This document shows, in pieces, positions 1 to 54,775 of a stretch of DNA of 54,775 nt; the first letter of the stretch is position 1; each line of letters begins with the position of its first letter. A program made the translations under genes and the position numbers. The stretch lies in contig JAHBAR020000033.1 in NCBI GenBank assembly GCA_018500015.2, positions 1 through 54,775 of the forward strand, read 5' to 3'. The DNA is from Candidatus Kerfeldbacteria bacterium (GTDB taxonomy: Bacteria > Patescibacteriota > Patescibacteriia > UBA9570 > XYC2-FULL-38-9). The notes below the pieces were generated by a model. It did not search any database. It saw only the letters and a list, made by a program, of their open reading frames with translations, and was not told the origin of the DNA.

Positions 1-1597
1 TAATGGATTGAGCGCCAGACGCAAGAACCACCGTTGCCTCTGTTGTATCTAAGTTGCCACGGTACACGCGTCCGCCTGTAGAATCAAACGCATAAATGCT
101 TGATCCTAAGAGAGCCATGTGCGAGACGGAAACAGAGGATGCCACAGAGGAGAATTGGATGAGCGGGGTGAGTGCGCCCAACACTTTAACGCCGTTTGCA
201 ATGAGCAACTGCTCGGTAATTTCACTCATGCGTTCACTGATACCTTGGCTGAACTCTTTGGAATCGTTTGGCACACGTTCAACAAGCGCCTTCGCCTCTT
301 GTAATAAGGTTCTTGAGCGATTTTTATCGTACAGCATTGCTGCGCGAGCTTCATTTATTTTGCTATCAGCTTTCGAAAGTGCGGCCGCATACTCTTGTTG
401 TTTTTCTTTGCTGATATTATTGCTCCCCTGATTAAAAATGCCGCTAAGCACAATGACACTCACAACAATAGCAATGAGTACGAACGATTTTTGTATAGTG
501 GTGAGATGCATAAACCACTGTCCAATATTTTTGAGCACTGATTTGAAACGCATGCCAAGCGTCATGCGTGCGTTACGCGCAGTGAGACGAGGGGAGTATG
601 TGGTAGCTTGATTTTTACGTGACGCTTTGCGGATGATAAGCAAAATAAGAGAGCGGATTCCACGTAGTAGTGAAGCGCCAACAACAACACATCCTTCAAG
701 AACTCGTGAAGCAATCATAGCGGCTGTACTTGTACGACCCGGAGTGTGTGCGGTTTTTTGCAAAGATGATTTTACATTTGACCATAGAGAACCGGAAAGC
801 GTTTGGCTTGTTTGATGCTCTTTTGTAAGTAGACGGGACATCGAGTCAGACTCGCGCGTTTCATGTTCCGAATCAAGCTCTTCAGATTTTTCAATATGGT
901 TCAGTGCGGGTTGAATGACGGCGACAGGAGCTTCATCCACTGTTGGAGCAATCACTGCGCACGCAAGAGAGGTGTTTTCGGCAGCCACTAACGCATCCTC
1001 AATGTGCTTTACAATATGTTCTGCGCTCCCTTCACTGAGCACACGACGCAGCTTCTCTTGAGAAAAATAGTCGTAAATACTTTCGGTTGAGAAAAATAGT
1101 CGTGACTCACTTTGTACATCGCCAGCGACCGTATCTTGGAATACTTTTACCGGATTAATAATTTCCAATTTTGCTTTTGTGTGATTTACAAGCTCATTCA
1201 GCTTACCTTTATATAAGAGCAACGCCACAGCACTGCCAACGTGTGCGAAATAGAGATGCTCGCTCACAATGACACCAACCAGTGCATTGAATTGTTGAAG
1301 CCACTCTTCACCAACCGTGCGAGTCATTTCTTGAATTTTTTTATTTGTTTTTTGCAGCGCTACTTCAAATGCAGCTTCCGTTGAAAAATGCTCCGAAGAG
1401 TAGAGTGCGTTGTACAACTCCTCGCCAATCGTTTTCAACATGTCGTCATTACGACTGTCGTTTGATTCAATCTCCAGAACTCCAAAAAGGGTACCGAGAT
1501 TTTTTTGTTCGAGTGGAGTGGGTACGGATTGTAACCAATGGATCGTTGATCGACTGGCATTCCGCGAAATAAGAACGTGCGCAAGAGAGGTGCCCAT
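1..1597 (-). CDS. Membrane protein with PPM (PP2C)-like N-terminal domain, catalytically degenerate; C-terminus cut by window edge
   Basis: The minus strand is open from the window edge to an ATG at 1597 (about 532 codons visible). Residues 1-215 follow the PP2C/PPM phosphatase order: a LFGVLEIE strand where the family has a VxDGxGG-like motif, AHVGSAVALLYKG at 119-130 for the GDSR motif, FFSTESIYDYFS at 167-178 for the SDGL motif, and ENTS at 206-209 for DNxT. All metal-binding aspartates expected in the last three motifs are replaced (S122, T170, E206), so phosphatase activity is doubtful. One strong membrane helix lies near residues 372-387, preceded by an Arg/Lys-rich stretch and followed by a helical segment and a start resembling a beta-propeller blade (DSTGGRVYRGNLDT). 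An in-frame ATG at 1606 overlaps the -10 box, so 1597 is preferred. Function unknown; a regulatory pseudophosphatase is an inference. Confidence 0.75.
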   Translation of the reverse strand, partial: MGTSLAHVLISRNASRSTIHWLQSVPTPLEQKNLGTLFGVLEIESNDSRNDDMLKTIGEELYNALYSSEHFSTEAAFEVALQKTNKKIQEMTRTVGEEWLQQFNALVGVIVSEHLYFAHVGSAVALLLYKGKLNELVNHTKAKLEIINPVKVFQDTVAGDVQSESRLFFSTESIYDYFSQEKLRRVLSEGSAEHIVKHIEDALVAAENTSLACAVIAPTVDEAPVAVIQPALNHIEKSEELDSEHETRESDSMSRLLTKEHQTSQTLSGSLWSNVKSSLQKTAHTPGRTSTAAMIASRVLEGCVVVGASLLRGIRSLILLIIRKASRKNQATTYSPRLTARNARMTLGMRFKSVLKNIGQWFMHLTTIQKSFVLIAIVVSVIVLSGIFNQGSNNISKEKQQEYAAALSKADSKINEARAAMLYDKNRSRTLLQEAKALVERVPNDSKEFSQGISERMSEITEQLLIANGVKVLGALTPLIQFSSVASSVSVSHMALLGSSIYAFDSTGGRVYRGNLDTTEATVVLASGAQSI

Positions 1598-1604
1598 AGA
1601 TAAC

Positions 1605-1631
1605 ATTATAAATATCAAAAAAAGTATACAA
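1605..1631 (-). promoter_or_regulatory. Promoter of the PPM-like gene
   Basis: On the minus strand TTGTAT (1631-1626) is followed after 15 nt by a perfect TATAAT (1610-1605). The -10 box ends 7 nt before the ATG at 1597, predicting a leaderless or nearly leaderless mRNA. Confidence 0.5.
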
Positions 1632-1671
1632 TATATCACTCAAAATAACAATGAAACTCTGAACACCATAT

Positions 1672-1700
1672 TTGATCGAGACTCATGCATGATGTATACT
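1672..1700 (+). promoter_or_regulatory. Promoter of the 1708-4507 operon
   Basis: TTGATC (1672-1677), a 17-nt spacer and TATACT (1695-1700). Only 7 nt separate the -10 box from the ATG at 1708, so transcription should begin at or next to the start codon. It diverges from the promoter at 1605-1631. Confidence 0.65.
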
Positions 1701-1707
1701 ACTGTTC

Positions 1708-2265
1708 ATGATTGAGAAACTTTTCGGCTCTCGTTCTCGTGTACGCATTTTGCAGTTATTGATGTTGCATCCCGAACAACGTTTTTATATTCGTGAGATC
1801 GCCCGCATGCTTAATGAACAAATGAACGCTGTACGCCGTGAGTTGAATAATTGCGAGAAGCTTGGGATCGTGACCGCCTCAGAACATCAACGTAAAAAAT
1901 ACTACTCAGTTGCCGCAAATCACAACATGATCCCTTTTTTACGCAATTTGTTGGTAACGGCGCTTTGGACATATGATGAGGCGTATATCAAGGCGCTTAC
2001 TGAGGCCGGCACAGTGAGCGGACTTCTTGTTCTTGGGTTTTTTATGGGTAACCATAATGACGCTCCTGTTGACGTGTGTATCATCGGTGACATTTCTTCT
2101 GATAAGGTGCGTCCATTGGTTGAAGTGTGGGAGAAGGAGCTGCATACGCATTTGCGTTATACCATGATGGCAAAGGATGAATATGCGTACCGTCTTTCTG
2201 TTTCAGACCGTTTTTTGCACAGCATTACTCAAGCGCCGCACATAGAGCTTATTTCACCAAAATAA
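1708..2265 (+). CDS. Winged-helix regulator with degenerate nucleotidyltransferase-like C-terminal domain
   Basis: A 185-aa protein. Residues 1-70 look like a winged helix-turn-helix: SRSRVRILQLLML opens helix 1, YIREIARMLNEQ forms helix 2, MNAVRRELNNCEKLGIV the recognition helix, and KKYYSV the wing. Residues about 105-185 resemble the minimal nucleotidyltransferase fold seen in archaeal and CPR wHTH-NTase regulators: LLVLGFFMG stands where the GS motif is expected, VDVCIIGD where SDxDLxVxGD is expected, and FLHSITQAPHIELI where the terminal strand lies. The GS serine and one catalytic Asp are missing, so transferase activity is unlikely. It leads an operon with the next three genes (gaps 4, 3 and 9 nt). 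A repressor or activator of its own operon is a reasonable guess, not shown. Confidence 0.6.
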   Translation: MIEKLFGSRSRVRILQLLMLHPEQRFYIREIARMLNEQMNAVRRELNNCEKLGIVTASEHQRKKYYSVAANHNMIPFLRNLLVTALWTYDEAYIKALTEAGTVSGLLVLGFFMGNHNDAPVDVCIIGDISSDKVRPLVEVWEKELHTHLRYTMMAKDEYAYRLSVSDRFLHSITQAPHIELISPK

Positions 2266-2269
2266 ATAT

Positions 2270-2689
2270 ATGCCTTTAGACACACAAGATGTGAATCGTC
2301 GCATCAATACAATCTCTCAACTTGCTATCATTATTGCGATCATTGCTGTTGTTTTTCTTATTGTTCTTTATGCTGTGCTGCGCAATCAACAAGAAGAGAT
2401 GCGTTCAGTAACAAACAATAACGTACATACAGAATCTATTTCCCAAACTCAATTAAGAGCATCAGATACGCAGTATGAAAATACCGTGAGCGCTCTTATA
2501 CAAGAGTATGTGAATGGTACGGCATCCGCACAACAGACAGGTCTAGAGTTAGAAAAGGTTTCTGTGACTTCAGCATATAAAAGCGTTCATGCGCAATTGT
2601 CAGCACTTTTTTTTGGAGTGCTCTCTGATGAGGATAAAAAAGCGCAGCTTATTGAAATGGATCAGCAGTATAGCTGGATGATTCCGTAG
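2270..2689 (+). CDS. Small single-pass membrane protein, unknown function
   Basis: 139 aa. A hydrophobic helix at residues 18-39 (LAIIIAIIAVVFLIVLYAVL) is followed by a polar, mainly helical extracytoplasmic part rich in Gln, Ser and Thr. No catalytic motif is visible and I do not recognise a family. It starts 4 nt after the regulator stop and ends 3 nt before the next membrane protein, so it is cotranscribed. No Shine-Dalgarno sequence precedes its ATG; translation may depend on the ribosome finishing the upstream gene. Confidence 0.6.
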   Translation: MPLDTQDVNRRINTISQLAIIIAIIAVVFLIVLYAVLRNQQEEMRSVTNNNVHTESISQTQLRASDTQYENTVSALIQEYVNGTASAQQTGLELEKVSVTSAYKSVHAQLSALFFGVLSDEDKKAQLIEMDQQYSWMIP

Positions 2690-2692
2690 CAT

Positions 2693-3460
2693 ATGATACT
2701 TGCACGACGCATCCTTCCATTTTTTGCTCCACTCGTCTTCGCGTTAGTGTTTGTCGGTTTGCTTACATCTGTCCACTTGCTTTGGTGGTGGGTGGCTATG
2801 CTTTGTTTATCCGCATGTATATGTTCCGCTTTTTTACTTCAATGGAAAATATTTACCGCGCGTTTTTTTTGGATCACCATGCCGTTGTTGGTGTTGTTGC
2901 TGACAAGCGCGGGAGTGATGGTGATGGTACCAAGCGCCTCTATTCGTATTGCATATGCATGTGTAGCTGTTGTGATGGCCGGTGTCTACATTGAAGATGT
3001 ATTTATTCTTTTTTTTCAAGCACACAAGTATACTCAACTCTCTTTGCCGCAGTTTTGTATTTTTCTCAATGTATGGAGCGCGTATGGTTTGGGTTTGGTG
3101 ATGTTTACAGTGCTGTTGTTACACCTCGCGCCGTTGTGGGTGTTGCTACTCTCGGCCGGTGTCTTTGGTTTGTATATCGGAGGGCACGTGTTGTGGAGTT
3201 TTGCCTTATGGAAAAAAACGCTATGGGTCATACCGCTCATTTCAGTCGCATTAGTGGTTGAGTGTACATGGGTGCTGACGCTCTTGCCGTTCTCATTTAT
3301 TGTGAGCGCATTTTTGCTCTGTATTCTGGTGTATATTTTACTCACATTCATTCAGCTTATTTATCGCAATGCGTTTACGTTTGATACAGTGATGCGCCCA
3401 ACAGTCATTGCTCTTGTTGGGTCAATAGCTATTTTACTCACCACTCGTTGGTTTTATTAA
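2693..3460 (+). CDS. Polytopic membrane protein, unknown function
   Basis: 255 aa, almost entirely hydrophobic, with roughly eight or nine predicted membrane helices from residue 7 to the C-terminus and very short charged loops. There is no transporter signature, nucleotide-binding site or conserved acidic pair that I can assign. It lies third in the operon between a single-pass protein and the HtrA-like protein, which suggests a membrane complex built from these three proteins; that is inference from context only. Confidence 0.6.
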   Translation: MILARRILPFFAPLVFALVFVGLLTSVHLLWWWVAMLCLSACICSAFLLQWKIFTARFFWITMPLLVLLLTSAGVMVMVPSASIRIAYACVAVVMAGVYIEDVFILFFQAHKYTQLSLPQFCIFLNVWSAYGLGLVMFTVLLLHLAPLWVLLLSAGVFGLYIGGHVLWSFALWKKTLWVIPLISVALVVECTWVLTLLPFSFIVSAFLLCILVYILLTFIQLIYRNAFTFDTVMRPTVIALVGSIAILLTTRWFY

Positions 3461-3469
3461 TGTGAATTT

Positions 3470-4507
3470 ATGAAACAAGAAGTTGTACCTACATCTCCAA
3501 AATCCACTGAGCGTCATCAACGTTCTCGAGTGTCGTCGCAAACATTTATACCCATTTTTATCGCACTTGCGTTTGGTGTGGCGGGGGGTGTTGTTGGATC
3601 TGTCTACACGCAAAATATTATTCAAAGCATTGAAGATGTCGGAAGCTCTGCATTATTTCGTTTTTCGCGCAGCTCAACGGCATCCACTTCTGCAATGTCT
3701 TCTGTGAACGAGTCTATTGCCTCTGTGTATGTAGGAGGCGATGCCTTATTTTCTCCTGACGCATTTGTTGATTATGCGGTGGTGATGTCTACAGATGGAT
3801 GGTTGGTTCTTTCTGATGAACACGTACGCACAACAGATGGCCTTGTTGTGCGCTTGTATTCCGGCGCAGAGTTGCCTGTCCAAGAGGTGGTACGACGTGT
3901 TGACCTTGGTCTTGTGTATGTGCGCACAAACCGTGTTGATTTACAGCCAATCACTCTTGCACACGCTGATGTAAATGTGGGCTCTCCTGTGACTGCCTAC
4001 GCCTCAACCGCAACGCGTATGATATACGCACAAGAATCGGTGAGCATGTTGCGTCCAATTCCTGAAGTCGCAAGCTCCAACAACTTTGCGCGTAGATTTT
4101 CTGTGAACGGTTCAGTAGATGCGAGCGCACCATTGTTTAATGACAACCATGAGCTCCTTGGATGGCGGCGTGTCAATGGAGAAATTATTCCCGTCTCTTG
4201 GATCGGTTCGGGTTTTGTACGCATTCATGTAGACGATGAAGAGGTTGCGGATATTGCATACACCTCGGTGAATTATGTATCGACATCTGAACGCGCGATT
4301 AAAAAATATCCGGATGCCGGCTGGTTAATTACTCAAGATGTGTTAGGTCTTCAAAAAGATGATGTTGTCACTGCTATTGATGGAGCGGCAATCAACGATG
4401 CAGATGATCTGGCAACGGCTATTGCACAACATATTCCCGGCGCTGAAATTTCGTTGACTATTATCCGCGATGGGGTGACTCAACATGTTTCTATTACGGC
4501 GTGGTAA
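3470..4507 (+). CDS. HtrA/DegP-like trypsin-fold protein with PDZ domain, nucleophile missing
   Basis: 345 aa. A membrane helix at about 26-48 anchors an extracytoplasmic trypsin-like domain and a C-terminal PDZ domain (about 275-345, AGWLITQDV...LQKDDVVTAIDG...). Compared with HtrA proteases, His118 (SDEHVRT, for TNxHVV) and Asp145 (RVDLGLVYV, for xDLAVLK) are in place, but the GNSGGPL nucleophile motif reads VDASAPL at 216-222, so Ala218 stands at the serine position. The neighbouring Ser219 could not easily substitute because it sits one residue later. This therefore looks like an inactive, peptide-binding HtrA paralogue. It closes the operon starting at 1708. Low overall similarity to true HtrA leaves some uncertainty in the alignment. 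Confidence 0.7.
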   Translation: MKQEVVPTSPKSTERHQRSRVSSQTFIPIFIALAFGVAGGVVGSVYTQNIIQSIEDVGSSALFRFSRSSTASTSAMSSVNESIASVYVGGDALFSPDAFVDYAVVMSTDGWLVLSDEHVRTTDGLVVRLYSGAELPVQEVVRRVDLGLVYVRTNRVDLQPITLAHADVNVGSPVTAYASTATRMIYAQESVSMLRPIPEVASSNNFARRFSVNGSVDASAPLFNDNHELLGWRRVNGEIIPVSWIGSGFVRIHVDDEEVADIAYTSVNYVSTSERAIKKYPDAGWLITQDVLGLQKDDVVTAIDGAAINDADDLATAIAQHIPGAEISLTIIRDGVTQHVSITAW

Positions 4508-4535
4508 TTGACATTGTATTACCCGTTGGTATACT
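4508..4535 (+). promoter_or_regulatory. Strong consensus-like promoter ahead of the hairpin at 4544
   Basis: A perfect TTGACA (4508-4513), a 16-nt spacer and an extended -10 TGGTATACT (TATACT at 4530-4535). It begins at the stop codon of the HtrA-like gene. Predicted transcription starts at about 4541-4543, directly at the foot of a terminator-like hairpin. Confidence 0.65.
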
Positions 4536-4543
4536 GTATCTAC

Positions 4544-4585
4544 AAGATTGCTCCCACCGACGTTCCGGGAGCAATCTTTTATTTT
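4544..4585 (+). terminator. Rho-independent terminator or 5'-leader hairpin
   Basis: AAGATTGCTCCC (4544-4555) pairs perfectly with GGGAGCAATCTT (4567-4578), loop of 11 nt, followed by a T-rich tract to 4585. It can end the upstream operon; because a strong promoter lies immediately before it, it could also cut a very short transcript or attenuate the ArgRS-like gene. Confidence 0.8.
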
Positions 4586-4596
4586 AGACTCTGAAA

Positions 4597-4605
4597 TGGT
4601 ACAGT
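4597..4605 (+). promoter_or_regulatory. Extended -10 of the ArgRS-like gene
   Basis: TGGTACAGT (TACAGT at 4600-4605) ends 10 nt before the ATG at 4616. It overlaps the GTG at 4604, which argues that the ATG at 4616 is the real start. No clear -35. Confidence 0.45.
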
Positions 4606-4615
4606 GTCATCGGGT

Positions 4616-6241
4616 ATGACCATTCAACAACGGATTTTGAAAGATATTACTCATGCCATTGAGCATGCTCGGAAGTTAAAGCGTTGGACGGTGAATGGTA
4701 CAATTCCAGAAGCAGATATAGTCACGTTATCGGGTGGTCATGGCGCAGATTTTTCTTCAACCATCGCATTGCAGTGTGGCCCTGTGCTTGGTATGAGCCC
4801 TCTGCACATTGCTGAGGATATAAAACACTGTTTGCAAGAAGAGTATGTGCAAGTGCAAATCGCACAACCCGGTTTTTTGTATTTTACTCTTTCTGATGCG
4901 CAATGGTTAAGTGCCATTGCCGATATTGAGCACATGGGAGAGAGGTACGGAGTTGAAAGAAAAAAGAGAGAACAGATACTCATCGAATGTATCTCAGCAC
5001 CACTCACACAACCGTTGATGCTAGCACAAGCTCGGAATGTCTATGTTGCCGATGTGCTCGCGCGAGTCTTTGAACGATTAGGGTATCGGGTTATTCGAGA
5101 GTGCGTGCTGCATGATCGTGGCGCGCAAGTGGAGGTTCTTGGAGAGTCTGTGATGCGCAAGTATTTGCACGCACAAGGGATGAATGTACCGTACTCTGAC
5201 GATTTGTTTCAAGGTGAGTATGTTGGAGAGCTTGCGCGCACTATGGATTTGTCGATGGTCAAACGCACCCCTCTCAATAAAATGGAGCAGGCAAAAGCGT
5301 ATGTAAAAACAGAAGCACTCAAAACATTGAATGATCAACTTCATGAGCTGTGTACAGATGGCATGCATTTGTCATGTGATTCGTGGATTTTGGAAAGTGA
5401 ATTGTTGAATGCTGAGAGAACAGAAAAAATTTACAAAAAATTGAAAAGCCGCGATGTCGTGTATGAAGTGCAGGGAACACAATGGGTTCGCACCTCTTCG
5501 TATGGCGATGATAAGGATCGTGAGTATGATGCGAATAGTACCGATGCCGTCTCCGCGTACGTTGAATTGCATCTTCTCCATGATCGTGGTGTTGAGCGAA
5601 AGGTACATCGCACTATCTCTTTTTTAAACGACGAGCGTCACGGATATGAAAAACGATTGAAAGCGCTCGCTCAATTGTTTGGTACAAAGATGGTGCATGA
5701 CACTGTGCGTACACAGATGGTGACGTTTGTGCAGCACGGATATGATATGCGCGTCATTGGGCGCAATGGCGACGGCATTACTCTCAAAGAATACATCGAC
5801 GAAGTAGGGAAAGATGCAGCACGATTTTTTTTCGTGCACTACTCGTACGATGAGCCTGTGCGCATTGATATGGATCTAATGAAAGAAAACTCCGAGCGTA
5901 ATCCGTTGCATGCGTTGCGCGCTGGGTATGATCGACTCACTCAACTCCTCGCACAAGCAGAAAAAGCAGAGCAAGCTGTTGCACAGACACCGATAACTCA
6001 GAGTGAAAAAGTGTTGATGCACGTTGTTTCTCGTTTTTCATCGGTACTTGAACAGTGCGCTCGAACACTCACTGTGCATCATCTCACACAGTACGGAATT
6101 GATCTTTTGCATGTAGTCAATGAGCTTTTAAAAGAATGCGCAGAGCATCAGCCAATGCACGCGCGACATACCCAACTTTTTCGTGTGACATGCACAACAT
6201 TTGAATGCCTTTTTGAAGTTCTTGGGCTACAGAAAAAATAG
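4616..6241 (+). CDS. Arginyl-tRNA synthetase-like protein lacking the HIGH motif
   Basis: 541 aa from the ATG at 4616, close to normal ArgRS length. The N-terminal ArgRS-specific domain is recognisable (GADFSSTIALQCG...PLHIAEDI), as are the Rossmann core (VYVADVLARVFERLGYRVIRE, HDRGAQVE) and the C-terminal anticodon-binding helices (DAARFFF...RIDMDLMKENSERNP). The class I signature GPLHxGHARN is replaced by QPLMLAQARN at 132-141: both histidines and the HIGH glycine are gone. The second-motif region reads MRVIGRNGDGITLKEYIDEV, with no KMSK-like lysine. Aminoacylation by this protein is therefore unlikely. It may be a paralogue with another role (tRNA binding, amino-acid sensing), with the true ArgRS elsewhere; a strongly divergent working enzyme cannot be excluded. 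No Shine-Dalgarno sequence. Confidence 0.75.
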   Translation: MTIQQRILKDITHAIEHARKLKRWTVNGTIPEADIVTLSGGHGADFSSTIALQCGPVLGMSPLHIAEDIKHCLQEEYVQVQIAQPGFLYFTLSDAQWLSAIADIEHMGERYGVERKKREQILIECISAPLTQPLMLAQARNVYVADVLARVFERLGYRVIRECVLHDRGAQVEVLGESVMRKYLHAQGMNVPYSDDLFQGEYVGELARTMDLSMVKRTPLNKMEQAKAYVKTEALKTLNDQLHELCTDGMHLSCDSWILESELLNAERTEKIYKKLKSRDVVYEVQGTQWVRTSSYGDDKDREYDANSTDAVSAYVELHLLHDRGVERKVHRTISFLNDERHGYEKRLKALAQLFGTKMVHDTVRTQMVTFVQHGYDMRVIGRNGDGITLKEYIDEVGKDAARFFFVHYSYDEPVRIDMDLMKENSERNPLHALRAGYDRLTQLLAQAEKAEQAVAQTPITQSEKVLMHVVSRFSSVLEQCARTLTVHHLTQYGIDLLHVVNELLKECAEHQPMHARHTQLFRVTCTTFECLFEVLGLQKK

Positions 6242-6286
6242 AGTAGGTTGATTATTTTGCTGTCTGTGGTAGGGTATTCCTGCTTC

Positions 6287-6291
6287 AGGAG
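6287..6291 (+). promoter_or_regulatory. Shine-Dalgarno site of the acyltransferase-like gene
   Basis: AGGAG ends 8 nt before the ATG at 6300. It is the only well-placed strong Shine-Dalgarno sequence I see in the window; neighbouring genes have none. Confidence 0.6.
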
Positions 6292-6299
6292 TTTTCAAG

Positions 6300-7211
6300 A
6301 TGCGCTACATCAAGTGGACGATCTTTGTCCCGGTTCTGATCTTTGGCCTCCTCTTCACTCTTTTTTCCGCAGGTGGGGTGCTCGCATTTAGCCTCCCGTG
6401 GAGGTTGTTCAGGAAGTTGGGGGTTGGCCCTAAAAAGAACCCGGGGTACATCTGGGTGTATGTGTACTACTGGTGGTTGAGGGTTACCCTCTTCTGTCTG
6501 GGCGTCACTGTGCGAATTCGTGCGCCCGTCAATATTCCCGCTGGCGCGATCAGCATCCTGGGTGACCACGGGGCAACTCTGCCTCTTCTGCTTCAGGCCC
6601 TGCACGCTGCGGTGTACTTTCCTTTGCGCGCCAAAATCACAATCAAGGCGCAGCACATGAAGAATCCGATCGGCATCGGTCTATGCGCCATGGATGTCGG
6701 AATGCCGTTGCAGCGAGAAGATCGCGGTATGTCAGTTGGTGTGATTAGTCGTGAGGTTACTGAGCCCTGCACTGGGCTCATCTTCGTGACTGGGACACGT
6801 CCGACGATCAAGAACATCGCGGACGGACGCGCCGCCCTAAAAGAGATGGGCTACGAAGGTGTCGAGAAACTCGAGCATACCCCGGCACCACGTCCGAAAG
6901 GTTCGTGGGCTATGCTGCAAACCCAGCGGGCGGAGACGGTGTATCTGCAACTGGTTGCCAGCTCTGTCGACGATAAGGGCGGTCTTAGCGCTCTGGTCGA
7001 TCTGATGTTCGGAGGCGCCATCTTCGTCACATATGAGAAGATGACCGTTCAACGCTCGGATTTTCAAGAGTTTGCGAACACCTTGGTGCGCTACTGGCTG
7101 AAGAGGGTCAATCCCTGGATCGGCGAGAAGCGTGCCTTCTGGGGAAGCCTCTCGCCTAGTCAGCGGCGGGAGGAGCTCTTCAAGTCCCTGCGTACGATCC
7201 TTCGGGGGTAG
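6300..7211 (+). CDS. PlsC/LPAAT-like acyltransferase homologue with altered active site
   Basis: 303 aa. An N-terminal membrane helix (8-30) is followed by a fold resembling 1-acylglycerol-3-phosphate acyltransferases of the eukaryote-like LPAAT2/LCLAT branch: the GLIFVTGTRP block for FVEGTR and APRPKGSWAML for the PRTKGF block. In motif I the HX4D dyad reads H90-GATL-P95, so the aspartate is lost; in motif III the glutamate is Thr164. Membrane lipid remodelling is the family role, but this copy may be inactive or use another chemistry. Base use differs from its neighbours (many C/G third positions), and it has its own Shine-Dalgarno site and a hairpin terminator overlapping its stop, all consistent with acquisition by transfer. 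Confidence 0.65.
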   Translation: MRYIKWTIFVPVLIFGLLFTLFSAGGVLAFSLPWRLFRKLGVGPKKNPGYIWVYVYYWWLRVTLFCLGVTVRIRAPVNIPAGAISILGDHGATLPLLLQALHAAVYFPLRAKITIKAQHMKNPIGIGLCAMDVGMPLQREDRGMSVGVISREVTEPCTGLIFVTGTRPTIKNIADGRAALKEMGYEGVEKLEHTPAPRPKGSWAMLQTQRAETVYLQLVASSVDDKGGLSALVDLMFGGAIFVTYEKMTVQRSDFQEFANTLVRYWLKRVNPWIGEKRAFWGSLSPSQRREELFKSLRTILRG

Positions 7212-7231
7212 GTCGTACGCGTCGTTTTTTT
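7190..7231 (+). terminator. Rho-independent terminator
   Basis: GCGTACGA (7190-7197) pairs with TCGTACGC (7213-7220), followed by GTCG and a seven-T run. The stop codon of the acyltransferase-like gene (7209-7211) lies in the loop. It separates this gene from the convergent mfd. Confidence 0.8.
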
Positions 7232-7241
7232 ATAGCGACTT

Positions 7242-10187
7242 TTATATCGAACGAATCGCGTTTTTTATTTTCTCGACCCAATCAGTGCCAAGTTCATCGA
7301 TTGTTGCGCGCACTTTATACTCACCAGCATTTTTGGTGTACACCAATTCCCATGGCTCTCTCAGATGAGTGAGTGGCGCTTGAGCAGTGAGTGTGATGCG
7401 TGCGGTTTTAAGCTGGTTGTGACTGCTTGGGTAAAGAGTGTTAATGGAAAGCAGCGAAGACCTGCTTGCGAGTAATTTGATTTCAAGAAGATCGAATAAT
7501 CTAGCAAACTCTTCGGGCAAATGATTGTATCGCGCCGCACGAGAGCGCAGATCGTCGACATCCGCGATGTTCGCAAGCTCTTGATAGAGCACGATGCGCT
7601 CTTCTTGCGATGGATACAGCGTCTCAGGAATACGCGCGCTAAAGGGAAGATCAATTGGAATGTCGCGTTGCACAGGCTCTGGATTGCCTTCGAGTTCCGC
7701 AACCGCTTGATTAAGCAAGCGTCCATACAAATTCAAACCAATTTTCACAGCGTGCCCGTGCTGATCTTTGCCGAGAATATTTCCAACGCCGCGAATTTCC
7801 ATATCTCTGAGTGCAAGTTCAAACCCAGCGCCGAGCATGTGCGATTCTTGGAGCGCGGTCATGCGTTTCATCGCATCTTCGTCGAGTTGGTGTTCGGAAT
7901 AGAGTAGGAGAGCATACCCTTGAATGGTAGAGCGTCCTACGCGCCCCTTGAGTTGGTAGAGCTCTGCGAGCCCAAAGTGCGTTGCGTGTTCGACGATGAT
8001 AGTATTTGCCCTTGGAATATCCAAACCGTTTTCAACGATAGTGGTTGCAAGAAGCAAATCAATCTCGCCTGTGTCAAAATCATGCATCACTTGTGCAAGA
8101 TTTTTTTCATCCATTTGTCCGTGTGCTATGCCTATACGCATGTCAGGAAACAACTCTTGCAGAGTTTGTTTTTTGAGTTCGATGCCTTGTACTCGGTTGT
8201 AAATGTAGTAGAGCTGACCAGAGCGATCGAGTTCGCGTTGAATTGCATTTTTTACAAGGGCGGTATCAAAACGTTCAATGCGCAAGTCGATAGTTTTACG
8301 CTCGCGCGGAGCTGTAAGAATTGTGGAGATGTCGCGAATGCCTGAGAGCGAGAGATTGAGCGTGCGCGGGATTGGTGTTGCGGTCATGGTAAGCACATGC
8401 GCGTGTGCGCGATGATGTTGCAAACCTTCTTTTGCTTTGACACCAAACCGCTGCTCTTCATCGATGACGATCACGCCAAGAGAATGCCAATGAACATCTT
8501 TAGAAAGAAGGCGGTGCGTGCCAATGACAATGTCGACGGTTCCGTTGCGTATACCTTCCAGCGTGACCTTTTGTTCCTTAGGCGATTGGAAGCGAGAGAG
8601 TGCCGCGACCCGAATACCAAAAGTATTCAAGCGCTCAGTAAATGTATCGAAATGCTGCTGAGCGAGCACGGTCGTAGGAGCCAAGATCGCAACCTGTTGA
8701 TGATGGAACGCCGCTCGGAATGCAAGACGAAGTGCGATCTCTGTTTTGCCAAAGCCAACATCGCCGCACAGGAGTCGGTCCATGGGGAGTTGCTTTTCGC
8801 AATCTGAAAAGACATCGGCAAGGGCAGTTGTTTGATCTTGTGTGAGCTCGAATTCACACAATGCGTTCAGTCGCTCTTCTTCATCAACAGGGGAGAGGAC
8901 TGGCGCTTGAGCGATAGATCTTCGAGCGTAGGTGTGCAATAAATCGCGCGCCATGTCGAGCGCTTGTGCTTTGACGCGCGCCACAACTTCGTGCCAGGAC
9001 GCATCTGACAAGCGCGAAATTTTTGGATGCGGATCACCAACGTAGGTGTCGAGGTAATCGGCGAGTTCAACAGGCACGTACACTTTGTCGCCCTGTGCGT
9101 ATTCCATGACAAAGTACTCATGCATGATGTCGTTAACTGGCATCTGTGTCATTCCAATGAATTTTCCAATGCCATGAAAAATATGCACTGCATGATCACC
9201 GGGTTTAAGCGTCATGAGCACCGCAACCTTTTTCTTTTTTGTTTTACGTTGCTCTGATGATGCGCTACCGATGCTGTGATCAGTCAAAATGATTGTGTTC
9301 TGTTCGCGATCAATAACTCCTTCGTTTGCAGTTTCTACATTGATAACAATGGGTTTAAGTGAGCCGAGCGTGCCTACTAAGCGGTCGGGATGTTGGCTTA
9401 CTACAATGTGCGTAGTGAACTGATGAGCAATTTTTAGGAGCTCTGGAACGCGATGCTGATAGGATGCGAGCCTTTCTAGTTTTGCTCCCTCAGAAGTAAA
9501 AAGCGGAGTCACATCGATGTGTTGAAGTAGAGTTTCAATATGCGTGTTCCATGTAAGCACGCGAGTGTCTCGTGGAAGAAGATCGAGAAGTGTGCACGTT
9601 CCGGTGAGTATTTTTGGAAATAGAGTGAGAGTGCTCACTGTCTCAAGTCGCGTACCTGTTGCGAGATCAAAAGCGTACATATCTTGCACAACATCGTCTT
9701 CGCACACTATGCGTACTGGAATTTCGATGTACACATCGAATACCGACCCGCGACTTGCGAAACTCCACTCCGTGTCAGCTTGCGTATTGCGCTCATAGTC
9801 GTTGCGCACACACCATGATGCGAGTTCTGTGAGTATAAGCTTATCACCAACGCGAAGCGTGCGAGTTTTTTTACCCGCTTCGGAAATGGTTGGAAGGGTT
9901 GCCTCTTGAGCAAAGGCAGAATGGGTGAGTATGATCTCTCCTGCGCTCAAGTTCCCGACGCGAAAGATGTCTTGAGAGGAGGATGTAAAAGGAAAAATAT
10001 GATTACACCCAAAGCCTTTGAGCAGTTCATAGAGCTTTTCAACATCTTTTATATGATCACAAATGATGTTCAATGGGAATTGACCTTTTGTTTTTGAAAT
10101 CGAGATAGCATAAGCCAGCGCCAAAAGGTTTGGGACCCCTCCGCGCTTTGCGTACCGTTCTGTCGTATCTAAAATATCCATTGCCAT
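7242..10187 (-). CDS. mfd: Transcription-repair coupling factor
   Basis: 981 aa, shorter than the roughly 1150 aa of E. coli Mfd because the N-terminal UvrB-like part is reduced. Visible in order: degenerate N-terminal domains, the RNA-polymerase-interacting CarD-like domain (LKPGDHAVHIFHGIGKFIG, about residue 330), then a superfamily 2 translocase with Walker A LLCGDVGFGKTE, DEEQRFG as Walker B, TMTATPIPRTL as motif III, and the RGRVGR motif VI. It ends in a TRCF C-terminal domain. The protein removes RNA polymerase stalled at lesions and recruits UvrA. The start ATG at 10187 is followed by a second in-frame ATG at 10181. It diverges from rarA. Confidence 0.95.
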   Translation of the reverse strand: MAMDILDTTERYAKRGGVPNLLALAYAISISKTKGQFPLNIICDHIKDVEKLYELLKGFGCNHIFPFTSSSQDIFRVGNLSAGEIILTHSAFAQEATLPTISEAGKKTRTLRVGDKLILTELASWCVRNDYERNTQADTEWSFASRGSVFDVYIEIPVRIVCEDDVVQDMYAFDLATGTRLETVSTLTLFPKILTGTCTLLDLLPRDTRVLTWNTHIETLLQHIDVTPLFTSEGAKLERLASYQHRVPELLKIAHQFTTHIVVSQHPDRLVGTLGSLKPIVINVETANEGVIDREQNTIILTDHSIGSASSEQRKTKKKKVAVLMTLKPGDHAVHIFHGIGKFIGMTQMPVNDIMHEYFVMEYAQGDKVYVPVELADYLDTYVGDPHPKISRLSDASWHEVVARVKAQALDMARDLLHTYARRSIAQAPVLSPVDEEERLNALCEFELTQDQTTALADVFSDCEKQLPMDRLLCGDVGFGKTEIALRLAFRAAFHHQQVAILAPTTVLAQQHFDTFTERLNTFGIRVAALSRFQSPKEQKVTLEGIRNGTVDIVIGTHRLLSKDVHWHSLGVIVIDEEQRFGVKAKEGLQHHRAHAHVLTMTATPIPRTLNLSLSGIRDISTILTAPRERKTIDLRIERFDTALVKNAIQRELDRSGQLYYIYNRVQGIELKKQTLQELFPDMRIGIAHGQMDEKNLAQVMHDFDTGEIDLLLATTIVENGLDIPRANTIIVEHATHFGLAELYQLKGRVGRSTIQGYALLLYSEHQLDEDAMKRMTALQESHMLGAGFELALRDMEIRGVGNILGKDQHGHAVKIGLNLYGRLLNQAVAELEGNPEPVQRDIPIDLPFSARIPETLYPSQEERIVLYQELANIADVDDLRSRAARYNHLPEEFARLFDLLEIKLLASRSSLLSINTLYPSSHNQLKTARITLTAQAPLTHLREPWELVYTKNAGEYKVRATIDELGTDWVEKIKNAIRSI

Positions 10188-10199
10188 ACGGCAAACAAT

Positions 10200-10205
10200 A
10201 GTCTA
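10200..10205 (-). promoter_or_regulatory. Putative -10 of mfd
   Basis: TAGACT on the minus strand ends 12 nt before the ATG at 10187. The predicted transcription start falls just upstream of the codon, in keeping with the short or absent leaders seen in this window. No clear -35. Confidence 0.35.
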
Positions 10206-10224
10206 CATGAACTTTTTCCTTTGT

Positions 10225-10232
10225 GCTATGGT
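10225..10232 (+). promoter_or_regulatory. Putative extended -10 of rarA
   Basis: TGCTATGGT, with TATGGT at 10227-10232, ends 6 nt before the ATG at 10239. The TTG at 10221 lies upstream of this box, so the start at 10239 is preferred. Confidence 0.35.
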
Positions 10233-10238
10233 TATTGC

Positions 10239-11399
10239 ATGGAGACCAATGACACCTCAATTCCATTGCCAGAGCGTTTACGACCGCAGACTTTTGATGA
10301 ATATGTTGGTCAAACGCATATTGTTGGTGCAGATGCGCTGTTAAAAACAGTGTTGCGCAGTGGAAGCGTGCCATCGATGATTCTCTGGGGTCCGCCGGGT
10401 TCTGGAAAAACAACACTCGCTCATTTGCTGGCAAAACAGGTGAAGGCTGAATGCGTGCAGATGTCGGCGATTTCTTCGGGTAAACAAGAACTCACCAAAG
10501 TCATTGCTGATGCGAAACAACGCAAAGAATTTTTTAAACAGAACACCATTCTTTTCGTTGATGAAATTCATCGATGGAATAAAGCGCAGCAAGACGCGCT
10601 CCTCAGCGCAGTTGAAAAAGGGGTAATTACATTCATTGGCGCGACAACAGAAAATCCATCGTTTGAAGTAAACAACGCGCTACTTTCACGATGCCAAGTC
10701 ATTGTGCTGAAAAGTTTGACTGAAAAAGAACTCGATGTCATTGCGCGCCGAGCAGAAAAAACAATCAATTTCACATTGCCTGATGATGTGCGCTCTCATG
10801 TTGTTGGGCTGAGCAATGGTGATGCCCGTGTGATGCTGAATATGGTTGATGTGCTTTCAAAAGCGACCATCAAACTCACCCTTGAAAATGTGCGTACGCT
10901 GTTACAAAAAACATTGCAGTATGATCGGCATGCTGAAGAGCATTACAATACAATTTCAGCGCTCCACAAATCGATGCGTGCTTCTGATCCAACAGCGAGC
11001 GTGTATTGGCTCGCACGGATGCTTGAAGCTGGTGAAGATCCGCTGTACGTTGCTCGTCGTGTCATTCGTTTTGCTTCAGAAGATATTGGTAATGCAAAAC
11101 CAAACGCACTTGTACTCGCGGTTGCGGCATATCAAGCGTGCCATATGCTTGGCATGCCTGAGTGCAATTTGGCGCTCACGCAAGCGGTGGAATATTGCGC
11201 CTCAGCTCCAAAGTCTCGCGCAATGGATACTGCGTATGTGCGAGCCAAAAAAGATATTATCGATCGACCTCAAGGGGCAATTCCGATGCACTTGCGCAAT
11301 GCTCCAACACAGCTCATGAAAGAGCTCGGATACGGAAAACGAGAGCAAGACAGCAATATGCCTCAAGGATTAGAAGACAGAAATTATTTTTCCGACTGA
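10239..11399 (+). CDS. rarA: Replication-associated recombination protein A (RarA/MgsA AAA+ ATPase)
   Basis: 386 aa. AAA+ core with Walker A GPPGSGKTT, Walker B ILFVDEIHRWNKAQQDALL, sensor 1 region GATTENPSFEVNNALLSRC and a sensor 2 helix, followed by the helical tetramerisation domain characteristic of RarA (RVIRFASEDIGNA, YLA-type PKS motifs, AIPMHLRNAPTQLMKELGYG). It acts at stalled replication forks, related to clamp-loader ATPases. A longer reading frame begins at TTG 10221, but METNDTSIPLPERLRP is the usual N-terminus and the -10 box lies inside the longer version. Its 3' end overlaps the convergent pth by 16 bp. Confidence 0.93.
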   Translation: METNDTSIPLPERLRPQTFDEYVGQTHIVGADALLKTVLRSGSVPSMILWGPPGSGKTTLAHLLAKQVKAECVQMSAISSGKQELTKVIADAKQRKEFFKQNTILFVDEIHRWNKAQQDALLSAVEKGVITFIGATTENPSFEVNNALLSRCQVIVLKSLTEKELDVIARRAEKTINFTLPDDVRSHVVGLSNGDARVMLNMVDVLSKATIKLTLENVRTLLQKTLQYDRHAEEHYNTISALHKSMRASDPTASVYWLARMLEAGEDPLYVARRVIRFASEDIGNAKPNALVLAVAAYQACHMLGMPECNLALTQAVEYCASAPKSRAMDTAYVRAKKDIIDRPQGAIPMHLRNAPTQLMKELGYGKREQDSNMPQGLEDRNYFSD

Positions 11400-11947
11400 A
11401 CAGTGATATCGCGATGTGTTTGCGGGTTGAGGCCGCGGACAACAATATCTCTAATTGCTTCTTCAGCAGCCTGTAGAATTTCAGGAAGTACTTTTTCTTC
11501 ATCAGCAGTAAATGGTGCAAGTACGTAGTCAGCCGCATCCCACTGCTCAGGCATCATTCCAACGCCAATTTTGATGCGAGGGAACTCCTTACTGCCGAGG
11601 CGTTCGATGATCGACTTGATGCCGTTGTGTCCTGCATCAGATCCGCTTGAACGCAAGCGCAGAGTGCCAAAAGGAATTTCTTTGTCGTCATAAATGACTA
11701 CAATACGCTCAACTGGAATATCATAGAAATGCGCGAGTGGCTGCACAGCGTCACCAGAATCATTCATGTAGGTGAGTGGTTTGCAGTAGATGATGTTATC
11801 GCGTTTTGTAACTAACGCATTGAATTTTTTTTCTTCACGAAAATCTGAAGCAAGAGCGTCAAGAATACGAAAGCCCACGTTGTGACGTGTACGGTCGTAT
11901 TTTTTTTCTGGATTACCTAAGCCCACGATGAGCCAAAGATTGTGCAT
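11384..11947 (-). CDS. pth: Peptidyl-tRNA hydrolase
   Basis: 187 aa, normal length. Family blocks are all present: LWLIVGLGNPEKKYDRTRHNVGF with the catalytic histidine, KPLTYMNDSGDAV, VIYDDKEIPFGTLRLR, and SGSDAGHNGIKSI. It recycles peptidyl-tRNA released from stalled ribosomes. It follows der by 3 nt in a minus-strand operon and overlaps the 3' end of rarA. Confidence 0.95.
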   Translation of the reverse strand: MHNLWLIVGLGNPEKKYDRTRHNVGFRILDALASDFREEKKFNALVTKRDNIIYCKPLTYMNDSGDAVQPLAHFYDIPVERIVVIYDDKEIPFGTLRLRSSGSDAGHNGIKSIIERLGSKEFPRIKIGVGMMPEQWDAADYVLAPFTADEEKVLPEILQAAEEAIRDIVVRGLNPQTHRDITVQSEK

Positions 11948-11950
11948 AGA

Positions 11951-13303
11951 TTATTGATCGATCTCGATAATAATTTTGACGCCATCAAAATCAAAACGTT
12001 CGCGAAGTTCGCGTTCCAAAATATCTGGAATTGCGCGTGGTACATCTTTTGGCTTATTCACTTGCAAATAGAAGTGTGGAGGAGCAGTACGTGTTTGCTC
12101 AAAGCGGAAGAAACGGACATTTGGTGCTTTGTGTTTGCGTACGTTGGTTTTTTTTGGTTTGTATAAATTTTGCGCATACTCACGCAGTGGCTCGAGCTCT
12201 TCAATAGTGAGTTTGCGATTATAGTTTTCAAGAACGTTTCCAACCAAATCAAGGGTATCTGTAACGCGCACATGTTCTTTTGCTGAGATGAAAATCATTG
12301 GTGCCCATGCAAGATAGGGAAGCGAGTTGTGAAAATAACGAATGAAGTCGTTGATCGTGTTGGAATCTTTTTCTGGAATCACATCCCATTTGTTGACGAC
12401 AATGATGAGTGCTTTGTTGTGCTCTGAAATAATTTGTGCAATTTTTTTATCTTGTGCTGCGATTGATTTTTGCGCTTCAACAACAAACAACACCACGTCA
12501 GCACGTTCGATAGCGCGGAGTGAAGCATCGACGCTTTGTTTTTCAATCAAGCCTAAGCGCTTATCGCCCCATTTGTGTCCAACCTTTGCTTGCTTACGAA
12601 TGCCGGCAGTGTCAATGAGCATATAGTGCTTGCCTTCGTAATCATATTGAATATCGTTGGCATCACGAGTGGTGTGAGCAGCATCGGCAACGATCACGCG
12701 ATCTTCACCAAGAATGCTGTTGATGAGAGAAGATTTGCCTACATTTGGACGGCCGACGATTGCAATTTTTTTACGCTTTACATCGCGCTCTGCAGTCTGT
12801 TCGAGTGGAAGATACTGAAAGAGTGCGTCCAAGATGTCTCCTGTACCTCTTCCGGAAACCGCAGACATAATGTGTGTTTCTTTGATGCCAAGAGAGTAGA
12901 TGTTTTGATCCATCTGTGCTGCTTTTGTGTTACCGTCGATTTTGTTGACGCCAAGCACAATTGGTTTGCCAGCTTTTTGATATTGCGCGAGGAGTTTGCG
13001 TTCTTGTGGCAGTACGCCAGTGAGGCCGTCGATCACAAACAAAATAACATCCGCCTCTTTAATAGCGCGCTGAGCAGCTTCCACAACGCGTTTTTCGAGT
13101 TGTTCATCTTTTTCCACGTCCATGCCACCGGTGTCGACAAGAAGGCATTCGCGTCCGCGCCAGAATATGCTTCCGTATTTGAGGTCGCGCGTGGTTCCCG
13201 GGAACGACGAAATAATAGCGTCCTCAGTATGTGTGAGCTTGTTGAACAAGGTTGATTTGCCGACATTCATGCGGCCGACGATTGCGATACACGGAAGTTT
13301 CAT
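11951..13303 (-). CDS. der: Ribosome-associated GTPase Der (EngA)
   Basis: 450 aa with two tandem GTPase domains and the C-terminal KH-like domain typical of Der. Domain 1: G1 GRMNVGKST (Met replaces the usual Pro), G3 DTGG, G4 NKID. Domain 2: G1 GRPNVGKSS, G3 DTAG, G4 NKWD. The protein is needed for 50S ribosomal subunit maturation. It lies between the LCP gene (5-nt gap) and pth (3-nt gap) and is probably cotranscribed with both. Confidence 0.96.
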   Translation of the reverse strand: MKLPCIAIVGRMNVGKSTLFNKLTHTEDAIISSFPGTTRDLKYGSIFWRGRECLLVDTGGMDVEKDEQLEKRVVEAAQRAIKEADVILFVIDGLTGVLPQERKLLAQYQKAGKPIVLGVNKIDGNTKAAQMDQNIYSLGIKETHIMSAVSGRGTGDILDALFQYLPLEQTAERDVKRKKIAIVGRPNVGKSSLINSILGEDRVIVADAAHTTRDANDIQYDYEGKHYMLIDTAGIRKQAKVGHKWGDKRLGLIEKQSVDASLRAIERADVVLFVVEAQKSIAAQDKKIAQIISEHNKALIIVVNKWDVIPEKDSNTINDFIRYFHNSLPYLAWAPMIFISAKEHVRVTDTLDLVGNVLENYNRKLTIEELEPLREYAQNLYKPKKTNVRKHKAPNVRFFRFEQTRTAPPHFYLQVNKPKDVPRAIPDILERELRERFDFDGVKIIIEIDQ

Positions 13304-13308
13304 ACTCG

Positions 13309-14988
13309 TTATTGTGCCAGATGTTGCTGGTCTTTACCAAGGATTACCACAATATCCGTGGTTTCGTCCAGTATGGAGGTATCAACGATGTTTGGATTGA
13401 GGTCAGTTGAGCTGCGGATTGTTGTGCTTGTTGGCAGTGTTGCGGGGGTACTAGTGACACCAAGCAACGTTTCAAGAGCGGTGAGTGCTGCCGAAACTTC
13501 ACCGTTGGAAAGATCATAAATGCGCGTTGTAGTTTGAGTCCTGTCAATCGCATTTCCAATAGCGACGTTTGTCATGCCTAGCGCTTCTAAGCGTGTTTGA
13601 GCTGTGCCCGCAAGCCCAGTGATACCAGCGCCATTTTGAACAACAATGCGCGTTGCGCTCAGCGAAACCCAAGTGCCTTCGTTTGTCTGCGTTGCGGAGT
13701 CTGTATCATGTATTGTTTCTTCCACGACAGGATTGATCGCTGCCTGAATCACTGCTTGAATTTCGGAGTAGTCGGCGAGCCCTGCTCTTGGCTCAAGATA
13801 AAATGCACCGGTGGTTGTCGAGTGTTCGTTGATAAGCACACTCTCTTCAGAATCTGCGTCAAGAATAACATTGACTATGTCATCTTGTTTCACTTCTTTG
13901 ACAAGATCTCCAATGCGTAGCATTTCCCACACCTCCATATCTGTGGTGGCGTGCTTGCCGACAGCTGTCAGTATGTTGGTGATAGCTGTTGGATTAAGAA
14001 GTGTTCCGACAGTAAATATTTTTTCTTTAAATGCTTGAATCACATCTTGTTGTCGTGCTGCGCGTGCAAAATCGCCGGCCTCTGTCTGATCATACCCTAA
14101 CGGTACTTTACGAATACGAGCGTACATGAGCGCTATATATCCATCCATGTGTTGCTCACCAGCAGAAAATGTGACACGGCAGTAGTATCCATCATCCAGA
14201 AGGTCTGTATTCAGAGCAGGGCACGGACTCTCTAGTTGGTCGACACCATAATGGCCGGTGAAGGCGCGCTCAACGTTGACCTCAATTCCACCAACAGCAT
14301 CAATAACATCTGTGAAGCCGTCAAAATCAATCTCTGCGTAATAATGAACCTCAAGCCCAGTAAGCATGGTGATAATCTTTTTTTCCATTTCTATATCGCC
14401 GTGCACAAGTACGCTGTTGATTTTGAGATAGTCTGCGGTTGCTAGATTTTCCGGTGGAATAGGAACAACCAGATCGCGAGGAATAGAAATGAGCGTCACT
14501 TTTTTCGTCGACGGCTGAACAGAGGCGACCATGATAGTGTCGGTGAGTGTGCCGCCCGGATAGTTCGCGCCACCTTTGCCTAACAGTAAGATGTTAATGC
14601 GGTCATCCTCCTCACCGTTGACCTTTTGAATGTTGGGAGCAATAATGCGTGCAATTTGTTCGATCGCTGAATGCTGAGAGTCTTTATTCGTAATCGAGTG
14701 TGTGATTATTGAATAGAGCGAATACCCATATGCCGCACCGCCGCATATAAACAGTAGGAGAGCTGCAAAAATACTCCATCGCACCCAATGACGTTTGCGT
14801 TGAGGAGTTGGTTGTTCTGCAACCTCCTCAACTGTAGGTGCATTGATGATGGGCGGTTCGTTGACAATGGCTTCCTCAACCAGTGTGTACTCTGAGATGT
14901 CACGATCTTGATCGGTGATTGGCGTTTGTTCTTTTGTATTTTTTTTTGAAGAGAGTTTTGTCACTCGTGGGGTGGTACGTTTTGGCAT
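13309..14988 (-). CDS. LytR-CpsA-Psr (LCP) family protein with LytR C-terminal domain
   Basis: 559 aa from the ATG at 14988. A cytosolic N-terminus rich in Lys and Glu leads to one membrane helix (about 70-92), then an extracytoplasmic LCP domain: ILLLGKGGANYPGGTLTDTIMV, VTLISIPRDLVVPIP and the MYARIRKVPLGYD...DFARAARQQDVI block. The tail (TRIVVQNGAGITGLAG... onward) matches the LytR_C domain. LCP proteins transfer lipid-linked polymers onto the cell wall or other surface acceptors. The frame is open to an ATG at 15012, but a TATACT box lies between that codon and 14988, so the shorter start is chosen. First gene of the LCP-der-pth unit. Confidence 0.9.
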   Translation of the reverse strand: MPKRTTPRVTKLSSKKNTKEQTPITDQDRDISEYTLVEEAIVNEPPIINAPTVEEVAEQPTPQRKRHWVRWSIFAALLLFICGGAAYGYSLYSIITHSITNKDSQHSAIEQIARIIAPNIQKVNGEEDDRINILLLGKGGANYPGGTLTDTIMVASVQPSTKKVTLISIPRDLVVPIPPENLATADYLKINSVLVHGDIEMEKKIITMLTGLEVHYYAEIDFDGFTDVIDAVGGIEVNVERAFTGHYGVDQLESPCPALNTDLLDDGYYCRVTFSAGEQHMDGYIALMYARIRKVPLGYDQTEAGDFARAARQQDVIQAFKEKIFTVGTLLNPTAITNILTAVGKHATTDMEVWEMLRIGDLVKEVKQDDIVNVILDADSEESVLINEHSTTTGAFYLEPRAGLADYSEIQAVIQAAINPVVEETIHDTDSATQTNEGTWVSLSATRIVVQNGAGITGLAGTAQTRLEALGMTNVAIGNAIDRTQTTTRIYDLSNGEVSAALTALETLLGVTSTPATLPTSTTIRSSTDLNPNIVDTSILDETTDIVVILGKDQQHLAQ

Positions 14989-14997
14989 AACTGACAC

Positions 14998-15003
14998 AGT
15001 ATA
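14998..15003 (-). promoter_or_regulatory. -10 box of the LCP-der-pth operon
   Basis: TATACT on the minus strand (preceded by AGC) ends 9 nt before the ATG at 14988. It predicts a nearly leaderless message and fixes the start codon. Confidence 0.6.
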
Positions 15004-15030
15004 GCTGAGCATTTTTGTTTTGAATAGTCA

Positions 15031-15059
15031 TTGACAAAAAAATAAAAAAGTGGGATAGT
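15031..15059 (+). promoter_or_regulatory. Promoter of the 15091-21480 operon
   Basis: A perfect TTGACA (15031-15036), 17-nt A-rich spacer and GATAGT (15054-15059). The start ATG at 15091 is about 25 nt beyond the predicted transcription start, so this unit probably has a short leader, unlike many others here. Confidence 0.55.
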
Positions 15060-15090
15060 ACACGCAACTTTTTAGTAAACAAATACGACT

Positions 15091-15393
15091 ATGGCTTCGC
15101 CCATGCACCAACTTATCAACGGTAACATCTTCGTTGAACTTGGACTCACCTCACTCAGCGACGGTGAAAAAGCGGATATGCTTGAACAAATTAACGACGT
15201 TGTGCTCAAGCGCGTGATGTTGCGGGTCATTGAGCTCATTTCAGATGAGCAAGCGCAAGCACTCGGAATGCTCCCTACAGATGAAGACAAGCTCAACTAC
15301 ATTTTGAAGGCGGTGCCAAATTTTGGAGAGCTTGTTGAAGATGAAATTCAAAAAATGAAACACGAAATCGCAGCAGCCTCACTCGTTTCTTAA
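15091..15393 (+). CDS. DUF5663-like small protein
   Basis: 100 aa, all helical, acidic. It resembles the DUF5663 proteins common in CPR genomes (FVELGLTSLSDGEKADMLEQI near the N-terminus and a repeated amphipathic helix pattern). The role of the family is unknown. It heads an operon with a 69-aa protein, the 974-aa coiled-coil protein and the helicase-nuclease. Confidence 0.6.
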   Translation: MASPMHQLINGNIFVELGLTSLSDGEKADMLEQINDVVLKRVMLRVIELISDEQAQALGMLPTDEDKLNYILKAVPNFGELVEDEIQKMKHEIAAASLVS

Positions 15394-15402
15394 GACACAT
15401 AT

Positions 15403-15612
15403 ATGGAGCAAGCGTTAACTACAGCACCTGAAGATCTCAAAACAGCGGAGATTCGTCAAAAAATTCTCGCAGCACAGCAAGAGCTTGAGCACAAGCTGGC
15501 AAAATGTTCTGAAGAGCAAAAGTTGGTTCTAAAAGCTGTGCGCGAACGCGCCCGCCTTCACCACATTAACCAAGCTCGTGTACACATTCAATCTTTTAGT
15601 TCACATGTATGA
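15403..15612 (+). CDS. Small helical protein, unknown function
   Basis: 69 aa, highly charged and predicted to be one long helical hairpin (Lys, Glu and Gln rich). It starts 9 nt after the DUF5663-like gene and ends in an ATGA overlap with the large coiled-coil gene, so it is translationally coupled to it. I recognise no family. Confidence 0.6.
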   Translation: MEQALTTAPEDLKTAEIRQKILAAQQELEHKLAKCSEEQKLVLKAVRERARLHHINQARVHIQSFSSHV

Positions 15613-18533
15613 CCGCATTACCATCACAATCACCACTCGCAGATCTCCCTCGAGCCAAGAGTCGTGTAGAGCGACCTGAGCCGCAGCCAGTTACCCCACT
15701 CGAAGGTATAGATGGTAACGGCCCTGCGCTTCGCGCTGTGTTGGCAGAAAAAGGAAAAAAAGCGACTGAGGCTGGTGCGGTTTTGCGTGGGCGAGGAGAG
15801 CAAGTACGCAAAGAGGCTGGCCCTGTTGGTTTACAGCCTGCTGAAGAAGCACGATTAAGACATGCAGACCAAGAGATTGAAACTTCTCTTGTAGAATTTT
15901 TGCAGCAACTTGATGCTGCTCGTCAAGAAATTGATCGTCTCGAAGAGAACGCTCGTTTTTCAAAAAGTCTTGCAGGAAAGCTCGACAACACTCAAGAAGC
16001 TCGCGAACGTAGACGAGAGAGCACCCCTGCATTGTTAGAGAAAGCGCGAAAAGCCTATGCGGATTTATTGCGTGCATCCAGAAGTACAGAGGCAGGTCGT
16101 AAGGCACGTCGCATTCATGAGGCTCGTGTAAAATTCGCGCAACTTGAAGCGACATTAAAAGGTGGGCACATCACAGATGCACAAGCTGAGCAATTGTTGA
16201 AGAAAAAAACAGATTCAGGTCGCGCGTTGAGTCGCCATGATGCTGTGCGTGCAGAGTTTCTTGATGCAAGAGCTGAGTATGTTCAGCTTCGTGCCGAAAT
16301 CATTGGGGCCCATGTCGCAGGATTTTTACATGAGCAAGGCGCGCTTGCAGATGCACGGGCATTGGAAGTTGCTCGCGCGAGGCGTGGCGATGCATTGGAA
16401 GCTCACGTGCGCACACCGCACACAACAACAGCCCTTGAGCAGGTTGCCGGCACTGTAGAAACTGGGTGTGTTGCCGTGTATACATTATGGCGAACATTTC
16501 GTGAAGCTTCAGTGAGCAAATTTTTGGGTAAAGGTGATTCCCGTCCGCTTCGTGTGGCTATACAAGATGAGATGGTTGGTGCAGCGCCATTGCATGCCGG
16601 CGGAGAAGCTGGCGCAGTACGTATCCCTCGTCGCGTAGGAGATGTGGTGGCTGCTCTGCGTTCATCAGATGCATTGCCAACGAGCGCAGAGGAGTATGCA
16701 CAGATGCCGCGTGCTGATATTGAAGCTCTGCATCAAGAGGCGTATGCTCGTGCTATTGTGAATGGCAAAAAACCGGAAGAGGTGCCTGGGTATGCACAGC
16801 TCAAAGTTGCGCTTGCTCGTCACAACAAAGACAGGGCAGCACTACTCGTTGACACTGTTGAAGGCAAAGAAGGCGCAGCTCGCTATAACGCTCTTTTGCA
16901 CGGTGTCAAAGATATTGTCGTTTCAACAGATGCTGTATGGGAGGCTGCTCAATCTCAACCACATACAGCTCGACGCTTTCCAAGTGTTGCTGCGGCCATG
17001 GTTGGTGTTGCATTGGCTTTTGGTTCTGCCCCTGAGTTTGCTCATGCGCAAGATGCTCGGCCAGCAGCCGAAGCTGAAGCTGAGCCTAAGAGAGATGTTA
17101 CTATCACCGTTGAAGATATACGTTTTGTATACGAATCCGGTGCTTCTGAGTCAGAAGTAACGAGACTACTTTATGCTGCTATTGTAGACAGCTTACCTGA
17201 GAGTGGTGACTATCATACGGTAGGTTTTGCAAACACGACGATATGGCTTGATGTGCATGCTGAAAACATTACAGTACATTACCCCGGAGGGGCACCAGTT
17301 TCTCTTGGGACAATTGATGAGCCAGATCTTGATGCGTATGCCGACCTCTCTACTGAAATTGGAAAAATGTTTCGTCGTTACTCGGATGTCACTCTAACGC
17401 CAGAGCCTGAGGAGTCAGCAGATGATACTCTAGTGGCAGACTCTTCCGCATCTACTGAAATGCCATCAGGACTGTCGTGGGCAGAACGTCTAGCGTGGGT
17501 AAAGGCACATGAAGGAGATGCAGCTCCAAAAACTGCATTTCAACAACGTTTTGAAGCGGAGAAGACGCGTGCAGAGTCAGGTATTGAGCCTCCAAAAACC
17601 GAATTTCAGAAACGTTTGGAAGCAAACAGAGCAGCTGCAGAAGCTGGCATTGAACCACCAAAAACTCCATTTCAACAACGCTTTGAAGCGGCAAAAGCTG
17701 CGGCAGGTGCAACAGCTCCGTCAGAGACAGCAAGAGCAGTCTCTCCAGATGCACCAACCGAAGTTGTCTGGCATCGCGTTGATCATGCAACACCAACCGG
17801 ATTATTTGCCAAAGAAGAACGAAAAGCAGCTCGTGCTGTTGGTAAGAAAAGTGTCGCAGAGGTTGTTCGAACTATTGATGATGCGGTCACCTTTGATTTA
17901 GATGTGCGCTCTCCAAGGGAGCGTGCGGAAGCTCAGGGTGAAAAGGCTGGCTCACGTGTTGAGCATTACAAGCGCGCTGAAGCCGCCGATGCTGTGTGGC
18001 AAGAGCCCGCAACGCTTACTCCTGAGCGCAAAGCTGACGCACATGTTGAAATTTTGGATGGCACACTGCACTTGCCAAACGGCATGGAAGTGCATTTTTA
18101 CTCCGGTCGCGGCACAACAGGGCATCTTGATGTTACCGTCGCCAGAGCCATGCCTCCCGACACAGCTTTGAAGGCAGTGCTTGGTGCTGATTATAAAAGT
18201 GTGATCTCAGGCTTAGTAAGCAAGTATCGTCAAGAGTCTGTGGATAGGAATAAAGCGATTCTGGAGATTGAGTTCCATGCAGTGCGTTTAGCGCAGCTAC
18301 TTGAAGTTCGAGATTATATGGTTGCTGTTGGGCTTTCTGACACAAAAGAGTTTCGGTACCTACGAAGTGAAATTGAATCCGTAGCTGAAAAAGTAGGTAA
18401 ATATGGTCACGTGGTGTATGATGACCCGGAGTATGGACAACCCTCAAAAGAGCAGAAGAGTGATTACTTTATTGAGTGGGGAACACCGCGTCTTCGTGTA
18501 GTCCCTGAGCCATTGCCGGGTAAAGAAGAGTAA
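15609..18533 (+). CDS. Very large coiled-coil protein with one internal hydrophobic segment, unknown function
   Basis: 974 aa. Residues 1-250 are rich in Glu, Arg, Ala and Gln with long coiled-coil potential. Around residues 455-480 a hydrophobic stretch (VAAAMVGVALAFG) ends in APEFAHAQDA, which looks like a signal-peptidase site but lies in the middle of the protein. After it comes a small domain (about 490-590), then three imperfect copies of a PPKTxFQxRxEAxxAxAE repeat (about 640-697), and a mixed C-terminal domain. Low complexity and Ala/Glu richness make homology hard to judge. A protein spanning the membrane once, with a cytosolic rod and an outside part, fits the sequence. Coupled to the upstream ORF by ATGA; uvrD-like gene follows after 4 nt. 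Confidence 0.7.
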   Translation: MTALPSQSPLADLPRAKSRVERPEPQPVTPLEGIDGNGPALRAVLAEKGKKATEAGAVLRGRGEQVRKEAGPVGLQPAEEARLRHADQEIETSLVEFLQQLDAARQEIDRLEENARFSKSLAGKLDNTQEARERRRESTPALLEKARKAYADLLRASRSTEAGRKARRIHEARVKFAQLEATLKGGHITDAQAEQLLKKKTDSGRALSRHDAVRAEFLDARAEYVQLRAEIIGAHVAGFLHEQGALADARALEVARARRGDALEAHVRTPHTTTALEQVAGTVETGCVAVYTLWRTFREASVSKFLGKGDSRPLRVAIQDEMVGAAPLHAGGEAGAVRIPRRVGDVVAALRSSDALPTSAEEYAQMPRADIEALHQEAYARAIVNGKKPEEVPGYAQLKVALARHNKDRAALLVDTVEGKEGAARYNALLHGVKDIVVSTDAVWEAAQSQPHTARRFPSVAAAMVGVALAFGSAPEFAHAQDARPAAEAEAEPKRDVTITVEDIRFVYESGASESEVTRLLYAAIVDSLPESGDYHTVGFANTTIWLDVHAENITVHYPGGAPVSLGTIDEPDLDAYADLSTEIGKMFRRYSDVTLTPEPEESADDTLVADSSASTEMPSGLSWAERLAWVKAHEGDAAPKTAFQQRFEAEKTRAESGIEPPKTEFQKRLEANRAAAEAGIEPPKTPFQQRFEAAKAAAGATAPSETARAVSPDAPTEVVWHRVDHATPTGLFAKEERKAARAVGKKSVAEVVRTIDDAVTFDLDVRSPRERAEAQGEKAGSRVEHYKRAEAADAVWQEPATLTPERKADAHVEILDGTLHLPNGMEVHFYSGRGTTGHLDVTVARAMPPDTALKAVLGADYKSVISGLVSKYRQESVDRNKAILEIEFHAVRLAQLLEVRDYMVAVGLSDTKEFRYLRSEIESVAEKVGKYGHVVYDDPEYGQPSKEQKSDYFIEWGTPRLRVVPEPLPGKEE

Positions 18534-18537
18534 TTCC

Positions 18538-21480
18538 ATGCGGATGCACAATCTCCTTGAGGGATTAAATACACAGCAACGTCAAGCCGTTGAGCATACC
18601 GACGGTCCGCTGATGATTATTGCTGGTGCGGGCACAGGGAAGACTACGGTTATCACGCGTCGCATTGCATCCTTAATTGAGCGCGGTCTTGCGCAGCCTC
18701 ATGAAATTTTAGCATTGACATTCACAGAGAAGGCGGCCGCAGAAATGGAAGAGCGCGTTGAGGCCCTCTTGCCAATTTCAACACTGGATTTTTGGATATC
18801 CACATTTCATGGTTTTGGTGAACGCATGTTGAAAGACCATGCCATTGATATTGGTCTGCCAAATGATTTTCGTCTACTTGCCGATACTGAGCAGTTGCTA
18901 CTCTTGCGTGAGCACATCGATGATTTTGATCTTGAGTATTATCGTCCAAAAGGCAACCCAACAAAATTCGTTTCAGCATTGATTGCACATTTTTCGCGAT
19001 TAAAAGATGAGGATATTACTCCGCGTCAGTATCGCGAGTATGCAGAAAGTTTGCGCTTGGACAACGATAGTGAGCTTGAGTCACGGTATGCGGCGTTGAA
19101 TATCGATGAACAGGCGCGATTGGATGAAGCGCGTCGTATACACGAGCTGTCGACAGCGTATGCACAGTATCAAGAGTTATTACGCAATGAACATGCGCTT
19201 GATTTTGGCGATTTGATTGTTGAAACTATGCATCTGTTTCAACAGCGGCCGGCACTGCTGAAAAAATATCGGGAGCAATTTAAGTATATTCTTGTTGATG
19301 AATTTCAGGATACGAATATTGCGCAATACGAATTGATTAAAATGCTCGCAGCCCCTCATAACAATCTTACTATTGTGGCTGATGACGACCAAGCGATTTA
19401 TAGCTTCCGCGGCGCTTCGATGAGCAATATTTTGCACTTTAAAAAAGAGTATCCGCAAGCGCAAGAAATTTCACTCACGCAGAATTACCGCTCGCAGCAA
19501 GAAATCTTGGATCTTGCCTATGCGGTCATCACGCACAACAATCCATATCGGCTTGAGGATACATTGAAGATCGATAAAAAATTGCACGCACAAGTGTCTG
19601 GTCGCGCTTCTATAGAGCACATCCATGCGCAGACTGTTGATGGCGAAGCTAAGTTGGTTGCAGATAAGATTGTAGAACTCAAGAAAAAAGATCCAGAGCT
19701 TCAATGGAATGATTTTGCGATTTTAGTGCGTGCAAATGATCATGCACAGACAGTTATTCCATTTTTGGATCGCATGCATATCCCATATCAATTTTTAGCT
19801 TCTTCAGGATTGTTTAGCAAGCCGATTATTCTCGATATTATTTCTGCACTCAAACTCATCGACAATATTCATGAATCACGTGCATTGTATCGCACGCTCA
19901 CTTCACCTGTGTGGAATATTGCTCCCGAAGATGTGATGAAGTTGCTCAATCATACGCACTCAAATACAGAGTCGCTCTATGAAGCGTGTATGAATGCGCG
20001 CGTAATTTCGGGAATGAAAGAAGAGAGTTGCGTTCAGATTGAAAAATTACTTGGCGTTATTGCAGAGCTTTCGCAAGCAGCGCGTGTGCAAACGGCAGGA
20101 GAGATCGTGTTGCTGTATTTGGAAAAGTCAACGTATTTGCGTTTTATTGCTCAAGCAAAAGAGCAAATCGCTACAGAGCTGACACTGTATATTCACCAAT
20201 TGTATTCCTACATTGAACAATTTGAGCGCGCTCAAGCTGAGAAGACAGTTCATAACTTTGTGCGCGAACTCCAGATGATGATTGATGCTGGTGAAGAGGG
20301 AAGGCTCAAGCCGGACTTTGAAGATGGTCCAGAAGCGGTAAAAATGATGACCGTTCATTCGTCGAAAGGTTTGGAGTTTGAGTATGTGTTCATTATGAAT
20401 TTGGTGGATAAACGATTTCCATCTATTGGACGACGTGAGGCTATTCCGGTTCCGGATGCGCTTATTAAAGATGAGGTGCCGGAAGGTGATTGGCATCTTC
20501 AAGAGGAGCGTCGTTTATTTTATGTAGCACTCACACGCGCTCGCACTGGTGTGTACCTGACGAGCGCAGAAGATTACGGCGGCGCACGCAAGAAAAAATT
20601 ATCACTCTTTTTGGGTGAGGCAGGTTTTGATAAAACGCCTGCCGTGCCAACAGGCGACACATTGCTTGGAGTCAAAAAACCAGAGTCGATCGTGGCGCTC
20701 CAAAATGATCTGAAGCACGCGCCTCGAGTGTTCAGCTTTACACAACTCAAAGCGTACGAAACATGCCCGTGGCAATACCGTTTTTCGTTTGTGCTCAAAG
20801 TGCCAGTGCCGGGCAAACACAGCTTCTCGTTTGGAAAGTCGATGCACGCAGCACTCTATGAATTTTTCCGTCGCATCAAAGAAGATGCGGAGTTGAAGCA
20901 AAGCGGGTTGTTTGGCGGCGCACAATCAACAGCGCGTCAGCACACACTCGATGAGCTCCTCGAAATTTATGAAGAAAAGTGGTTGCCACACTGGTATCAA
21001 TCCAAGCGTCAGCGTGATGAGTATTTTCAAAAGGGCAAAGAGGCACTCACGGCGTTTTATGATCTGCATAAAAAATCTTGGCCACAGATTGCATTCTTAG
21101 AAAAAAGTTTTCAGGTGAAAGTTGGAAACGTGCTGTTGAAGGGTGCTATTGATCGTGTCGATCACACTTCTGAAGGTGCTGAGATTATAGATTACAAAAC
21201 AGGAAATTTTCCAAAAACCGGTAAAAAAGATGTAGAGCAACTCTATGTGTATGCTCTTGCGTTGCGCGAAGTATTCAAGATGGAGCCAGTAAAACTCACC
21301 TATTATTTCATTGAAGAAAATAAAACCATTACTACTGATGTTGACCCTGCAGAGCTTTTGGAGGTGACAGAGTGGGTGAATACCCTTGCTGAAAAAATTC
21401 TCGCTGGACATTTTAAACCAACCCCTGGGATGCACTGTAAATTCTGCGATTATCGCGATATTTGCGAATTTCGCGCTTAG
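18538..21480 (+). CDS. UvrD/PcrA-type helicase fused to a RecB-like nuclease with Fe-S cysteines
   Basis: 980 aa. Superfamily 1A helicase motifs: GAGTGKTTVITRR (motif I), DEFQDTNIAQYELI (II), DDDQAIYSFRGA (III), VHSSKGLEFEYVF (V) and YVALTRAR (VI). The C-terminal 250 residues form a PD-(D/E)XK nuclease: GAIDRVD near 868 and EIIDYKTG near 883. Cysteines at about 741 (ETCPWQYR) and in CKFCDYRDIC at the extreme C-terminus match the four-cysteine 4Fe-4S staple of AddB/Cas4-type nucleases. The architecture points to double-strand-break end processing, as for AddAB or AdnAB, in one chain. The family of such fusions is known; whether a partner subunit exists here is not visible. Confidence 0.88.
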   Translation: MRMHNLLEGLNTQQRQAVEHTDGPLMIIAGAGTGKTTVITRRIASLIERGLAQPHEILALTFTEKAAAEMEERVEALLPISTLDFWISTFHGFGERMLKDHAIDIGLPNDFRLLADTEQLLLLREHIDDFDLEYYRPKGNPTKFVSALIAHFSRLKDEDITPRQYREYAESLRLDNDSELESRYAALNIDEQARLDEARRIHELSTAYAQYQELLRNEHALDFGDLIVETMHLFQQRPALLKKYREQFKYILVDEFQDTNIAQYELIKMLAAPHNNLTIVADDDQAIYSFRGASMSNILHFKKEYPQAQEISLTQNYRSQQEILDLAYAVITHNNPYRLEDTLKIDKKLHAQVSGRASIEHIHAQTVDGEAKLVADKIVELKKKDPELQWNDFAILVRANDHAQTVIPFLDRMHIPYQFLASSGLFSKPIILDIISALKLIDNIHESRALYRTLTSPVWNIAPEDVMKLLNHTHSNTESLYEACMNARVISGMKEESCVQIEKLLGVIAELSQAARVQTAGEIVLLYLEKSTYLRFIAQAKEQIATELTLYIHQLYSYIEQFERAQAEKTVHNFVRELQMMIDAGEEGRLKPDFEDGPEAVKMMTVHSSKGLEFEYVFIMNLVDKRFPSIGRREAIPVPDALIKDEVPEGDWHLQEERRLFYVALTRARTGVYLTSAEDYGGARKKKLSLFLGEAGFDKTPAVPTGDTLLGVKKPESIVALQNDLKHAPRVFSFTQLKAYETCPWQYRFSFVLKVPVPGKHSFSFGKSMHAALYEFFRRIKEDAELKQSGLFGGAQSTARQHTLDELLEIYEEKWLPHWYQSKRQRDEYFQKGKEALTAFYDLHKKSWPQIAFLEKSFQVKVGNVLLKGAIDRVDHTSEGAEIIDYKTGNFPKTGKKDVEQLYVYALALREVFKMEPVKLTYYFIEENKTITTDVDPAELLEVTEWVNTLAEKILAGHFKPTPGMHCKFCDYRDICEFRA

Positions 21481-21606
21481 TGTGAGTCAATAAATGGCGC
21501 ACTGCTTGTCGTTCGCTTTCGCGCTTCTCACCGTACCGTCGCAGTACGGCTCGGGCGCGCTCAAGCTCCACGACTTCGCATTGCACTCATTTCTTGACTC
21601 ACTGTA
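21481..21606. repeat. Long imperfect palindrome after the helicase gene
   Basis: The ends are inverted copies: GTGAGTCAATAAATG at 21482 onward against GTGAGTCAAGAAATG read on the minus strand from 21605. Complementarity continues inward with interruptions (GTCG, GCTT, GCGC blocks) to a central CCGTAC/GTACGG hairpin (21531-21548). The arms are about 60 nt each. It could be a transcribed hairpin or a small palindromic mobile element. Its right end supplies the TTGACT -35 of the ferredoxin gene. Confidence 0.65.
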
Positions 21607-21622
21607 GTCCATAGGTTAGTCT
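21594..21622 (+). promoter_or_regulatory. Promoter of the ferredoxin gene
   Basis: TTGACT (21594-21599), 17-nt spacer, TAGTCT (21617-21622), then 8 nt to the ATG at 21631. The -35 lies inside the right arm of the palindrome. Confidence 0.5.
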
Positions 21623-21630
21623 TCTTTCAT

Positions 21631-21954
21631 ATGTTGCGTAAAATTGCAGTGTGCCAGAATACAGTGTGTCAAAATAAGGGCTCAAAAATGGTGCTCAATC
21701 GTTTTCAATCTTTGCTGAAGGAGCGCTACGCAGACAAGTATCCAAACTTGCACATCGTCGCGTGGGATTGTATGGGTGATTGCGAAATGGGCCCTGTCGT
21801 AAAAGTAAATGATTCGACACTGTTGCGTTTAGTAGATCAAGACACTGTGGATAAGCTCATGGCAGATCCAGAAACAGTGATTGGTCAAGTGATGCATGTG
21901 CTTGAGCAAGATAGAGAAACCTTTGAGCGCATTGTCTCTGGCGATCTCTACTAA
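21631..21954 (+). CDS. Thioredoxin-fold [2Fe-2S] ferredoxin-like protein
   Basis: 107 aa. CQNTVCQNKGS at 8-18 and CMGDCEMGPVVKVN near 48-61 give the CX4C and CX3C cysteines of thioredoxin-like 2Fe-2S ferredoxins, related to the NuoE subunit of complex I. The C-terminal helix ends in VSGDLY. The partner oxidoreductase is not nearby. Electron transfer is the family role; the substrate is unknown. Monocistronic by position. Confidence 0.85.
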   Translation: MLRKIAVCQNTVCQNKGSKMVLNRFQSLLKERYADKYPNLHIVAWDCMGDCEMGPVVKVNDSTLLRLVDQDTVDKLMADPETVIGQVMHVLEQDRETFERIVSGDLY

Positions 21955-21982
21955 AATCCTGTACATAAGGGTTTTTTACATC

Positions 21983-22010
21983 TTGCGGAAATTTTTTGAT
22001 ACGTTACAAT
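21983..22010 (+). promoter_or_regulatory. Possible glnA promoter
   Basis: TTGCGG (21983-21988), 16-nt spacer, TACAAT (22005-22010), leaving a leader of about 50 nt before the ATG at 22070. The AT-rich leader has no obvious riboswitch fold. Confidence 0.35.
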
Positions 22011-22069
22011 GCACGTAGTTCTTTCACATTTCTGTATTATTTTGTTTAATAAGTTACAACATATACAGT

Positions 22070-23506
22070 ATGACGTATTCACCTGAGGAGGTGTCACGAG
22101 TTTTTTCTTTGTGCAACGAGCGCAAGATAGAAATGGTTGATGTGAAGTTTACAGATCTTGAAGGTCGCTGGCGCTCAGTGACCCTCACGATGTCTCAATT
22201 TACGCCAGAGGTATTTACAAAAGGTGTCGCATTTGATGGCTCAAGCATTCCGGGATTTCAAACGATTGTTGAAAGTGACTTAGTAATGATTCCTGCACCT
22301 TCAACTGCGTTTGTTGATCCGTTTACAATAGTGCCAACGCTTTCCATCTGTGCTGACCCGATGGATCCTGTGACAGGTACATTACAAGAGTATTCCACAA
22401 ATCCTCGTTTTATTGCCCGCAAAGCATTGGACTATTTGAAGTCTACAGGTATTGCAGACACTATGTATGTGGGGCCTGAGATCGAATTTTTTATTTTTGA
22501 TGATGTGCGGTACAGTTCCGGCGATCGTCAATCTGGATATAGCGTCGATTCAGATGAGGGCGCATGGAATACATCGCAAAAGAAAGAAGAGGGGAATGCA
22601 TTACATCGTGTTCCAAATCAGCGTGGATATTTTACTGCGACTCCCTTTGACATGTACCACAACATGCGCGACGAAATGGTAAAAGAGCTTCAAAATGCAG
22701 GAGTTGTTGTTGAGCGTCATCATCATGAGGTGGGTGGTCCGGGTCAGGCAGAGATCAACATTCGTTTTCAAGAGATGCTCACACAAGCAGATCAGGTCAT
22801 GTTGTATAAATATATCGTGCGCAATGTTGCGGCGCGCCATGGAAAGAGTGTCACCTTTATGCCAAAGCCACTGTTTGCACACAATGGTTCTGGAATGCAC
22901 TGTCATCAGTCGTTGTGGAAAGAGGGTAAGCCGCTGTTTTATGATGCAGCAGGGTATGCGGGCTTAAGCGAGCTTGGTCGCTACTACGTTGGCGGTATAC
23001 TTGCACACGCTCGTTCATTACTTGCATTTGCAGCGCCGACGACAAATTCATATAAGCGTCTTACCCCGGGATACGAAGCGCCTGTTGTACTTGCATACTC
23101 AAAACGCAACCGCTCCGCTGTTGTACGTGTTCCAATTTATGACCAAACACCGGCAGGTACTCGTATTGAATTTCGTTCAAGTGATGCCGTAAGCAACCCA
23201 TACCTTGCAATGAGCGTAATGCTTTTGGCAGGGCTTGACGGCATCAAAAATAAAATTCTGCCACCTGAGCCAATGGACAAAAATTTGTTTGATCTCTCTG
23301 CAGAAGAGCAAAAAAAGATTCAGTTTGTTCCCGGCTCTCTTGAAGAGGCTCTCGAGGCATTGCGCAACGATCATGCCTATCTTACAGAAGGTGGTGTATT
23401 TAGTGAGAGCTTTATCAATAACTACATGGCATTGAAAAAAGGACAAATGGACGACGTTCGTTTGCGCCCGCATCCGCACGAATTTTCTTTGTATTACGGG
23501 CTATAA
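22070..23506 (+). CDS. glnA: Glutamine synthetase type I
   Basis: 478 aa. Standard GSI blocks are present: beta-grasp domain (KFTDLEGRWRSVTL), the Asp-50-loop region FDGSSIPGF, the metal and ATP site block YVGPEIEFFIFD, HHEVGGPGQAEINI, KPLFAHNGSGMHCHQSLW, and the RIEFRSSDAVSNPYLA block. It makes glutamine from glutamate, ammonia and ATP. The VDSDEGAWN insert resembles the GSI-beta subtype, in which a tyrosine in the NLYDL loop is adenylylated; here the loop reads NLFDL with Phe407, so control by GlnE is not possible at that residue. No nitrogen-regulation genes are next to it. Confidence 0.95.
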   Translation: MTYSPEEVSRVFSLCNERKIEMVDVKFTDLEGRWRSVTLTMSQFTPEVFTKGVAFDGSSIPGFQTIVESDLVMIPAPSTAFVDPFTIVPTLSICADPMDPVTGTLQEYSTNPRFIARKALDYLKSTGIADTMYVGPEIEFFIFDDVRYSSGDRQSGYSVDSDEGAWNTSQKKEEGNALHRVPNQRGYFTATPFDMYHNMRDEMVKELQNAGVVVERHHHEVGGPGQAEINIRFQEMLTQADQVMLYKYIVRNVAARHGKSVTFMPKPLFAHNGSGMHCHQSLWKEGKPLFYDAAGYAGLSELGRYYVGGILAHARSLLAFAAPTTNSYKRLTPGYEAPVVLAYSKRNRSAVVRVPIYDQTPAGTRIEFRSSDAVSNPYLAMSVMLLAGLDGIKNKILPPEPMDKNLFDLSAEEQKKIQFVPGSLEEALEALRNDHAYLTEGGVFSESFINNYMALKKGQMDDVRLRPHPHEFSLYYGL

Positions 23507-23534
23507 ATATAACTAGGCAGCGTTGTATTTTTCT

Positions 23535-23542
23535 GCTACGCT
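23535..23542 (+). promoter_or_regulatory. Putative extended -10 of pilM
   Basis: TGCTACGCT (TACGCT at 23537-23542) ends 6 nt before the ATG at 23549, again implying a leaderless start. Confidence 0.4.
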
Positions 23543-23548
23543 CCTTTC

Positions 23549-24532
23549 ATGCAGGAGAGAGCATCCCATGACCACATTCACCATGTTGGCATTGAGATGA
23601 GTGATTCACACACGACTTTTAGCGTACTCTGCAACCTCTCTACGCCAACGCTTGTGCATGTTGATCGGCGCGTTCTACCTCATGGCGCTGTCTCAAATGG
23701 GGTTATTCATGGTCAGCAATCTGTTGTCTCTATTCTTCAGCCACTTATTCAAGAACTCGCGCGTTTTCCGAACGCGCGTTTTTCGCTTTCACTGCCTACG
23801 GCTCGTATCGCCTCGCATGTGTTTACATTTCCTGCTGACTTTTCAGAGCAAGATATTGATGCCGCATTAAAAAGTCAATTGGATGAATATTTCCCGTACG
23901 AAGAAGAGGACTGTGTACTGTGGTGGCGAATTGTACAACGCACAGAACAGACCGTAACAGTATTTGCTTGCGCTGCATCTCGTGCATTCGTACAGTCGTG
24001 GATTGATGTGTGCCGTGAGGCCGGGATAGTCATCTCGTTTTTGGATATTGAACCGATGAATATTTTACGCTCTATCACCACTCAAGCATCAAAGTATGGC
24101 GCAATTGTTGTACTCGATATTGGTCGTCGCATGACATACATTTCAGCTGTTGATGCACAAGGCATTCGTGAATTAAAGGTGCTTTCATGCCCTGTGCAAA
24201 AAATTCTCCATGAGTATGATGAAAAAAAATTGCGAGACACTTTAACATCAGTGGCTTATGAAGCCTCGACGATGATCAACATGTTAATCGATGTGTACGG
24301 TATTACTGTTGAAAATGTTGTTGTGTGTGGTTTTGGCGGGCGTGATCATCGTCTTGTGCAGATGCTTGAGCAACAGATTGAACGAACTCTCTCGCCATAT
24401 ATGCAGGTCACTGCTAGCGTGTCACCGCAGATGCGCCAGCTCTTTCGTGATGGGTTACCATTTGAATATGCAAACAGTGTGGGTGTTGCTCTTGGCAACA
24501 GCATGCAGCCTCCATTTCGGCCGCAGCTCTAA
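23549..24532 (+). CDS. pilM: PilM-like actin-fold ATPase of type IV pilus assembly
   Basis: 327 aa. The two-lobed FtsA/PilM layout is visible: HVGIEMSDSHTTFSVL as the first phosphate loop, RFSLSLPTARIASHVFTFP, ALKSQLDEYFPYEEEDCVLWW, the second phosphate loop IVVLDIGRRMTYISAV, and ENVVVCGFGGRDHRLVQML near the C-terminus. PilM links the cytosolic pilus motor to the PilN/PilO membrane proteins. Here no pilN, pilO or pilQ follows; the next gene is convergent. The partners must be elsewhere, or the protein has another role. Confidence 0.8.
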   Translation: MQERASHDHIHHVGIEMSDSHTTFSVLCNLSTPTLVHVDRRVLPHGAVSNGVIHGQQSVVSILQPLIQELARFPNARFSLSLPTARIASHVFTFPADFSEQDIDAALKSQLDEYFPYEEEDCVLWWRIVQRTEQTVTVFACAASRAFVQSWIDVCREAGIVISFLDIEPMNILRSITTQASKYGAIVVLDIGRRMTYISAVDAQGIRELKVLSCPVQKILHEYDEKKLRDTLTSVAYEASTMINMLIDVYGITVENVVVCGFGGRDHRLVQMLEQQIERTLSPYMQVTASVSPQMRQLFRDGLPFEYANSVGVALGNSMQPPFRPQL

Positions 24533-24545
24533 GATCGTGAATAAG

Positions 24546-25037
24546 TTAAATCGCAAAAGTTAAAAAGAGTGTAATGGCGATGAGCTGCAAAAAAAGCGCC
24601 ATACGATAGCGTACAGGGATAAACAGAAGCTGGTGGAAAAACATATGCATGGTGTAATGTTTTTTAATAAGCCATTCACCTGCGCGACCAACGCGGCTTT
24701 TTGGAGGATGTCGGCGTAGGACACTGTCAATATTAATGAGTAGATCAGGAAGAGTTCCACCGAGCGCGCCAAGCAGAGTGAGAGATCCGTGAAAGTCATC
24801 GCCGTATGTCAGCAGCAGCGTGAGCATGAGTGAAAGGACGAGGATGTCTACCGTGCCTGCTGTTTTAGCAATGCGATCATCTTTGTTGTGGATGTATCGC
24901 CAGTACACAAATTCATCGCCGTGTGGGACCATGTCGAGCAGATAATGGCTCATGATAGCGATCAAAAAACCAAGCAAGGGATTTCCTGTCCATTCGGCGA
25001 TCATGATGCCTGCAGCAGCGTGTGTTGATAGTGTCAT
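24546..25037 (-). CDS. YdjM/DUF457-like membrane protein (predicted membrane-bound hydrolase family)
   Basis: 163 aa from the ATG at 25037. THAAAGIMIAE at the N-terminus and IMSHYLLDMVPH fit the LexA-regulated membrane-bound hydrolase-like family, which keeps histidines and an aspartate near the first two helices. Further helices and a GTLPDLL segment follow. A second conserved histidine run (KKHYTMHMFFHQLLF) is near the C-terminus. The biochemical role of the family is not established. A longer reading to 25082 would overlap the upstream gene by 32 bp and lacks support. Confidence 0.6.
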   Translation of the reverse strand: MTLSTHAAAGIMIAEWTGNPLLGFLIAIMSHYLLDMVPHGDEFVYWRYIHNKDDRIAKTAGTVDILVLSLMLTLLLTYGDDFHGSLTLLGALGGTLPDLLINIDSVLRRHPPKSRVGRAGEWLIKKHYTMHMFFHQLLFIPVRYRMALFLQLIAITLFLTFAI

Positions 25038-25050
25038 ATTCGAGAAGGCT

Positions 25051-25581
25051 CTACTCAATGGTGAATTGAGTTTCTCCAGCACCAGTGCCTAACACCTCCC
25101 ACGGACCATTTTCTGATGTGGAAACAGACACTTCATAATATTCTGCTGTTCGCCCTGTATGCTGTCCAATTTCATACACCGTTATACTGTCTCCACTATG
25201 ATATGAAGCGTTGATGCGGACAATGATACTTCCTCCTTCCGTGAGCGCAAGATGAGAAGGATTTTTTTTGGATGAAAAATCGCCGATAATGGCCAATGTA
25301 TCTGAGTACGTGTTTGTTGAAGAGTCGATTGTATGTGGATGCTCAAAAGAAACAACCGCATCAACATACAATGGTGCTGAGTTTGGGCGATTCAATGTGA
25401 CTCCGCGTATGTCAGCTCCGGGCGACAAAGAGGTGTCACGAGTTATTGAACCCTGATCGATAATACGAATAAATGTTGGTTTTGCGTTTAGCGCTTGAAT
25501 TGTGAGAACAGAAATGACTACAAGAAGTACAGTAGGCAGAGAAAGAATAGCAGTTGTTTTTTTAAAAAATGGCCAACGCAT
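25051..25581 (-). CDS. Membrane-anchored extracytoplasmic protein, unknown function
   Basis: 176 aa from the ATG at 25581 (a TTG four codons earlier is less likely). Basic N-terminus (RWPFFKK) and a hydrophobic helix (about 10-30) anchor a beta-rich, Ser/Thr-rich domain of about 140 residues that faces outward. The C-terminal half (RTAEYYEVSVSTSENGPWEVLG) has a discoidin or carbohydrate-binding-module flavour, but this is weak. It is upstream of, and close to, the YdjM-like gene (13-nt gap). Confidence 0.55.
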   Translation of the reverse strand: MRWPFFKKTTAILSLPTVLLVVISVLTIQALNAKPTFIRIIDQGSITRDTSLSPGADIRGVTLNRPNSAPLYVDAVVSFEHPHTIDSSTNTYSDTLAIIGDFSSKKNPSHLALTEGGSIIVRINASYHSGDSITVYEIGQHTGRTAEYYEVSVSTSENGPWEVLGTGAGETQFTIE

Positions 25582-25625
25582 ATCACGCGACAAGCATTGT
25601 TCAATGAAAGATATAGATGGATGTG

Positions 25626-25699
25626 TGTTGCGGGGGCCGGATTTGAACCGGCGATCTCCTGGTTATGAGCCAGGCGAGCTGCCAGACTGCTCCACCCCG
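25626..25699 (-). tRNA. Initiator tRNA-Met (CAU)
   Basis: A 74-nt cloverleaf on the minus strand with anticodon loop CTCATAA. Initiator features: the first acceptor position is an unpaired C1-A72, and the D stem has A11-U24. Of the three G-C pairs normally at the base of the anticodon stem, the pair 29-41 is U-A (stem CCTGG/CCAGG). The CCA end is not encoded (CAC follows the discriminator A). Confidence 0.92.
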
Positions 25700-25806
25700 C
25701 GCATCAGCGAAGGAAATTCCCTCAATAATGCTCAATGTAGAGGTCTGTAGATCGAAAGTGACTATACAAGAAACGAGACTTACTGTCAACTATAGTTGTC
25801 CGTGTG

Positions 25807-25815
25807 TGGTATACT
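25807..25815 (+). promoter_or_regulatory. Extended -10 of the DUF2207 gene
   Basis: TGGTATACT (TATACT at 25810-25815) ends 7 nt before the ATG at 25823. Confidence 0.6.
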
Positions 25816-25822
25816 GTAGGGT

Positions 25823-27553
25823 ATGAAAAAAGCACATCTCTTGAGCATAGCTTCGTTGATGATGATGATCTTGTTGAGTGCTGTAGTGTTTGCTTCCCAA
25901 ACTCGGGCTGCAGGAGGTGAGCATATTGATTCTTTTGCTGTTGATGTCAGCGTCAATACAGACAACTCAATCGATGTAGAAGAGACGATCATGTACAATA
26001 CAGGAGGAACATATCGTCATGGCATATATCGGGATATTCGCCCATATTCTTCGCAGAATCGTCACATGTTGATTCAGAATATTCGTGTGACGGATGAAAA
26101 GTATATTCAACACCCATTTGAGACCTCGTATGTGGGCGGCAACCTTCGTTTGAAAATTGGTGATCCAGACACAACGTTTACAGGAGAGAAAACATATGTG
26201 ATTCGATACCACGCAACTCGAGCTGTTGCACATTTTGCAGAAAACGATGAAATATACTGGAACGCATTAGGGAATGCATGGACAATGCCCATTGATGTCG
26301 CGCTTGTAAGTGTTCATCTTCCAAATGCAGTCCAAGCGACGCAGTCATCGTGCTATGTAGGTCTATATGGGAGCGCTGACACACTTCCTATTACACAGGA
26401 TACACATATGTATGTGTGTGGTACATACCAGATCGCAGAAGGTGAGGATCTTACAATTGCCGTAGGTTTTCCAAAAGGAGTGGTGAATGACTATTCTGCA
26501 ACAGAAGAATTTTTTGCAACATACCTACCTTGGATGATTGGTGTCGGTGTCCCGTTGGTCGTGGGTATCTTGTGTTTTTGGTATTGGTATAAAAAAGGTC
26601 GCGATCCAAAAGGACGAGGCGTAATCATTCCGCAATATGATGTTCCTGATAATCTCTCGCCATGGGAAGTTGATGGCATCGTGAACCAAAAGGTACAATC
26701 AAAAAACATTTCAGCAGAGATTGTGTATTTGGCTACTCAAGGGTTTTTGCGTATTGAAGAGATCGAGAAAACCGGAATGCTCAGCGCGTTGCAAAAAACT
26801 GATTATCGTTTTGTTCGCATTGGGCAGACTCTTCCACAAACACGTATAAGTCGACAATTGCTCAACGAACTTTTTCCAGAGGGAAGAACAGAAATTGTCC
26901 TTTCTTCTTTGAAGAATCATTTTTACAAACAAACAAAGATAATCATCAAAACAGTACTGAACGCCCTTGTTCAAAAAAAATATTACAGCAATTTAGGTGC
27001 AATGAAGCCAGCAGCGGCTATTTTTCCGCTATTTATCCTTGTGTTTTTTTGGACTGCTCCAGCACTTTTTTCAAATAATTCATTCGGTATCTTTTTTACG
27101 CCGTATGACTGGGTAATTATGGGAATTGGTTTTACTCTATCAATTGTAATGGTCATTGTGTGTACTCGTTTGAGTCCTGCAAAAACTCCAAAAGGTGTCG
27201 AGACAAAAGAATATCTTCTTGGACTAAAGGAGTATTTGCAAATTGCAGAAAAGGATCGCCTTCAATTTCATAACGCGCCGGACAAGAAGCCGGAAGTGTT
27301 TGAGAAATTGCTACCGTACGCAATGGTGCTTGGTGTTACTTCGATTTGGGCAAAAGAGTTTGTTGATGTGTATACAACACCTCCATCGTGGTACGTTGGA
27401 ACGCATGGAAGTACATTTAATGCAGTGATATTTTCCCATTCACTCACCTCATTTTCTGCATACGCTGGAACTTCTATGACTTCCGCGCCAGGGAGTGCAG
27501 GTGGCGGTTTTTCTGGTGGTGGTGGCGGAGGAGGCGGTGGTGGAGGATGGTAA
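25823..27553 (+). CDS. DUF2207 membrane protein with glycine-rich tail
   Basis: 576 aa. Signal peptide or first helix at 5-28 (cleavage possible after TRAAG), an outward beta-rich domain (about 30-225: IDSFAVDVSVNTDNSIDVEE, a hallmark of DUF2207), a membrane helix near 235-255 followed by KKGRDPKGRGVIIPQYDVP, a cytosolic segment with a winged-helix feel, two more helices (about 395-445), and a tail ending in GGGFSGGGGGGGGGGGW. This is the common architecture of DUF2207 in CPR and other bacteria; no enzymatic function is established. Monocistronic, with its own promoter. Confidence 0.85.
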   Translation: MKKAHLLSIASLMMMILLSAVVFASQTRAAGGEHIDSFAVDVSVNTDNSIDVEETIMYNTGGTYRHGIYRDIRPYSSQNRHMLIQNIRVTDEKYIQHPFETSYVGGNLRLKIGDPDTTFTGEKTYVIRYHATRAVAHFAENDEIYWNALGNAWTMPIDVALVSVHLPNAVQATQSSCYVGLYGSADTLPITQDTHMYVCGTYQIAEGEDLTIAVGFPKGVVNDYSATEEFFATYLPWMIGVGVPLVVGILCFWYWYKKGRDPKGRGVIIPQYDVPDNLSPWEVDGIVNQKVQSKNISAEIVYLATQGFLRIEEIEKTGMLSALQKTDYRFVRIGQTLPQTRISRQLLNELFPEGRTEIVLSSLKNHFYKQTKIIIKTVLNALVQKKYYSNLGAMKPAAAIFPLFILVFFWTAPALFSNNSFGIFFTPYDWVIMGIGFTLSIVMVIVCTRLSPAKTPKGVETKEYLLGLKEYLQIAEKDRLQFHNAPDKKPEVFEKLLPYAMVLGVTSIWAKEFVDVYTTPPSWYVGTHGSTFNAVIFSHSLTSFSAYAGTSMTSAPGSAGGGFSGGGGGGGGGGGW

Positions 27554-27560
27554 AGTACGA

Positions 27561-27589
27561 TTGACAGTCGGCTTTCTCTTGTATACAGT
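27561..27589 (+). promoter_or_regulatory. Promoter of tRNA-Leu
   Basis: TTGACA (27561-27566), 17-nt spacer, TACAGT (27584-27589); a TATACA at 27582-27587 overlaps it. The predicted start is about 12 nt upstream of the tRNA 5' end. Confidence 0.5.
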
Positions 27590-27607
27590 ATCTCCTGCTA
27601 CTTCTTT

Positions 27608-27689
27608 GCCGGGGTGGCGGAACTGGCAGACGCACGCGACTCAAGATCGCGCGGAGAAATCCATAAGGGTTCGATTCCCTTCCTCGGCA
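27608..27689 (+). tRNA. tRNA-Leu (CAA)
   Basis: An 82-nt type II tRNA with a long variable arm. Acceptor GCCGGGG pairs with CCTCGGC, anticodon loop CTCAAGA gives CAA, and the T arm is AGGGTTCGATTCCCT. CCA is not encoded. Confidence 0.95.
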
Positions 27690-27695
27690 CAGTTT

Positions 27696-27727
27696 AAGAA
27701 AAGCGCCCGATAGTGGGTGTTTTTCTT
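27696..27727 (+). terminator. Terminator after tRNA-Leu
   Basis: AAGAAAAGCGCCC (27696-27708) pairs with GGGTGTTTTTCTT (27715-27727) with two G-U pairs and a 6-nt loop. It ends 7 nt before the extended -10 of parA. Confidence 0.7.
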
Positions 27728-27734
27728 ATGCGTG

Positions 27735-27743
27735 TGGTATACT
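27735..27743 (+). promoter_or_regulatory. Extended -10 of parA-parB
   Basis: TGGTATACT (TATACT at 27738-27743) ends 9 nt before the ATG at 27753. Confidence 0.6.
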
Positions 27744-27752
27744 GCCTAAGAT

Positions 27753-28577
27753 ATGTCTCGAGTGATTTCGATCGTCAATCAAAAAGGTGGAGTCGGTAAA
27801 ACCACAACTTCAGTAAGCCTTGCGGCAGCCCTTGTAAAAGAAGGAAAAAAAGTGCTTTTGCTCGATATGGATGCGCAGGGGAATGCGACATCTGGTCTTG
27901 GCGTTGATCCAGCCAACTGCACAAAAACAATTTATGACGTAATAATTGGTGAATCACGTTTGTCGGAGGTGATTGTAAGTACTGTTGTTGATGGCTTGCA
28001 TCTTGTGCCAGCAAACGCCGATCTTTCTGGAGCAACAGTAGAGCTTGTCTCTGTTGAGCGTCGCGAATTTCGTTTGCGTGAAGCGGTACAAGAAGTGCTT
28101 GGTTACTATGATTTTATTTTTATTGATTGTCCGCCCTCACTTGGTGTACTCACAATCAACGGTATCGTTGCGTCTGACGAAGTGATTATTCCAGTACAAA
28201 CAGAGTATTATGCACTCGAAGGTCTTGGGCAGCTGTTACAAACGATCCAACTCATCAAGGAGCATTTGCATCCAGAGCTCGTAATTCTTGGCGCGGTGCT
28301 TACCATGTATGATAAGCGTTATAGACTCTCTGAAGGAGTGTTTCGTGACATGTATCAACATTTTCCCCATCGCGTGTTCCGTTCGGTGATTCCTCGTAAC
28401 GTGCGCCTTGCTGAAGCACCGTCCTATGGAAAGCCGATCACGCAGTATGATCCGTCATCAAAAGGCGCGCGCGCCTACCAAAAGCTTGCGAGGGAAGTGC
28501 TGATTACAGAAAAAAATTCACCAATTCGACACGATATACCACAAGAGATCAACGAAGATGACACCTATGATCAATAA
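27753..28577 (+). CDS. parA: Chromosome partitioning ATPase ParA (Soj)
   Basis: 274 aa. The deviant Walker A NQKGGVGKTTTSV near residue 8, the switch region LLDMDAQGNAT, the Walker B IFIDCPPSLG and the EYYALEGLGQLL block place it in the chromosomal ParA/Soj group. It binds DNA with ATP and moves ParB-parS complexes during segregation. parB follows with a 20-bp overlap. I saw no canonical parS site near the pair. Confidence 0.95.
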   Translation: MSRVISIVNQKGGVGKTTTSVSLAAALVKEGKKVLLLDMDAQGNATSGLGVDPANCTKTIYDVIIGESRLSEVIVSTVVDGLHLVPANADLSGATVELVSVERREFRLREAVQEVLGYYDFIFIDCPPSLGVLTINGIVASDEVIIPVQTEYYALEGLGQLLQTIQLIKEHLHPELVILGAVLTMYDKRYRLSEGVFRDMYQHFPHRVFRSVIPRNVRLAEAPSYGKPITQYDPSSKGARAYQKLAREVLITEKNSPIRHDIPQEINEDDTYDQ

Positions 28578-29460
28578 AAATCCAAAAGGACTTGGTCGCG
28601 GACTCAGCTCACTCATCCCAACACAATCGCAAAAGCTTCACATCGCATCACAAGTGCGCCTTACAGAAAAAGCACAACATGGATTGATGGATCTGCCAAT
28701 TGATTCAATTACCCCAAACCCTTTCCAGCCGCGCCTGCATTTTGATGAGCGCGATTTACGAGAGCTCGCAGACTCGATTGCAGAATACGGCGTGCTTGAA
28801 CCAGTGGTCGTGACTTCGGCGGGAGTAGGAAAGTGGCAATTGATTGCTGGCGAGCGTCGTTTTCGCGCATCGCAACTTGCCGGCAAAATAACAATCCCTG
28901 CAATTGTGCGTACAGCAACTGAGCTTGAACGTTTGGAAATTGCATTGATCGAAAATATTCAGCGCGCAGATCTCAATCCAATCGAACAAGCACAGTCACT
29001 CGCAAAACTTGTGAAGGATTTTGGTCTAACTCAAGAACAAGCTGCAAAAAAACTTGGGATCGCACGCTCCTCTCTCGCAAATTCTATTCGTTTACTTGAG
29101 TTGCCTGACGAGATTCAGCAAGGTTTGATGGAACGTAAAATTACAGAGGGGCATGCTAAAGTATTACTTGGAATCGAAAACGCTCAAGCACAGCTTGAGC
29201 TCTACAAGCAGATGACTTCTGGTCGCGCAATGTCTGTGAAGGAGTTGTCGTCAATCGCAAAAACAAATCAATCATCAAAGAAGCACTCTGTGGTTACTGT
29301 TGTACGTGATTTTGAAACGCGAGCACTTGAAGAAGAGATGCAAAAAGCGCTTGGAACAAAAGTACGCATCGAACCCGGGGCAAAGGGAAAAAAGAGTATT
29401 GTGATCGATACCTTTTCTCCAGAGCAAATGCAGGCAATTGTCCGTAAATTGACACAGTGA
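28558..29460 (+). CDS. parB: Chromosome partitioning protein ParB (Spo0J)
   Basis: 300 aa. N-terminal GLGRGLSSLIP box (ParA contact), ParB N-domain with ITPNPFQPR, the CTPase motif GERRFRA, ENIQRADLNPIEQA, an HTH for parS (LTQEQAAKKLGIARSSLANSI), and a C-terminal dimerisation domain. A second in-frame ATG at 28567 is an equally good start. Overlaps parA by 20 bp (11 bp with the second start). Confidence 0.94.
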   Translation: MTPMINKNPKGLGRGLSSLIPTQSQKLHIASQVRLTEKAQHGLMDLPIDSITPNPFQPRLHFDERDLRELADSIAEYGVLEPVVVTSAGVGKWQLIAGERRFRASQLAGKITIPAIVRTATELERLEIALIENIQRADLNPIEQAQSLAKLVKDFGLTQEQAAKKLGIARSSLANSIRLLELPDEIQQGLMERKITEGHAKVLLGIENAQAQLELYKQMTSGRAMSVKELSSIAKTNQSSKKHSVVTVVRDFETRALEEEMQKALGTKVRIEPGAKGKKSIVIDTFSPEQMQAIVRKLTQ

Positions 29461-29475
29461 TTTTAGAGGCTATCG

Positions 29476-31002
29476 CTAGTTTCGTGGGCGGATTTTGAGT
29501 ATGTCGAGGAATCGTCGATTCTTTTTGTTTGTGTAGCTTCGAATGTGATGGCGTGCGTTATTTGTTTTGACAAACTCGAGCCAATCAGCTGAAGGGCCCT
29601 TGCGTTGAGGGTTCACAAGAATTTCAACCACGTCACCGTTTTTTAACGTAGTGTCTAGTGAAGCTTGTTGATCGTTAATGCGCACTCCTGAACACGTATT
29701 TCCTAAATCAGAGTGAATGCGGTAGGCAAAATCGACGGGTGTTGCTTCTTCTGGAAGCTCAATTACATCACCGCGTGGAGTGAAAACGAAAATATGATTT
29801 TGGAAAAAGTCAATTTTAAGATCTTCCAAAAATTGTTCACCTGATTTTTCTTGTATTTGCAATGCAGCAAGGTCGCGCACCCACGCCATTTTTTGATCAA
29901 TCGCCCCTTTTGATTTTGGACGCTCTTTATATTTCCAGTGTGCAGCAATACCGTACTCGGCCTCTTCGTGCATTTCGGGTGTACGAATTTGAATCTCTAT
30001 GATTTCTGCATTCTCACCAGATGGAATAAATTGTGGCGGAGCAAAAACAGTGGTGTGCAGCGATTGATAACCGTTTGGCTTCGGCTGGGCGATGTAATCT
30101 TTGATGCGCCCTTTCAGTGGTTTACAGACTTCGTGCACAATACCGAGTGCCGCATAACACATTGCAATATTTGGCACAAGAACTCGCACAGCAACGAGGT
30201 CGTATACTTTTTCAATGTCACGTTGATGTTTGATCAGTTTTTTGTATGTTGAAAATAAATGCTTTGCGCGACCATGAATGGAGAGTACAGACACATCGTG
30301 CGTGGTAAACGCGTCCATGAGAAATTGTTGAAAGCCCTCAACAAATTTTTCCTTTTCTTTAAACTGCGGCAAGATTTTCTTTGTGAGCCATTTGTACTCT
30401 TCTGGGTAGACATATGGAAACGCCAAATCCTCGATGCGGCCTTTGATAATGCCCATGCCTAAGCGATTTGCAATCGGTGCAAAAATTTCCAAGCTTTCAA
30501 GAGCAACACGTTTTTGTTTTTCAGGAGGGAGCGCATCAAGCGTTTCGAGGTTGTCGATGCGATCGGCAAACTTAATCAAGATAACGCGCACATCTTGCGC
30601 CATTGCAACAAACATCCGACGCAAATTTTCGACATACCGATCGGCACCGCGATATTTGAGCTTGCCCAGCTTGGTGATTCCTTCAACCAATGTTGCAATT
30701 TCTTTTCCAAATCGCGCTTCGATATCCTCAAGTGTTTTTTCTGTATCTTCAGGAACATCATGGAGTAGAGTTGCCGCAATAGTGCGTTCATCAAGGCCGA
30801 GGTCGGCGAGTGTCATCGCAGCGCCAAGCGGATGCACGATGTATGGCATGCCAGATTTGCGCAGCTGTGGACCGTGCGCATCTTTGGCAAATATAAATGC
30901 TTCTCGAATTAGCTGTCCATCGCAACTGGGATGGTACGATTGAACAGTATGAACGACATCGTCGATTGTTTTACCATGAATGTTTTGAATTGCACCTTCC
31001 AT
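29476..31002 (-). CDS. RelA/SpoT-family (p)ppGpp synthetase/hydrolase without ACT domain
   Basis: 508 aa from the ATG at 31002. The HD hydrolase domain has the SGMPYIVHPLG and TLLHDVPEDTE motifs; the synthetase domain has VYDLVAVRVLV, KDYIAQPKPNGYQSLHT and EIQIRTPEMHEEAEYGIAAH; a TGS domain follows (HIFVFTPRGDVIELPEEATP). The protein stops soon after TGS, so the helical, zinc-finger and ACT parts of full-length RSH (about 730 aa) are missing. Both activity motifs look intact, consistent with a bifunctional enzyme. The frame is open upstream to 31455, but that part runs through the structured RNA and does not look like protein. TATACG lies 6 nt before the ATG. Confidence 0.9.
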   Translation of the reverse strand: MEGAIQNIHGKTIDDVVHTVQSYHPSCDGQLIREAFIFAKDAHGPQLRKSGMPYIVHPLGAAMTLADLGLDERTIAATLLHDVPEDTEKTLEDIEARFGKEIATLVEGITKLGKLKYRGADRYVENLRRMFVAMAQDVRVILIKFADRIDNLETLDALPPEKQKRVALESLEIFAPIANRLGMGIIKGRIEDLAFPYVYPEEYKWLTKKILPQFKEKEKFVEGFQQFLMDAFTTHDVSVLSIHGRAKHLFSTYKKLIKHQRDIEKVYDLVAVRVLVPNIAMCYAALGIVHEVCKPLKGRIKDYIAQPKPNGYQSLHTTVFAPPQFIPSGENAEIIEIQIRTPEMHEEAEYGIAAHWKYKERPKSKGAIDQKMAWVRDLAALQIQEKSGEQFLEDLKIDFFQNHIFVFTPRGDVIELPEEATPVDFAYRIHSDLGNTCSGVRINDQQASLDTTLKNGDVVEILVNPQRKGPSADWLEFVKTNNARHHIRSYTNKKNRRFLDILKIRPRN

Positions 31003-31008
31003 ATATGG

Positions 31009-31016
31009 CGTATACT
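31009..31016. promoter_or_regulatory. Overlapping divergent -10 boxes for the RSH gene and the large RNA
   Basis: The 8-bp string CGTATACT reads as TATACT on the plus strand (31011-31016, towards the RNA) and TATACG on the minus strand (31014-31009, 6 nt before the RSH start codon). A possible plus-strand -35 is TTGCAC at 30990-30995 (15-nt spacer). Only one polymerase could occupy the site at a time. Confidence 0.5.
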
Positions 31017-31022
31017 CTAGCG

Positions 31023-31565
31023 CTAAAATGCTTTGCTTGACAAGAGCTCTCTTTGTAAAGTAACCTGTCGCCACTTTTACAGAGACAGTAGGCGGAGGAA
31101 AGCCTGCTGTATATCGTGTGTAGAGCTCACACTGTCGCGGCCCTAAGCCGATAGGGTGCTGTGCTTTGTTCTCGCACATGATTTGTGGGCGGTGACGTTG
31201 TTCTCCCAACGTCGGCTGGGATCGCGATTGAGCGGTCGCAGATGAACATGAGAGCTCCGCAGAGGCTCTCTGAAAGATTGTCTTCCTTGGACGCTGCGTA
31301 GAGGTACTCGAGTCGAGGCCGCAGCAAAAAAGGAGTGGTGTGAGTTTATGAAGCGAATGCGACTCGCAAGAGTCGCTCCACTGGCGATTGCCAATTAGCT
31401 TCTGCTCACTGCTGCTCATAGGCAGTCGGAAAAAATGTTCATCAAATCCCGGCAAACCGTTAACACCTCTGTAGAATAGCTTTTGATGTGTCTCTCATTG
31501 ATGCGCGCCAGCCTCCTAAGGGCGCCGCAGCATGAATAGAGCACCTCTCAAAAGCTTTTCTTTTT
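31023..31565 (+). ncRNA. Large structured RNA of about 540 nt, identity unresolved (RNase P RNA is the leading known candidate)
   Basis: No plus-strand protein is visible. The region holds many perfect hairpins: GACGTTG/CAACGTC (31193-31213), GAGAGC/GCTCTC, GCTGCG/CGCAGC (31292-31325), GCGACTC/GAGTCGC closed by a GCAA GNRA loop on the plus strand only (31358-31375), and ACTGC/GCAGT. It ends in a long hairpin (31478-31556) with AGCTTTTGA pairing TCAAAAGCT and a T tract to 31565, a terminator for plus-strand transcription. The promoter is at 31011-31016. Near the 5' end, CGCC (31069-31072) and GGCGGAGGAAAG (31091-31102) resemble the P2, P3 and CR-I part of RNase P RNA, but I could not find the distal CR-V (ACAGAA) element, and other parts do not match. 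It also does not look like tmRNA, SRP RNA or 6S RNA. Confidence 0.65.
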
Positions 31566-31573
31566 GAAAACAT

Positions 31574-33769
31574 TTAGAGAGCGGTGGGTTGAATGGTGTA
31601 TGTACACTCTTTGCTCGAACATTTGATCGATCCTTTTGGACCAAAGACAAGCAAGCTTTTGCACACTGGGCAGACTTCGCCGGTGGGCTTTGTCCAGAAC
31701 GCGGTTTTGCATTCAGGGTAGCGATTGCATGAGTAAAATGATTTACCGTATCGTGAGCGCTTTTCAATGAGGTCGCCTTCGTTGCAGGTTGGGCACTTGA
31801 TGCCGATTTTTTTCTCGATGTTCATGATATTCTTGCACTCTGGGTATCCGGAGCAGGCGAGGAATTGACCATATCGACCATTTTTGCGCACCATCGGTTT
31901 ACCACACTTGTCGCACTTGATGTCGATCGGCTCTTCTTTTACGATGTGGCCTTCTTTGTCGATTTGTTGGGTAGTTTTGCATTCAGGGTAGCCAGTGCAT
32001 GCGAGGAATTTACCGAAACGACCAAATTTGACGATCATCGGTTTACCACACTTTGGACATTTTTCGTCAGATTTTTCTTCAACGATGTCGCTCTTCTGAA
32101 TCTCTTTTTCTTTTTGAATGAGATGTTCTTTAAATGGACCATAAAACTCTTTGAGCACAGGTTGCCATTCTTTTTCACCTTCTGCGATGTGATCCAGACT
32201 CAGTTCCATGTTTGCGGTGAAATCAAAATCAACAATTTCAGGGAAGTGTTCGACGAGGAGATCGTTGACCAAAAATCCAACCTCTTCTGGAATAAGTGAG
32301 CGTTGCTCTTTGCGCACGTAGCCACGATCTTGCACCGTCGCAATTGTTGGTGCGTACGTTGAAGGGCGACCGATGCCACGCTCTTCTAATGCTTTGACGA
32401 GCGCAGCTTCTGTGTAGCGCGCTGGTGGTTCGGTGAAATGTTGCTTACCTTCCACGCCCGCGCAACTCAGCTCTTGTTTTTCTTTAAGAGTTGGAAGTTC
32501 ATTGTCAGTATTTTTTTCTGGCATTGCAGCAATCCACCCTGGGAATTCGATCATCGAGCCAGTGAGGCGGAACACACCCTCGTTTGCCGCGATGTCGATT
32601 GTGGTTGCTTTGTAGCGCGCAGCAGACATTTGTGATGCTACAGCGCGGCGCCAAATCAAATCGTACATTTTGAACTGTTTTGGATCCAAGTGTGACTTGA
32701 TGCTTTCAGGGGTGATCGAGACATCGGTAGGACGAATGGCTTCGTGTGCTTCTTGAGCGCCTTTGGATTTTGTTTTGTAGGTTGTGCGTGCGGAGTATTC
32801 TTTGCCAAATTCTTTGGTGATCATCGCTTCTGCTTCTGACAAAAACTTCTCTGACAAATTGAGTGAGTCAGTACGCATGTACGTAATCAAGCCTGTGGAC
32901 GCGCCGTCGACCTCAACACCTTCGTAGAGTTGTTGAGCAAGCATCATCGTTTGTTTCGCAGAATACCCTAAACGGTTGTTCGACTCTTGCTGCAAAGTGG
33001 ATGTGGTGAACGGTGCTGATGCTTTGCGTGTGCGTTCTTTGTATTCAATCGAAGTGATAGTGTGTTTTGCATCATTGAGTGAAGCGAGCATCTTATCCGC
33101 CTCCTCTTTGTTTTCGATCGACAATTTTTTGAGCGCTTCACCTTTATATGAGTGTAAGTTGGCAATGTGCTCAACACCTTCGACAGTATACTTTGCTTCA
33201 ATCGACCAATACTCTTCTGGTTTGAATGCCGCAATGGAGCGCTCACGCTCAACAATCAAGCGCACGACAACAGATTGGACGCGACCAGCAGACAATCCAC
33301 GGTACACTTTTTTCCAAAGAAAAGGGGAGAGTTCATAGCCAACGAGGCGATCGAGGATGCGACGTGCTTGTTGTGCGTCTACCAAGCGAATATCAAGCTT
33401 CCGTGGGTGTTCCAAAGCGCCTAAGATCGCTTCTTTGGTGATTTCGTGAAACGTGATGCGTTTCATGTGATCGACATCACCCAAAATTTCGCGTAAGTGC
33501 CAAGCTATCGCTTCTCCTTCACGGTCTTCGTCAGTTGCGAGATAAATTTCGTCCGCTTTTTTCGCGAGCTTCTTTAGTTCCGTGACATGTTTTTTACTCT
33601 TCATCGGCACGATATACGTCGGCTCGAAGTTGTGCTCGACATCAACACCAATTTTGCTTTTTGGTAAATCACGTACGTGACCAAATGATGAAGTCACGGT
33701 GTACCCTTTACCTAAAAATCGAGTAATAGTTTTTGCTTTTGTTGGAGATTCGACGATGACAAGCTTCAT
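31574..33769 (-). CDS. topA: DNA topoisomerase I
   Basis: 731 aa from the ATG at 33769 (MKLVIVESPTKAKTI). TOPRIM domain with DEDREGEAIAWHL; the active-site tyrosine in LITYMRTDSLNLS; the PTDVSIT hinge region; the GIGRPSTYAPTI block. Four C-terminal zinc-ribbon modules follow (CPKCGKPM..., CDKCGKPM..., CPTCNEGDL..., CPVCKSLLV...). It relaxes negative supercoils. The frame is open further upstream to 33826, but the promoter occupies that stretch, so 33769 is the start. Convergent with the structured RNA, only about 8 nt away. Confidence 0.96.
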   Translation of the reverse strand: MKLVIVESPTKAKTITRFLGKGYTVTSSFGHVRDLPKSKIGVDVEHNFEPTYIVPMKSKKHVTELKKLAKKADEIYLATDEDREGEAIAWHLREILGDVDHMKRITFHEITKEAILGALEHPRKLDIRLVDAQQARRILDRLVGYELSPFLWKKVYRGLSAGRVQSVVVRLIVERERSIAAFKPEEYWSIEAKYTVEGVEHIANLHSYKGEALKKLSIENKEEADKMLASLNDAKHTITSIEYKERTRKASAPFTTSTLQQESNNRLGYSAKQTMMLAQQLYEGVEVDGASTGLITYMRTDSLNLSEKFLSEAEAMITKEFGKEYSARTTYKTKSKGAQEAHEAIRPTDVSITPESIKSHLDPKQFKMYDLIWRRAVASQMSAARYKATTIDIAANEGVFRLTGSMIEFPGWIAAMPEKNTDNELPTLKEKQELSCAGVEGKQHFTEPPARYTEAALVKALEERGIGRPSTYAPTIATVQDRGYVRKEQRSLIPEEVGFLVNDLLVEHFPEIVDFDFTANMELSLDHIAEGEKEWQPVLKEFYGPFKEHLIQKEKEIQKSDIVEEKSDEKCPKCGKPMIVKFGRFGKFLACTGYPECKTTQQIDKEGHIVKEEPIDIKCDKCGKPMVRKNGRYGQFLACSGYPECKNIMNIEKKIGIKCPTCNEGDLIEKRSRYGKSFYSCNRYPECKTAFWTKPTGEVCPVCKSLLVFGPKGSIKCSSKECTYTIQPTAL

Positions 33770-33796
33770 GCGGGTGAAAAAAGTGTTAATGCCACA

Positions 33797-33826
33797 GTTA
33801 TACACTGCCATTGTTTTTTTTGTCAA
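33797..33826 (-). promoter_or_regulatory. topA promoter
   Basis: On the minus strand TTGACA (33826-33821), an 18-nt spacer and TATAAC (33802-33797). The message would carry a leader of about 20 nt, so this is one of the non-leaderless genes. Confidence 0.6.
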
Positions 33827-33852
33827 TCAGTGATACGTTGCACGGAAGAATT

Positions 33853-35379
33853 ATGAACGCCACAATTGCGCGAGATAAAGTGAAAAAAAGTGTGTTGAGA
33901 GTGCTCGCGTTTGTGCGATGGTGTGCGCGTGTAAGTGCGCCTACACGTGGAGCAATTCGTCGCGTTGTTGCGCCAGTGTTTGTTGAAGGAAATCCGTTCG
34001 TGGTGAGGCCTATCGTACTTTGGATTTTTTGGGGAGTGTTTGCTGTTGCGCTGATTGCCGCAGCTATCTGGATACGTGTTGATGTGCAAGCGCCCGGTAC
34101 CGTGGTTGCTATAAACGCCAAGCGTTTTATTCCTGACGTGCGCACCTCTATATATGTATGGTGTGCATTGTCAGTCGCACTCTATGTTTTAGTGTTTCGG
34201 TTTCAATACACAAAACGCCAAGCGCGCACAGCACAGATGCTCGCAGTTATGCTCTGCGGCATTGTTTTGGTCATTTGCCTTGGTATTCATCCAACGCGTT
34301 CACAAGATGCGTATTGGAGTTTGTTACTCGCGCGTGGAGCAACAGCTCACCATATGAATCCATACACCACAACGCCAAACATGCTTGTGCGAGATGGATG
34401 GTCTGCGAGTGTGATAAGTTGGCGCACGCAAACTATGTCGCATGGAGTGTTGTGGACGGTGCCTCTTATGGGGATCACGTTGCTTACGACACAGTTAACG
34501 ACCGCGCTTGTGTACACAAAATTATTTTTGTATATCGGACTTATTGCGGTGTACGCGGTGTTGTGGTGGATATTATCGCATGATGAAAACAGGACCTTGA
34601 TTGAATCGCGCAAGTTGTGGATATTCCTTGTATTGCAGCCGATGTGGTTTCAGTACATTGCGATTGATATGCACAATGATGTGTGGGTTGCCCTTTCGCT
34701 CCTCGTGAGTTTTTGGTATCTCAAAAAAGAACGGTATCAAGCGAGCAGCATCGCCCTTATTCTTGGTGGATGTGTAAAATACGTACCGTTATTTTTGCTT
34801 CCTATTCCGATTATTCTCGCACTGCGTAAGGAAGGTTCGTGGAAAGCCATGCTCTCCAAGCAGCGCGCTACCATCGAATTACTCGTCGCATGCAGTATTA
34901 TTTTTTTCACCGTTCAATTTTCCAAATATACAACGCTGGGATTGTATACTGAAATTTTTGAGCGCGGACGAAAAGATTTTTTGCTTCTTGGGAGCCAAAT
35001 CGTTTCATTTTTTGTTGGAGGCCATGAAACGATTGTGCGTATCGTTGGTTTGCTTATGATGTTTGGCGTGCTTGCGTACTACATCAAACAAAAAAAATAT
35101 GTGCATGCGTATGTTGTCCCATTTGTTGTCTTACTCATTTGCGGTACGCCGTGGTTTCAGTCATGGTACGCACTGTGGATCTTGCCATTGGCTATTATGC
35201 TTTTTTCCCCGCGTGTTATGACCATTGCCGTAACCGCGCTATTGTTCATGTTTGAAATTATTATGCCCTCACAGATCAGTGTGTACATAGTACTTTGTTG
35301 TGCACTGCTTGCTGTCATATACATCTGCGCTGCGCTGGTGCGTAGCATTCGTACACCAAAAATCACCAAAATAGTATGA
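33853..35379 (+). CDS. GT-C fold membrane glycosyltransferase
   Basis: 508 aa from the ATG at 33853. About 12 membrane helices. The loop after one early helix reads HPTRSQDAYWSLLLARGA, with an Asp in the position of the GT-C catalytic acid, followed by NPYTTTP and later IDMHNDVWVALS. These match bacterial polyprenyl-phosphate-sugar-dependent transferases (mannosyl- or arabinosyltransferase-like). It moves sugars from a lipid carrier to an acceptor outside the membrane. The last four bases overlap the next gene (ATGA), and the next gene holds a paralogous domain with the same HPTRSQD motif. Start chosen over 33811 because the longer version begins in the topA promoter region. Confidence 0.75.
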   Translation: MNATIARDKVKKSVLRVLAFVRWCARVSAPTRGAIRRVVAPVFVEGNPFVVRPIVLWIFWGVFAVALIAAAIWIRVDVQAPGTVVAINAKRFIPDVRTSIYVWCALSVALYVLVFRFQYTKRQARTAQMLAVMLCGIVLVICLGIHPTRSQDAYWSLLLARGATAHHMNPYTTTPNMLVRDGWSASVISWRTQTMSHGVLWTVPLMGITLLTTQLTTALVYTKLFLYIGLIAVYAVLWWILSHDENRTLIESRKLWIFLVLQPMWFQYIAIDMHNDVWVALSLLVSFWYLKKERYQASSIALILGGCVKYVPLFLLPIPIILALRKEGSWKAMLSKQRATIELLVACSIIFFTVQFSKYTTLGLYTEIFERGRKDFLLLGSQIVSFFVGGHETIVRIVGLLMMFGVLAYYIKQKKYVHAYVVPFVVLLICGTPWFQSWYALWILPLAIMLFSPRVMTIAVTALLFMFEIIMPSQISVYIVLCCALLAVIYICAALVRSIRTPKITKIV

Positions 35380-37445
35380 AGCGTTTGTGTATTATTGTTC
35401 CCGTGTTTAATGAGGAGGGTGTTTTGAAGAGCTCGATTGATATATTGATGAGCGAGGTTATCCCTGACTTGAAGCGGCGTGACTACGATCCCTATATTGT
35501 CATTGCGCTCAACGGTTCAAATGATGCGACACAACATGTCGCACACACTTCAGTTGAAGCACATGCTGGTGTCGTGAGCGCACAAGTGATTACAGGAAAG
35601 GGAAGGGGTCGTGCAATTCAAGAGGTGTGCGCAAAGGAAAATGCAGAGATGTATGCATACATTGATGTTGACCTTCCTATTCCACTTAATGAATTTTGGC
35701 GCGTACTTGAGCCGGTGATGAATCAGCGTGCAGATATTGCACTTGGAAAGCGCGCAGGGAAGCGACCGCTGTTGCGTCGAATTATGACACGCGGTTTTCG
35801 ACTGTTAAACACCGTTACCTCAGGTGTCTCAGTACAAGATGCGCAGTGCGGTGTTAAAGCATGGACAGCAGAGGTTGCGCGCACATTCATTACTCAGTGC
35901 ACAGAAAAAGGATTTTTTTTCGATACAGAACTTTTAGCACGTGTTCAACAAGCCCAAAAGCGTATTCAAGAAGTTTCAATGGAGTGGATTGATACTCGCT
36001 TCGATGGCCGAAAAAGTTCTGTCCGACCATTCAGTGATTCGCTACGCGCATTGTGTGCAACAGTTCGTATTCTTGTGAATACTCAAGGGTATTGGGGATA
36101 CACACTCGTCGCGCTCTGTATTCTTTCACTCTGTTACGTTGGGCAGTATGTCTATGCCCACACCTACCTTCAGCCGGAGAATTTTCTTGTCGCACATCAT
36201 CTCGCAAATTTTGCTTTGCCGTTGGTGTACTCTATGTTTGGCATCGTATTATTTTATGTGATGTATGGCGTTGTCATATCTTTTGCGCGCATATCATCTG
36301 TGCATGCACGCGCTCTTATTGTGTTGAGTGTTGTGTGCGCAGTGCTCATTGCGTGTGTCACTCTCACCATGCATCCAACACGTTCGCAAGATGTGTATTG
36401 GAATCTTGTATTATCACGCGGTGCTACAGAGTTTCAACTGAATCCGTATACTACAACGCCAGATACGATTCCACTGACGACATGGAGTGAGCCTGTACGT
36501 GATTGGCGTTGGCTCCCTATGACTCACGGACCTGTGTGGGTCACGATGCTACATGTCGTGACATCGTTCACTGATGATCTTGCTGTTGCCCTTGTGTTAC
36601 TGCGCCTGTTTTTTATCACAGCTCTTTGCTCAACATTCTATGCAGCGTATCGAATTCTTGAGCGGGTGTGCACCGACCTTGTTCGTCGTGCTCGTGTATT
36701 CTCTCTCCTTATTCTTAATCCGTTATGGTTTCAAATGGGGCTCATTGATTTGCATAACGATGTGTTTATTGCCTGTGCAATTGTATGGGCGTGTTACGCC
36801 TTGTTACAAAAAAAATATCACCTCAGTATCATTGCTCTGGTTATTGGAGGTCTTATTAAATATACGCCATGGATGCTCCTTCCTGTACCGTTGTATTATG
36901 CGTGGTCTGAGCGCAAAAGCGTCACTGCGTACCTCAAAACATATCTTCCAATTTTGTGTGCGAGCGCTATCGGTGTAACTCTTATCTGCGCATATTTTGG
37001 ACTGCTCTCCGGCGCACCAATTGGTTTAAGTAATGAAATTATTGAACGCGGAACACAACAGTACTCTCTGTTTGGCACATTGCTTTTACAAAAAATGTTT
37101 CCACACGCGGAAAATATCATGAAAGGAGTTGTATATGTATCTGCATGTATCGCGTTGATTATCGCCATGATCAAAAGAAAAACGCTTCTTGCATTCACTC
37201 TTCCATTTTGTATTATTTTTGTATGTGGAACATCATGGTTTCAGGTGTGGTACGTGCTATGGATTTTTGCTCTTCTTGTCCCGTTACTCCCGCTCTCCGT
37301 GACTCTCCTCCTCACCATCATGCTCTTTCCAATGGGTGATGTGTTATATCCAAATAGCTCTGTAGTTTTTCTTGTCCTCGCATGCATTGTGTATGGCGCT
37401 CTGTGGTTTGTAAAAAAATATATTCTTATCCCACTGCGGGCTTAA
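35376..37445 (+). CDS. Fusion of a GT2 polyprenyl-phosphate glycosyltransferase and a GT-C transferase
   Basis: 689 aa. Residues 1-240 are a GT-A fold GT2 enzyme of the dolichol-phosphate-mannose synthase type: IIVPVFNEEG, IALNGSNDAT, YIDVDLPIP as the DXD region, and QDAQCGVKAWTAE. Residues about 245-689 are a polytopic GT-C domain with HPTRSQDVYWNLVLSRGA, NPYTTTPDT and IDLHNDVFIA, paralogous to the upstream protein. One chain could therefore load a sugar on undecaprenyl phosphate inside the cell and use it outside; that is inference. The 3' end overlaps the convergent folC by 20 bp. Confidence 0.8.
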   Translation: MKRLCIIVPVFNEEGVLKSSIDILMSEVIPDLKRRDYDPYIVIALNGSNDATQHVAHTSVEAHAGVVSAQVITGKGRGRAIQEVCAKENAEMYAYIDVDLPIPLNEFWRVLEPVMNQRADIALGKRAGKRPLLRRIMTRGFRLLNTVTSGVSVQDAQCGVKAWTAEVARTFITQCTEKGFFFDTELLARVQQAQKRIQEVSMEWIDTRFDGRKSSVRPFSDSLRALCATVRILVNTQGYWGYTLVALCILSLCYVGQYVYAHTYLQPENFLVAHHLANFALPLVYSMFGIVLFYVMYGVVISFARISSVHARALIVLSVVCAVLIACVTLTMHPTRSQDVYWNLVLSRGATEFQLNPYTTTPDTIPLTTWSEPVRDWRWLPMTHGPVWVTMLHVVTSFTDDLAVALVLLRLFFITALCSTFYAAYRILERVCTDLVRRARVFSLLILNPLWFQMGLIDLHNDVFIACAIVWACYALLQKKYHLSIIALVIGGLIKYTPWMLLPVPLYYAWSERKSVTAYLKTYLPILCASAIGVTLICAYFGLLSGAPIGLSNEIIERGTQQYSLFGTLLLQKMFPHAENIMKGVVYVSACIALIIAMIKRKTLLAFTLPFCIIFVCGTSWFQVWYVLWIFALLVPLLPLSVTLLLTIMLFPMGDVLYPNSSVVFLVLACIVYGALWFVKKYILIPLRA

Positions 37446-38754
37446 GTGATTGTTGGAGTACAATTGTTTTTTCTGGATAATAGTGTTCGCGTACAATCCC
37501 GGCCATGTAGAGCGAGCCTGTCACAAGAATGCAATCATTTGCATTTGCTCGAGCAAGAGCTGAATGAAGAGCGGCGAGCGGATTTTTTTCTTCGATAATC
37601 TCAAGAGAAGATGCACGCTGAGCAATGGCGTATTTCATCTCTTCGGTCGAGTGTGAAGAAAAGCCAGGGAGATGAAATTCTGTGCACCAGAGTGTAGAAA
37701 TTTTTGAGAGTAGAGGAGTGAGATTCTCAAGTGGATCTTTGCTGTATTTTGCGGAGTAGATGACAAATAGTCTGTTATATGTGAGAGTTGAAACATATTC
37801 TGCGAGCGCTCGCATCTTGATTACCGAGTGTGCGCCATCAATGATGACTAGAGGGTTGCGCTGCATCACCTCGCATCGTGCCGGGAGAAATGCTCTTTGC
37901 ATGCCGAGCTGTTGTGCTTGTAGAGAAACTCCGAGCGATTCCACCACTGCGCATGCGAGCGCAGAGTTGTGCGATTGATGAGCGCCCGGCATATCGGAGT
38001 TGTTTTCTTGTGAAGGTGCAATGTAGTGCACGGTTAATCCATACAGCGCAGCCTCATGGTCAAACACTGCGCGTACATCTTCACTCTGTTGAGCGCTAAA
38101 TACTGTGCAGCCGGTATGGATAATTCCGGCTTTGTGTGCAGCAATCTCAGGTACCGTGTTACCTAAAATATTCATGTGGTCCAAACCAATAGGTGTGAGT
38201 ACGCATGTTGTTGGTTGTGAAAAAATATTCGTGTAATCAAATTTCCCGCCACATCCAACTTCTGTAACAAGCCATTCCACGCCAGCTTGAGCACAACACT
38301 CCACGCCAATTGCGTAGAGTGTTTCAGAGTATGATGGTATTTCAGTGTCGTTCATTTTTTCCACATCATCCAAAATATCGTTTGCGACACGAATAAATAT
38401 ATTTGGATCACAGAGCTTGCCGTTGATCCATACGTCTTCAAGCGTTGTGGTGACAAACGGCGAGGTGATGAGCCCTGCACTATATCCTTGAGCATGGAGC
38501 ATGTGCGCAATGAGTGAGGCTGTTGATCCTTTGCCTGCGGTACCGGCAACATGTATAACACGAAAACGATTTTGTGGATTTCCTCTACGTGCAAAAAAAT
38601 GTCGCGTACACTCAAGACGTGTTTCGTGAGTTACTTGACTCTGCATATAATCAGATGTGGAACGTTGAATGAGTGTTTGTAAACGCTCGACAGTTTTTTT
38701 ATACGCGTCGAACAGCGAGGAATTCTCCGGAAGGGGTGAGTGTGATGTAACCAT
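37426..38754 (-). CDS. folC: Folylpolyglutamate synthase/dihydrofolate synthase family Mur ligase
   Basis: 442 aa. HVAGTAGKGSTASLIAHML is the P-loop of FolC; LITSPF, EVGCGGKFDYTNIF, LTPIGLDHMNILG and IDGAHSVIKM are further family motifs. The enzyme adds glutamate to (dihydro)folate. No other folate genes are in the window. The start ATG at 38754 lies 56 bp inside dprA; no shorter start fits the family's N-terminal helix (DAYKKTVERLQTLI), so the overlap may be real and couple the two genes. Confidence 0.9.
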   Translation of the reverse strand: MVTSHSPLPENSSLFDAYKKTVERLQTLIQRSTSDYMQSQVTHETRLECTRHFFARRGNPQNRFRVIHVAGTAGKGSTASLIAHMLHAQGYSAGLITSPFVTTTLEDVWINGKLCDPNIFIRVANDILDDVEKMNDTEIPSYSETLYAIGVECCAQAGVEWLVTEVGCGGKFDYTNIFSQPTTCVLTPIGLDHMNILGNTVPEIAAHKAGIIHTGCTVFSAQQSEDVRAVFDHEAALYGLTVHYIAPSQENNSDMPGAHQSHNSALACAVVESLGVSLQAQQLGMQRAFLPARCEVMQRNPLVIIDGAHSVIKMRALAEYVSTLTYNRLFVIYSAKYSKDPLENLTPLLSKISTLWCTEFHLPGFSSHSTEEMKYAIAQRASSLEIIEEKNPLAALHSALARANANDCILVTGSLYMAGIVREHYYPEKTIVLQQSLKPAVG

Positions 38755-39565
38755 TGAGCAACAGTCTACCTACATGTTCATGAAGTGTCGAGAGCGGGAG
38801 AGTGCAGTGTATGAGGAGCATGTCGAGCGATTGTGCCTGTGAACACAATTCAACAATCTTTTTTTCTTCAGGCGCAAGGTGTGAAATAGTGTCTGTATAT
38901 GATATGCGCGCAAACAACTCTTCAAAGCTGTTGTGATTGATCCATGGAATTGCGCCACGTTGAATAAGTCCAAGAGTTCCTTGTGATTGTGGTGAAAAAA
39001 TCGATCCGGGTACGGCATATACCTCACGATTGTTGTCGAGCGCACTGTATGCGGTGATAAGACTTCCACTTTTTTCTTTTGCCTCTACCACACACGTGGC
39101 TTGTGTGAGTCCGGCAATGATCCGATTGCGCAACGGAAAGGCCCCCTTATGAGGCTTTGTCCCTTCTGGATACTCTGAAATGAGTAGCCCATGTTGTTGA
39201 ATAATACGTTGTGCAAGTCGCACATGCGCGCGTGGATACACAGAGGCATCATCAACGCTTGAGCCTAACACGGCGATGGTTTTGCCGCGCGATTCAAGTG
39301 TGTGCGTGTGGACGCGCGCATCAATACCAAACGCAAGTCCGCTGACTGTCACCACATCACGAGCAACGCATGCCTCTACGACACTGTCTGTGGCAGACAA
39401 GCCATAGGGTGTTGGTGTTCTACTACCGACAATCGCGCACAATTTTTGAGCTTGCAAGAGTTTTTTATCACCACGACAATACAAAGTCTGTGGCGGTGCA
39501 ATACTTTCGCGCAAAAGGTGTGGATAATTATCGTCTGTTTTTTTGATACAAAAAATCTCTGACAT
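38699..39565 (-). CDS. dprA: DNA processing protein DprA (Smf)
   Basis: 288 aa from the ATG at 39565. The Rossmann-like core shows GSRTPTPYG, SGLAFGIDARVHTHTL, ISEYPEGTKPHKGAFPLRNRIIAGL and VVEAKEKSGSLITA. A C-terminal winged helix (EEKKIVELC...LLLNGYITL) follows. DprA loads RecA on incoming single-stranded DNA during natural transformation, which is widespread in CPR bacteria. The frame is open 10 codons upstream, but the AT-rich TATATA lying just before 39565 suggests the shorter start. Confidence 0.93.
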   Translation of the reverse strand: MSEIFCIKKTDDNYPHLLRESIAPPQTLYCRGDKKLLQAQKLCAIVGSRTPTPYGLSATDSVVEACVARDVVTVSGLAFGIDARVHTHTLESRGKTIAVLGSSVDDASVYPRAHVRLAQRIIQQHGLLISEYPEGTKPHKGAFPLRNRIIAGLTQATCVVEAKEKSGSLITAYSALDNNREVYAVPGSIFSPQSQGTLGLIQRGAIPWINHNSFEELFARISYTDTISHLAPEEKKIVELCSQAQSLDMLLIHCTLPLSTLHEHVGRLLLNGYITLTPSGEFLAVRRV

Positions 39566-39613
39566 ACATATATACACGTCAGAGAGGTCGTTCACAAAAA
39601 GAGTAGCATAGTA

Positions 39614-39619
39614 TATACT
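39614..39619 (+). promoter_or_regulatory. -10 box of the hydrolase gene
   Basis: TATACT ends 2 nt before one ATG (39622) and 11 nt before a second in-frame ATG (39631). Because transcription begins about 7 nt beyond a -10 box, the second ATG is more plausible. Confidence 0.55.
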
Positions 39620-39630
39620 TTATGAAAAGT

Positions 39631-40365
39631 ATGGCATTACGAAACAACATATTGATAATTTGCGGCTGCGCTTTTGTTGTCGTGTGTATTGTCGTTGGTG
39701 TTATTGTGCACAATGATGGTGGGCGTATTATGATTACACACCAACTTATTGGACAAGACGGCGAGCAATTTGAGCTGCGAGAGTTTGCACGCACCAATGC
39801 GCGTATAGCGGTGATTTTGCTCCCCAACTCTTCTCAATCTCAAAGTGAATTGTTCAGTATTGCACAACAATTTCAAAATGAAGGATTTGCTACAATGACT
39901 ATAGACTGGCGTGGGCATGCAGACGGAAGTAACGCTCGTTTTTCCTCTTCTGAGTGGTCGGCGACGGCGTATGATGTTGATGCTGCTGTAGGTTTTACAC
40001 AACATAAATATCCAAAAGCGAAGATTGTACTTGCCGGCGGAAGCTTTGGTGCCGTTCAGTCGATTGCATATGCCGCCACACACAGTGACATCTCTGGCGT
40101 GATTGCTCTTTCTCCACGTCCCGCAATTCATGGTGTATCTATCGCACTGGCAATTACCCAGCTTACTAAACCTATTTTAGTCATTGAGTACCATCCAGTT
40201 GATGACACCACAACTCAATTTCCCGGATACGCACTTCTCCAAACATCTCCAAGCACTAAAAAAACCTATCAAGCAGCAATCACTCAAGCCTCTGGATGGA
40301 ATGTAGTTATCGATCAAGAGGATGTCATACGCGGCTTGATTGATTGGATTAAGCAAAATATATAA
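39631..40365 (+). CDS. Membrane-anchored alpha/beta-hydrolase-fold protein, catalytic histidine not found
   Basis: 244 aa from 39631. Helix at about 8-27 as membrane anchor or signal, then an alpha/beta hydrolase core: VILLPNSSQS, TIDWRGHADGS for the oxyanion and DxxGxG region, and the nucleophile elbow AGGSFGAVQS (GXSXG). The acid could lie in EYHPVDD. Near the C-terminus, where GxGH is expected, the sequence reads ASGWNVVID, with no histidine. It may be inactive or use another residue. Followed by the MFS gene after 3 nt. Confidence 0.65.
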   Translation: MALRNNILIICGCAFVVVCIVVGVIVHNDGGRIMITHQLIGQDGEQFELREFARTNARIAVILLPNSSQSQSELFSIAQQFQNEGFATMTIDWRGHADGSNARFSSSEWSATAYDVDAAVGFTQHKYPKAKIVLAGGSFGAVQSIAYAATHSDISGVIALSPRPAIHGVSIALAITQLTKPILVIEYHPVDDTTTQFPGYALLQTSPSTKKTYQAAITQASGWNVVIDQEDVIRGLIDWIKQNI

Positions 40366-40368
40366 CGT

Positions 40369-41661
40369 ATGCAGCAGCTCCACACCTCTCAAGTGTTTTC
40401 ACGAGTGGTGCGCGCCACGCCTACCGCCTTGCTGAACGTCATCATCGCACTTGGGATATATAATTTTGGATGGGGGTTTGCCGATCCATTTTTTTCTCAA
40501 TTTCTTCGTACGTTTTCCGACCACTATACCGTGATTGGTTTGCTTGCTGCAGTCATAAACGCCATCACGATTGTGATGGTCATCCCTGTTGGCGGTTTGC
40601 TTGAACGTATCTCACGTCGCCAAGTACTCGACATCGGGCGCCTTGGATACGTATGTGTTGGCGTGCTCTATGTTTGCGCCGGTGCATTTCATTCTTTGCC
40701 GTTGTTGGTGGTTGCATTAATGTGCAACGGATTTTTTTTACCATTCGTGTGGACGAGCGTGATCGCAACCGTTGAAAGTGAAAGCACAAAAGAAAATGCA
40801 AGCATGATGTACGGCTTTTACACTACGATGCGGCAATTGTTGTGGGCATTAGGATTATTATGTGCCTTGTGTCTTTTGCCCTACATACCATTATATGGCT
40901 TGTTTATTCCGGTGATTATTTTCCCGTTGATCAGTTTTTGGTATTCGCGAAAATTGCCCGACCCTCAAGAGCGTGCATCGGCTGCGCGTATCGCTTCCAT
41001 ACTGCTCTCGCCGTGGATGTTGCTACGCAGTTTTTACCGTGATGCGTTGCAATTTCCGCGTGAGTTGTGGATTGCATACACCATACATTTTTTTGTGCAT
41101 ATGATTTATACAGCGACCATTATTTTTTTACCGCTCTATGTGGTATCCCAAGGCCATCCAATGTTTTTAGCAGGAGTGCTTGCGTTCATTTTAACCATTC
41201 CGTTTATTATGAGCATGTTGTCGTCCGGCTTGCCGCAAGCTGCTGAGCATTGGCGTATGGCGGCTGTAGGAGTCGCAATATTCACCGTAGGATTTTTTGG
41301 ACTCTCATTTTTTCACACTTCATTTCAAGCGATTGCATTCTGGGGGCTATGTGTAATGTGTGGATACGCATGCGTCATCCCGGCGCTTGGAGGGATCATC
41401 ACCGCGACCACTCCGCGCCCGGTGATTGGCACAAGTTCAGCGATGGTTGACATCACGGAGTTTGGAGCGGCGCTTGTCGCGGCGCCGACAATCGGCTTTG
41501 TGATTGACACCTTTTCTTGGCAGAACTTTTTTTTCTCCATCACGGTGTATTGCGGTATGCTCACGTTGGCTGTGATCGCAATTCGCCGCGCCTTTCGTCT
41601 TGCCGATATTCGTTTTATGCACAGACATCCACATATGAATAAACGCCCATACGTGCTATGA
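40369..41661 (+). CDS. MFS-family transporter
   Basis: 430 aa with about 12 membrane helices. Helix 1-2 region GWGFADPFFSQFL, loop GGLLERISRRQVLDIGR matching the MFS motif A G-x3-(D/E)-R-x-G/S-R-R, and symmetrical second half starting near WIAYTIHFFVHMIYTA. Substrate cannot be told. It may export or import solutes in this metabolically limited cell. Coupled by an ATGA overlap to the NTase-like gene. Confidence 0.8.
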   Translation: MQQLHTSQVFSRVVRATPTALLNVIIALGIYNFGWGFADPFFSQFLRTFSDHYTVIGLLAAVINAITIVMVIPVGGLLERISRRQVLDIGRLGYVCVGVLYVCAGAFHSLPLLVVALMCNGFFLPFVWTSVIATVESESTKENASMMYGFYTTMRQLLWALGLLCALCLLPYIPLYGLFIPVIIFPLISFWYSRKLPDPQERASAARIASILLSPWMLLRSFYRDALQFPRELWIAYTIHFFVHMIYTATIIFLPLYVVSQGHPMFLAGVLAFILTIPFIMSMLSSGLPQAAEHWRMAAVGVAIFTVGFFGLSFFHTSFQAIAFWGLCVMCGYACVIPALGGIITATTPRPVIGTSSAMVDITEFGAALVAAPTIGFVIDTFSWQNFFFSITVYCGMLTLAVIAIRRAFRLADIRFMHRHPHMNKRPYVL

Positions 41662-42470
41662 ACGACATACAATCTACACTCTGCGACAACATTGTAAATG
41701 CGCTCAAAAAAACAGGACAGTGCACGCTCATTGTTGTGTATGGCGAATTAGCGCGTGATGAAGGCGACGATCTCTCGAGTGTTGAAATTGCAGTGATCGT
41801 AGAACGAACGCTCGCACAAGATCTCCTGCATGCACGCGAGCAGTGGGCAACGCGCTTTGGGGCAGTGCTCTCTGTACAGTATCCTGCAGAAGGTGATTGG
41901 GAGCACACGATCGATATTCTTTTTGATGAAAGCCTCGACTTACTACATCTACGATTGAGTGTGTTTGAAAAAAATGAACGTGATGAGTGTGTAGAAATGT
42001 TAGCACACATTTCGCAACGCATTCTTTTTCACGATCCGCTCTTTCATTGGAAAGAAGAGGTGGGCGAGAAGTGGTCGCGCGACGAGCGGCGAGTGTATGC
42101 AGAAGAACGTGTGCGCATTGCGTGGCACCGCATTCCAGAAGTTGTGCGTGCGTGGAAGCGTGAGCGTATGCCTGAAGCCTTGAGCGCCTACGTTACTTCT
42201 CTCAATGACCTCGCTTTTCTTGTGCGTGTGCAAAAGGAGTTGTATCCTGTTGAGCGCGGTCTTGAAGATGTGTGTGTTGATGTAGATGATGCAACAGCAC
42301 GTATGTTTCAATCGCTTTCCACAGATTTGCGGACAAAAGAGTTTGGAAAAGTGTTGAGCAGTTTTTGTGACGCGCTTGAAGCAGTGCAAGAAGAGTTGCG
42401 AGCAGAGCTTGGGATTATTCCACCGTCAAAGGTCATTATTCGATCTATTCGTGAGTGTTGTGAAGTATGA
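41658..42470 (+). CDS. Nucleotidyltransferase-fold protein with degenerate active site
   Basis: 270 aa. LIVVYGELARDEGDDLSSVE near residue 24 aligns with the GSxARGExxxxSDxDL signature of pol-beta-like nucleotidyltransferases, but the serine is Glu30 and the two metal-binding aspartates are Ser41 and Glu43. A third aspartate may persist in ESLDLLHLRL. The C-terminal half is all helical, as in ANT-type enzymes. So it is likely a non-catalytic member. It overlaps both neighbours by 4 bp and precedes a kinase-like pseudoenzyme. Confidence 0.55.
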   Translation: MNDIQSTLCDNIVNALKKTGQCTLIVVYGELARDEGDDLSSVEIAVIVERTLAQDLLHAREQWATRFGAVLSVQYPAEGDWEHTIDILFDESLDLLHLRLSVFEKNERDECVEMLAHISQRILFHDPLFHWKEEVGEKWSRDERRVYAEERVRIAWHRIPEVVRAWKRERMPEALSAYVTSLNDLAFLVRVQKELYPVERGLEDVCVDVDDATARMFQSLSTDLRTKEFGKVLSSFCDALEAVQEELRAELGIIPPSKVIIRSIRECCEV

Positions 42471-42700
42471 CATTTATTCAAAAAAATTCTGTTGAATCTT
42501 CAGAGACAGGGCAACCTTCACGTATGCAGATGCGTGCTCAAAGAATGCAGCGTGGTGTTCGTATCCCGTTGAATCGCGGTCATCGTCGTCCATGGTTTTG
42601 GCTTGGCGCAGGTCTTGCTATCGGCGTTGGGATTGTACTTTCTGTGTTTGGCATTGCGTGGAGTCGCGTGATTGATACCATTCATTCGCTTGGATTATGA
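42467..42700 (+). CDS. Small single-pass membrane protein
   Basis: 77 aa. A polar, Arg-rich N-terminal half is followed by one membrane helix (WFWLGAGLAIGVGIVLSVFG, about 43-63) and a short tail. Both ends overlap neighbours by ATGA, so it belongs to the 39631-43449 operon. No family recognised; the positive-inside rule places its N-terminus in the cytosol. Confidence 0.55.
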   Translation: MTFIQKNSVESSETGQPSRMQMRAQRMQRGVRIPLNRGHRRPWFWLGAGLAIGVGIVLSVFGIAWSRVIDTIHSLGL

Positions 42701-43449
42701 AAGAAGAAGCATTGCGCGCAGTTGCGCACGAGTTAGATTTGAATGTTCAAAGCATTGATGGTGATTACGCTGTTGTAGATTTTCCACAAGCGCACACGAT
42801 TGGTGAGTTGTGCGTAGAAGAAACTTCCACAACGCACCCGTTGTTTGATGAATACAAGGTGCAAGAGCGTGTGTTCCGCGTGATGAAAGATTTTCGTTTT
42901 TTTCAACTGTGTTTGCCAGCCGTGTATGGCATGGGATGCGTTGATGACAAATGGGATTGGGTGTTGCGCAAGCGCTACACTGGCGAGACATATGCGCATG
43001 CACCGTATCCGCAGACGCTTGCGCGAGAGATGGCGGTTCTGGTGTTTGATCTCTCCCAAGTGCCGGTATTGAAATTCAAAAAAGATGTGGTGAGTGTGAA
43101 TTACACAGAGCAAGCACCGGAGTTTGCAGATTTTTTTGCACGCTCAGTTCCAACGCTCTATTGCATCACAAACGGCGCATGTATTCCTGAGTCGCTTATT
43201 CACTTAGAGGAATCGATCGTGCTCAACAATTGGACGAACGCTCGCATTGTTGCGCTCGAAGAGATCGTCGCAGAGCTCATACTGCATGTGTATCCCGATA
43301 CCGTTTGGCTCGATATGTTTATGCGAGAGCTTTCGAATTACGTGGATGTGAACAGTGAATGGCTTGAGTATATGCTGCTCTGTTGTGCTTCGCGCAATGG
43401 CAAAGTTGACGCGGCGCAAAAGTGTATTCAACAGTATGTCAAAAAGTGA
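42697..43449 (+). CDS. APH-like pseudokinase candidate
   Basis: 250 aa. Weak similarity to the aminoglycoside-phosphotransferase kinase fold: YKVQERVFRVMKDF followed by WDWVLRKRYTGETYA fits the N-lobe and hinge (xxLLRExxPGExL), and LYCITNGACIPESLI plus VLNNWTNARI fits the catalytic and metal loops. The HGDxxxxN motif would read NGACIPES (N159, A161, S166), and the DW pair reads NNW at 177-179, so no catalytic residue remains. The assignment is an inference from motif spacing. Operon partner of the NTase-like protein. Confidence 0.4.
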   Translation: MKEEALRAVAHELDLNVQSIDGDYAVVDFPQAHTIGELCVEETSTTHPLFDEYKVQERVFRVMKDFRFFQLCLPAVYGMGCVDDKWDWVLRKRYTGETYAHAPYPQTLAREMAVLVFDLSQVPVLKFKKDVVSVNYTEQAPEFADFFARSVPTLYCITNGACIPESLIHLEESIVLNNWTNARIVALEEIVAELILHVYPDTVWLDMFMRELSNYVDVNSEWLEYMLLCCASRNGKVDAAQKCIQQYVKK

Positions 43450-43455
43450 TATAAT
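43448..43455 (+). promoter_or_regulatory. Extended -10 of the 43462 gene
   Basis: TGATATAAT, a perfect TATAAT at 43450-43455, begins inside the stop codon of the previous gene and ends 6 nt before the ATG at 43462. Confidence 0.6.
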
Positions 43456-43461
43456 AATGAT

Positions 43462-44160
43462 ATGCAAAGACACGAAGTTCAAGAATATTTTCCTCAGCTA
43501 AGCACTCTTATTGAGCAGTTTCCTGATACGCACCCACTGTGCGTTGCGCTTGCTGGTGTCTCATTACAAGATGCCAAGATGCGCAAAACACTTATCCCAA
43601 CACTTGAGCGCATTGCAGAGAACATCGCGTCTGTGGATAGGGATCAAGGGTTCCGTTTACGTTTGGCAGTGGCACGTACACATCAAGAGTTGATGAACAT
43701 TCTTTCGCAACTTTATGTGTCCTATTTGTATCGCGATCATGGTCCTCGCATGATTCACGGCAACACTCATTTTCATATTGAGCTTTCAATTGCCGATCAA
43801 CTCCTTGCGCTTGGTGTTGTGCAGCTGCATTCTTTAGACTCCCTTGCTCTGCAGTTTCGTGACGAGATTGATGATGTGGAGACATTTATGCAGACACTCG
43901 CGACGCATGTACATGAGATGCACAAGCACGACACGGCGCATCATCATGTGCTCGCGGCTGTCTCTACACATCCAAGTTTGAGTAAAGAGATCGCACTACG
44001 TCGCTATGTGCAAGAACATCGTGACGAAATGACAAATGTGTTTCCGCATGTTTCTGGAGTCGTGCTCATTCACGCATTGCCTGATAAAGAAGAGGCAACC
44101 TTTGTTCCATTCCACGTTCCTAACTCTCAAGTTGAATGGATGCTTTCTAAGCAGTCATAA
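43462..44160 (+). CDS. Hypothetical helical protein
   Basis: 232 aa, mostly alpha-helical and rich in His in two places (HGPRMIHGNTHFHIE; HVHEMHKHDTAHHH). I recognise no family. The histidines could bind metal, but their spacing matches nothing I know. It has its own leaderless promoter and shares one base with the start of queG (TAATG), so the two are probably cotranscribed. Confidence 0.6.
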   Translation: MQRHEVQEYFPQLSTLIEQFPDTHPLCVALAGVSLQDAKMRKTLIPTLERIAENIASVDRDQGFRLRLAVARTHQELMNILSQLYVSYLYRDHGPRMIHGNTHFHIELSIADQLLALGVVQLHSLDSLALQFRDEIDDVETFMQTLATHVHEMHKHDTAHHHVLAAVSTHPSLSKEIALRRYVQEHRDEMTNVFPHVSGVVLIHALPDKEEATFVPFHVPNSQVEWMLSKQS

Positions 44161-45209
44161 TGCTTGGCGTTTTAGAAAAAATAGATCACATTTTTCGTGC
44201 GCACCACATCACGCAGTGGGCCTTGTTGCCCGTGAGTGAGAGTACTACTGCGCACCATCTCGACCAATGGCTTGCGCAGAACATGCACGGCACTATGCAG
44301 TGGATGCAACGCGAAGATACTGTGCGCAAACGCCACGATGTGCACCAGATTGTTCCGTGGGCACGCAGTATTATCACATGCGCGATTCCATACACGCCGC
44401 CTGTTATTCCTCCAGAGCTTCTGAGCGACCGGTCGCGTGGCATCATTGCCCGCTACGCACTATTTGACGATTATCACGACGTACTCACTCAGCAACTCAC
44501 CCATGCAGCAGAAGCACTCAAAAAAGAGCTCGGCGATTTTCAGTACCGCGTCTATGTCGACACTGGTCCTATCTTAGAGCGCGAATGGGCGCAGCGCGGT
44601 GAGCTCGGATTTTTCGGTCGCAATTCTAATCTCATCGATTGGAGTTTGGGTTCGTATCTTTTTTTGTGCGAGATCATTGTGAGCATTCCACTTCCAGAAG
44701 TAAAACGAAAACAGATCGGCAGTTGCGGACATTGCCGTGCGTGCAAAGATGGTTGTCCAACACAAGCTATCATCGACGATAAGATTGTTGATGCGCGCAA
44801 ATGCATTTCGTATCTCACCATCGAATACAAAGGTTCAATTCCAGAGGAGCTTCGCCCGCTCATGAAAAATCGAATTTACGGCTGTGATATTTGCCAAGAA
44901 GTATGTCCGTGGAATCGCAAGCCAAAATCAAACGAAGAGTGGATGCATACGCTCAATCTGCATCGCGATCGCATTGCACCACCACTCGAAAGCCTCCTCT
45001 TTTTTTCCGACGATGATTTTAAGCGCTGGACTCTTCACTCTCCAATGACGCGCGTCAAGCGTGAGTGCTTCATGCGCAATATCAGCGTAGCACTCGGCAA
45101 CTGGGGCACCCACGACGCATCACTTCTCTTAAAAGATATTGTGCGTCTCGACACCTCTCCGCTCGTTCTCGAGCATGCACAGTGGGCTCTCTCACAATGC
45201 AGCGGGTGA
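44160..45209 (+). CDS. queG: Epoxyqueuosine reductase
   Basis: 349 aa. QueG features: GRYALFDDYHDVL, the DTGPILEREWAQRGELGFFGRNSNLI block (cobalamin and substrate site), and two 4Fe-4S clusters, CGHCRACKDGCP and CDICQEVCPWN. A HEAT-like C-terminal domain follows. The cobalamin-dependent enzyme performs the last step in queuosine formation at tRNA position 34. No other que genes are in the window, so this may act on base supplied from outside. The stop codon lies inside a GC-rich inverted repeat. Confidence 0.93.
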   Translation: MLGVLEKIDHIFRAHHITQWALLPVSESTTAHHLDQWLAQNMHGTMQWMQREDTVRKRHDVHQIVPWARSIITCAIPYTPPVIPPELLSDRSRGIIARYALFDDYHDVLTQQLTHAAEALKKELGDFQYRVYVDTGPILEREWAQRGELGFFGRNSNLIDWSLGSYLFLCEIIVSIPLPEVKRKQIGSCGHCRACKDGCPTQAIIDDKIVDARKCISYLTIEYKGSIPEELRPLMKNRIYGCDICQEVCPWNRKPKSNEEWMHTLNLHRDRIAPPLESLLFFSDDDFKRWTLHSPMTRVKRECFMRNISVALGNWGTHDASLLLKDIVRLDTSPLVLEHAQWALSQCSG

Positions 45210-45283
45210 CGCCGGAGCAGGGACCCTGGCCGCACGGAGCCGCAGGCGAGTACGGACGGGGTGCGTAGTGCGGCAGGACCCGC
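45202..45283. repeat. GC-rich imperfect palindrome at the queG 3' end
   Basis: GCGGGT (45202-45207) pairs with ACCCGC (45278-45283) and GCCG (45211-45214) with CGGC (45271-45274), with a symmetric 3x3 internal loop. The inside is GC-rich with a short CAGG/CCTG hairpin. Much richer in G+C than its surroundings. It ends 4 nt before the extended -10 of the glycosyltransferase gene. Confidence 0.55.
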
Positions 45284-45286
45284 GTG

Positions 45287-45295
45287 TGATATACT
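45287..45295 (+). promoter_or_regulatory. Extended -10 of the 45303 gene
   Basis: TGATATACT (TATACT at 45290-45295) ends 7 nt before the ATG at 45303. Confidence 0.6.
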
Positions 45296-45302
45296 GATGT
45301 GT

Positions 45303-46463
45303 ATGAAAATCGGTATCGACTGCCGCACAATGTTGAATCCCGCACTTGGAGAGCGCGCTGGTGTTGGGCATTACACAAAGGAACTTGTTGATCACCTCAT
45401 CCCAATTCTCAAAAAAGGGGATGAGCTCGTCTTGTTTTTCGATCAACGCATGCCAGACGCAGTCCTTACTACTTACGCAAAACACAAACAAGTGCGCGTT
45501 AAACGTTTTCCGCTCGCAAAGTACAAAAAATATTTGCCGTTTGGCTATTCACATGTTGTTGTAGCTCAAGCGCTTGCTCGTGAGAAGCTCGATGTCTTTC
45601 ACGCACCGGCGTACATCATTCCGTATCAGTATAAAGGAAAGTCTGTTGTCACCATTCACGACCTCGCTATCTACGCGCATCCGGAATGGTTTCCGTCAAA
45701 GCAGAAGTTTTCTACAGATGTTCTTGTCCCACGCTCGATTAAAAAATCAGAACGCGTCATCGCAGTCTCTCAAGCAACGGCTCGTTCGGTGCTCAAACAA
45801 TTTCGTGTTTTAGCTTCTGGTGTTGTCACAATATACGAAGGAGTAAACACGCAGCCCAAAATTTTTGCCGCAACAGCAAAACGTATCCTCGAGGAAAAAT
45901 CTATTGGTAAAAAATATCTCTTATTTATCGGCACTATTGAGCCTCGCAAAAATATTGATCAACTCATCAAGGCATTTGACCAAGCGATGCATACGTTAGG
46001 TGAGAGCGGCGATGACGTGCAACTCGTGCTCGCTGGTGGCAAAGGCTGGAATCACGAAGGCATTTTTCGCACAATTGCAAACGCTGATTACTCCACACGC
46101 GTGCGTTACGTCGGCTACATCAGCGACGAAGAAAAAACCGCACTCCTCAAAAACGCGATGTTGTTTGTCTTTCCATCATTGTGGGAAGGTTTTGGTTTGC
46201 CAGTGCTTGAAGCGCAAGCAGCGGGCATTCCTGTTATTACGTCCAACGTGTCATCGCTTCCAGAGGTTGGTGGAAGAGCTGCGGTGTACTGCGATCCAAA
46301 AAGTGTGACGAGTTTGAGCAAAGCGCTTGTGAGTGTTATTCGCAGCAAAGCAAAACGCACAGCAATGTCTGCTGCTGGTAAAAAACACGCCGCAACTTTT
46401 TCGTGGACACGTTGCGCAAAAGAGACGTATCAGGTATACAAGGAGCTCTATGCACAAGAGTAA
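45303..46463 (+). CDS. GT4-family glycosyltransferase
   Basis: 386 aa from 45303. GT-B fold: MKIGIDCRTMLNP at the N-terminus with a donor-binding half that shows FIGTIEPRKNIDQLIKAF, LVLAGGKGWN, VRYVGYISDEE and the EX7E motif EGFGLPVLEA. Typical of retaining GT4 enzymes for surface polysaccharide. A frame open from 45261 includes the -10 box, so 45303 is the start. The end overlaps pgeF by 14 bp. Confidence 0.88.
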   Translation: MKIGIDCRTMLNPALGERAGVGHYTKELVDHLIPILKKGDELVLFFDQRMPDAVLTTYAKHKQVRVKRFPLAKYKKYLPFGYSHVVVAQALAREKLDVFHAPAYIIPYQYKGKSVVTIHDLAIYAHPEWFPSKQKFSTDVLVPRSIKKSERVIAVSQATARSVLKQFRVLASGVVTIYEGVNTQPKIFAATAKRILEEKSIGKKYLLFIGTIEPRKNIDQLIKAFDQAMHTLGESGDDVQLVLAGGKGWNHEGIFRTIANADYSTRVRYVGYISDEEKTALLKNAMLFVFPSLWEGFGLPVLEAQAAGIPVITSNVSSLPEVGGRAAVYCDPKSVTSLSKALVSVIRSKAKRTAMSAAGKKHAATFSWTRCAKETYQVYKELYAQE

Positions 46464-47070
46464 GCTTCTCGATCAATTCCCAGAAATTTCCTACGGTATT
46501 GCTGTACCTGCTGAACTCGTGCCTACTAATGCTGTGCGTGGTGAACAGGTGCACAAAGAGACAATCGCTTGGGTAGGCGAGCATACAGAGTCTCCAATTG
46601 CTCGCACTGACGCGTTGCTTACTCGCGAAAAAGCAAAACCACTCGCAGTCTACACTGCCGATTGCGTTCCCGTTCTTCTCTACGAACCAAAACGTCGCAT
46701 CGTCGGCACAGTGCATGCAGGTTGGCGCGGCACGGCTCTTGAAATTGTGCGCAAAAGTATTGAAGCGCTCAAATGTCCGCCAAAAGATTTTCGTGTCATT
46801 CTTGGCCCTGCAATTTGTCCGAATTGTTTTGAAGTGGGCGCAGAGGTATCTCGACAGTTTGATCCCTCATGCGTGCGTGAATCAGAAAAAGAAGAAGGAA
46901 AGTTTCTCGTAGACCTTTGGCAAGCAAACATCAATCAATGTCTTGAGCTTGAAATTCCTGAAAGCCATATCGAAGTTATTCGTGTGTGCACTTTTGAGAC
47001 ACAAAAGCTCGCCTCATTTCGTCGCGATCATTCCGACTCGCGCAACTTTTCTTGGATCGCTCAAAAATAG
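46450..47070 (+). CDS. pgeF: PgeF/YfiH-family multicopper-oxidase-fold protein
   Basis: 206 aa from 46450. Family landmarks: RGEQVHKETI with the first zinc histidine, DALLT, YTADCVPVLL with the zinc cysteine, and GTVHAGWRGTALEI with the second histidine. The DUF152/YfiH family (LACC1 in animals) cleaves purine nucleosides by phosphorolysis or hydrolysis, and in E. coli PgeF corrects misincorporated L-Ser in peptidoglycan. A longer frame from 46333 lies in the glycosyltransferase gene and is rejected. Confidence 0.9.
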   Translation: MHKSKLLDQFPEISYGIAVPAELVPTNAVRGEQVHKETIAWVGEHTESPIARTDALLTREKAKPLAVYTADCVPVLLYEPKRRIVGTVHAGWRGTALEIVRKSIEALKCPPKDFRVILGPAICPNCFEVGAEVSRQFDPSCVRESEKEEGKFLVDLWQANINQCLELEIPESHIEVIRVCTFETQKLASFRRDHSDSRNFSWIAQK

Positions 47071-47133
47071 CGTATAAAAAAACGAACGCTCCTCTGCGCA
47101 CAAGCCTAGAACCTCACCTCTCTTTCGTCAATA

Positions 47134-47142
47134 TGCTATACT
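47134..47142 (+). promoter_or_regulatory. Extended -10 of the NYN gene
   Basis: TGCTATACT (TATACT at 47137-47142) ends 10 nt before the ATG at 47153. Confidence 0.55.
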
Positions 47143-47152
47143 CTTTTTCATT

Positions 47153-47701
47153 ATGCATCATTCTGAAAATAATTTTGCGTTTATTGATAGTCAAAATATC
47201 AATCTTGGTATTAAAAGCCTTGGTTGGACGCTTGATTTTCGACGCTTTCGAATATTTCTTAGAGATAAGTATCACGTCACGCAGGCGTTTCTATTTATTG
47301 GATATGTCCCGGGCAATGAACGCTTATATGCAGCTCTGCAATCGTATGGTTATATCTGTATTTTTAAGCCCACGCTTCAGCTCGCAAACAAACAGGTGAA
47401 AGGTAATGTCGATGCAGAACTTGTGCTTCATACTATGATTCACAGCACAGAATTTGATAAGGCGGTGATCGTCTCTGGTGACGGAGATTTTTATTGTTTG
47501 GCTGAACACTTACTCCAAGAGCAGAAGTTACTCAAAATTTTGGTACCAAACTATAGATACTCAAGTTTATTAAAAAAACTCAATACTTCTAGTTTAACGA
47601 TGATTGATATATTAAGTGAACATCGCAAAAAATTGGAATATCACCATAAAGAAAAAGGCTCCGAGCGGGACTTGCCCCGATCAGAACCTATTTCGTCGTG
47701 A
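47153..47701 (+). CDS. NYN-domain (LabA/DUF88) PIN-like protein
   Basis: 182 aa. Four acidic positions of the NYN nuclease domain are in place: AFIDSQNINLG (first strand), GNVDAELVLHTM (central), and VIVSGDGDFYCLAEHL (fourth strand). Such proteins are predicted metal-dependent RNases related to PIN domains. The C-terminal tail, about residues 168-182, is encoded by a hairpin that looks like a minus-strand terminator, so the natural tail may have been extended by that element. Followed by ileS. Confidence 0.82.
   Translation: MHHSENNFAFIDSQNINLGIKSLGWTLDFRRFRIFLRDKYHVTQAFLFIGYVPGNERLYAALQSYGYICIFKPTLQLANKQVKGNVDAELVLHTMIHSTEFDKAVIVSGDGDFYCLAEHLLQEQKLLKILVPNYRYSSLLKKLNTSSLTMIDILSEHRKKLEYHHKEKGSERDLPRSEPISS
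47651..47688 (-). terminator. Minus-strand terminator-like hairpin in the NYN gene 3' end
   Basis: On the minus strand GGTTCTGA (47688-47681) pairs with TCGGAGCC (47664-47657), using two G-U pairs that become mismatches on the plus strand; an inner CGGG/CCCG continues the stem, and a T run (47656-47652) follows. Parts resemble a tRNA T arm and acceptor end. Confidence 0.5.
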
Positions 47702-47708
47702 TGCTTAC

Positions 47709-47738
47709 ACTATATCTTAAAGATGGTAGTAAAGTCAA
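47709..47738 (-). promoter_or_regulatory. Possible minus-strand promoter for a very short RNA
   Basis: TTGACT (47738-47733), 18-nt spacer, TATAGT (47714-47709). Start near 47702 and the terminator at 47651 would give an RNA of about 50 nt antisense to the NYN gene 3' end. Confidence 0.4.
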
Positions 47739-47746
47739 TAGCTGTG

Positions 47747-47752
47747 TATACT
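47747..47752 (+). promoter_or_regulatory. -10 box of ileS
   Basis: TATACT ends 25 nt before the ATG at 47778, so ileS has a leader of about 18 nt. No T-box or Shine-Dalgarno sequence is visible. Confidence 0.4.
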
Positions 47753-47777
47753 CAATTAGACCAACAAGTAAAATAGT

Positions 47778-50714
47778 ATGAAACCCTCCACTCAGCACCC
47801 AGCAAAAAGCCAATTTTCCGAAATGGAAGAACGTGTCATTGAATTGTGGGACAAAAATAACACTTTTCAGCGTTCTGTTGATGAGCGCCCAGCTGATCAA
47901 GCCTACAGTTTTTACGATGGCCCACCGTTTGCAACAGGCCTTCCGCACTACGGTCATATTTTAGCCTCCATCAACAAAGATGTCGTGCCGCGTTATCACA
48001 CTATGCGGGGACAGCGTGTTGAGCGTGTCTGGGGTTGGGATTGTCATGGACTTCCTATCGAGAACATCATCGAAAAAGATTTGAATCTCAAAACCAAACA
48101 TGACATCGAAAATTTTGGTGTTGCTAAATTCAACGATGCCTGCAAAGCGACGGTGTTCACCTATGCAGAAGAGTGGAAAAAAACCATTCGTCGTCTGGGT
48201 CGTTGGGTCGACATGGAACACGACTACAAAACCATGGATCGCAACTTCATGGAAAGTGTGTGGTGGGTGTTTAAACAACTCTGGGATCGCAATTTGGTGT
48301 ATGAAGGCAAAAAGTCCATGCACATCTGCACACGCTGCGTAACGCCTCTTTCAAATTTTGAAGTCACGCTCGGATACAAAGATGTGAAAGACATTGCTGC
48401 TTTTGTGAAATTCCAGCTTACGGATTGTGAAGTACCAACATATATCATCGCGTGGACAACGACTCCATGGACATTGCCGGGCAACGTTGCGCTCGCAATC
48501 GGAAAAGACGTGCAGTATGTCGAAGTTGAATGCGAAGGCGCGCGTTACATTGTTTCATCTCACGCTGTCGAAAAATTATTTGCTGATAAAGAGCATTCAA
48601 TCACAAATCGCTACACAGCCGATCAACTCGCAGGAAAAGCGTATACACCAGTCTTTGATTTTTTCGCAAAAGATTCAGAGCTCGAAAATCACAGCAACGG
48701 TTGGAAAATCTACATTGGTGATTTTGTTTCTGATGTCGAAGGTACGGGCGTTGTGCATATCGCTCCAGCATTTGGTGAAGATGACATGAATTTGGGCAAG
48801 CAAGAGAAGTTGCCATTTGTTCAACACGTTTCAATGGATGGGAAGTTCACGCAAGAGTTAGAGAGTCTCGCTGGCATTCAGGTGAAACCAAAAGGGGAAG
48901 ATCAAGAGCGTTTGCAAGCCGACATCGCAATCATCAAAGCGCTCCAAGAAAACGGAACGCTCTTCAAAAAAGAAAATGTCACACACAGCTATCCACATTG
49001 TTGGCGCTGCGACACGCCGCTTCTTAACTACGCAACAAGCAGTTGGTTTGTGAGTGTGACTGAGATGAAAGAAGATCTGCTCGCCAACAATCAAAAAATC
49101 AATTGGCATCCAGAGCATCTCAAAGATGGTCGTTTTGGCCAGTGGCTCGAAAATGCACGCGACTGGGCAATTTCTCGCAACCGCTATTGGGGCACGCCGC
49201 TTCCTGTGTGGCGCGCTGACGACGGCGAACTGATGTGCGTAGGCAGCGTCAAAGAGCTCGAGCAATTGTCTGGCACTCACGCAACTGATCTTCACAAGCA
49301 GTTTGTCGACGAAATCACATTTGAAAAAAACGGCAAAACATTCCGCCGCATTCCCGAAGTCTTTGATTGTTGGTTTGAATCAGGGAGCATGCCATACGCA
49401 CAAATGCATTATCCATTTGAGAATAAGGAACACTTCGAAGCAAGTTTTCCAGCTGATTTTATTTCCGAAGCGCAAGATCAAACGCGCGGTTGGTTTTACA
49501 CACTGCATGTGCTTGCAACCGCTTTAACGCGCGGAGAGAATCCGGCAATTCCATCAACAGGAGGCACTACGCCCGCATTTAAAAATGTGAGCGTGTTTGG
49601 CATTGTGCTCGCAGCCGATGGAAAAAAGATGAGTAAGAAGCTCAAAAATTATCCTGACCCAACGGTCGTGCTCGAAAAATACGGAGCCGATGTACTGCGT
49701 TTGTACCTCGCGCAATCGCCGGTTATCGATATGGAACCACTCAACTTTGATGAAAAAGATGTTGAAGAGTTGCATCGAAAATACACCAATACATTGTGGA
49801 ACGTTTACACATTTTTCAAAACATTTGCTGACAACGAACCAGCCACAATCACAGAGATTACGAATCCAGATGAGCTCTCAGATCCAATGGATGAGTGGAT
49901 CATGACCAATCTTCAGTTGCTACTCAAGCGCGTGACTGCTGGATATGAAGCGTACCATTTGCGTGATGTCGCACTGCCACTTCTTGATTTTGTGCAAGAA
50001 CTTTCGACGTGGTATGTGCGCCGTATTCGTACCCGTTGCAAAAGCGAGAACGCTGCAGATCGTATGATGGCACTGCGCACGCTCTACACTGTGCTCAAAA
50101 ATTTTGTTTGCATCGCTGCGCCAGTTACACCATTCATCACTGAAGAGATCTATCAACAACTCCGTACACAATCCGACGCTGACTCTGTGCATCTTGCACA
50201 CTGGCCAGAGGTACATGAAGCGATGATCAACTCCAAAGTAATGGAGGATATGGAATGTGTTCGCGCTTCGATTGAAGCAGCGCTTGCTTTGCGCGCCGAA
50301 CACAAACTCAAAGTGCGCCAGCCATTGCAGAGCGTCACTATCACTGGCGAAGAGTTAGCAAAAGAATTGCAAGCAGTCATCGCAGAAGAGTTGAATGTCA
50401 AAGAAGTCCATGTTGGCTCTGCGTACGCAATCGACACAACACTCACACCTGAGCTCAAAGCCGAAGGACTCTTGCGCGAACTTGTACGCCAAACAAATGC
50501 ATTGCGCAAAAATCAGAAACTCACACTCAATGATCGCGTCAACATCACCATCGCAACACAATCCGAAGCGATCACTCAGATGCTCTCTGTCCATACAGAC
50601 GAATATCTTCGCCAAGTGCTAGGCTTGACACTCACAATCACAGAAGCCGGAGCGGGAGAAGCGATGAATTGCGACGGCGAGCAACTCACGATGAGCCTTA
50701 CTGTGCATGGCTAA
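47778..50714 (+). CDS. ileS: Isoleucyl-tRNA synthetase, type 2 (eukaryote-like)
   Basis: 978 aa. GPPFATGLPHYGHILAS carries the HIGH motif; WGWDCHGLPIE, the CP1 editing domain (TTPWTLPGNVALAIG), RDWAISRNRYWGTPLPVW, and the KMSK motif DGKKMSKKLKNYPDP follow in order. The C-terminus has an anticodon-binding helical bundle and the extended type 2 tail instead of the bacterial type 1 zinc finger. Type 2 IleRS is usual in CPR and is known to be less sensitive to mupirocin. recO overlaps its 3' end by 8 bp. Confidence 0.96.
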   Translation: MKPSTQHPAKSQFSEMEERVIELWDKNNTFQRSVDERPADQAYSFYDGPPFATGLPHYGHILASINKDVVPRYHTMRGQRVERVWGWDCHGLPIENIIEKDLNLKTKHDIENFGVAKFNDACKATVFTYAEEWKKTIRRLGRWVDMEHDYKTMDRNFMESVWWVFKQLWDRNLVYEGKKSMHICTRCVTPLSNFEVTLGYKDVKDIAAFVKFQLTDCEVPTYIIAWTTTPWTLPGNVALAIGKDVQYVEVECEGARYIVSSHAVEKLFADKEHSITNRYTADQLAGKAYTPVFDFFAKDSELENHSNGWKIYIGDFVSDVEGTGVVHIAPAFGEDDMNLGKQEKLPFVQHVSMDGKFTQELESLAGIQVKPKGEDQERLQADIAIIKALQENGTLFKKENVTHSYPHCWRCDTPLLNYATSSWFVSVTEMKEDLLANNQKINWHPEHLKDGRFGQWLENARDWAISRNRYWGTPLPVWRADDGELMCVGSVKELEQLSGTHATDLHKQFVDEITFEKNGKTFRRIPEVFDCWFESGSMPYAQMHYPFENKEHFEASFPADFISEAQDQTRGWFYTLHVLATALTRGENPAIPSTGGTTPAFKNVSVFGIVLAADGKKMSKKLKNYPDPTVVLEKYGADVLRLYLAQSPVIDMEPLNFDEKDVEELHRKYTNTLWNVYTFFKTFADNEPATITEITNPDELSDPMDEWIMTNLQLLLKRVTAGYEAYHLRDVALPLLDFVQELSTWYVRRIRTRCKSENAADRMMALRTLYTVLKNFVCIAAPVTPFITEEIYQQLRTQSDADSVHLAHWPEVHEAMINSKVMEDMECVRASIEAALALRAEHKLKVRQPLQSVTITGEELAKELQAVIAEELNVKEVHVGSAYAIDTTLTPELKAEGLLRELVRQTNALRKNQKLTLNDRVNITIATQSEAITQMLSVHTDEYLRQVLGLTLTITEAGAGEAMNCDGEQLTMSLTVHG

Positions 50715-51477
50715 GACCTACACCGATAGCGGCATCATTCTCAAGCGCTGGAACTACAAAGAACGCGACCGCATGGTTCGTGTTCTTGCTGCAAGCAAGG
50801 GAAAAATTACGTGTCGTCTTATCAGCGGAAAAAAACTCACTTCAAAACTCGCCGGCAACTGTGAACCGTTTATGATTGCCGACTTCTTTTTTGCGCAATC
50901 AAAAACTATCGACATTCTTGCTGGCTCTGTACCAACGGAAACGCTTTCGAATTTGCGCACTGACCCGTACCGTTACGCCTGCGCAGGATTTTTTTCTGAA
51001 CTTATTGATCGCCTCACCGAAGACAACGACCCGGAGCCAGCAGTCTATGAGTACGTTCTTTCCGTATTTCGTATTTTTCATGAAGAGCCAGCGCATGTGC
51101 TGATGCTCACCGCTGCAGCACTCCAGCTTTTTGTGTTGCTTGGATACCATCCTGAGTTGCGCAATTGCGTGGTGTGTCGCAACCCAATTCGCGAAGAGCA
51201 GGGGAATCAGTGGAATATGGCTATCTGGGGAGTGCAATGTCCGCGCTGTGTGTCACAAGACGCAACAATTCGAGTCAGTATTTCAAGTATTAAAATCATT
51301 CGTTTCCTTCTCGAGCACGATGTCCGCGCAAGTAAAAGCATGAAGCTTTCTGAAGCCGAGTGGACAGAAAGTTTTGCTGTTATTCTGGCCATGGTGCACT
51401 ATCTGGTCGGCCAAGAGCTCTTATCAGAACGCGTTCTCCTCGGTCTCAACTGGTCACGTCATTCGCGAATGACGTGA
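50707..51477 (+). CDS. recO: DNA repair protein RecO
   Basis: 256 aa. N-terminal OB fold (TDSGIILKRWNYKERDRMVRVLAASKGKI), central helices, and a zinc site CVVC...CPRC (NCVVCRNPIREEQ, VQCPRCVSQDA). RecO anneals ssDNA and with RecR loads RecA at gaps. The last residues (SRHSRMT) are encoded by a perfect 26-bp palindrome that also supplies the stop codon. Overlaps ileS by 8 bp. Confidence 0.9.
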   Translation: MAKTYTDSGIILKRWNYKERDRMVRVLAASKGKITCRLISGKKLTSKLAGNCEPFMIADFFFAQSKTIDILAGSVPTETLSNLRTDPYRYACAGFFSELIDRLTEDNDPEPAVYEYVLSVFRIFHEEPAHVLMLTAAALQLFVLLGYHPELRNCVVCRNPIREEQGNQWNMAIWGVQCPRCVSQDATIRVSISSIKIIRFLLEHDVRASKSMKLSEAEWTESFAVILAMVHYLVGQELLSERVLLGLNWSRHSRMT

Positions 51478-51478
51478 C
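51453..51478. repeat. Perfect 26-bp palindrome at the recO stop
   Basis: Both arms are GTCACGTCATTCG, one on each strand, centred between 51465 and 51466. It covers the last codons and TGA of recO. No T run follows, so it is not a canonical terminator. Confidence 0.9.
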
Positions 51479-51514
51479 TGGTCACGCTACAGATGAGTTT
51501 TTGTTTGCGAATAA

Positions 51515-51593
51515 CAACAAGATTGCTTCGCTTCGCTCGCAATGACAAGCTGCTGTCATTGCGAGGAGTTTTAACTCCGAAGCAATCTTGTTG
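51515..51593. repeat. REP-like hairpin element, first copy
   Basis: The left arm (51515-51546) begins CAACAAGATTGCTTCG and its inverted partner (51555-51593) ends CGAAGCAATCTTGTTG. The right arm carries an added mini-palindrome (GAGTTTTAACTC, 51565-51576). The left arm matches the element at 52891-52922 in inverted orientation at 31 of 32 positions. Confidence 0.85.
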
Positions 51594-51616
51594 TTCATTC
51601 TCACGCGAAGCAACTA

Positions 51617-51645
51617 TTGACAATTTTGCGATTTTGTGCTATTTT
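51617..51645 (+). promoter_or_regulatory. Promoter of the 51678 glycosyltransferase
   Basis: A perfect TTGACA (51617-51622), 17-nt spacer and TATTTT (51640-51645) preceded by TGC. A leader of about 25 nt follows before the ATG at 51678. Confidence 0.6.
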
Positions 51646-51677
51646 CTTTTGTTAAGTCTTAAACGCCTTTCACCCAT

Positions 51678-52844
51678 ATGCGTATCGCAATGATAGGACA
51701 AAAAGGAGCTCCAGCCGTCTGGGGAGGCGTTGAACGTCATGTTGAGCACCTCTCGAGTGAGCTTTCGCGCCGTGGCCACGAAGTCACCATTTTTGCTCGC
51801 CATCACTACGTCACCCCTGAACAAGCGGCTGCATATACTCGTGAGCACAAAAATATTTCCGTGCACTTTTTGCCAACGCTCAACACCAAACATCTTGATG
51901 CAATCACCCATACGTTTTTTGCAACTGTTGTGGCAATGCTACAGAATGTCGACGTGTATCACTACCATAGTGTCGGCCCATCACTCCTTTCCTTCTTGCC
52001 CCGCATATTCCGCCCACACGCAACAGTGGTTACGACATTTCATAGTCCAGATCGTCAGCACCAAAAATGGGGTCGTTTCGCGAAGTTCATGCTCACTCTT
52101 GGCGAATGGACCGCTGTGAAGTTTTCACATCAGTGCATCACAGTCTCCAAAGAGTTGCAGCGATATGCGCTCGATCGTTATGGCGCACAAACGTATTATG
52201 TACCAAACGCAGTTGATGCTCCTGTATACGCAGATGCGTCCATGATTCAATCTCAATATGGGTTAACTCAAGGGAGTTACTTCGTGATTGTTTCGCGTTT
52301 GATTCCACACAAAGGTGTACATATTGCGATCGAGGCGTTCAAAAAAGTTCCGCAGATCGATAAAAAACTGGTGATCGTTGGCGACGCGTCGCACACTGAA
52401 GAGTATGTTACAGAGCTTCGTACGCTTGCTGCAGGAGATGAGCGTATCATCTTCACCGGTTTCCAACACGGTCGCATGTTGCAAGAGTTATGGAGTAACG
52501 CCTATGCCTCTATTCATCCTTCATTCTCTGAAGGTCTTTCAATCGCATTGCTGGAAGCGGCAAGCTACGGAATTCCAGTCATCTCTTCTGACATCACCCC
52601 AAATCTCGAAGTGGTGGGAGAGTATGCTACAACATACGCGTCTAGTGATGTGAATGCGTTGGCATATATTCTTCATACGTATAACGCCGAATCAAAAGCA
52701 GTGCAAGACAAGGCAAAAGCGTTGCGCGTGCAGATTGAGAAAGCATATACATGGAATGCTGTCGCCACATCTATTGAGTCTATCTACAACGAGCGCCAAC
52801 AAGCTGAAGACGTTGCCGGTTGGCACCTCAAAACACTGCCATAA
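51678..52844 (+). CDS. GT4-family glycosyltransferase (bracketed by inverted repeats)
   Basis: 388 aa. GT-B fold: MRIAMIGQKGAPAVWGGVER with a glycine-rich acceptor-domain loop, VDVYHYHSVGPSLLSFLPR, TVSKELQRYA, donor half FVIVSRLIPHKGVHIAIEAFKK, IIFTGFQHGRMLQELW, and EX7E in SEGLSIALLEA. It likely adds a sugar in surface polysaccharide assembly. It is the only gene between two inverted copies of a 32-nt repeat, with its own promoter and terminator, which makes it look like an independent cassette. Confidence 0.87.
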   Translation: MRIAMIGQKGAPAVWGGVERHVEHLSSELSRRGHEVTIFARHHYVTPEQAAAYTREHKNISVHFLPTLNTKHLDAITHTFFATVVAMLQNVDVYHYHSVGPSLLSFLPRIFRPHATVVTTFHSPDRQHQKWGRFAKFMLTLGEWTAVKFSHQCITVSKELQRYALDRYGAQTYYVPNAVDAPVYADASMIQSQYGLTQGSYFVIVSRLIPHKGVHIAIEAFKKVPQIDKKLVIVGDASHTEEYVTELRTLAAGDERIIFTGFQHGRMLQELWSNAYASIHPSFSEGLSIALLEAASYGIPVISSDITPNLEVVGEYATTYASSDVNALAYILHTYNAESKAVQDKAKALRVQIEKAYTWNAVATSIESIYNERQQAEDVAGWHLKTLP

Positions 52845-52874
52845 AAAACAGAGATTTAACCCTCTGTTTTTTAT
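52841..52874 (+). terminator. Terminator of the glycosyltransferase gene
   Basis: ATAAAAAACAGAG (52841-52853) and CTCTGTTTTTTAT (52862-52874) form a perfect 13-bp stem with an 8-nt loop. The stop codon is inside the left arm. Confidence 0.88.
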
Positions 52875-52890
52875 GTATTAAACAAGCATT

Positions 52891-52922
52891 GTCATTGCGA
52901 GCGTAGCGAAGCAATCTTGTTG
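52891..52922 (-). repeat. REP-like element, second copy
   Basis: A 32-nt single copy ending AGCAATCTTGTTG on the plus strand, inverted relative to the left arm at 51515-51546 (31 of 32 identical). Followed directly by a T-rich stretch. Confidence 0.85.
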
Positions 52923-52939
52923 TTTTTTTGCTTTTAGTA

Positions 52940-52948
52940 TGGTATACT
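52940..52948 (+). promoter_or_regulatory. Extended -10 of the GtrA gene
   Basis: TGGTATACT (TATACT at 52943-52948) ends 10 nt before the ATG at 52959. Confidence 0.6.
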
Positions 52949-52958
52949 CCCGGTCGTT

Positions 52959-53375
52959 ATGGCACTCACGCGCGCATCAATAAAACAAATTTTGCGTTTT
53001 GGCATTGTCGGTATCTCAAACACAATGATTGATGCTCTTGTATATGTGGCCTTGCGTCATGAAAGCGCTTTTTTTGAAAAACACTTTTTATTTGCCTCCC
53101 TTATCGCATTTTGTGTCGCCACGCTCAACAGCTTTTTTTGGAACAAGCATTGGACCTTTAAACACAAGAGCCTGTACTCTCACAAGCAACTCGCAGGCTT
53201 TTACTTCCTCTCTTCTGTAGCATTGTGCGTTAACCAAATCACATTGTATGTGGTGACTAAACTTATTATACCAGGCCTACCAGCCAAGCTTATCGCTTCT
53301 GCAACCACAAGTATCGTCAGCTTTATTATGCAAAAAAGGACAATTTTTAAAACACACAAAAGTGTGGTTGCTTGA
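52959..53375 (+). CDS. GtrA-family membrane protein
   Basis: 138 aa with four membrane helices. ILRFGIVGISNTMIDALVY and FWNKHWTFK are the conserved GtrA landmarks. GtrA-like proteins are proposed flippases for lipid-linked sugars in O-antigen or wall-polysaccharide modification. The neighbouring glycosyltransferase and sugar-nucleotide gene support that role. Its stop codon overlaps the -35 of the next gene. Confidence 0.88.
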   Translation: MALTRASIKQILRFGIVGISNTMIDALVYVALRHESAFFEKHFLFASLIAFCVATLNSFFWNKHWTFKHKSLYSHKQLAGFYFLSSVALCVNQITLYVVTKLIIPGLPAKLIASATTSIVSFIMQKRTIFKTHKSVVA

Positions 53376-53396
53376 GGGCTGTAAAAAAGCTATACT
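53368..53396 (+). promoter_or_regulatory. Promoter of the SDR gene
   Basis: TTGCTT (53368-53373), 17-nt spacer, TATACT (53391-53396), 11 nt before the ATG at 53408. Confidence 0.55.
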
Positions 53397-53407
53397 AAAA
53401 TAAAACT

Positions 53408-54439
53408 ATGGCGCGTCAAGTCATCTTTGATCGAAAAAATATTCTGGTGATCGGTGGTGCTGGTTTTGTTGGCTCTCATGTTTGCGATGCTCTTCTTGAA
53501 TACGCCAAAGTCATTTGTATTGATGACTACTCTTCAGGCAGCGTCGACAACATCGCACATCTTCTCCAAAATCCAAACTTTGTTTTCTTGCGTGCCAATA
53601 TCAACACGCCTATTGATTTTGAAAACTTCCCTGAGCTTGAAGTGATGCAAGTGAAGTATCAAGGCATCCAAGAGGTCTATTACATGGCCGCCCCAACTGT
53701 TGAGATGGGTTTTGAGGAATTTGCTGTTGAGACAGTAAAAACCAACTCAGTAGGTGTCATCAACGGTTTGGAAATTGCTCGCAAGTACAACGCCAAGTTT
53801 TTTCTCGCATCAACACACTCTATTTACGGCGACCCGCTCGAAGGTCAAGAGTCGTTTCAAGAAGAGTATTGGGGTTTTGTAAACCATCTCAATCAACGCG
53901 CCTGCTACAATGAAGGCAAGCGTTTTTCAGAGACGATCACCATGACCTATCATCAGCGCTACAACATCGACACCAAGATAGGCCGCATTTTTAACACCTA
54001 CGGTCCGCGCATGCGCTTGCATTCAGGTCGCATGATTCCAGACTTTATTCGCGCGGCAAGCGATCACCAAGATCTCACCATTTACGGTGACGGTTCAGAG
54101 CAAGATAGTTATTGTTACATCGACGACATGGTGCAGGGGATAGTGGCCCTCATGCAATCGCCGGTCAATGACCCAATCAACTTAGGCAACATGCAAAGCA
54201 TGCACATTATTGATGTCGCCAAAAAAATTATTCAACTCACTGGCTCAAAATCAAATATCGTGTTTCAAGATCCGATTGTTGGACTCGCAAAATTTGCCGT
54301 GCCTGACATCACAAAAGCAAAACATCTTTTGGGTTGGTTCCCAATGACAAATATCGACGTCGGTTTGCAACGCACAATTCAAGATATGCTTGGTTCGCGC
54401 GTGCTCACCTATCATCCTCTCGTTTCTGGAAGGAGTTAA
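53408..54439 (+). CDS. NAD-dependent nucleotide-sugar epimerase/dehydratase (UXS-like extended SDR)
   Basis: 343 aa. GGAGFVGSHVCDALL binds NAD, IDDYSSGS its ribose, and the YXXXK pair is in RACYNEGKR. GRIFNTYGPRM, YGDGSEQDSYCYIDDM and PINLGN follow the UDP-glucuronate decarboxylase pattern. In the TSEVYG loop, where decarboxylases have a catalytic glutamate, this protein has THSIYG, so decarboxylation may be lost and an epimerase or dehydratase reaction is possible. It would supply sugar nucleotides to the transferases nearby. Confidence 0.82.
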   Translation: MARQVIFDRKNILVIGGAGFVGSHVCDALLEYAKVICIDDYSSGSVDNIAHLLQNPNFVFLRANINTPIDFENFPELEVMQVKYQGIQEVYYMAAPTVEMGFEEFAVETVKTNSVGVINGLEIARKYNAKFFLASTHSIYGDPLEGQESFQEEYWGFVNHLNQRACYNEGKRFSETITMTYHQRYNIDTKIGRIFNTYGPRMRLHSGRMIPDFIRAASDHQDLTIYGDGSEQDSYCYIDDMVQGIVALMQSPVNDPINLGNMQSMHIIDVAKKIIQLTGSKSNIVFQDPIVGLAKFAVPDITKAKHLLGWFPMTNIDVGLQRTIQDMLGSRVLTYHPLVSGRS

Positions 54440-54467
54440 CAGCGTTTAAATTCGTTTGCTGTTGCTG

Positions 54468-54501
54468 ACAAGCCCAATGACCCTTCGGGCTTGTTGTTTT
54501 T
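54468..54501 (+). terminator. Terminator of the SDR gene
   Basis: ACAAGCCC (54468-54475) pairs with GGGCTTGT (54487-54494), followed by TGTTTTTC. Confidence 0.85.
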
Positions 54502-54533
54502 CTCACCCCTCCAATGTCAAGAGATAACGCGCA

Positions 54534-54775
54534 GCACCTCTACCTAGTCATGGGGCTTTCGGAGGCATTTTTAGCTTGGTGCGATTCGTTAGAATCGCTG
54601 AAAATGCTGAGAATGAAGGCCGTGCCCCGCAGGAGGGCACGGACCTGTACCCATGGATAGGTAGAGTGCGAAAGAGTCGGTCAACCTAACTGACTTGGAA
54701 CAGAGATAAACTGAAGAAATGCTTTTGGAGAAGAGAATGCCTCCCTGTGATTGTGTCGTGCTTCAAACTCAGCAA
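54534..54775 (+). ncRNA. Structured RNA candidate at the window edge, unidentified
   Basis: No open frame of note. A closing stem of about 18 bp (GCAC, bulge, TCTACCTA, 2x2 loop, CATGGG at 54534-54554 against 54650-54669) encloses two hairpins: GCATTTT/AAAATGC with GCGATTC/GAATCGC and a GTTA loop (54565-54607), and a perfect CCGTGCCC/GGGCACGG (54620-54642). GGAGGCATT (54561-54569) is also complementary to AATGCCTCC (54736-54744), which allows a pseudoknot or an alternative fold. I could not match it to RNase P RNA, tmRNA, SRP RNA or 6S RNA. The strand is a guess from the upstream terminator; the RNA may extend beyond the window. Confidence 0.45.

Follow-up and report, generated by a model that had tools for sequence, protein, structure and literature searches.

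The gap between rel and topA in the window (the complete 54,775-nt contig JAHBAR020000033.1 of Candidatus Kerfeldbacteria bacterium, analysed at its full length) holds, on the plus strand at 31073-31565, what looks like a stand-alone non-coding RNA gene, with a promoter, a closed domain, a terminal hairpin and a U-run. We consider it probable, at about 80%, that this stretch of about 490 nt specifies a structural RNA that stands alone, probably acts in trans and belongs to a class absent from Rfam; its annotation as a large structured non-coding RNA draws on the folding z-score, on a fold shared with the related genome G002 and on the lack of coding signal. Computation shows that between genera the predicted RNA retains its architecture, with compensatory change, although almost none of its sequence is preserved. 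The window genome belongs to Patescibacteria (48 contigs, 98.8% complete), and its nearest named Rel relatives, from Kerfeldbacteria, Magasanikbacteria, Uhrbacteria and similar lineages, suggest a GTDB class that we take to be ABY1.

The gap measures 571 nt, from the start codon of rel (31002, minus strand) to the stop codon of topA (31574, minus strand). A sigma-70-like promoter was read by eye on the plus strand at 31037-31066, consisting of TTGACA (31037-31042), an 18-nt spacer and TAACCT (31061-31066), and it places the predicted RNA start at about 31073. The promoter claimed in an earlier note on this DNA is thus present in the sequence, with a weak -10 element that matches the consensus at 3 of 6 bases, as do those of both syntenic copies described below; a scan for consensus promoters did not list this site. 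The same scan predicted a divergent rel promoter, TTGTCA-N18-TAGAGT, at 31014-31043 on the minus strand, and a counterpart (TTGAAA-N17-TAGAGT) lies at the matching position upstream of rel at the loci of both copies. The predicted rel leader in the window is a few bases long. At the other end, an imperfect hairpin (31478-31556) followed by a U-run (31557-31565) forms a putative intrinsic terminator on the plus strand (31478-31565; inverted repeat I1 and fold), in agreement with the long terminator hairpin of the earlier note. That note had set the RNA at 31023-31565, about 540 nt, of which the 3' end holds, while the promoter position moves the 5' end inwards and shortens the RNA accordingly. 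A 5' pseudoknot proposed there (CTGTC/GACAG) fares worse, since it starts at 31065, within the predicted promoter, and thus probably falls outside a transcript beginning at about 31073.

Between these signals, the RNA is predicted to form a domain of 402 nt closed by a 10-bp long-range helix, P1, which pairs TTTTACAGAG (31075-31084, plus strand) with CTCTGTAGAA (31467-31476, plus strand; inverted repeat I2). This closing helix, the key element of the architecture, was absent from the earlier note. Within it, again on the plus strand, follow the 9-bp hairpin P2 (31085-31110) with the loop GGAGGAAA, which has a pair probability of at least 0.9 in the closed domain; P3 (31113-31182), a predicted hairpin of about 70 nt that is interrupted by internal loops or bulges; and the P4-P7 ladder (31184-31465), in which long-range helices are nested and one local 5'-side hairpin lies between successive helices. 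The ladder includes a perfect 7-bp hairpin with the GNRA loop GCAA (GCGACTC-GCAA-GAGTCGC, 31359-31376, plus strand), so that the hairpins noticed before, including a GNRA hairpin present only on the plus strand, are borne out by the sequence. All folds come from one energy model restricted to pseudoknot-free structures. Compared with 100 dinucleotide shuffles, the region folds with z-scores of -5.3 on the plus and -5.5 on the minus strand, and because both strands beat the shuffles, single-sequence folding cannot pick the strand. From promoter to terminator the z-score is -5.0 in the window, and those of the three RNAs compared here are -5.0, -5.5 and -5.2. The P2 loop (GGAGGA) could pair with the TTCTCC loop of the first ladder hairpin, but this loop-loop contact was rejected, as it was not seen in the G002 copy and lies within chance by a rough estimate.

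The sequence of the RNA does not lead to relatives: blastn found no homologue in 57 genomes of the class, nor in a phage collection and IMG/VR, where a single exact 20-mer was the only match. Because blastn found nothing in the 57 relatives, we read the gap upstream of rel in relatives instead. Of the four other family genomes, two (G002 and G001) have a gap of 600-700 nt with 50-54% G+C. They represent two other genera, and each carries in the same place, divergent from rel, an RNA of similar length that cannot be aligned with that of the window. The copy of G002 (loci L034 and L043, from a public record labelled Candidatus Microgenomatus auricola) lies at about L034:884-1441 on the minus strand; that of G001 lies at about L036:872-1393, also on the minus strand. 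These two copies are in turn without sequence homologues among ten genomes of the order. In all three long-gap genomes a TTGACR-N17/18-TAnnnT promoter points away from rel, with TTGACG-N18-TAGTGT in L034 and TTGACG-N17-TAGGGT in L036 set about as far ahead of the closing helix as in the window, and 520-560 nt on from the first base of the -35 element the unit closes with a long imperfect hairpin and a U-run; the terminal imperfect hairpins of L034 and L036 are longer than that of the window and are followed by runs of 7-8 T. In G002 the gene 3' of the RNA is, by our own reading of the translation, leucyl-aminopeptidase-like in place of topA, and this different neighbour indicates that the RNA unit goes with rel rather than with a topA-rel operon.

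The closing helix offers the simplest comparison. A 10-bp P1 is found in the same place in the three genomes with completely different letters (AGTACGGAAT/ATTCCGTACT in L034 of G002, ACTTCCAGGA/TCCTGGAAGT in L036 of G001), and encloses 402 nt in the window, 393 nt in L034 and 372 nt in L036. Shuffles of the two end stretches gave such a helix with probabilities of 0.0033, 0.002 and 0.0037, respectively. Beyond P1, when the domains of the window and of G002 were each folded on their own, the minimum free energy (MFE) structures came out as nearly the same tree of P1, P2, P3 and nested P4-P7: the L034 hairpin at the place of P2 has about the same size, the counterpart of P3 is a hairpin of about 78 nt, and the order of the ladder is the same in L034 by tree alignment, and partly so in L036. 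The full tree edit distance between the window and G002 is 145-149, according to whether P1 is forced to form. In 600 dinucleotide-shuffled versions of L034 that retained P1, the distance was 325 +/- 29 with a minimum of 237, and none was as close as 149; a further shuffle control used 100 shuffles each way. Natural decoys agree. Scoring of 962 P1-closed candidates from non-coding gaps in and around G004, a set that included the known copies, gave about 226 as the smallest distance of a decoy from those copies; 1,519 domains taken from the surroundings of rel in other genomes of the class gave 212 at best, so that none of about 2,500 decoy domains came below 212. On the reverse complement the distance between the window and G002 is 299, within the shuffle range. 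Since the similarity is confined to the plus strand, it settles the strand of the RNA as the one divergent from rel, and since it vanishes on the reverse complement, composition or stability alone cannot account for it.

The tree alignment of the window and G002 RNAs has 121 of 144 pairs in common at an identity of 30% over 323 aligned columns. The covariation that the earlier note had asked for, looked for here as a fold comparison with L034, was found: 78 of the 121 shared pairs are changed on both sides, 8 on one side, and 35 keep the same letters. These counts lean towards agreement because the alignment was built from both structures, and the actual test lies in the shuffles and decoys, under which the fold of the window RNA relative to L034 is kept by compensatory change. 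The most similar stretch at matching positions is a hairpin, CTCGAGTCGAGGCCGC in one RNA and CTCCTGTGGAGGGCGC in the other, preceded in both by a TAGA-type bulge. The rate of change can be compared with that of a known RNA of the same genomes. Blastn still recovers partial alignments between the RNase P RNA of the window genome and G001, G002 and G004, whereas the new RNA does not align at all with its syntenic copies; its sequence evolves faster than RNase P RNA while the predicted fold holds.

The G001 copy is less certain. By MFE its fold was not significantly closer to that of the window than the shuffles were (14 of 100 as close), by ensemble sampling 1 of 60 shuffles was as close, and for its shorter P4 domain the ensemble test gave 2 of 100. 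As it shares position, promoter, P1 and terminal hairpin and has a marginally similar fold, we regard it as a probable member, and the predicted RNA family would consist of two secure members, the window and G002, and this probable one, all from metagenome-derived genomes. G003 and G004 have a short gap upstream of rel with no room for the RNA there, and a fold search of the whole of G004 gave no match, although the method would also miss the G001 copy. No comparable G+C-rich gap was found among 40 further rel-upstream gaps of the class, some of which hold small RNA-like units or A+T-rich spacers. Upstream of rel at four loci from other genomes of the class (L047, L048, L150 and L155), one or two short hairpin RNAs resembling transcription units point away from rel; these consist of a promoter, a compact hairpin and a terminator, and are unlike the large RNA.

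Several side observations were made in G004. Its most stable spacers were read as small G+C-rich genes. Short genes at C3:15240-15940 (L187) and C8:243900-244600 (L226) stand out by a G+C content of about 0.5-0.56 versus 0.40 for the genome, by atypical codon use and by mRNAs that are predicted to fold very stably. On contig C5 (L189, 6093-8461), the 16S rRNA gene gives two matches with about 720 nt between them; the second spans model positions 9-546, a pattern that an insertion or a partial second copy would produce.

A translated protein in the region, which the earlier note had named as a refutation, was looked for on both strands and no coding signal was seen. The longest stop-free run on the plus strand has 48 codons (P=0.95 in shuffles). 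On the minus strand the rel frame extends without a stop through the RNA gene (31003-31494, 164 codons; P=0.013 for a run of 152 codons within the RNA stretch), but this extension scores -0.02 per codon versus 0.23 for rel and is absent from L034 and L036, and a protein-coding reading, including this minus-strand frame, was rejected for its lack of coding score and of conservation in relatives.

Among the alternatives, the one that survives best, although we consider it unlikely, is a cis-acting element, in which divergent transcription or structure regulates rel through overlapping promoters, antisense transcription or supercoiling and the RNA is a by-product. The orientation divergent from rel in three genera would fit, as would the overlap in the window, on opposite strands, between the -35 element of the predicted rel promoter and that of the RNA promoter. 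In L034 and L036, however, the two promoters are separated by tens of bases, and a cis-acting role leaves unexplained why a 400-nt fold is kept with compensatory changes on the transcribed strand.

Membership of a known class (RNase P RNA, tmRNA, SRP RNA, or a large ornate RNA such as OLE, ROOL or GOLLD), masked by strong divergence, is in our view improbable. Its size and closed-end layout are similar to those of known RNAs, and a short RNase P-like stretch lies in P2, yet a search of 701 bases on both strands against Rfam release 15 (4,227 families, E up to 10) gave no meaningful match. The two chance matches to miRNA models were far below gathering, mir-80 among them being a chance hairpin of 20 bits against a gathering threshold of 68. 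Class A RNase P RNA (RF00010) resembles the window RNA in domain size and in the word GGCGGAGGAAAG, and the earlier note had left the choice between a very divergent RNase P RNA and an undescribed class. The word is indeed present, but it forms one hairpin stem and loop whose letters are lost in the relatives, the conserved core of RNase P RNA is lacking, RF00010 does not match the region even at E up to 10, and a full-length class A copy lies elsewhere in the genome (C7:51355-51775, model 1-367, 123 bits); RNase P kinship was therefore rejected, and the other half of that alternative is favoured by the Rfam result, the stand-alone layout and the fold shared with G002. Likewise, tmRNA (RF00023) is of similar size with helix-closed ends, but the check suggested earlier gave no match in the region, ARAGORN found no tmRNA in the window, tRNA-like ends are not seen, and the tmRNA of the genome was located at C36:10609-11011 (72 bits).

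SRP RNA was rejected as well, there being no match to RF00169 in the family genomes and none to RF01854, a model whose control was imperfect, as Bacillus subtilis went unmatched. The Ffh M domain (PF02978) was found in none of the six genomes G000-G005 of the order and in 14 of 14 control genomes, which makes a missed SRP RNA at this locus unlikely; in this lineage the signal recognition particle seems either to be lost or to have changed beyond recognition. OLE, ROOL and GOLLD are large ornate bacterial RNAs of unclear function, that of ROOL and GOLLD being not known (PMC12286853). Like them, the window RNA is several hundred nucleotides long, elaborately nested in its folding and devoid of an open reading frame, but neither these nor other large Rfam RNAs were matched by cmscan at E up to 10. 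ROOL and GOLLD have been described near phage tRNA islands (PMC12286853), whereas the window RNA adjoins rel in the chromosome, and unlike all three its sequence turns over almost completely between genera while the fold stays. A literature search, in which few subscription papers were covered, found no description of this RNA. Least probable of all is that the region is not one RNA gene but a G+C-richer spacer in which hairpins arose by chance, next to a terminator that serves topA or rel transcripts. Short hairpins are common in such spacers and both strands fold well, but a 121-pair fold shared without sequence similarity and absent from the shuffles and decoys, together with three independent closing helices, argues otherwise.

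A stand-alone structural RNA thus remains our preferred reading. Such an RNA would be transcribed from its own promoter, divergent from rel, and end at the U-run, and it may act through its three-dimensional shape, as a scaffold, a decoy, or an RNA-protein or RNA-only particle. Because neither loops nor helices have kept their letters, it would not be expected to act by base pairing with a conserved target, nor as a ribozyme with an invariant core. It is the position of the gene, and only that, which suggests a link to the stringent response; as a speculation, expression of the RNA may be tied to that of rel from a shared control region. On balance, and with less confidence than for the RNA itself, we favour a new class of large structural RNA, linked to rel in a family of Patescibacteria (probably ABY1) and selected for its architecture, in which a fold of about 120 pairs stays while the sequence, including the loops, turns over. 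RNAs of this kind would escape both sequence and covariance searches and may be widespread. RNA genes that such searches miss can be revealed when folds predicted independently of one another are compared at conserved gene positions. Bacteria have few large structured RNAs, several of which have proved to be remarkable machines or particles; here, a reduced, uncultured bacterium would nevertheless keep a large RNA, in the control region of rel.
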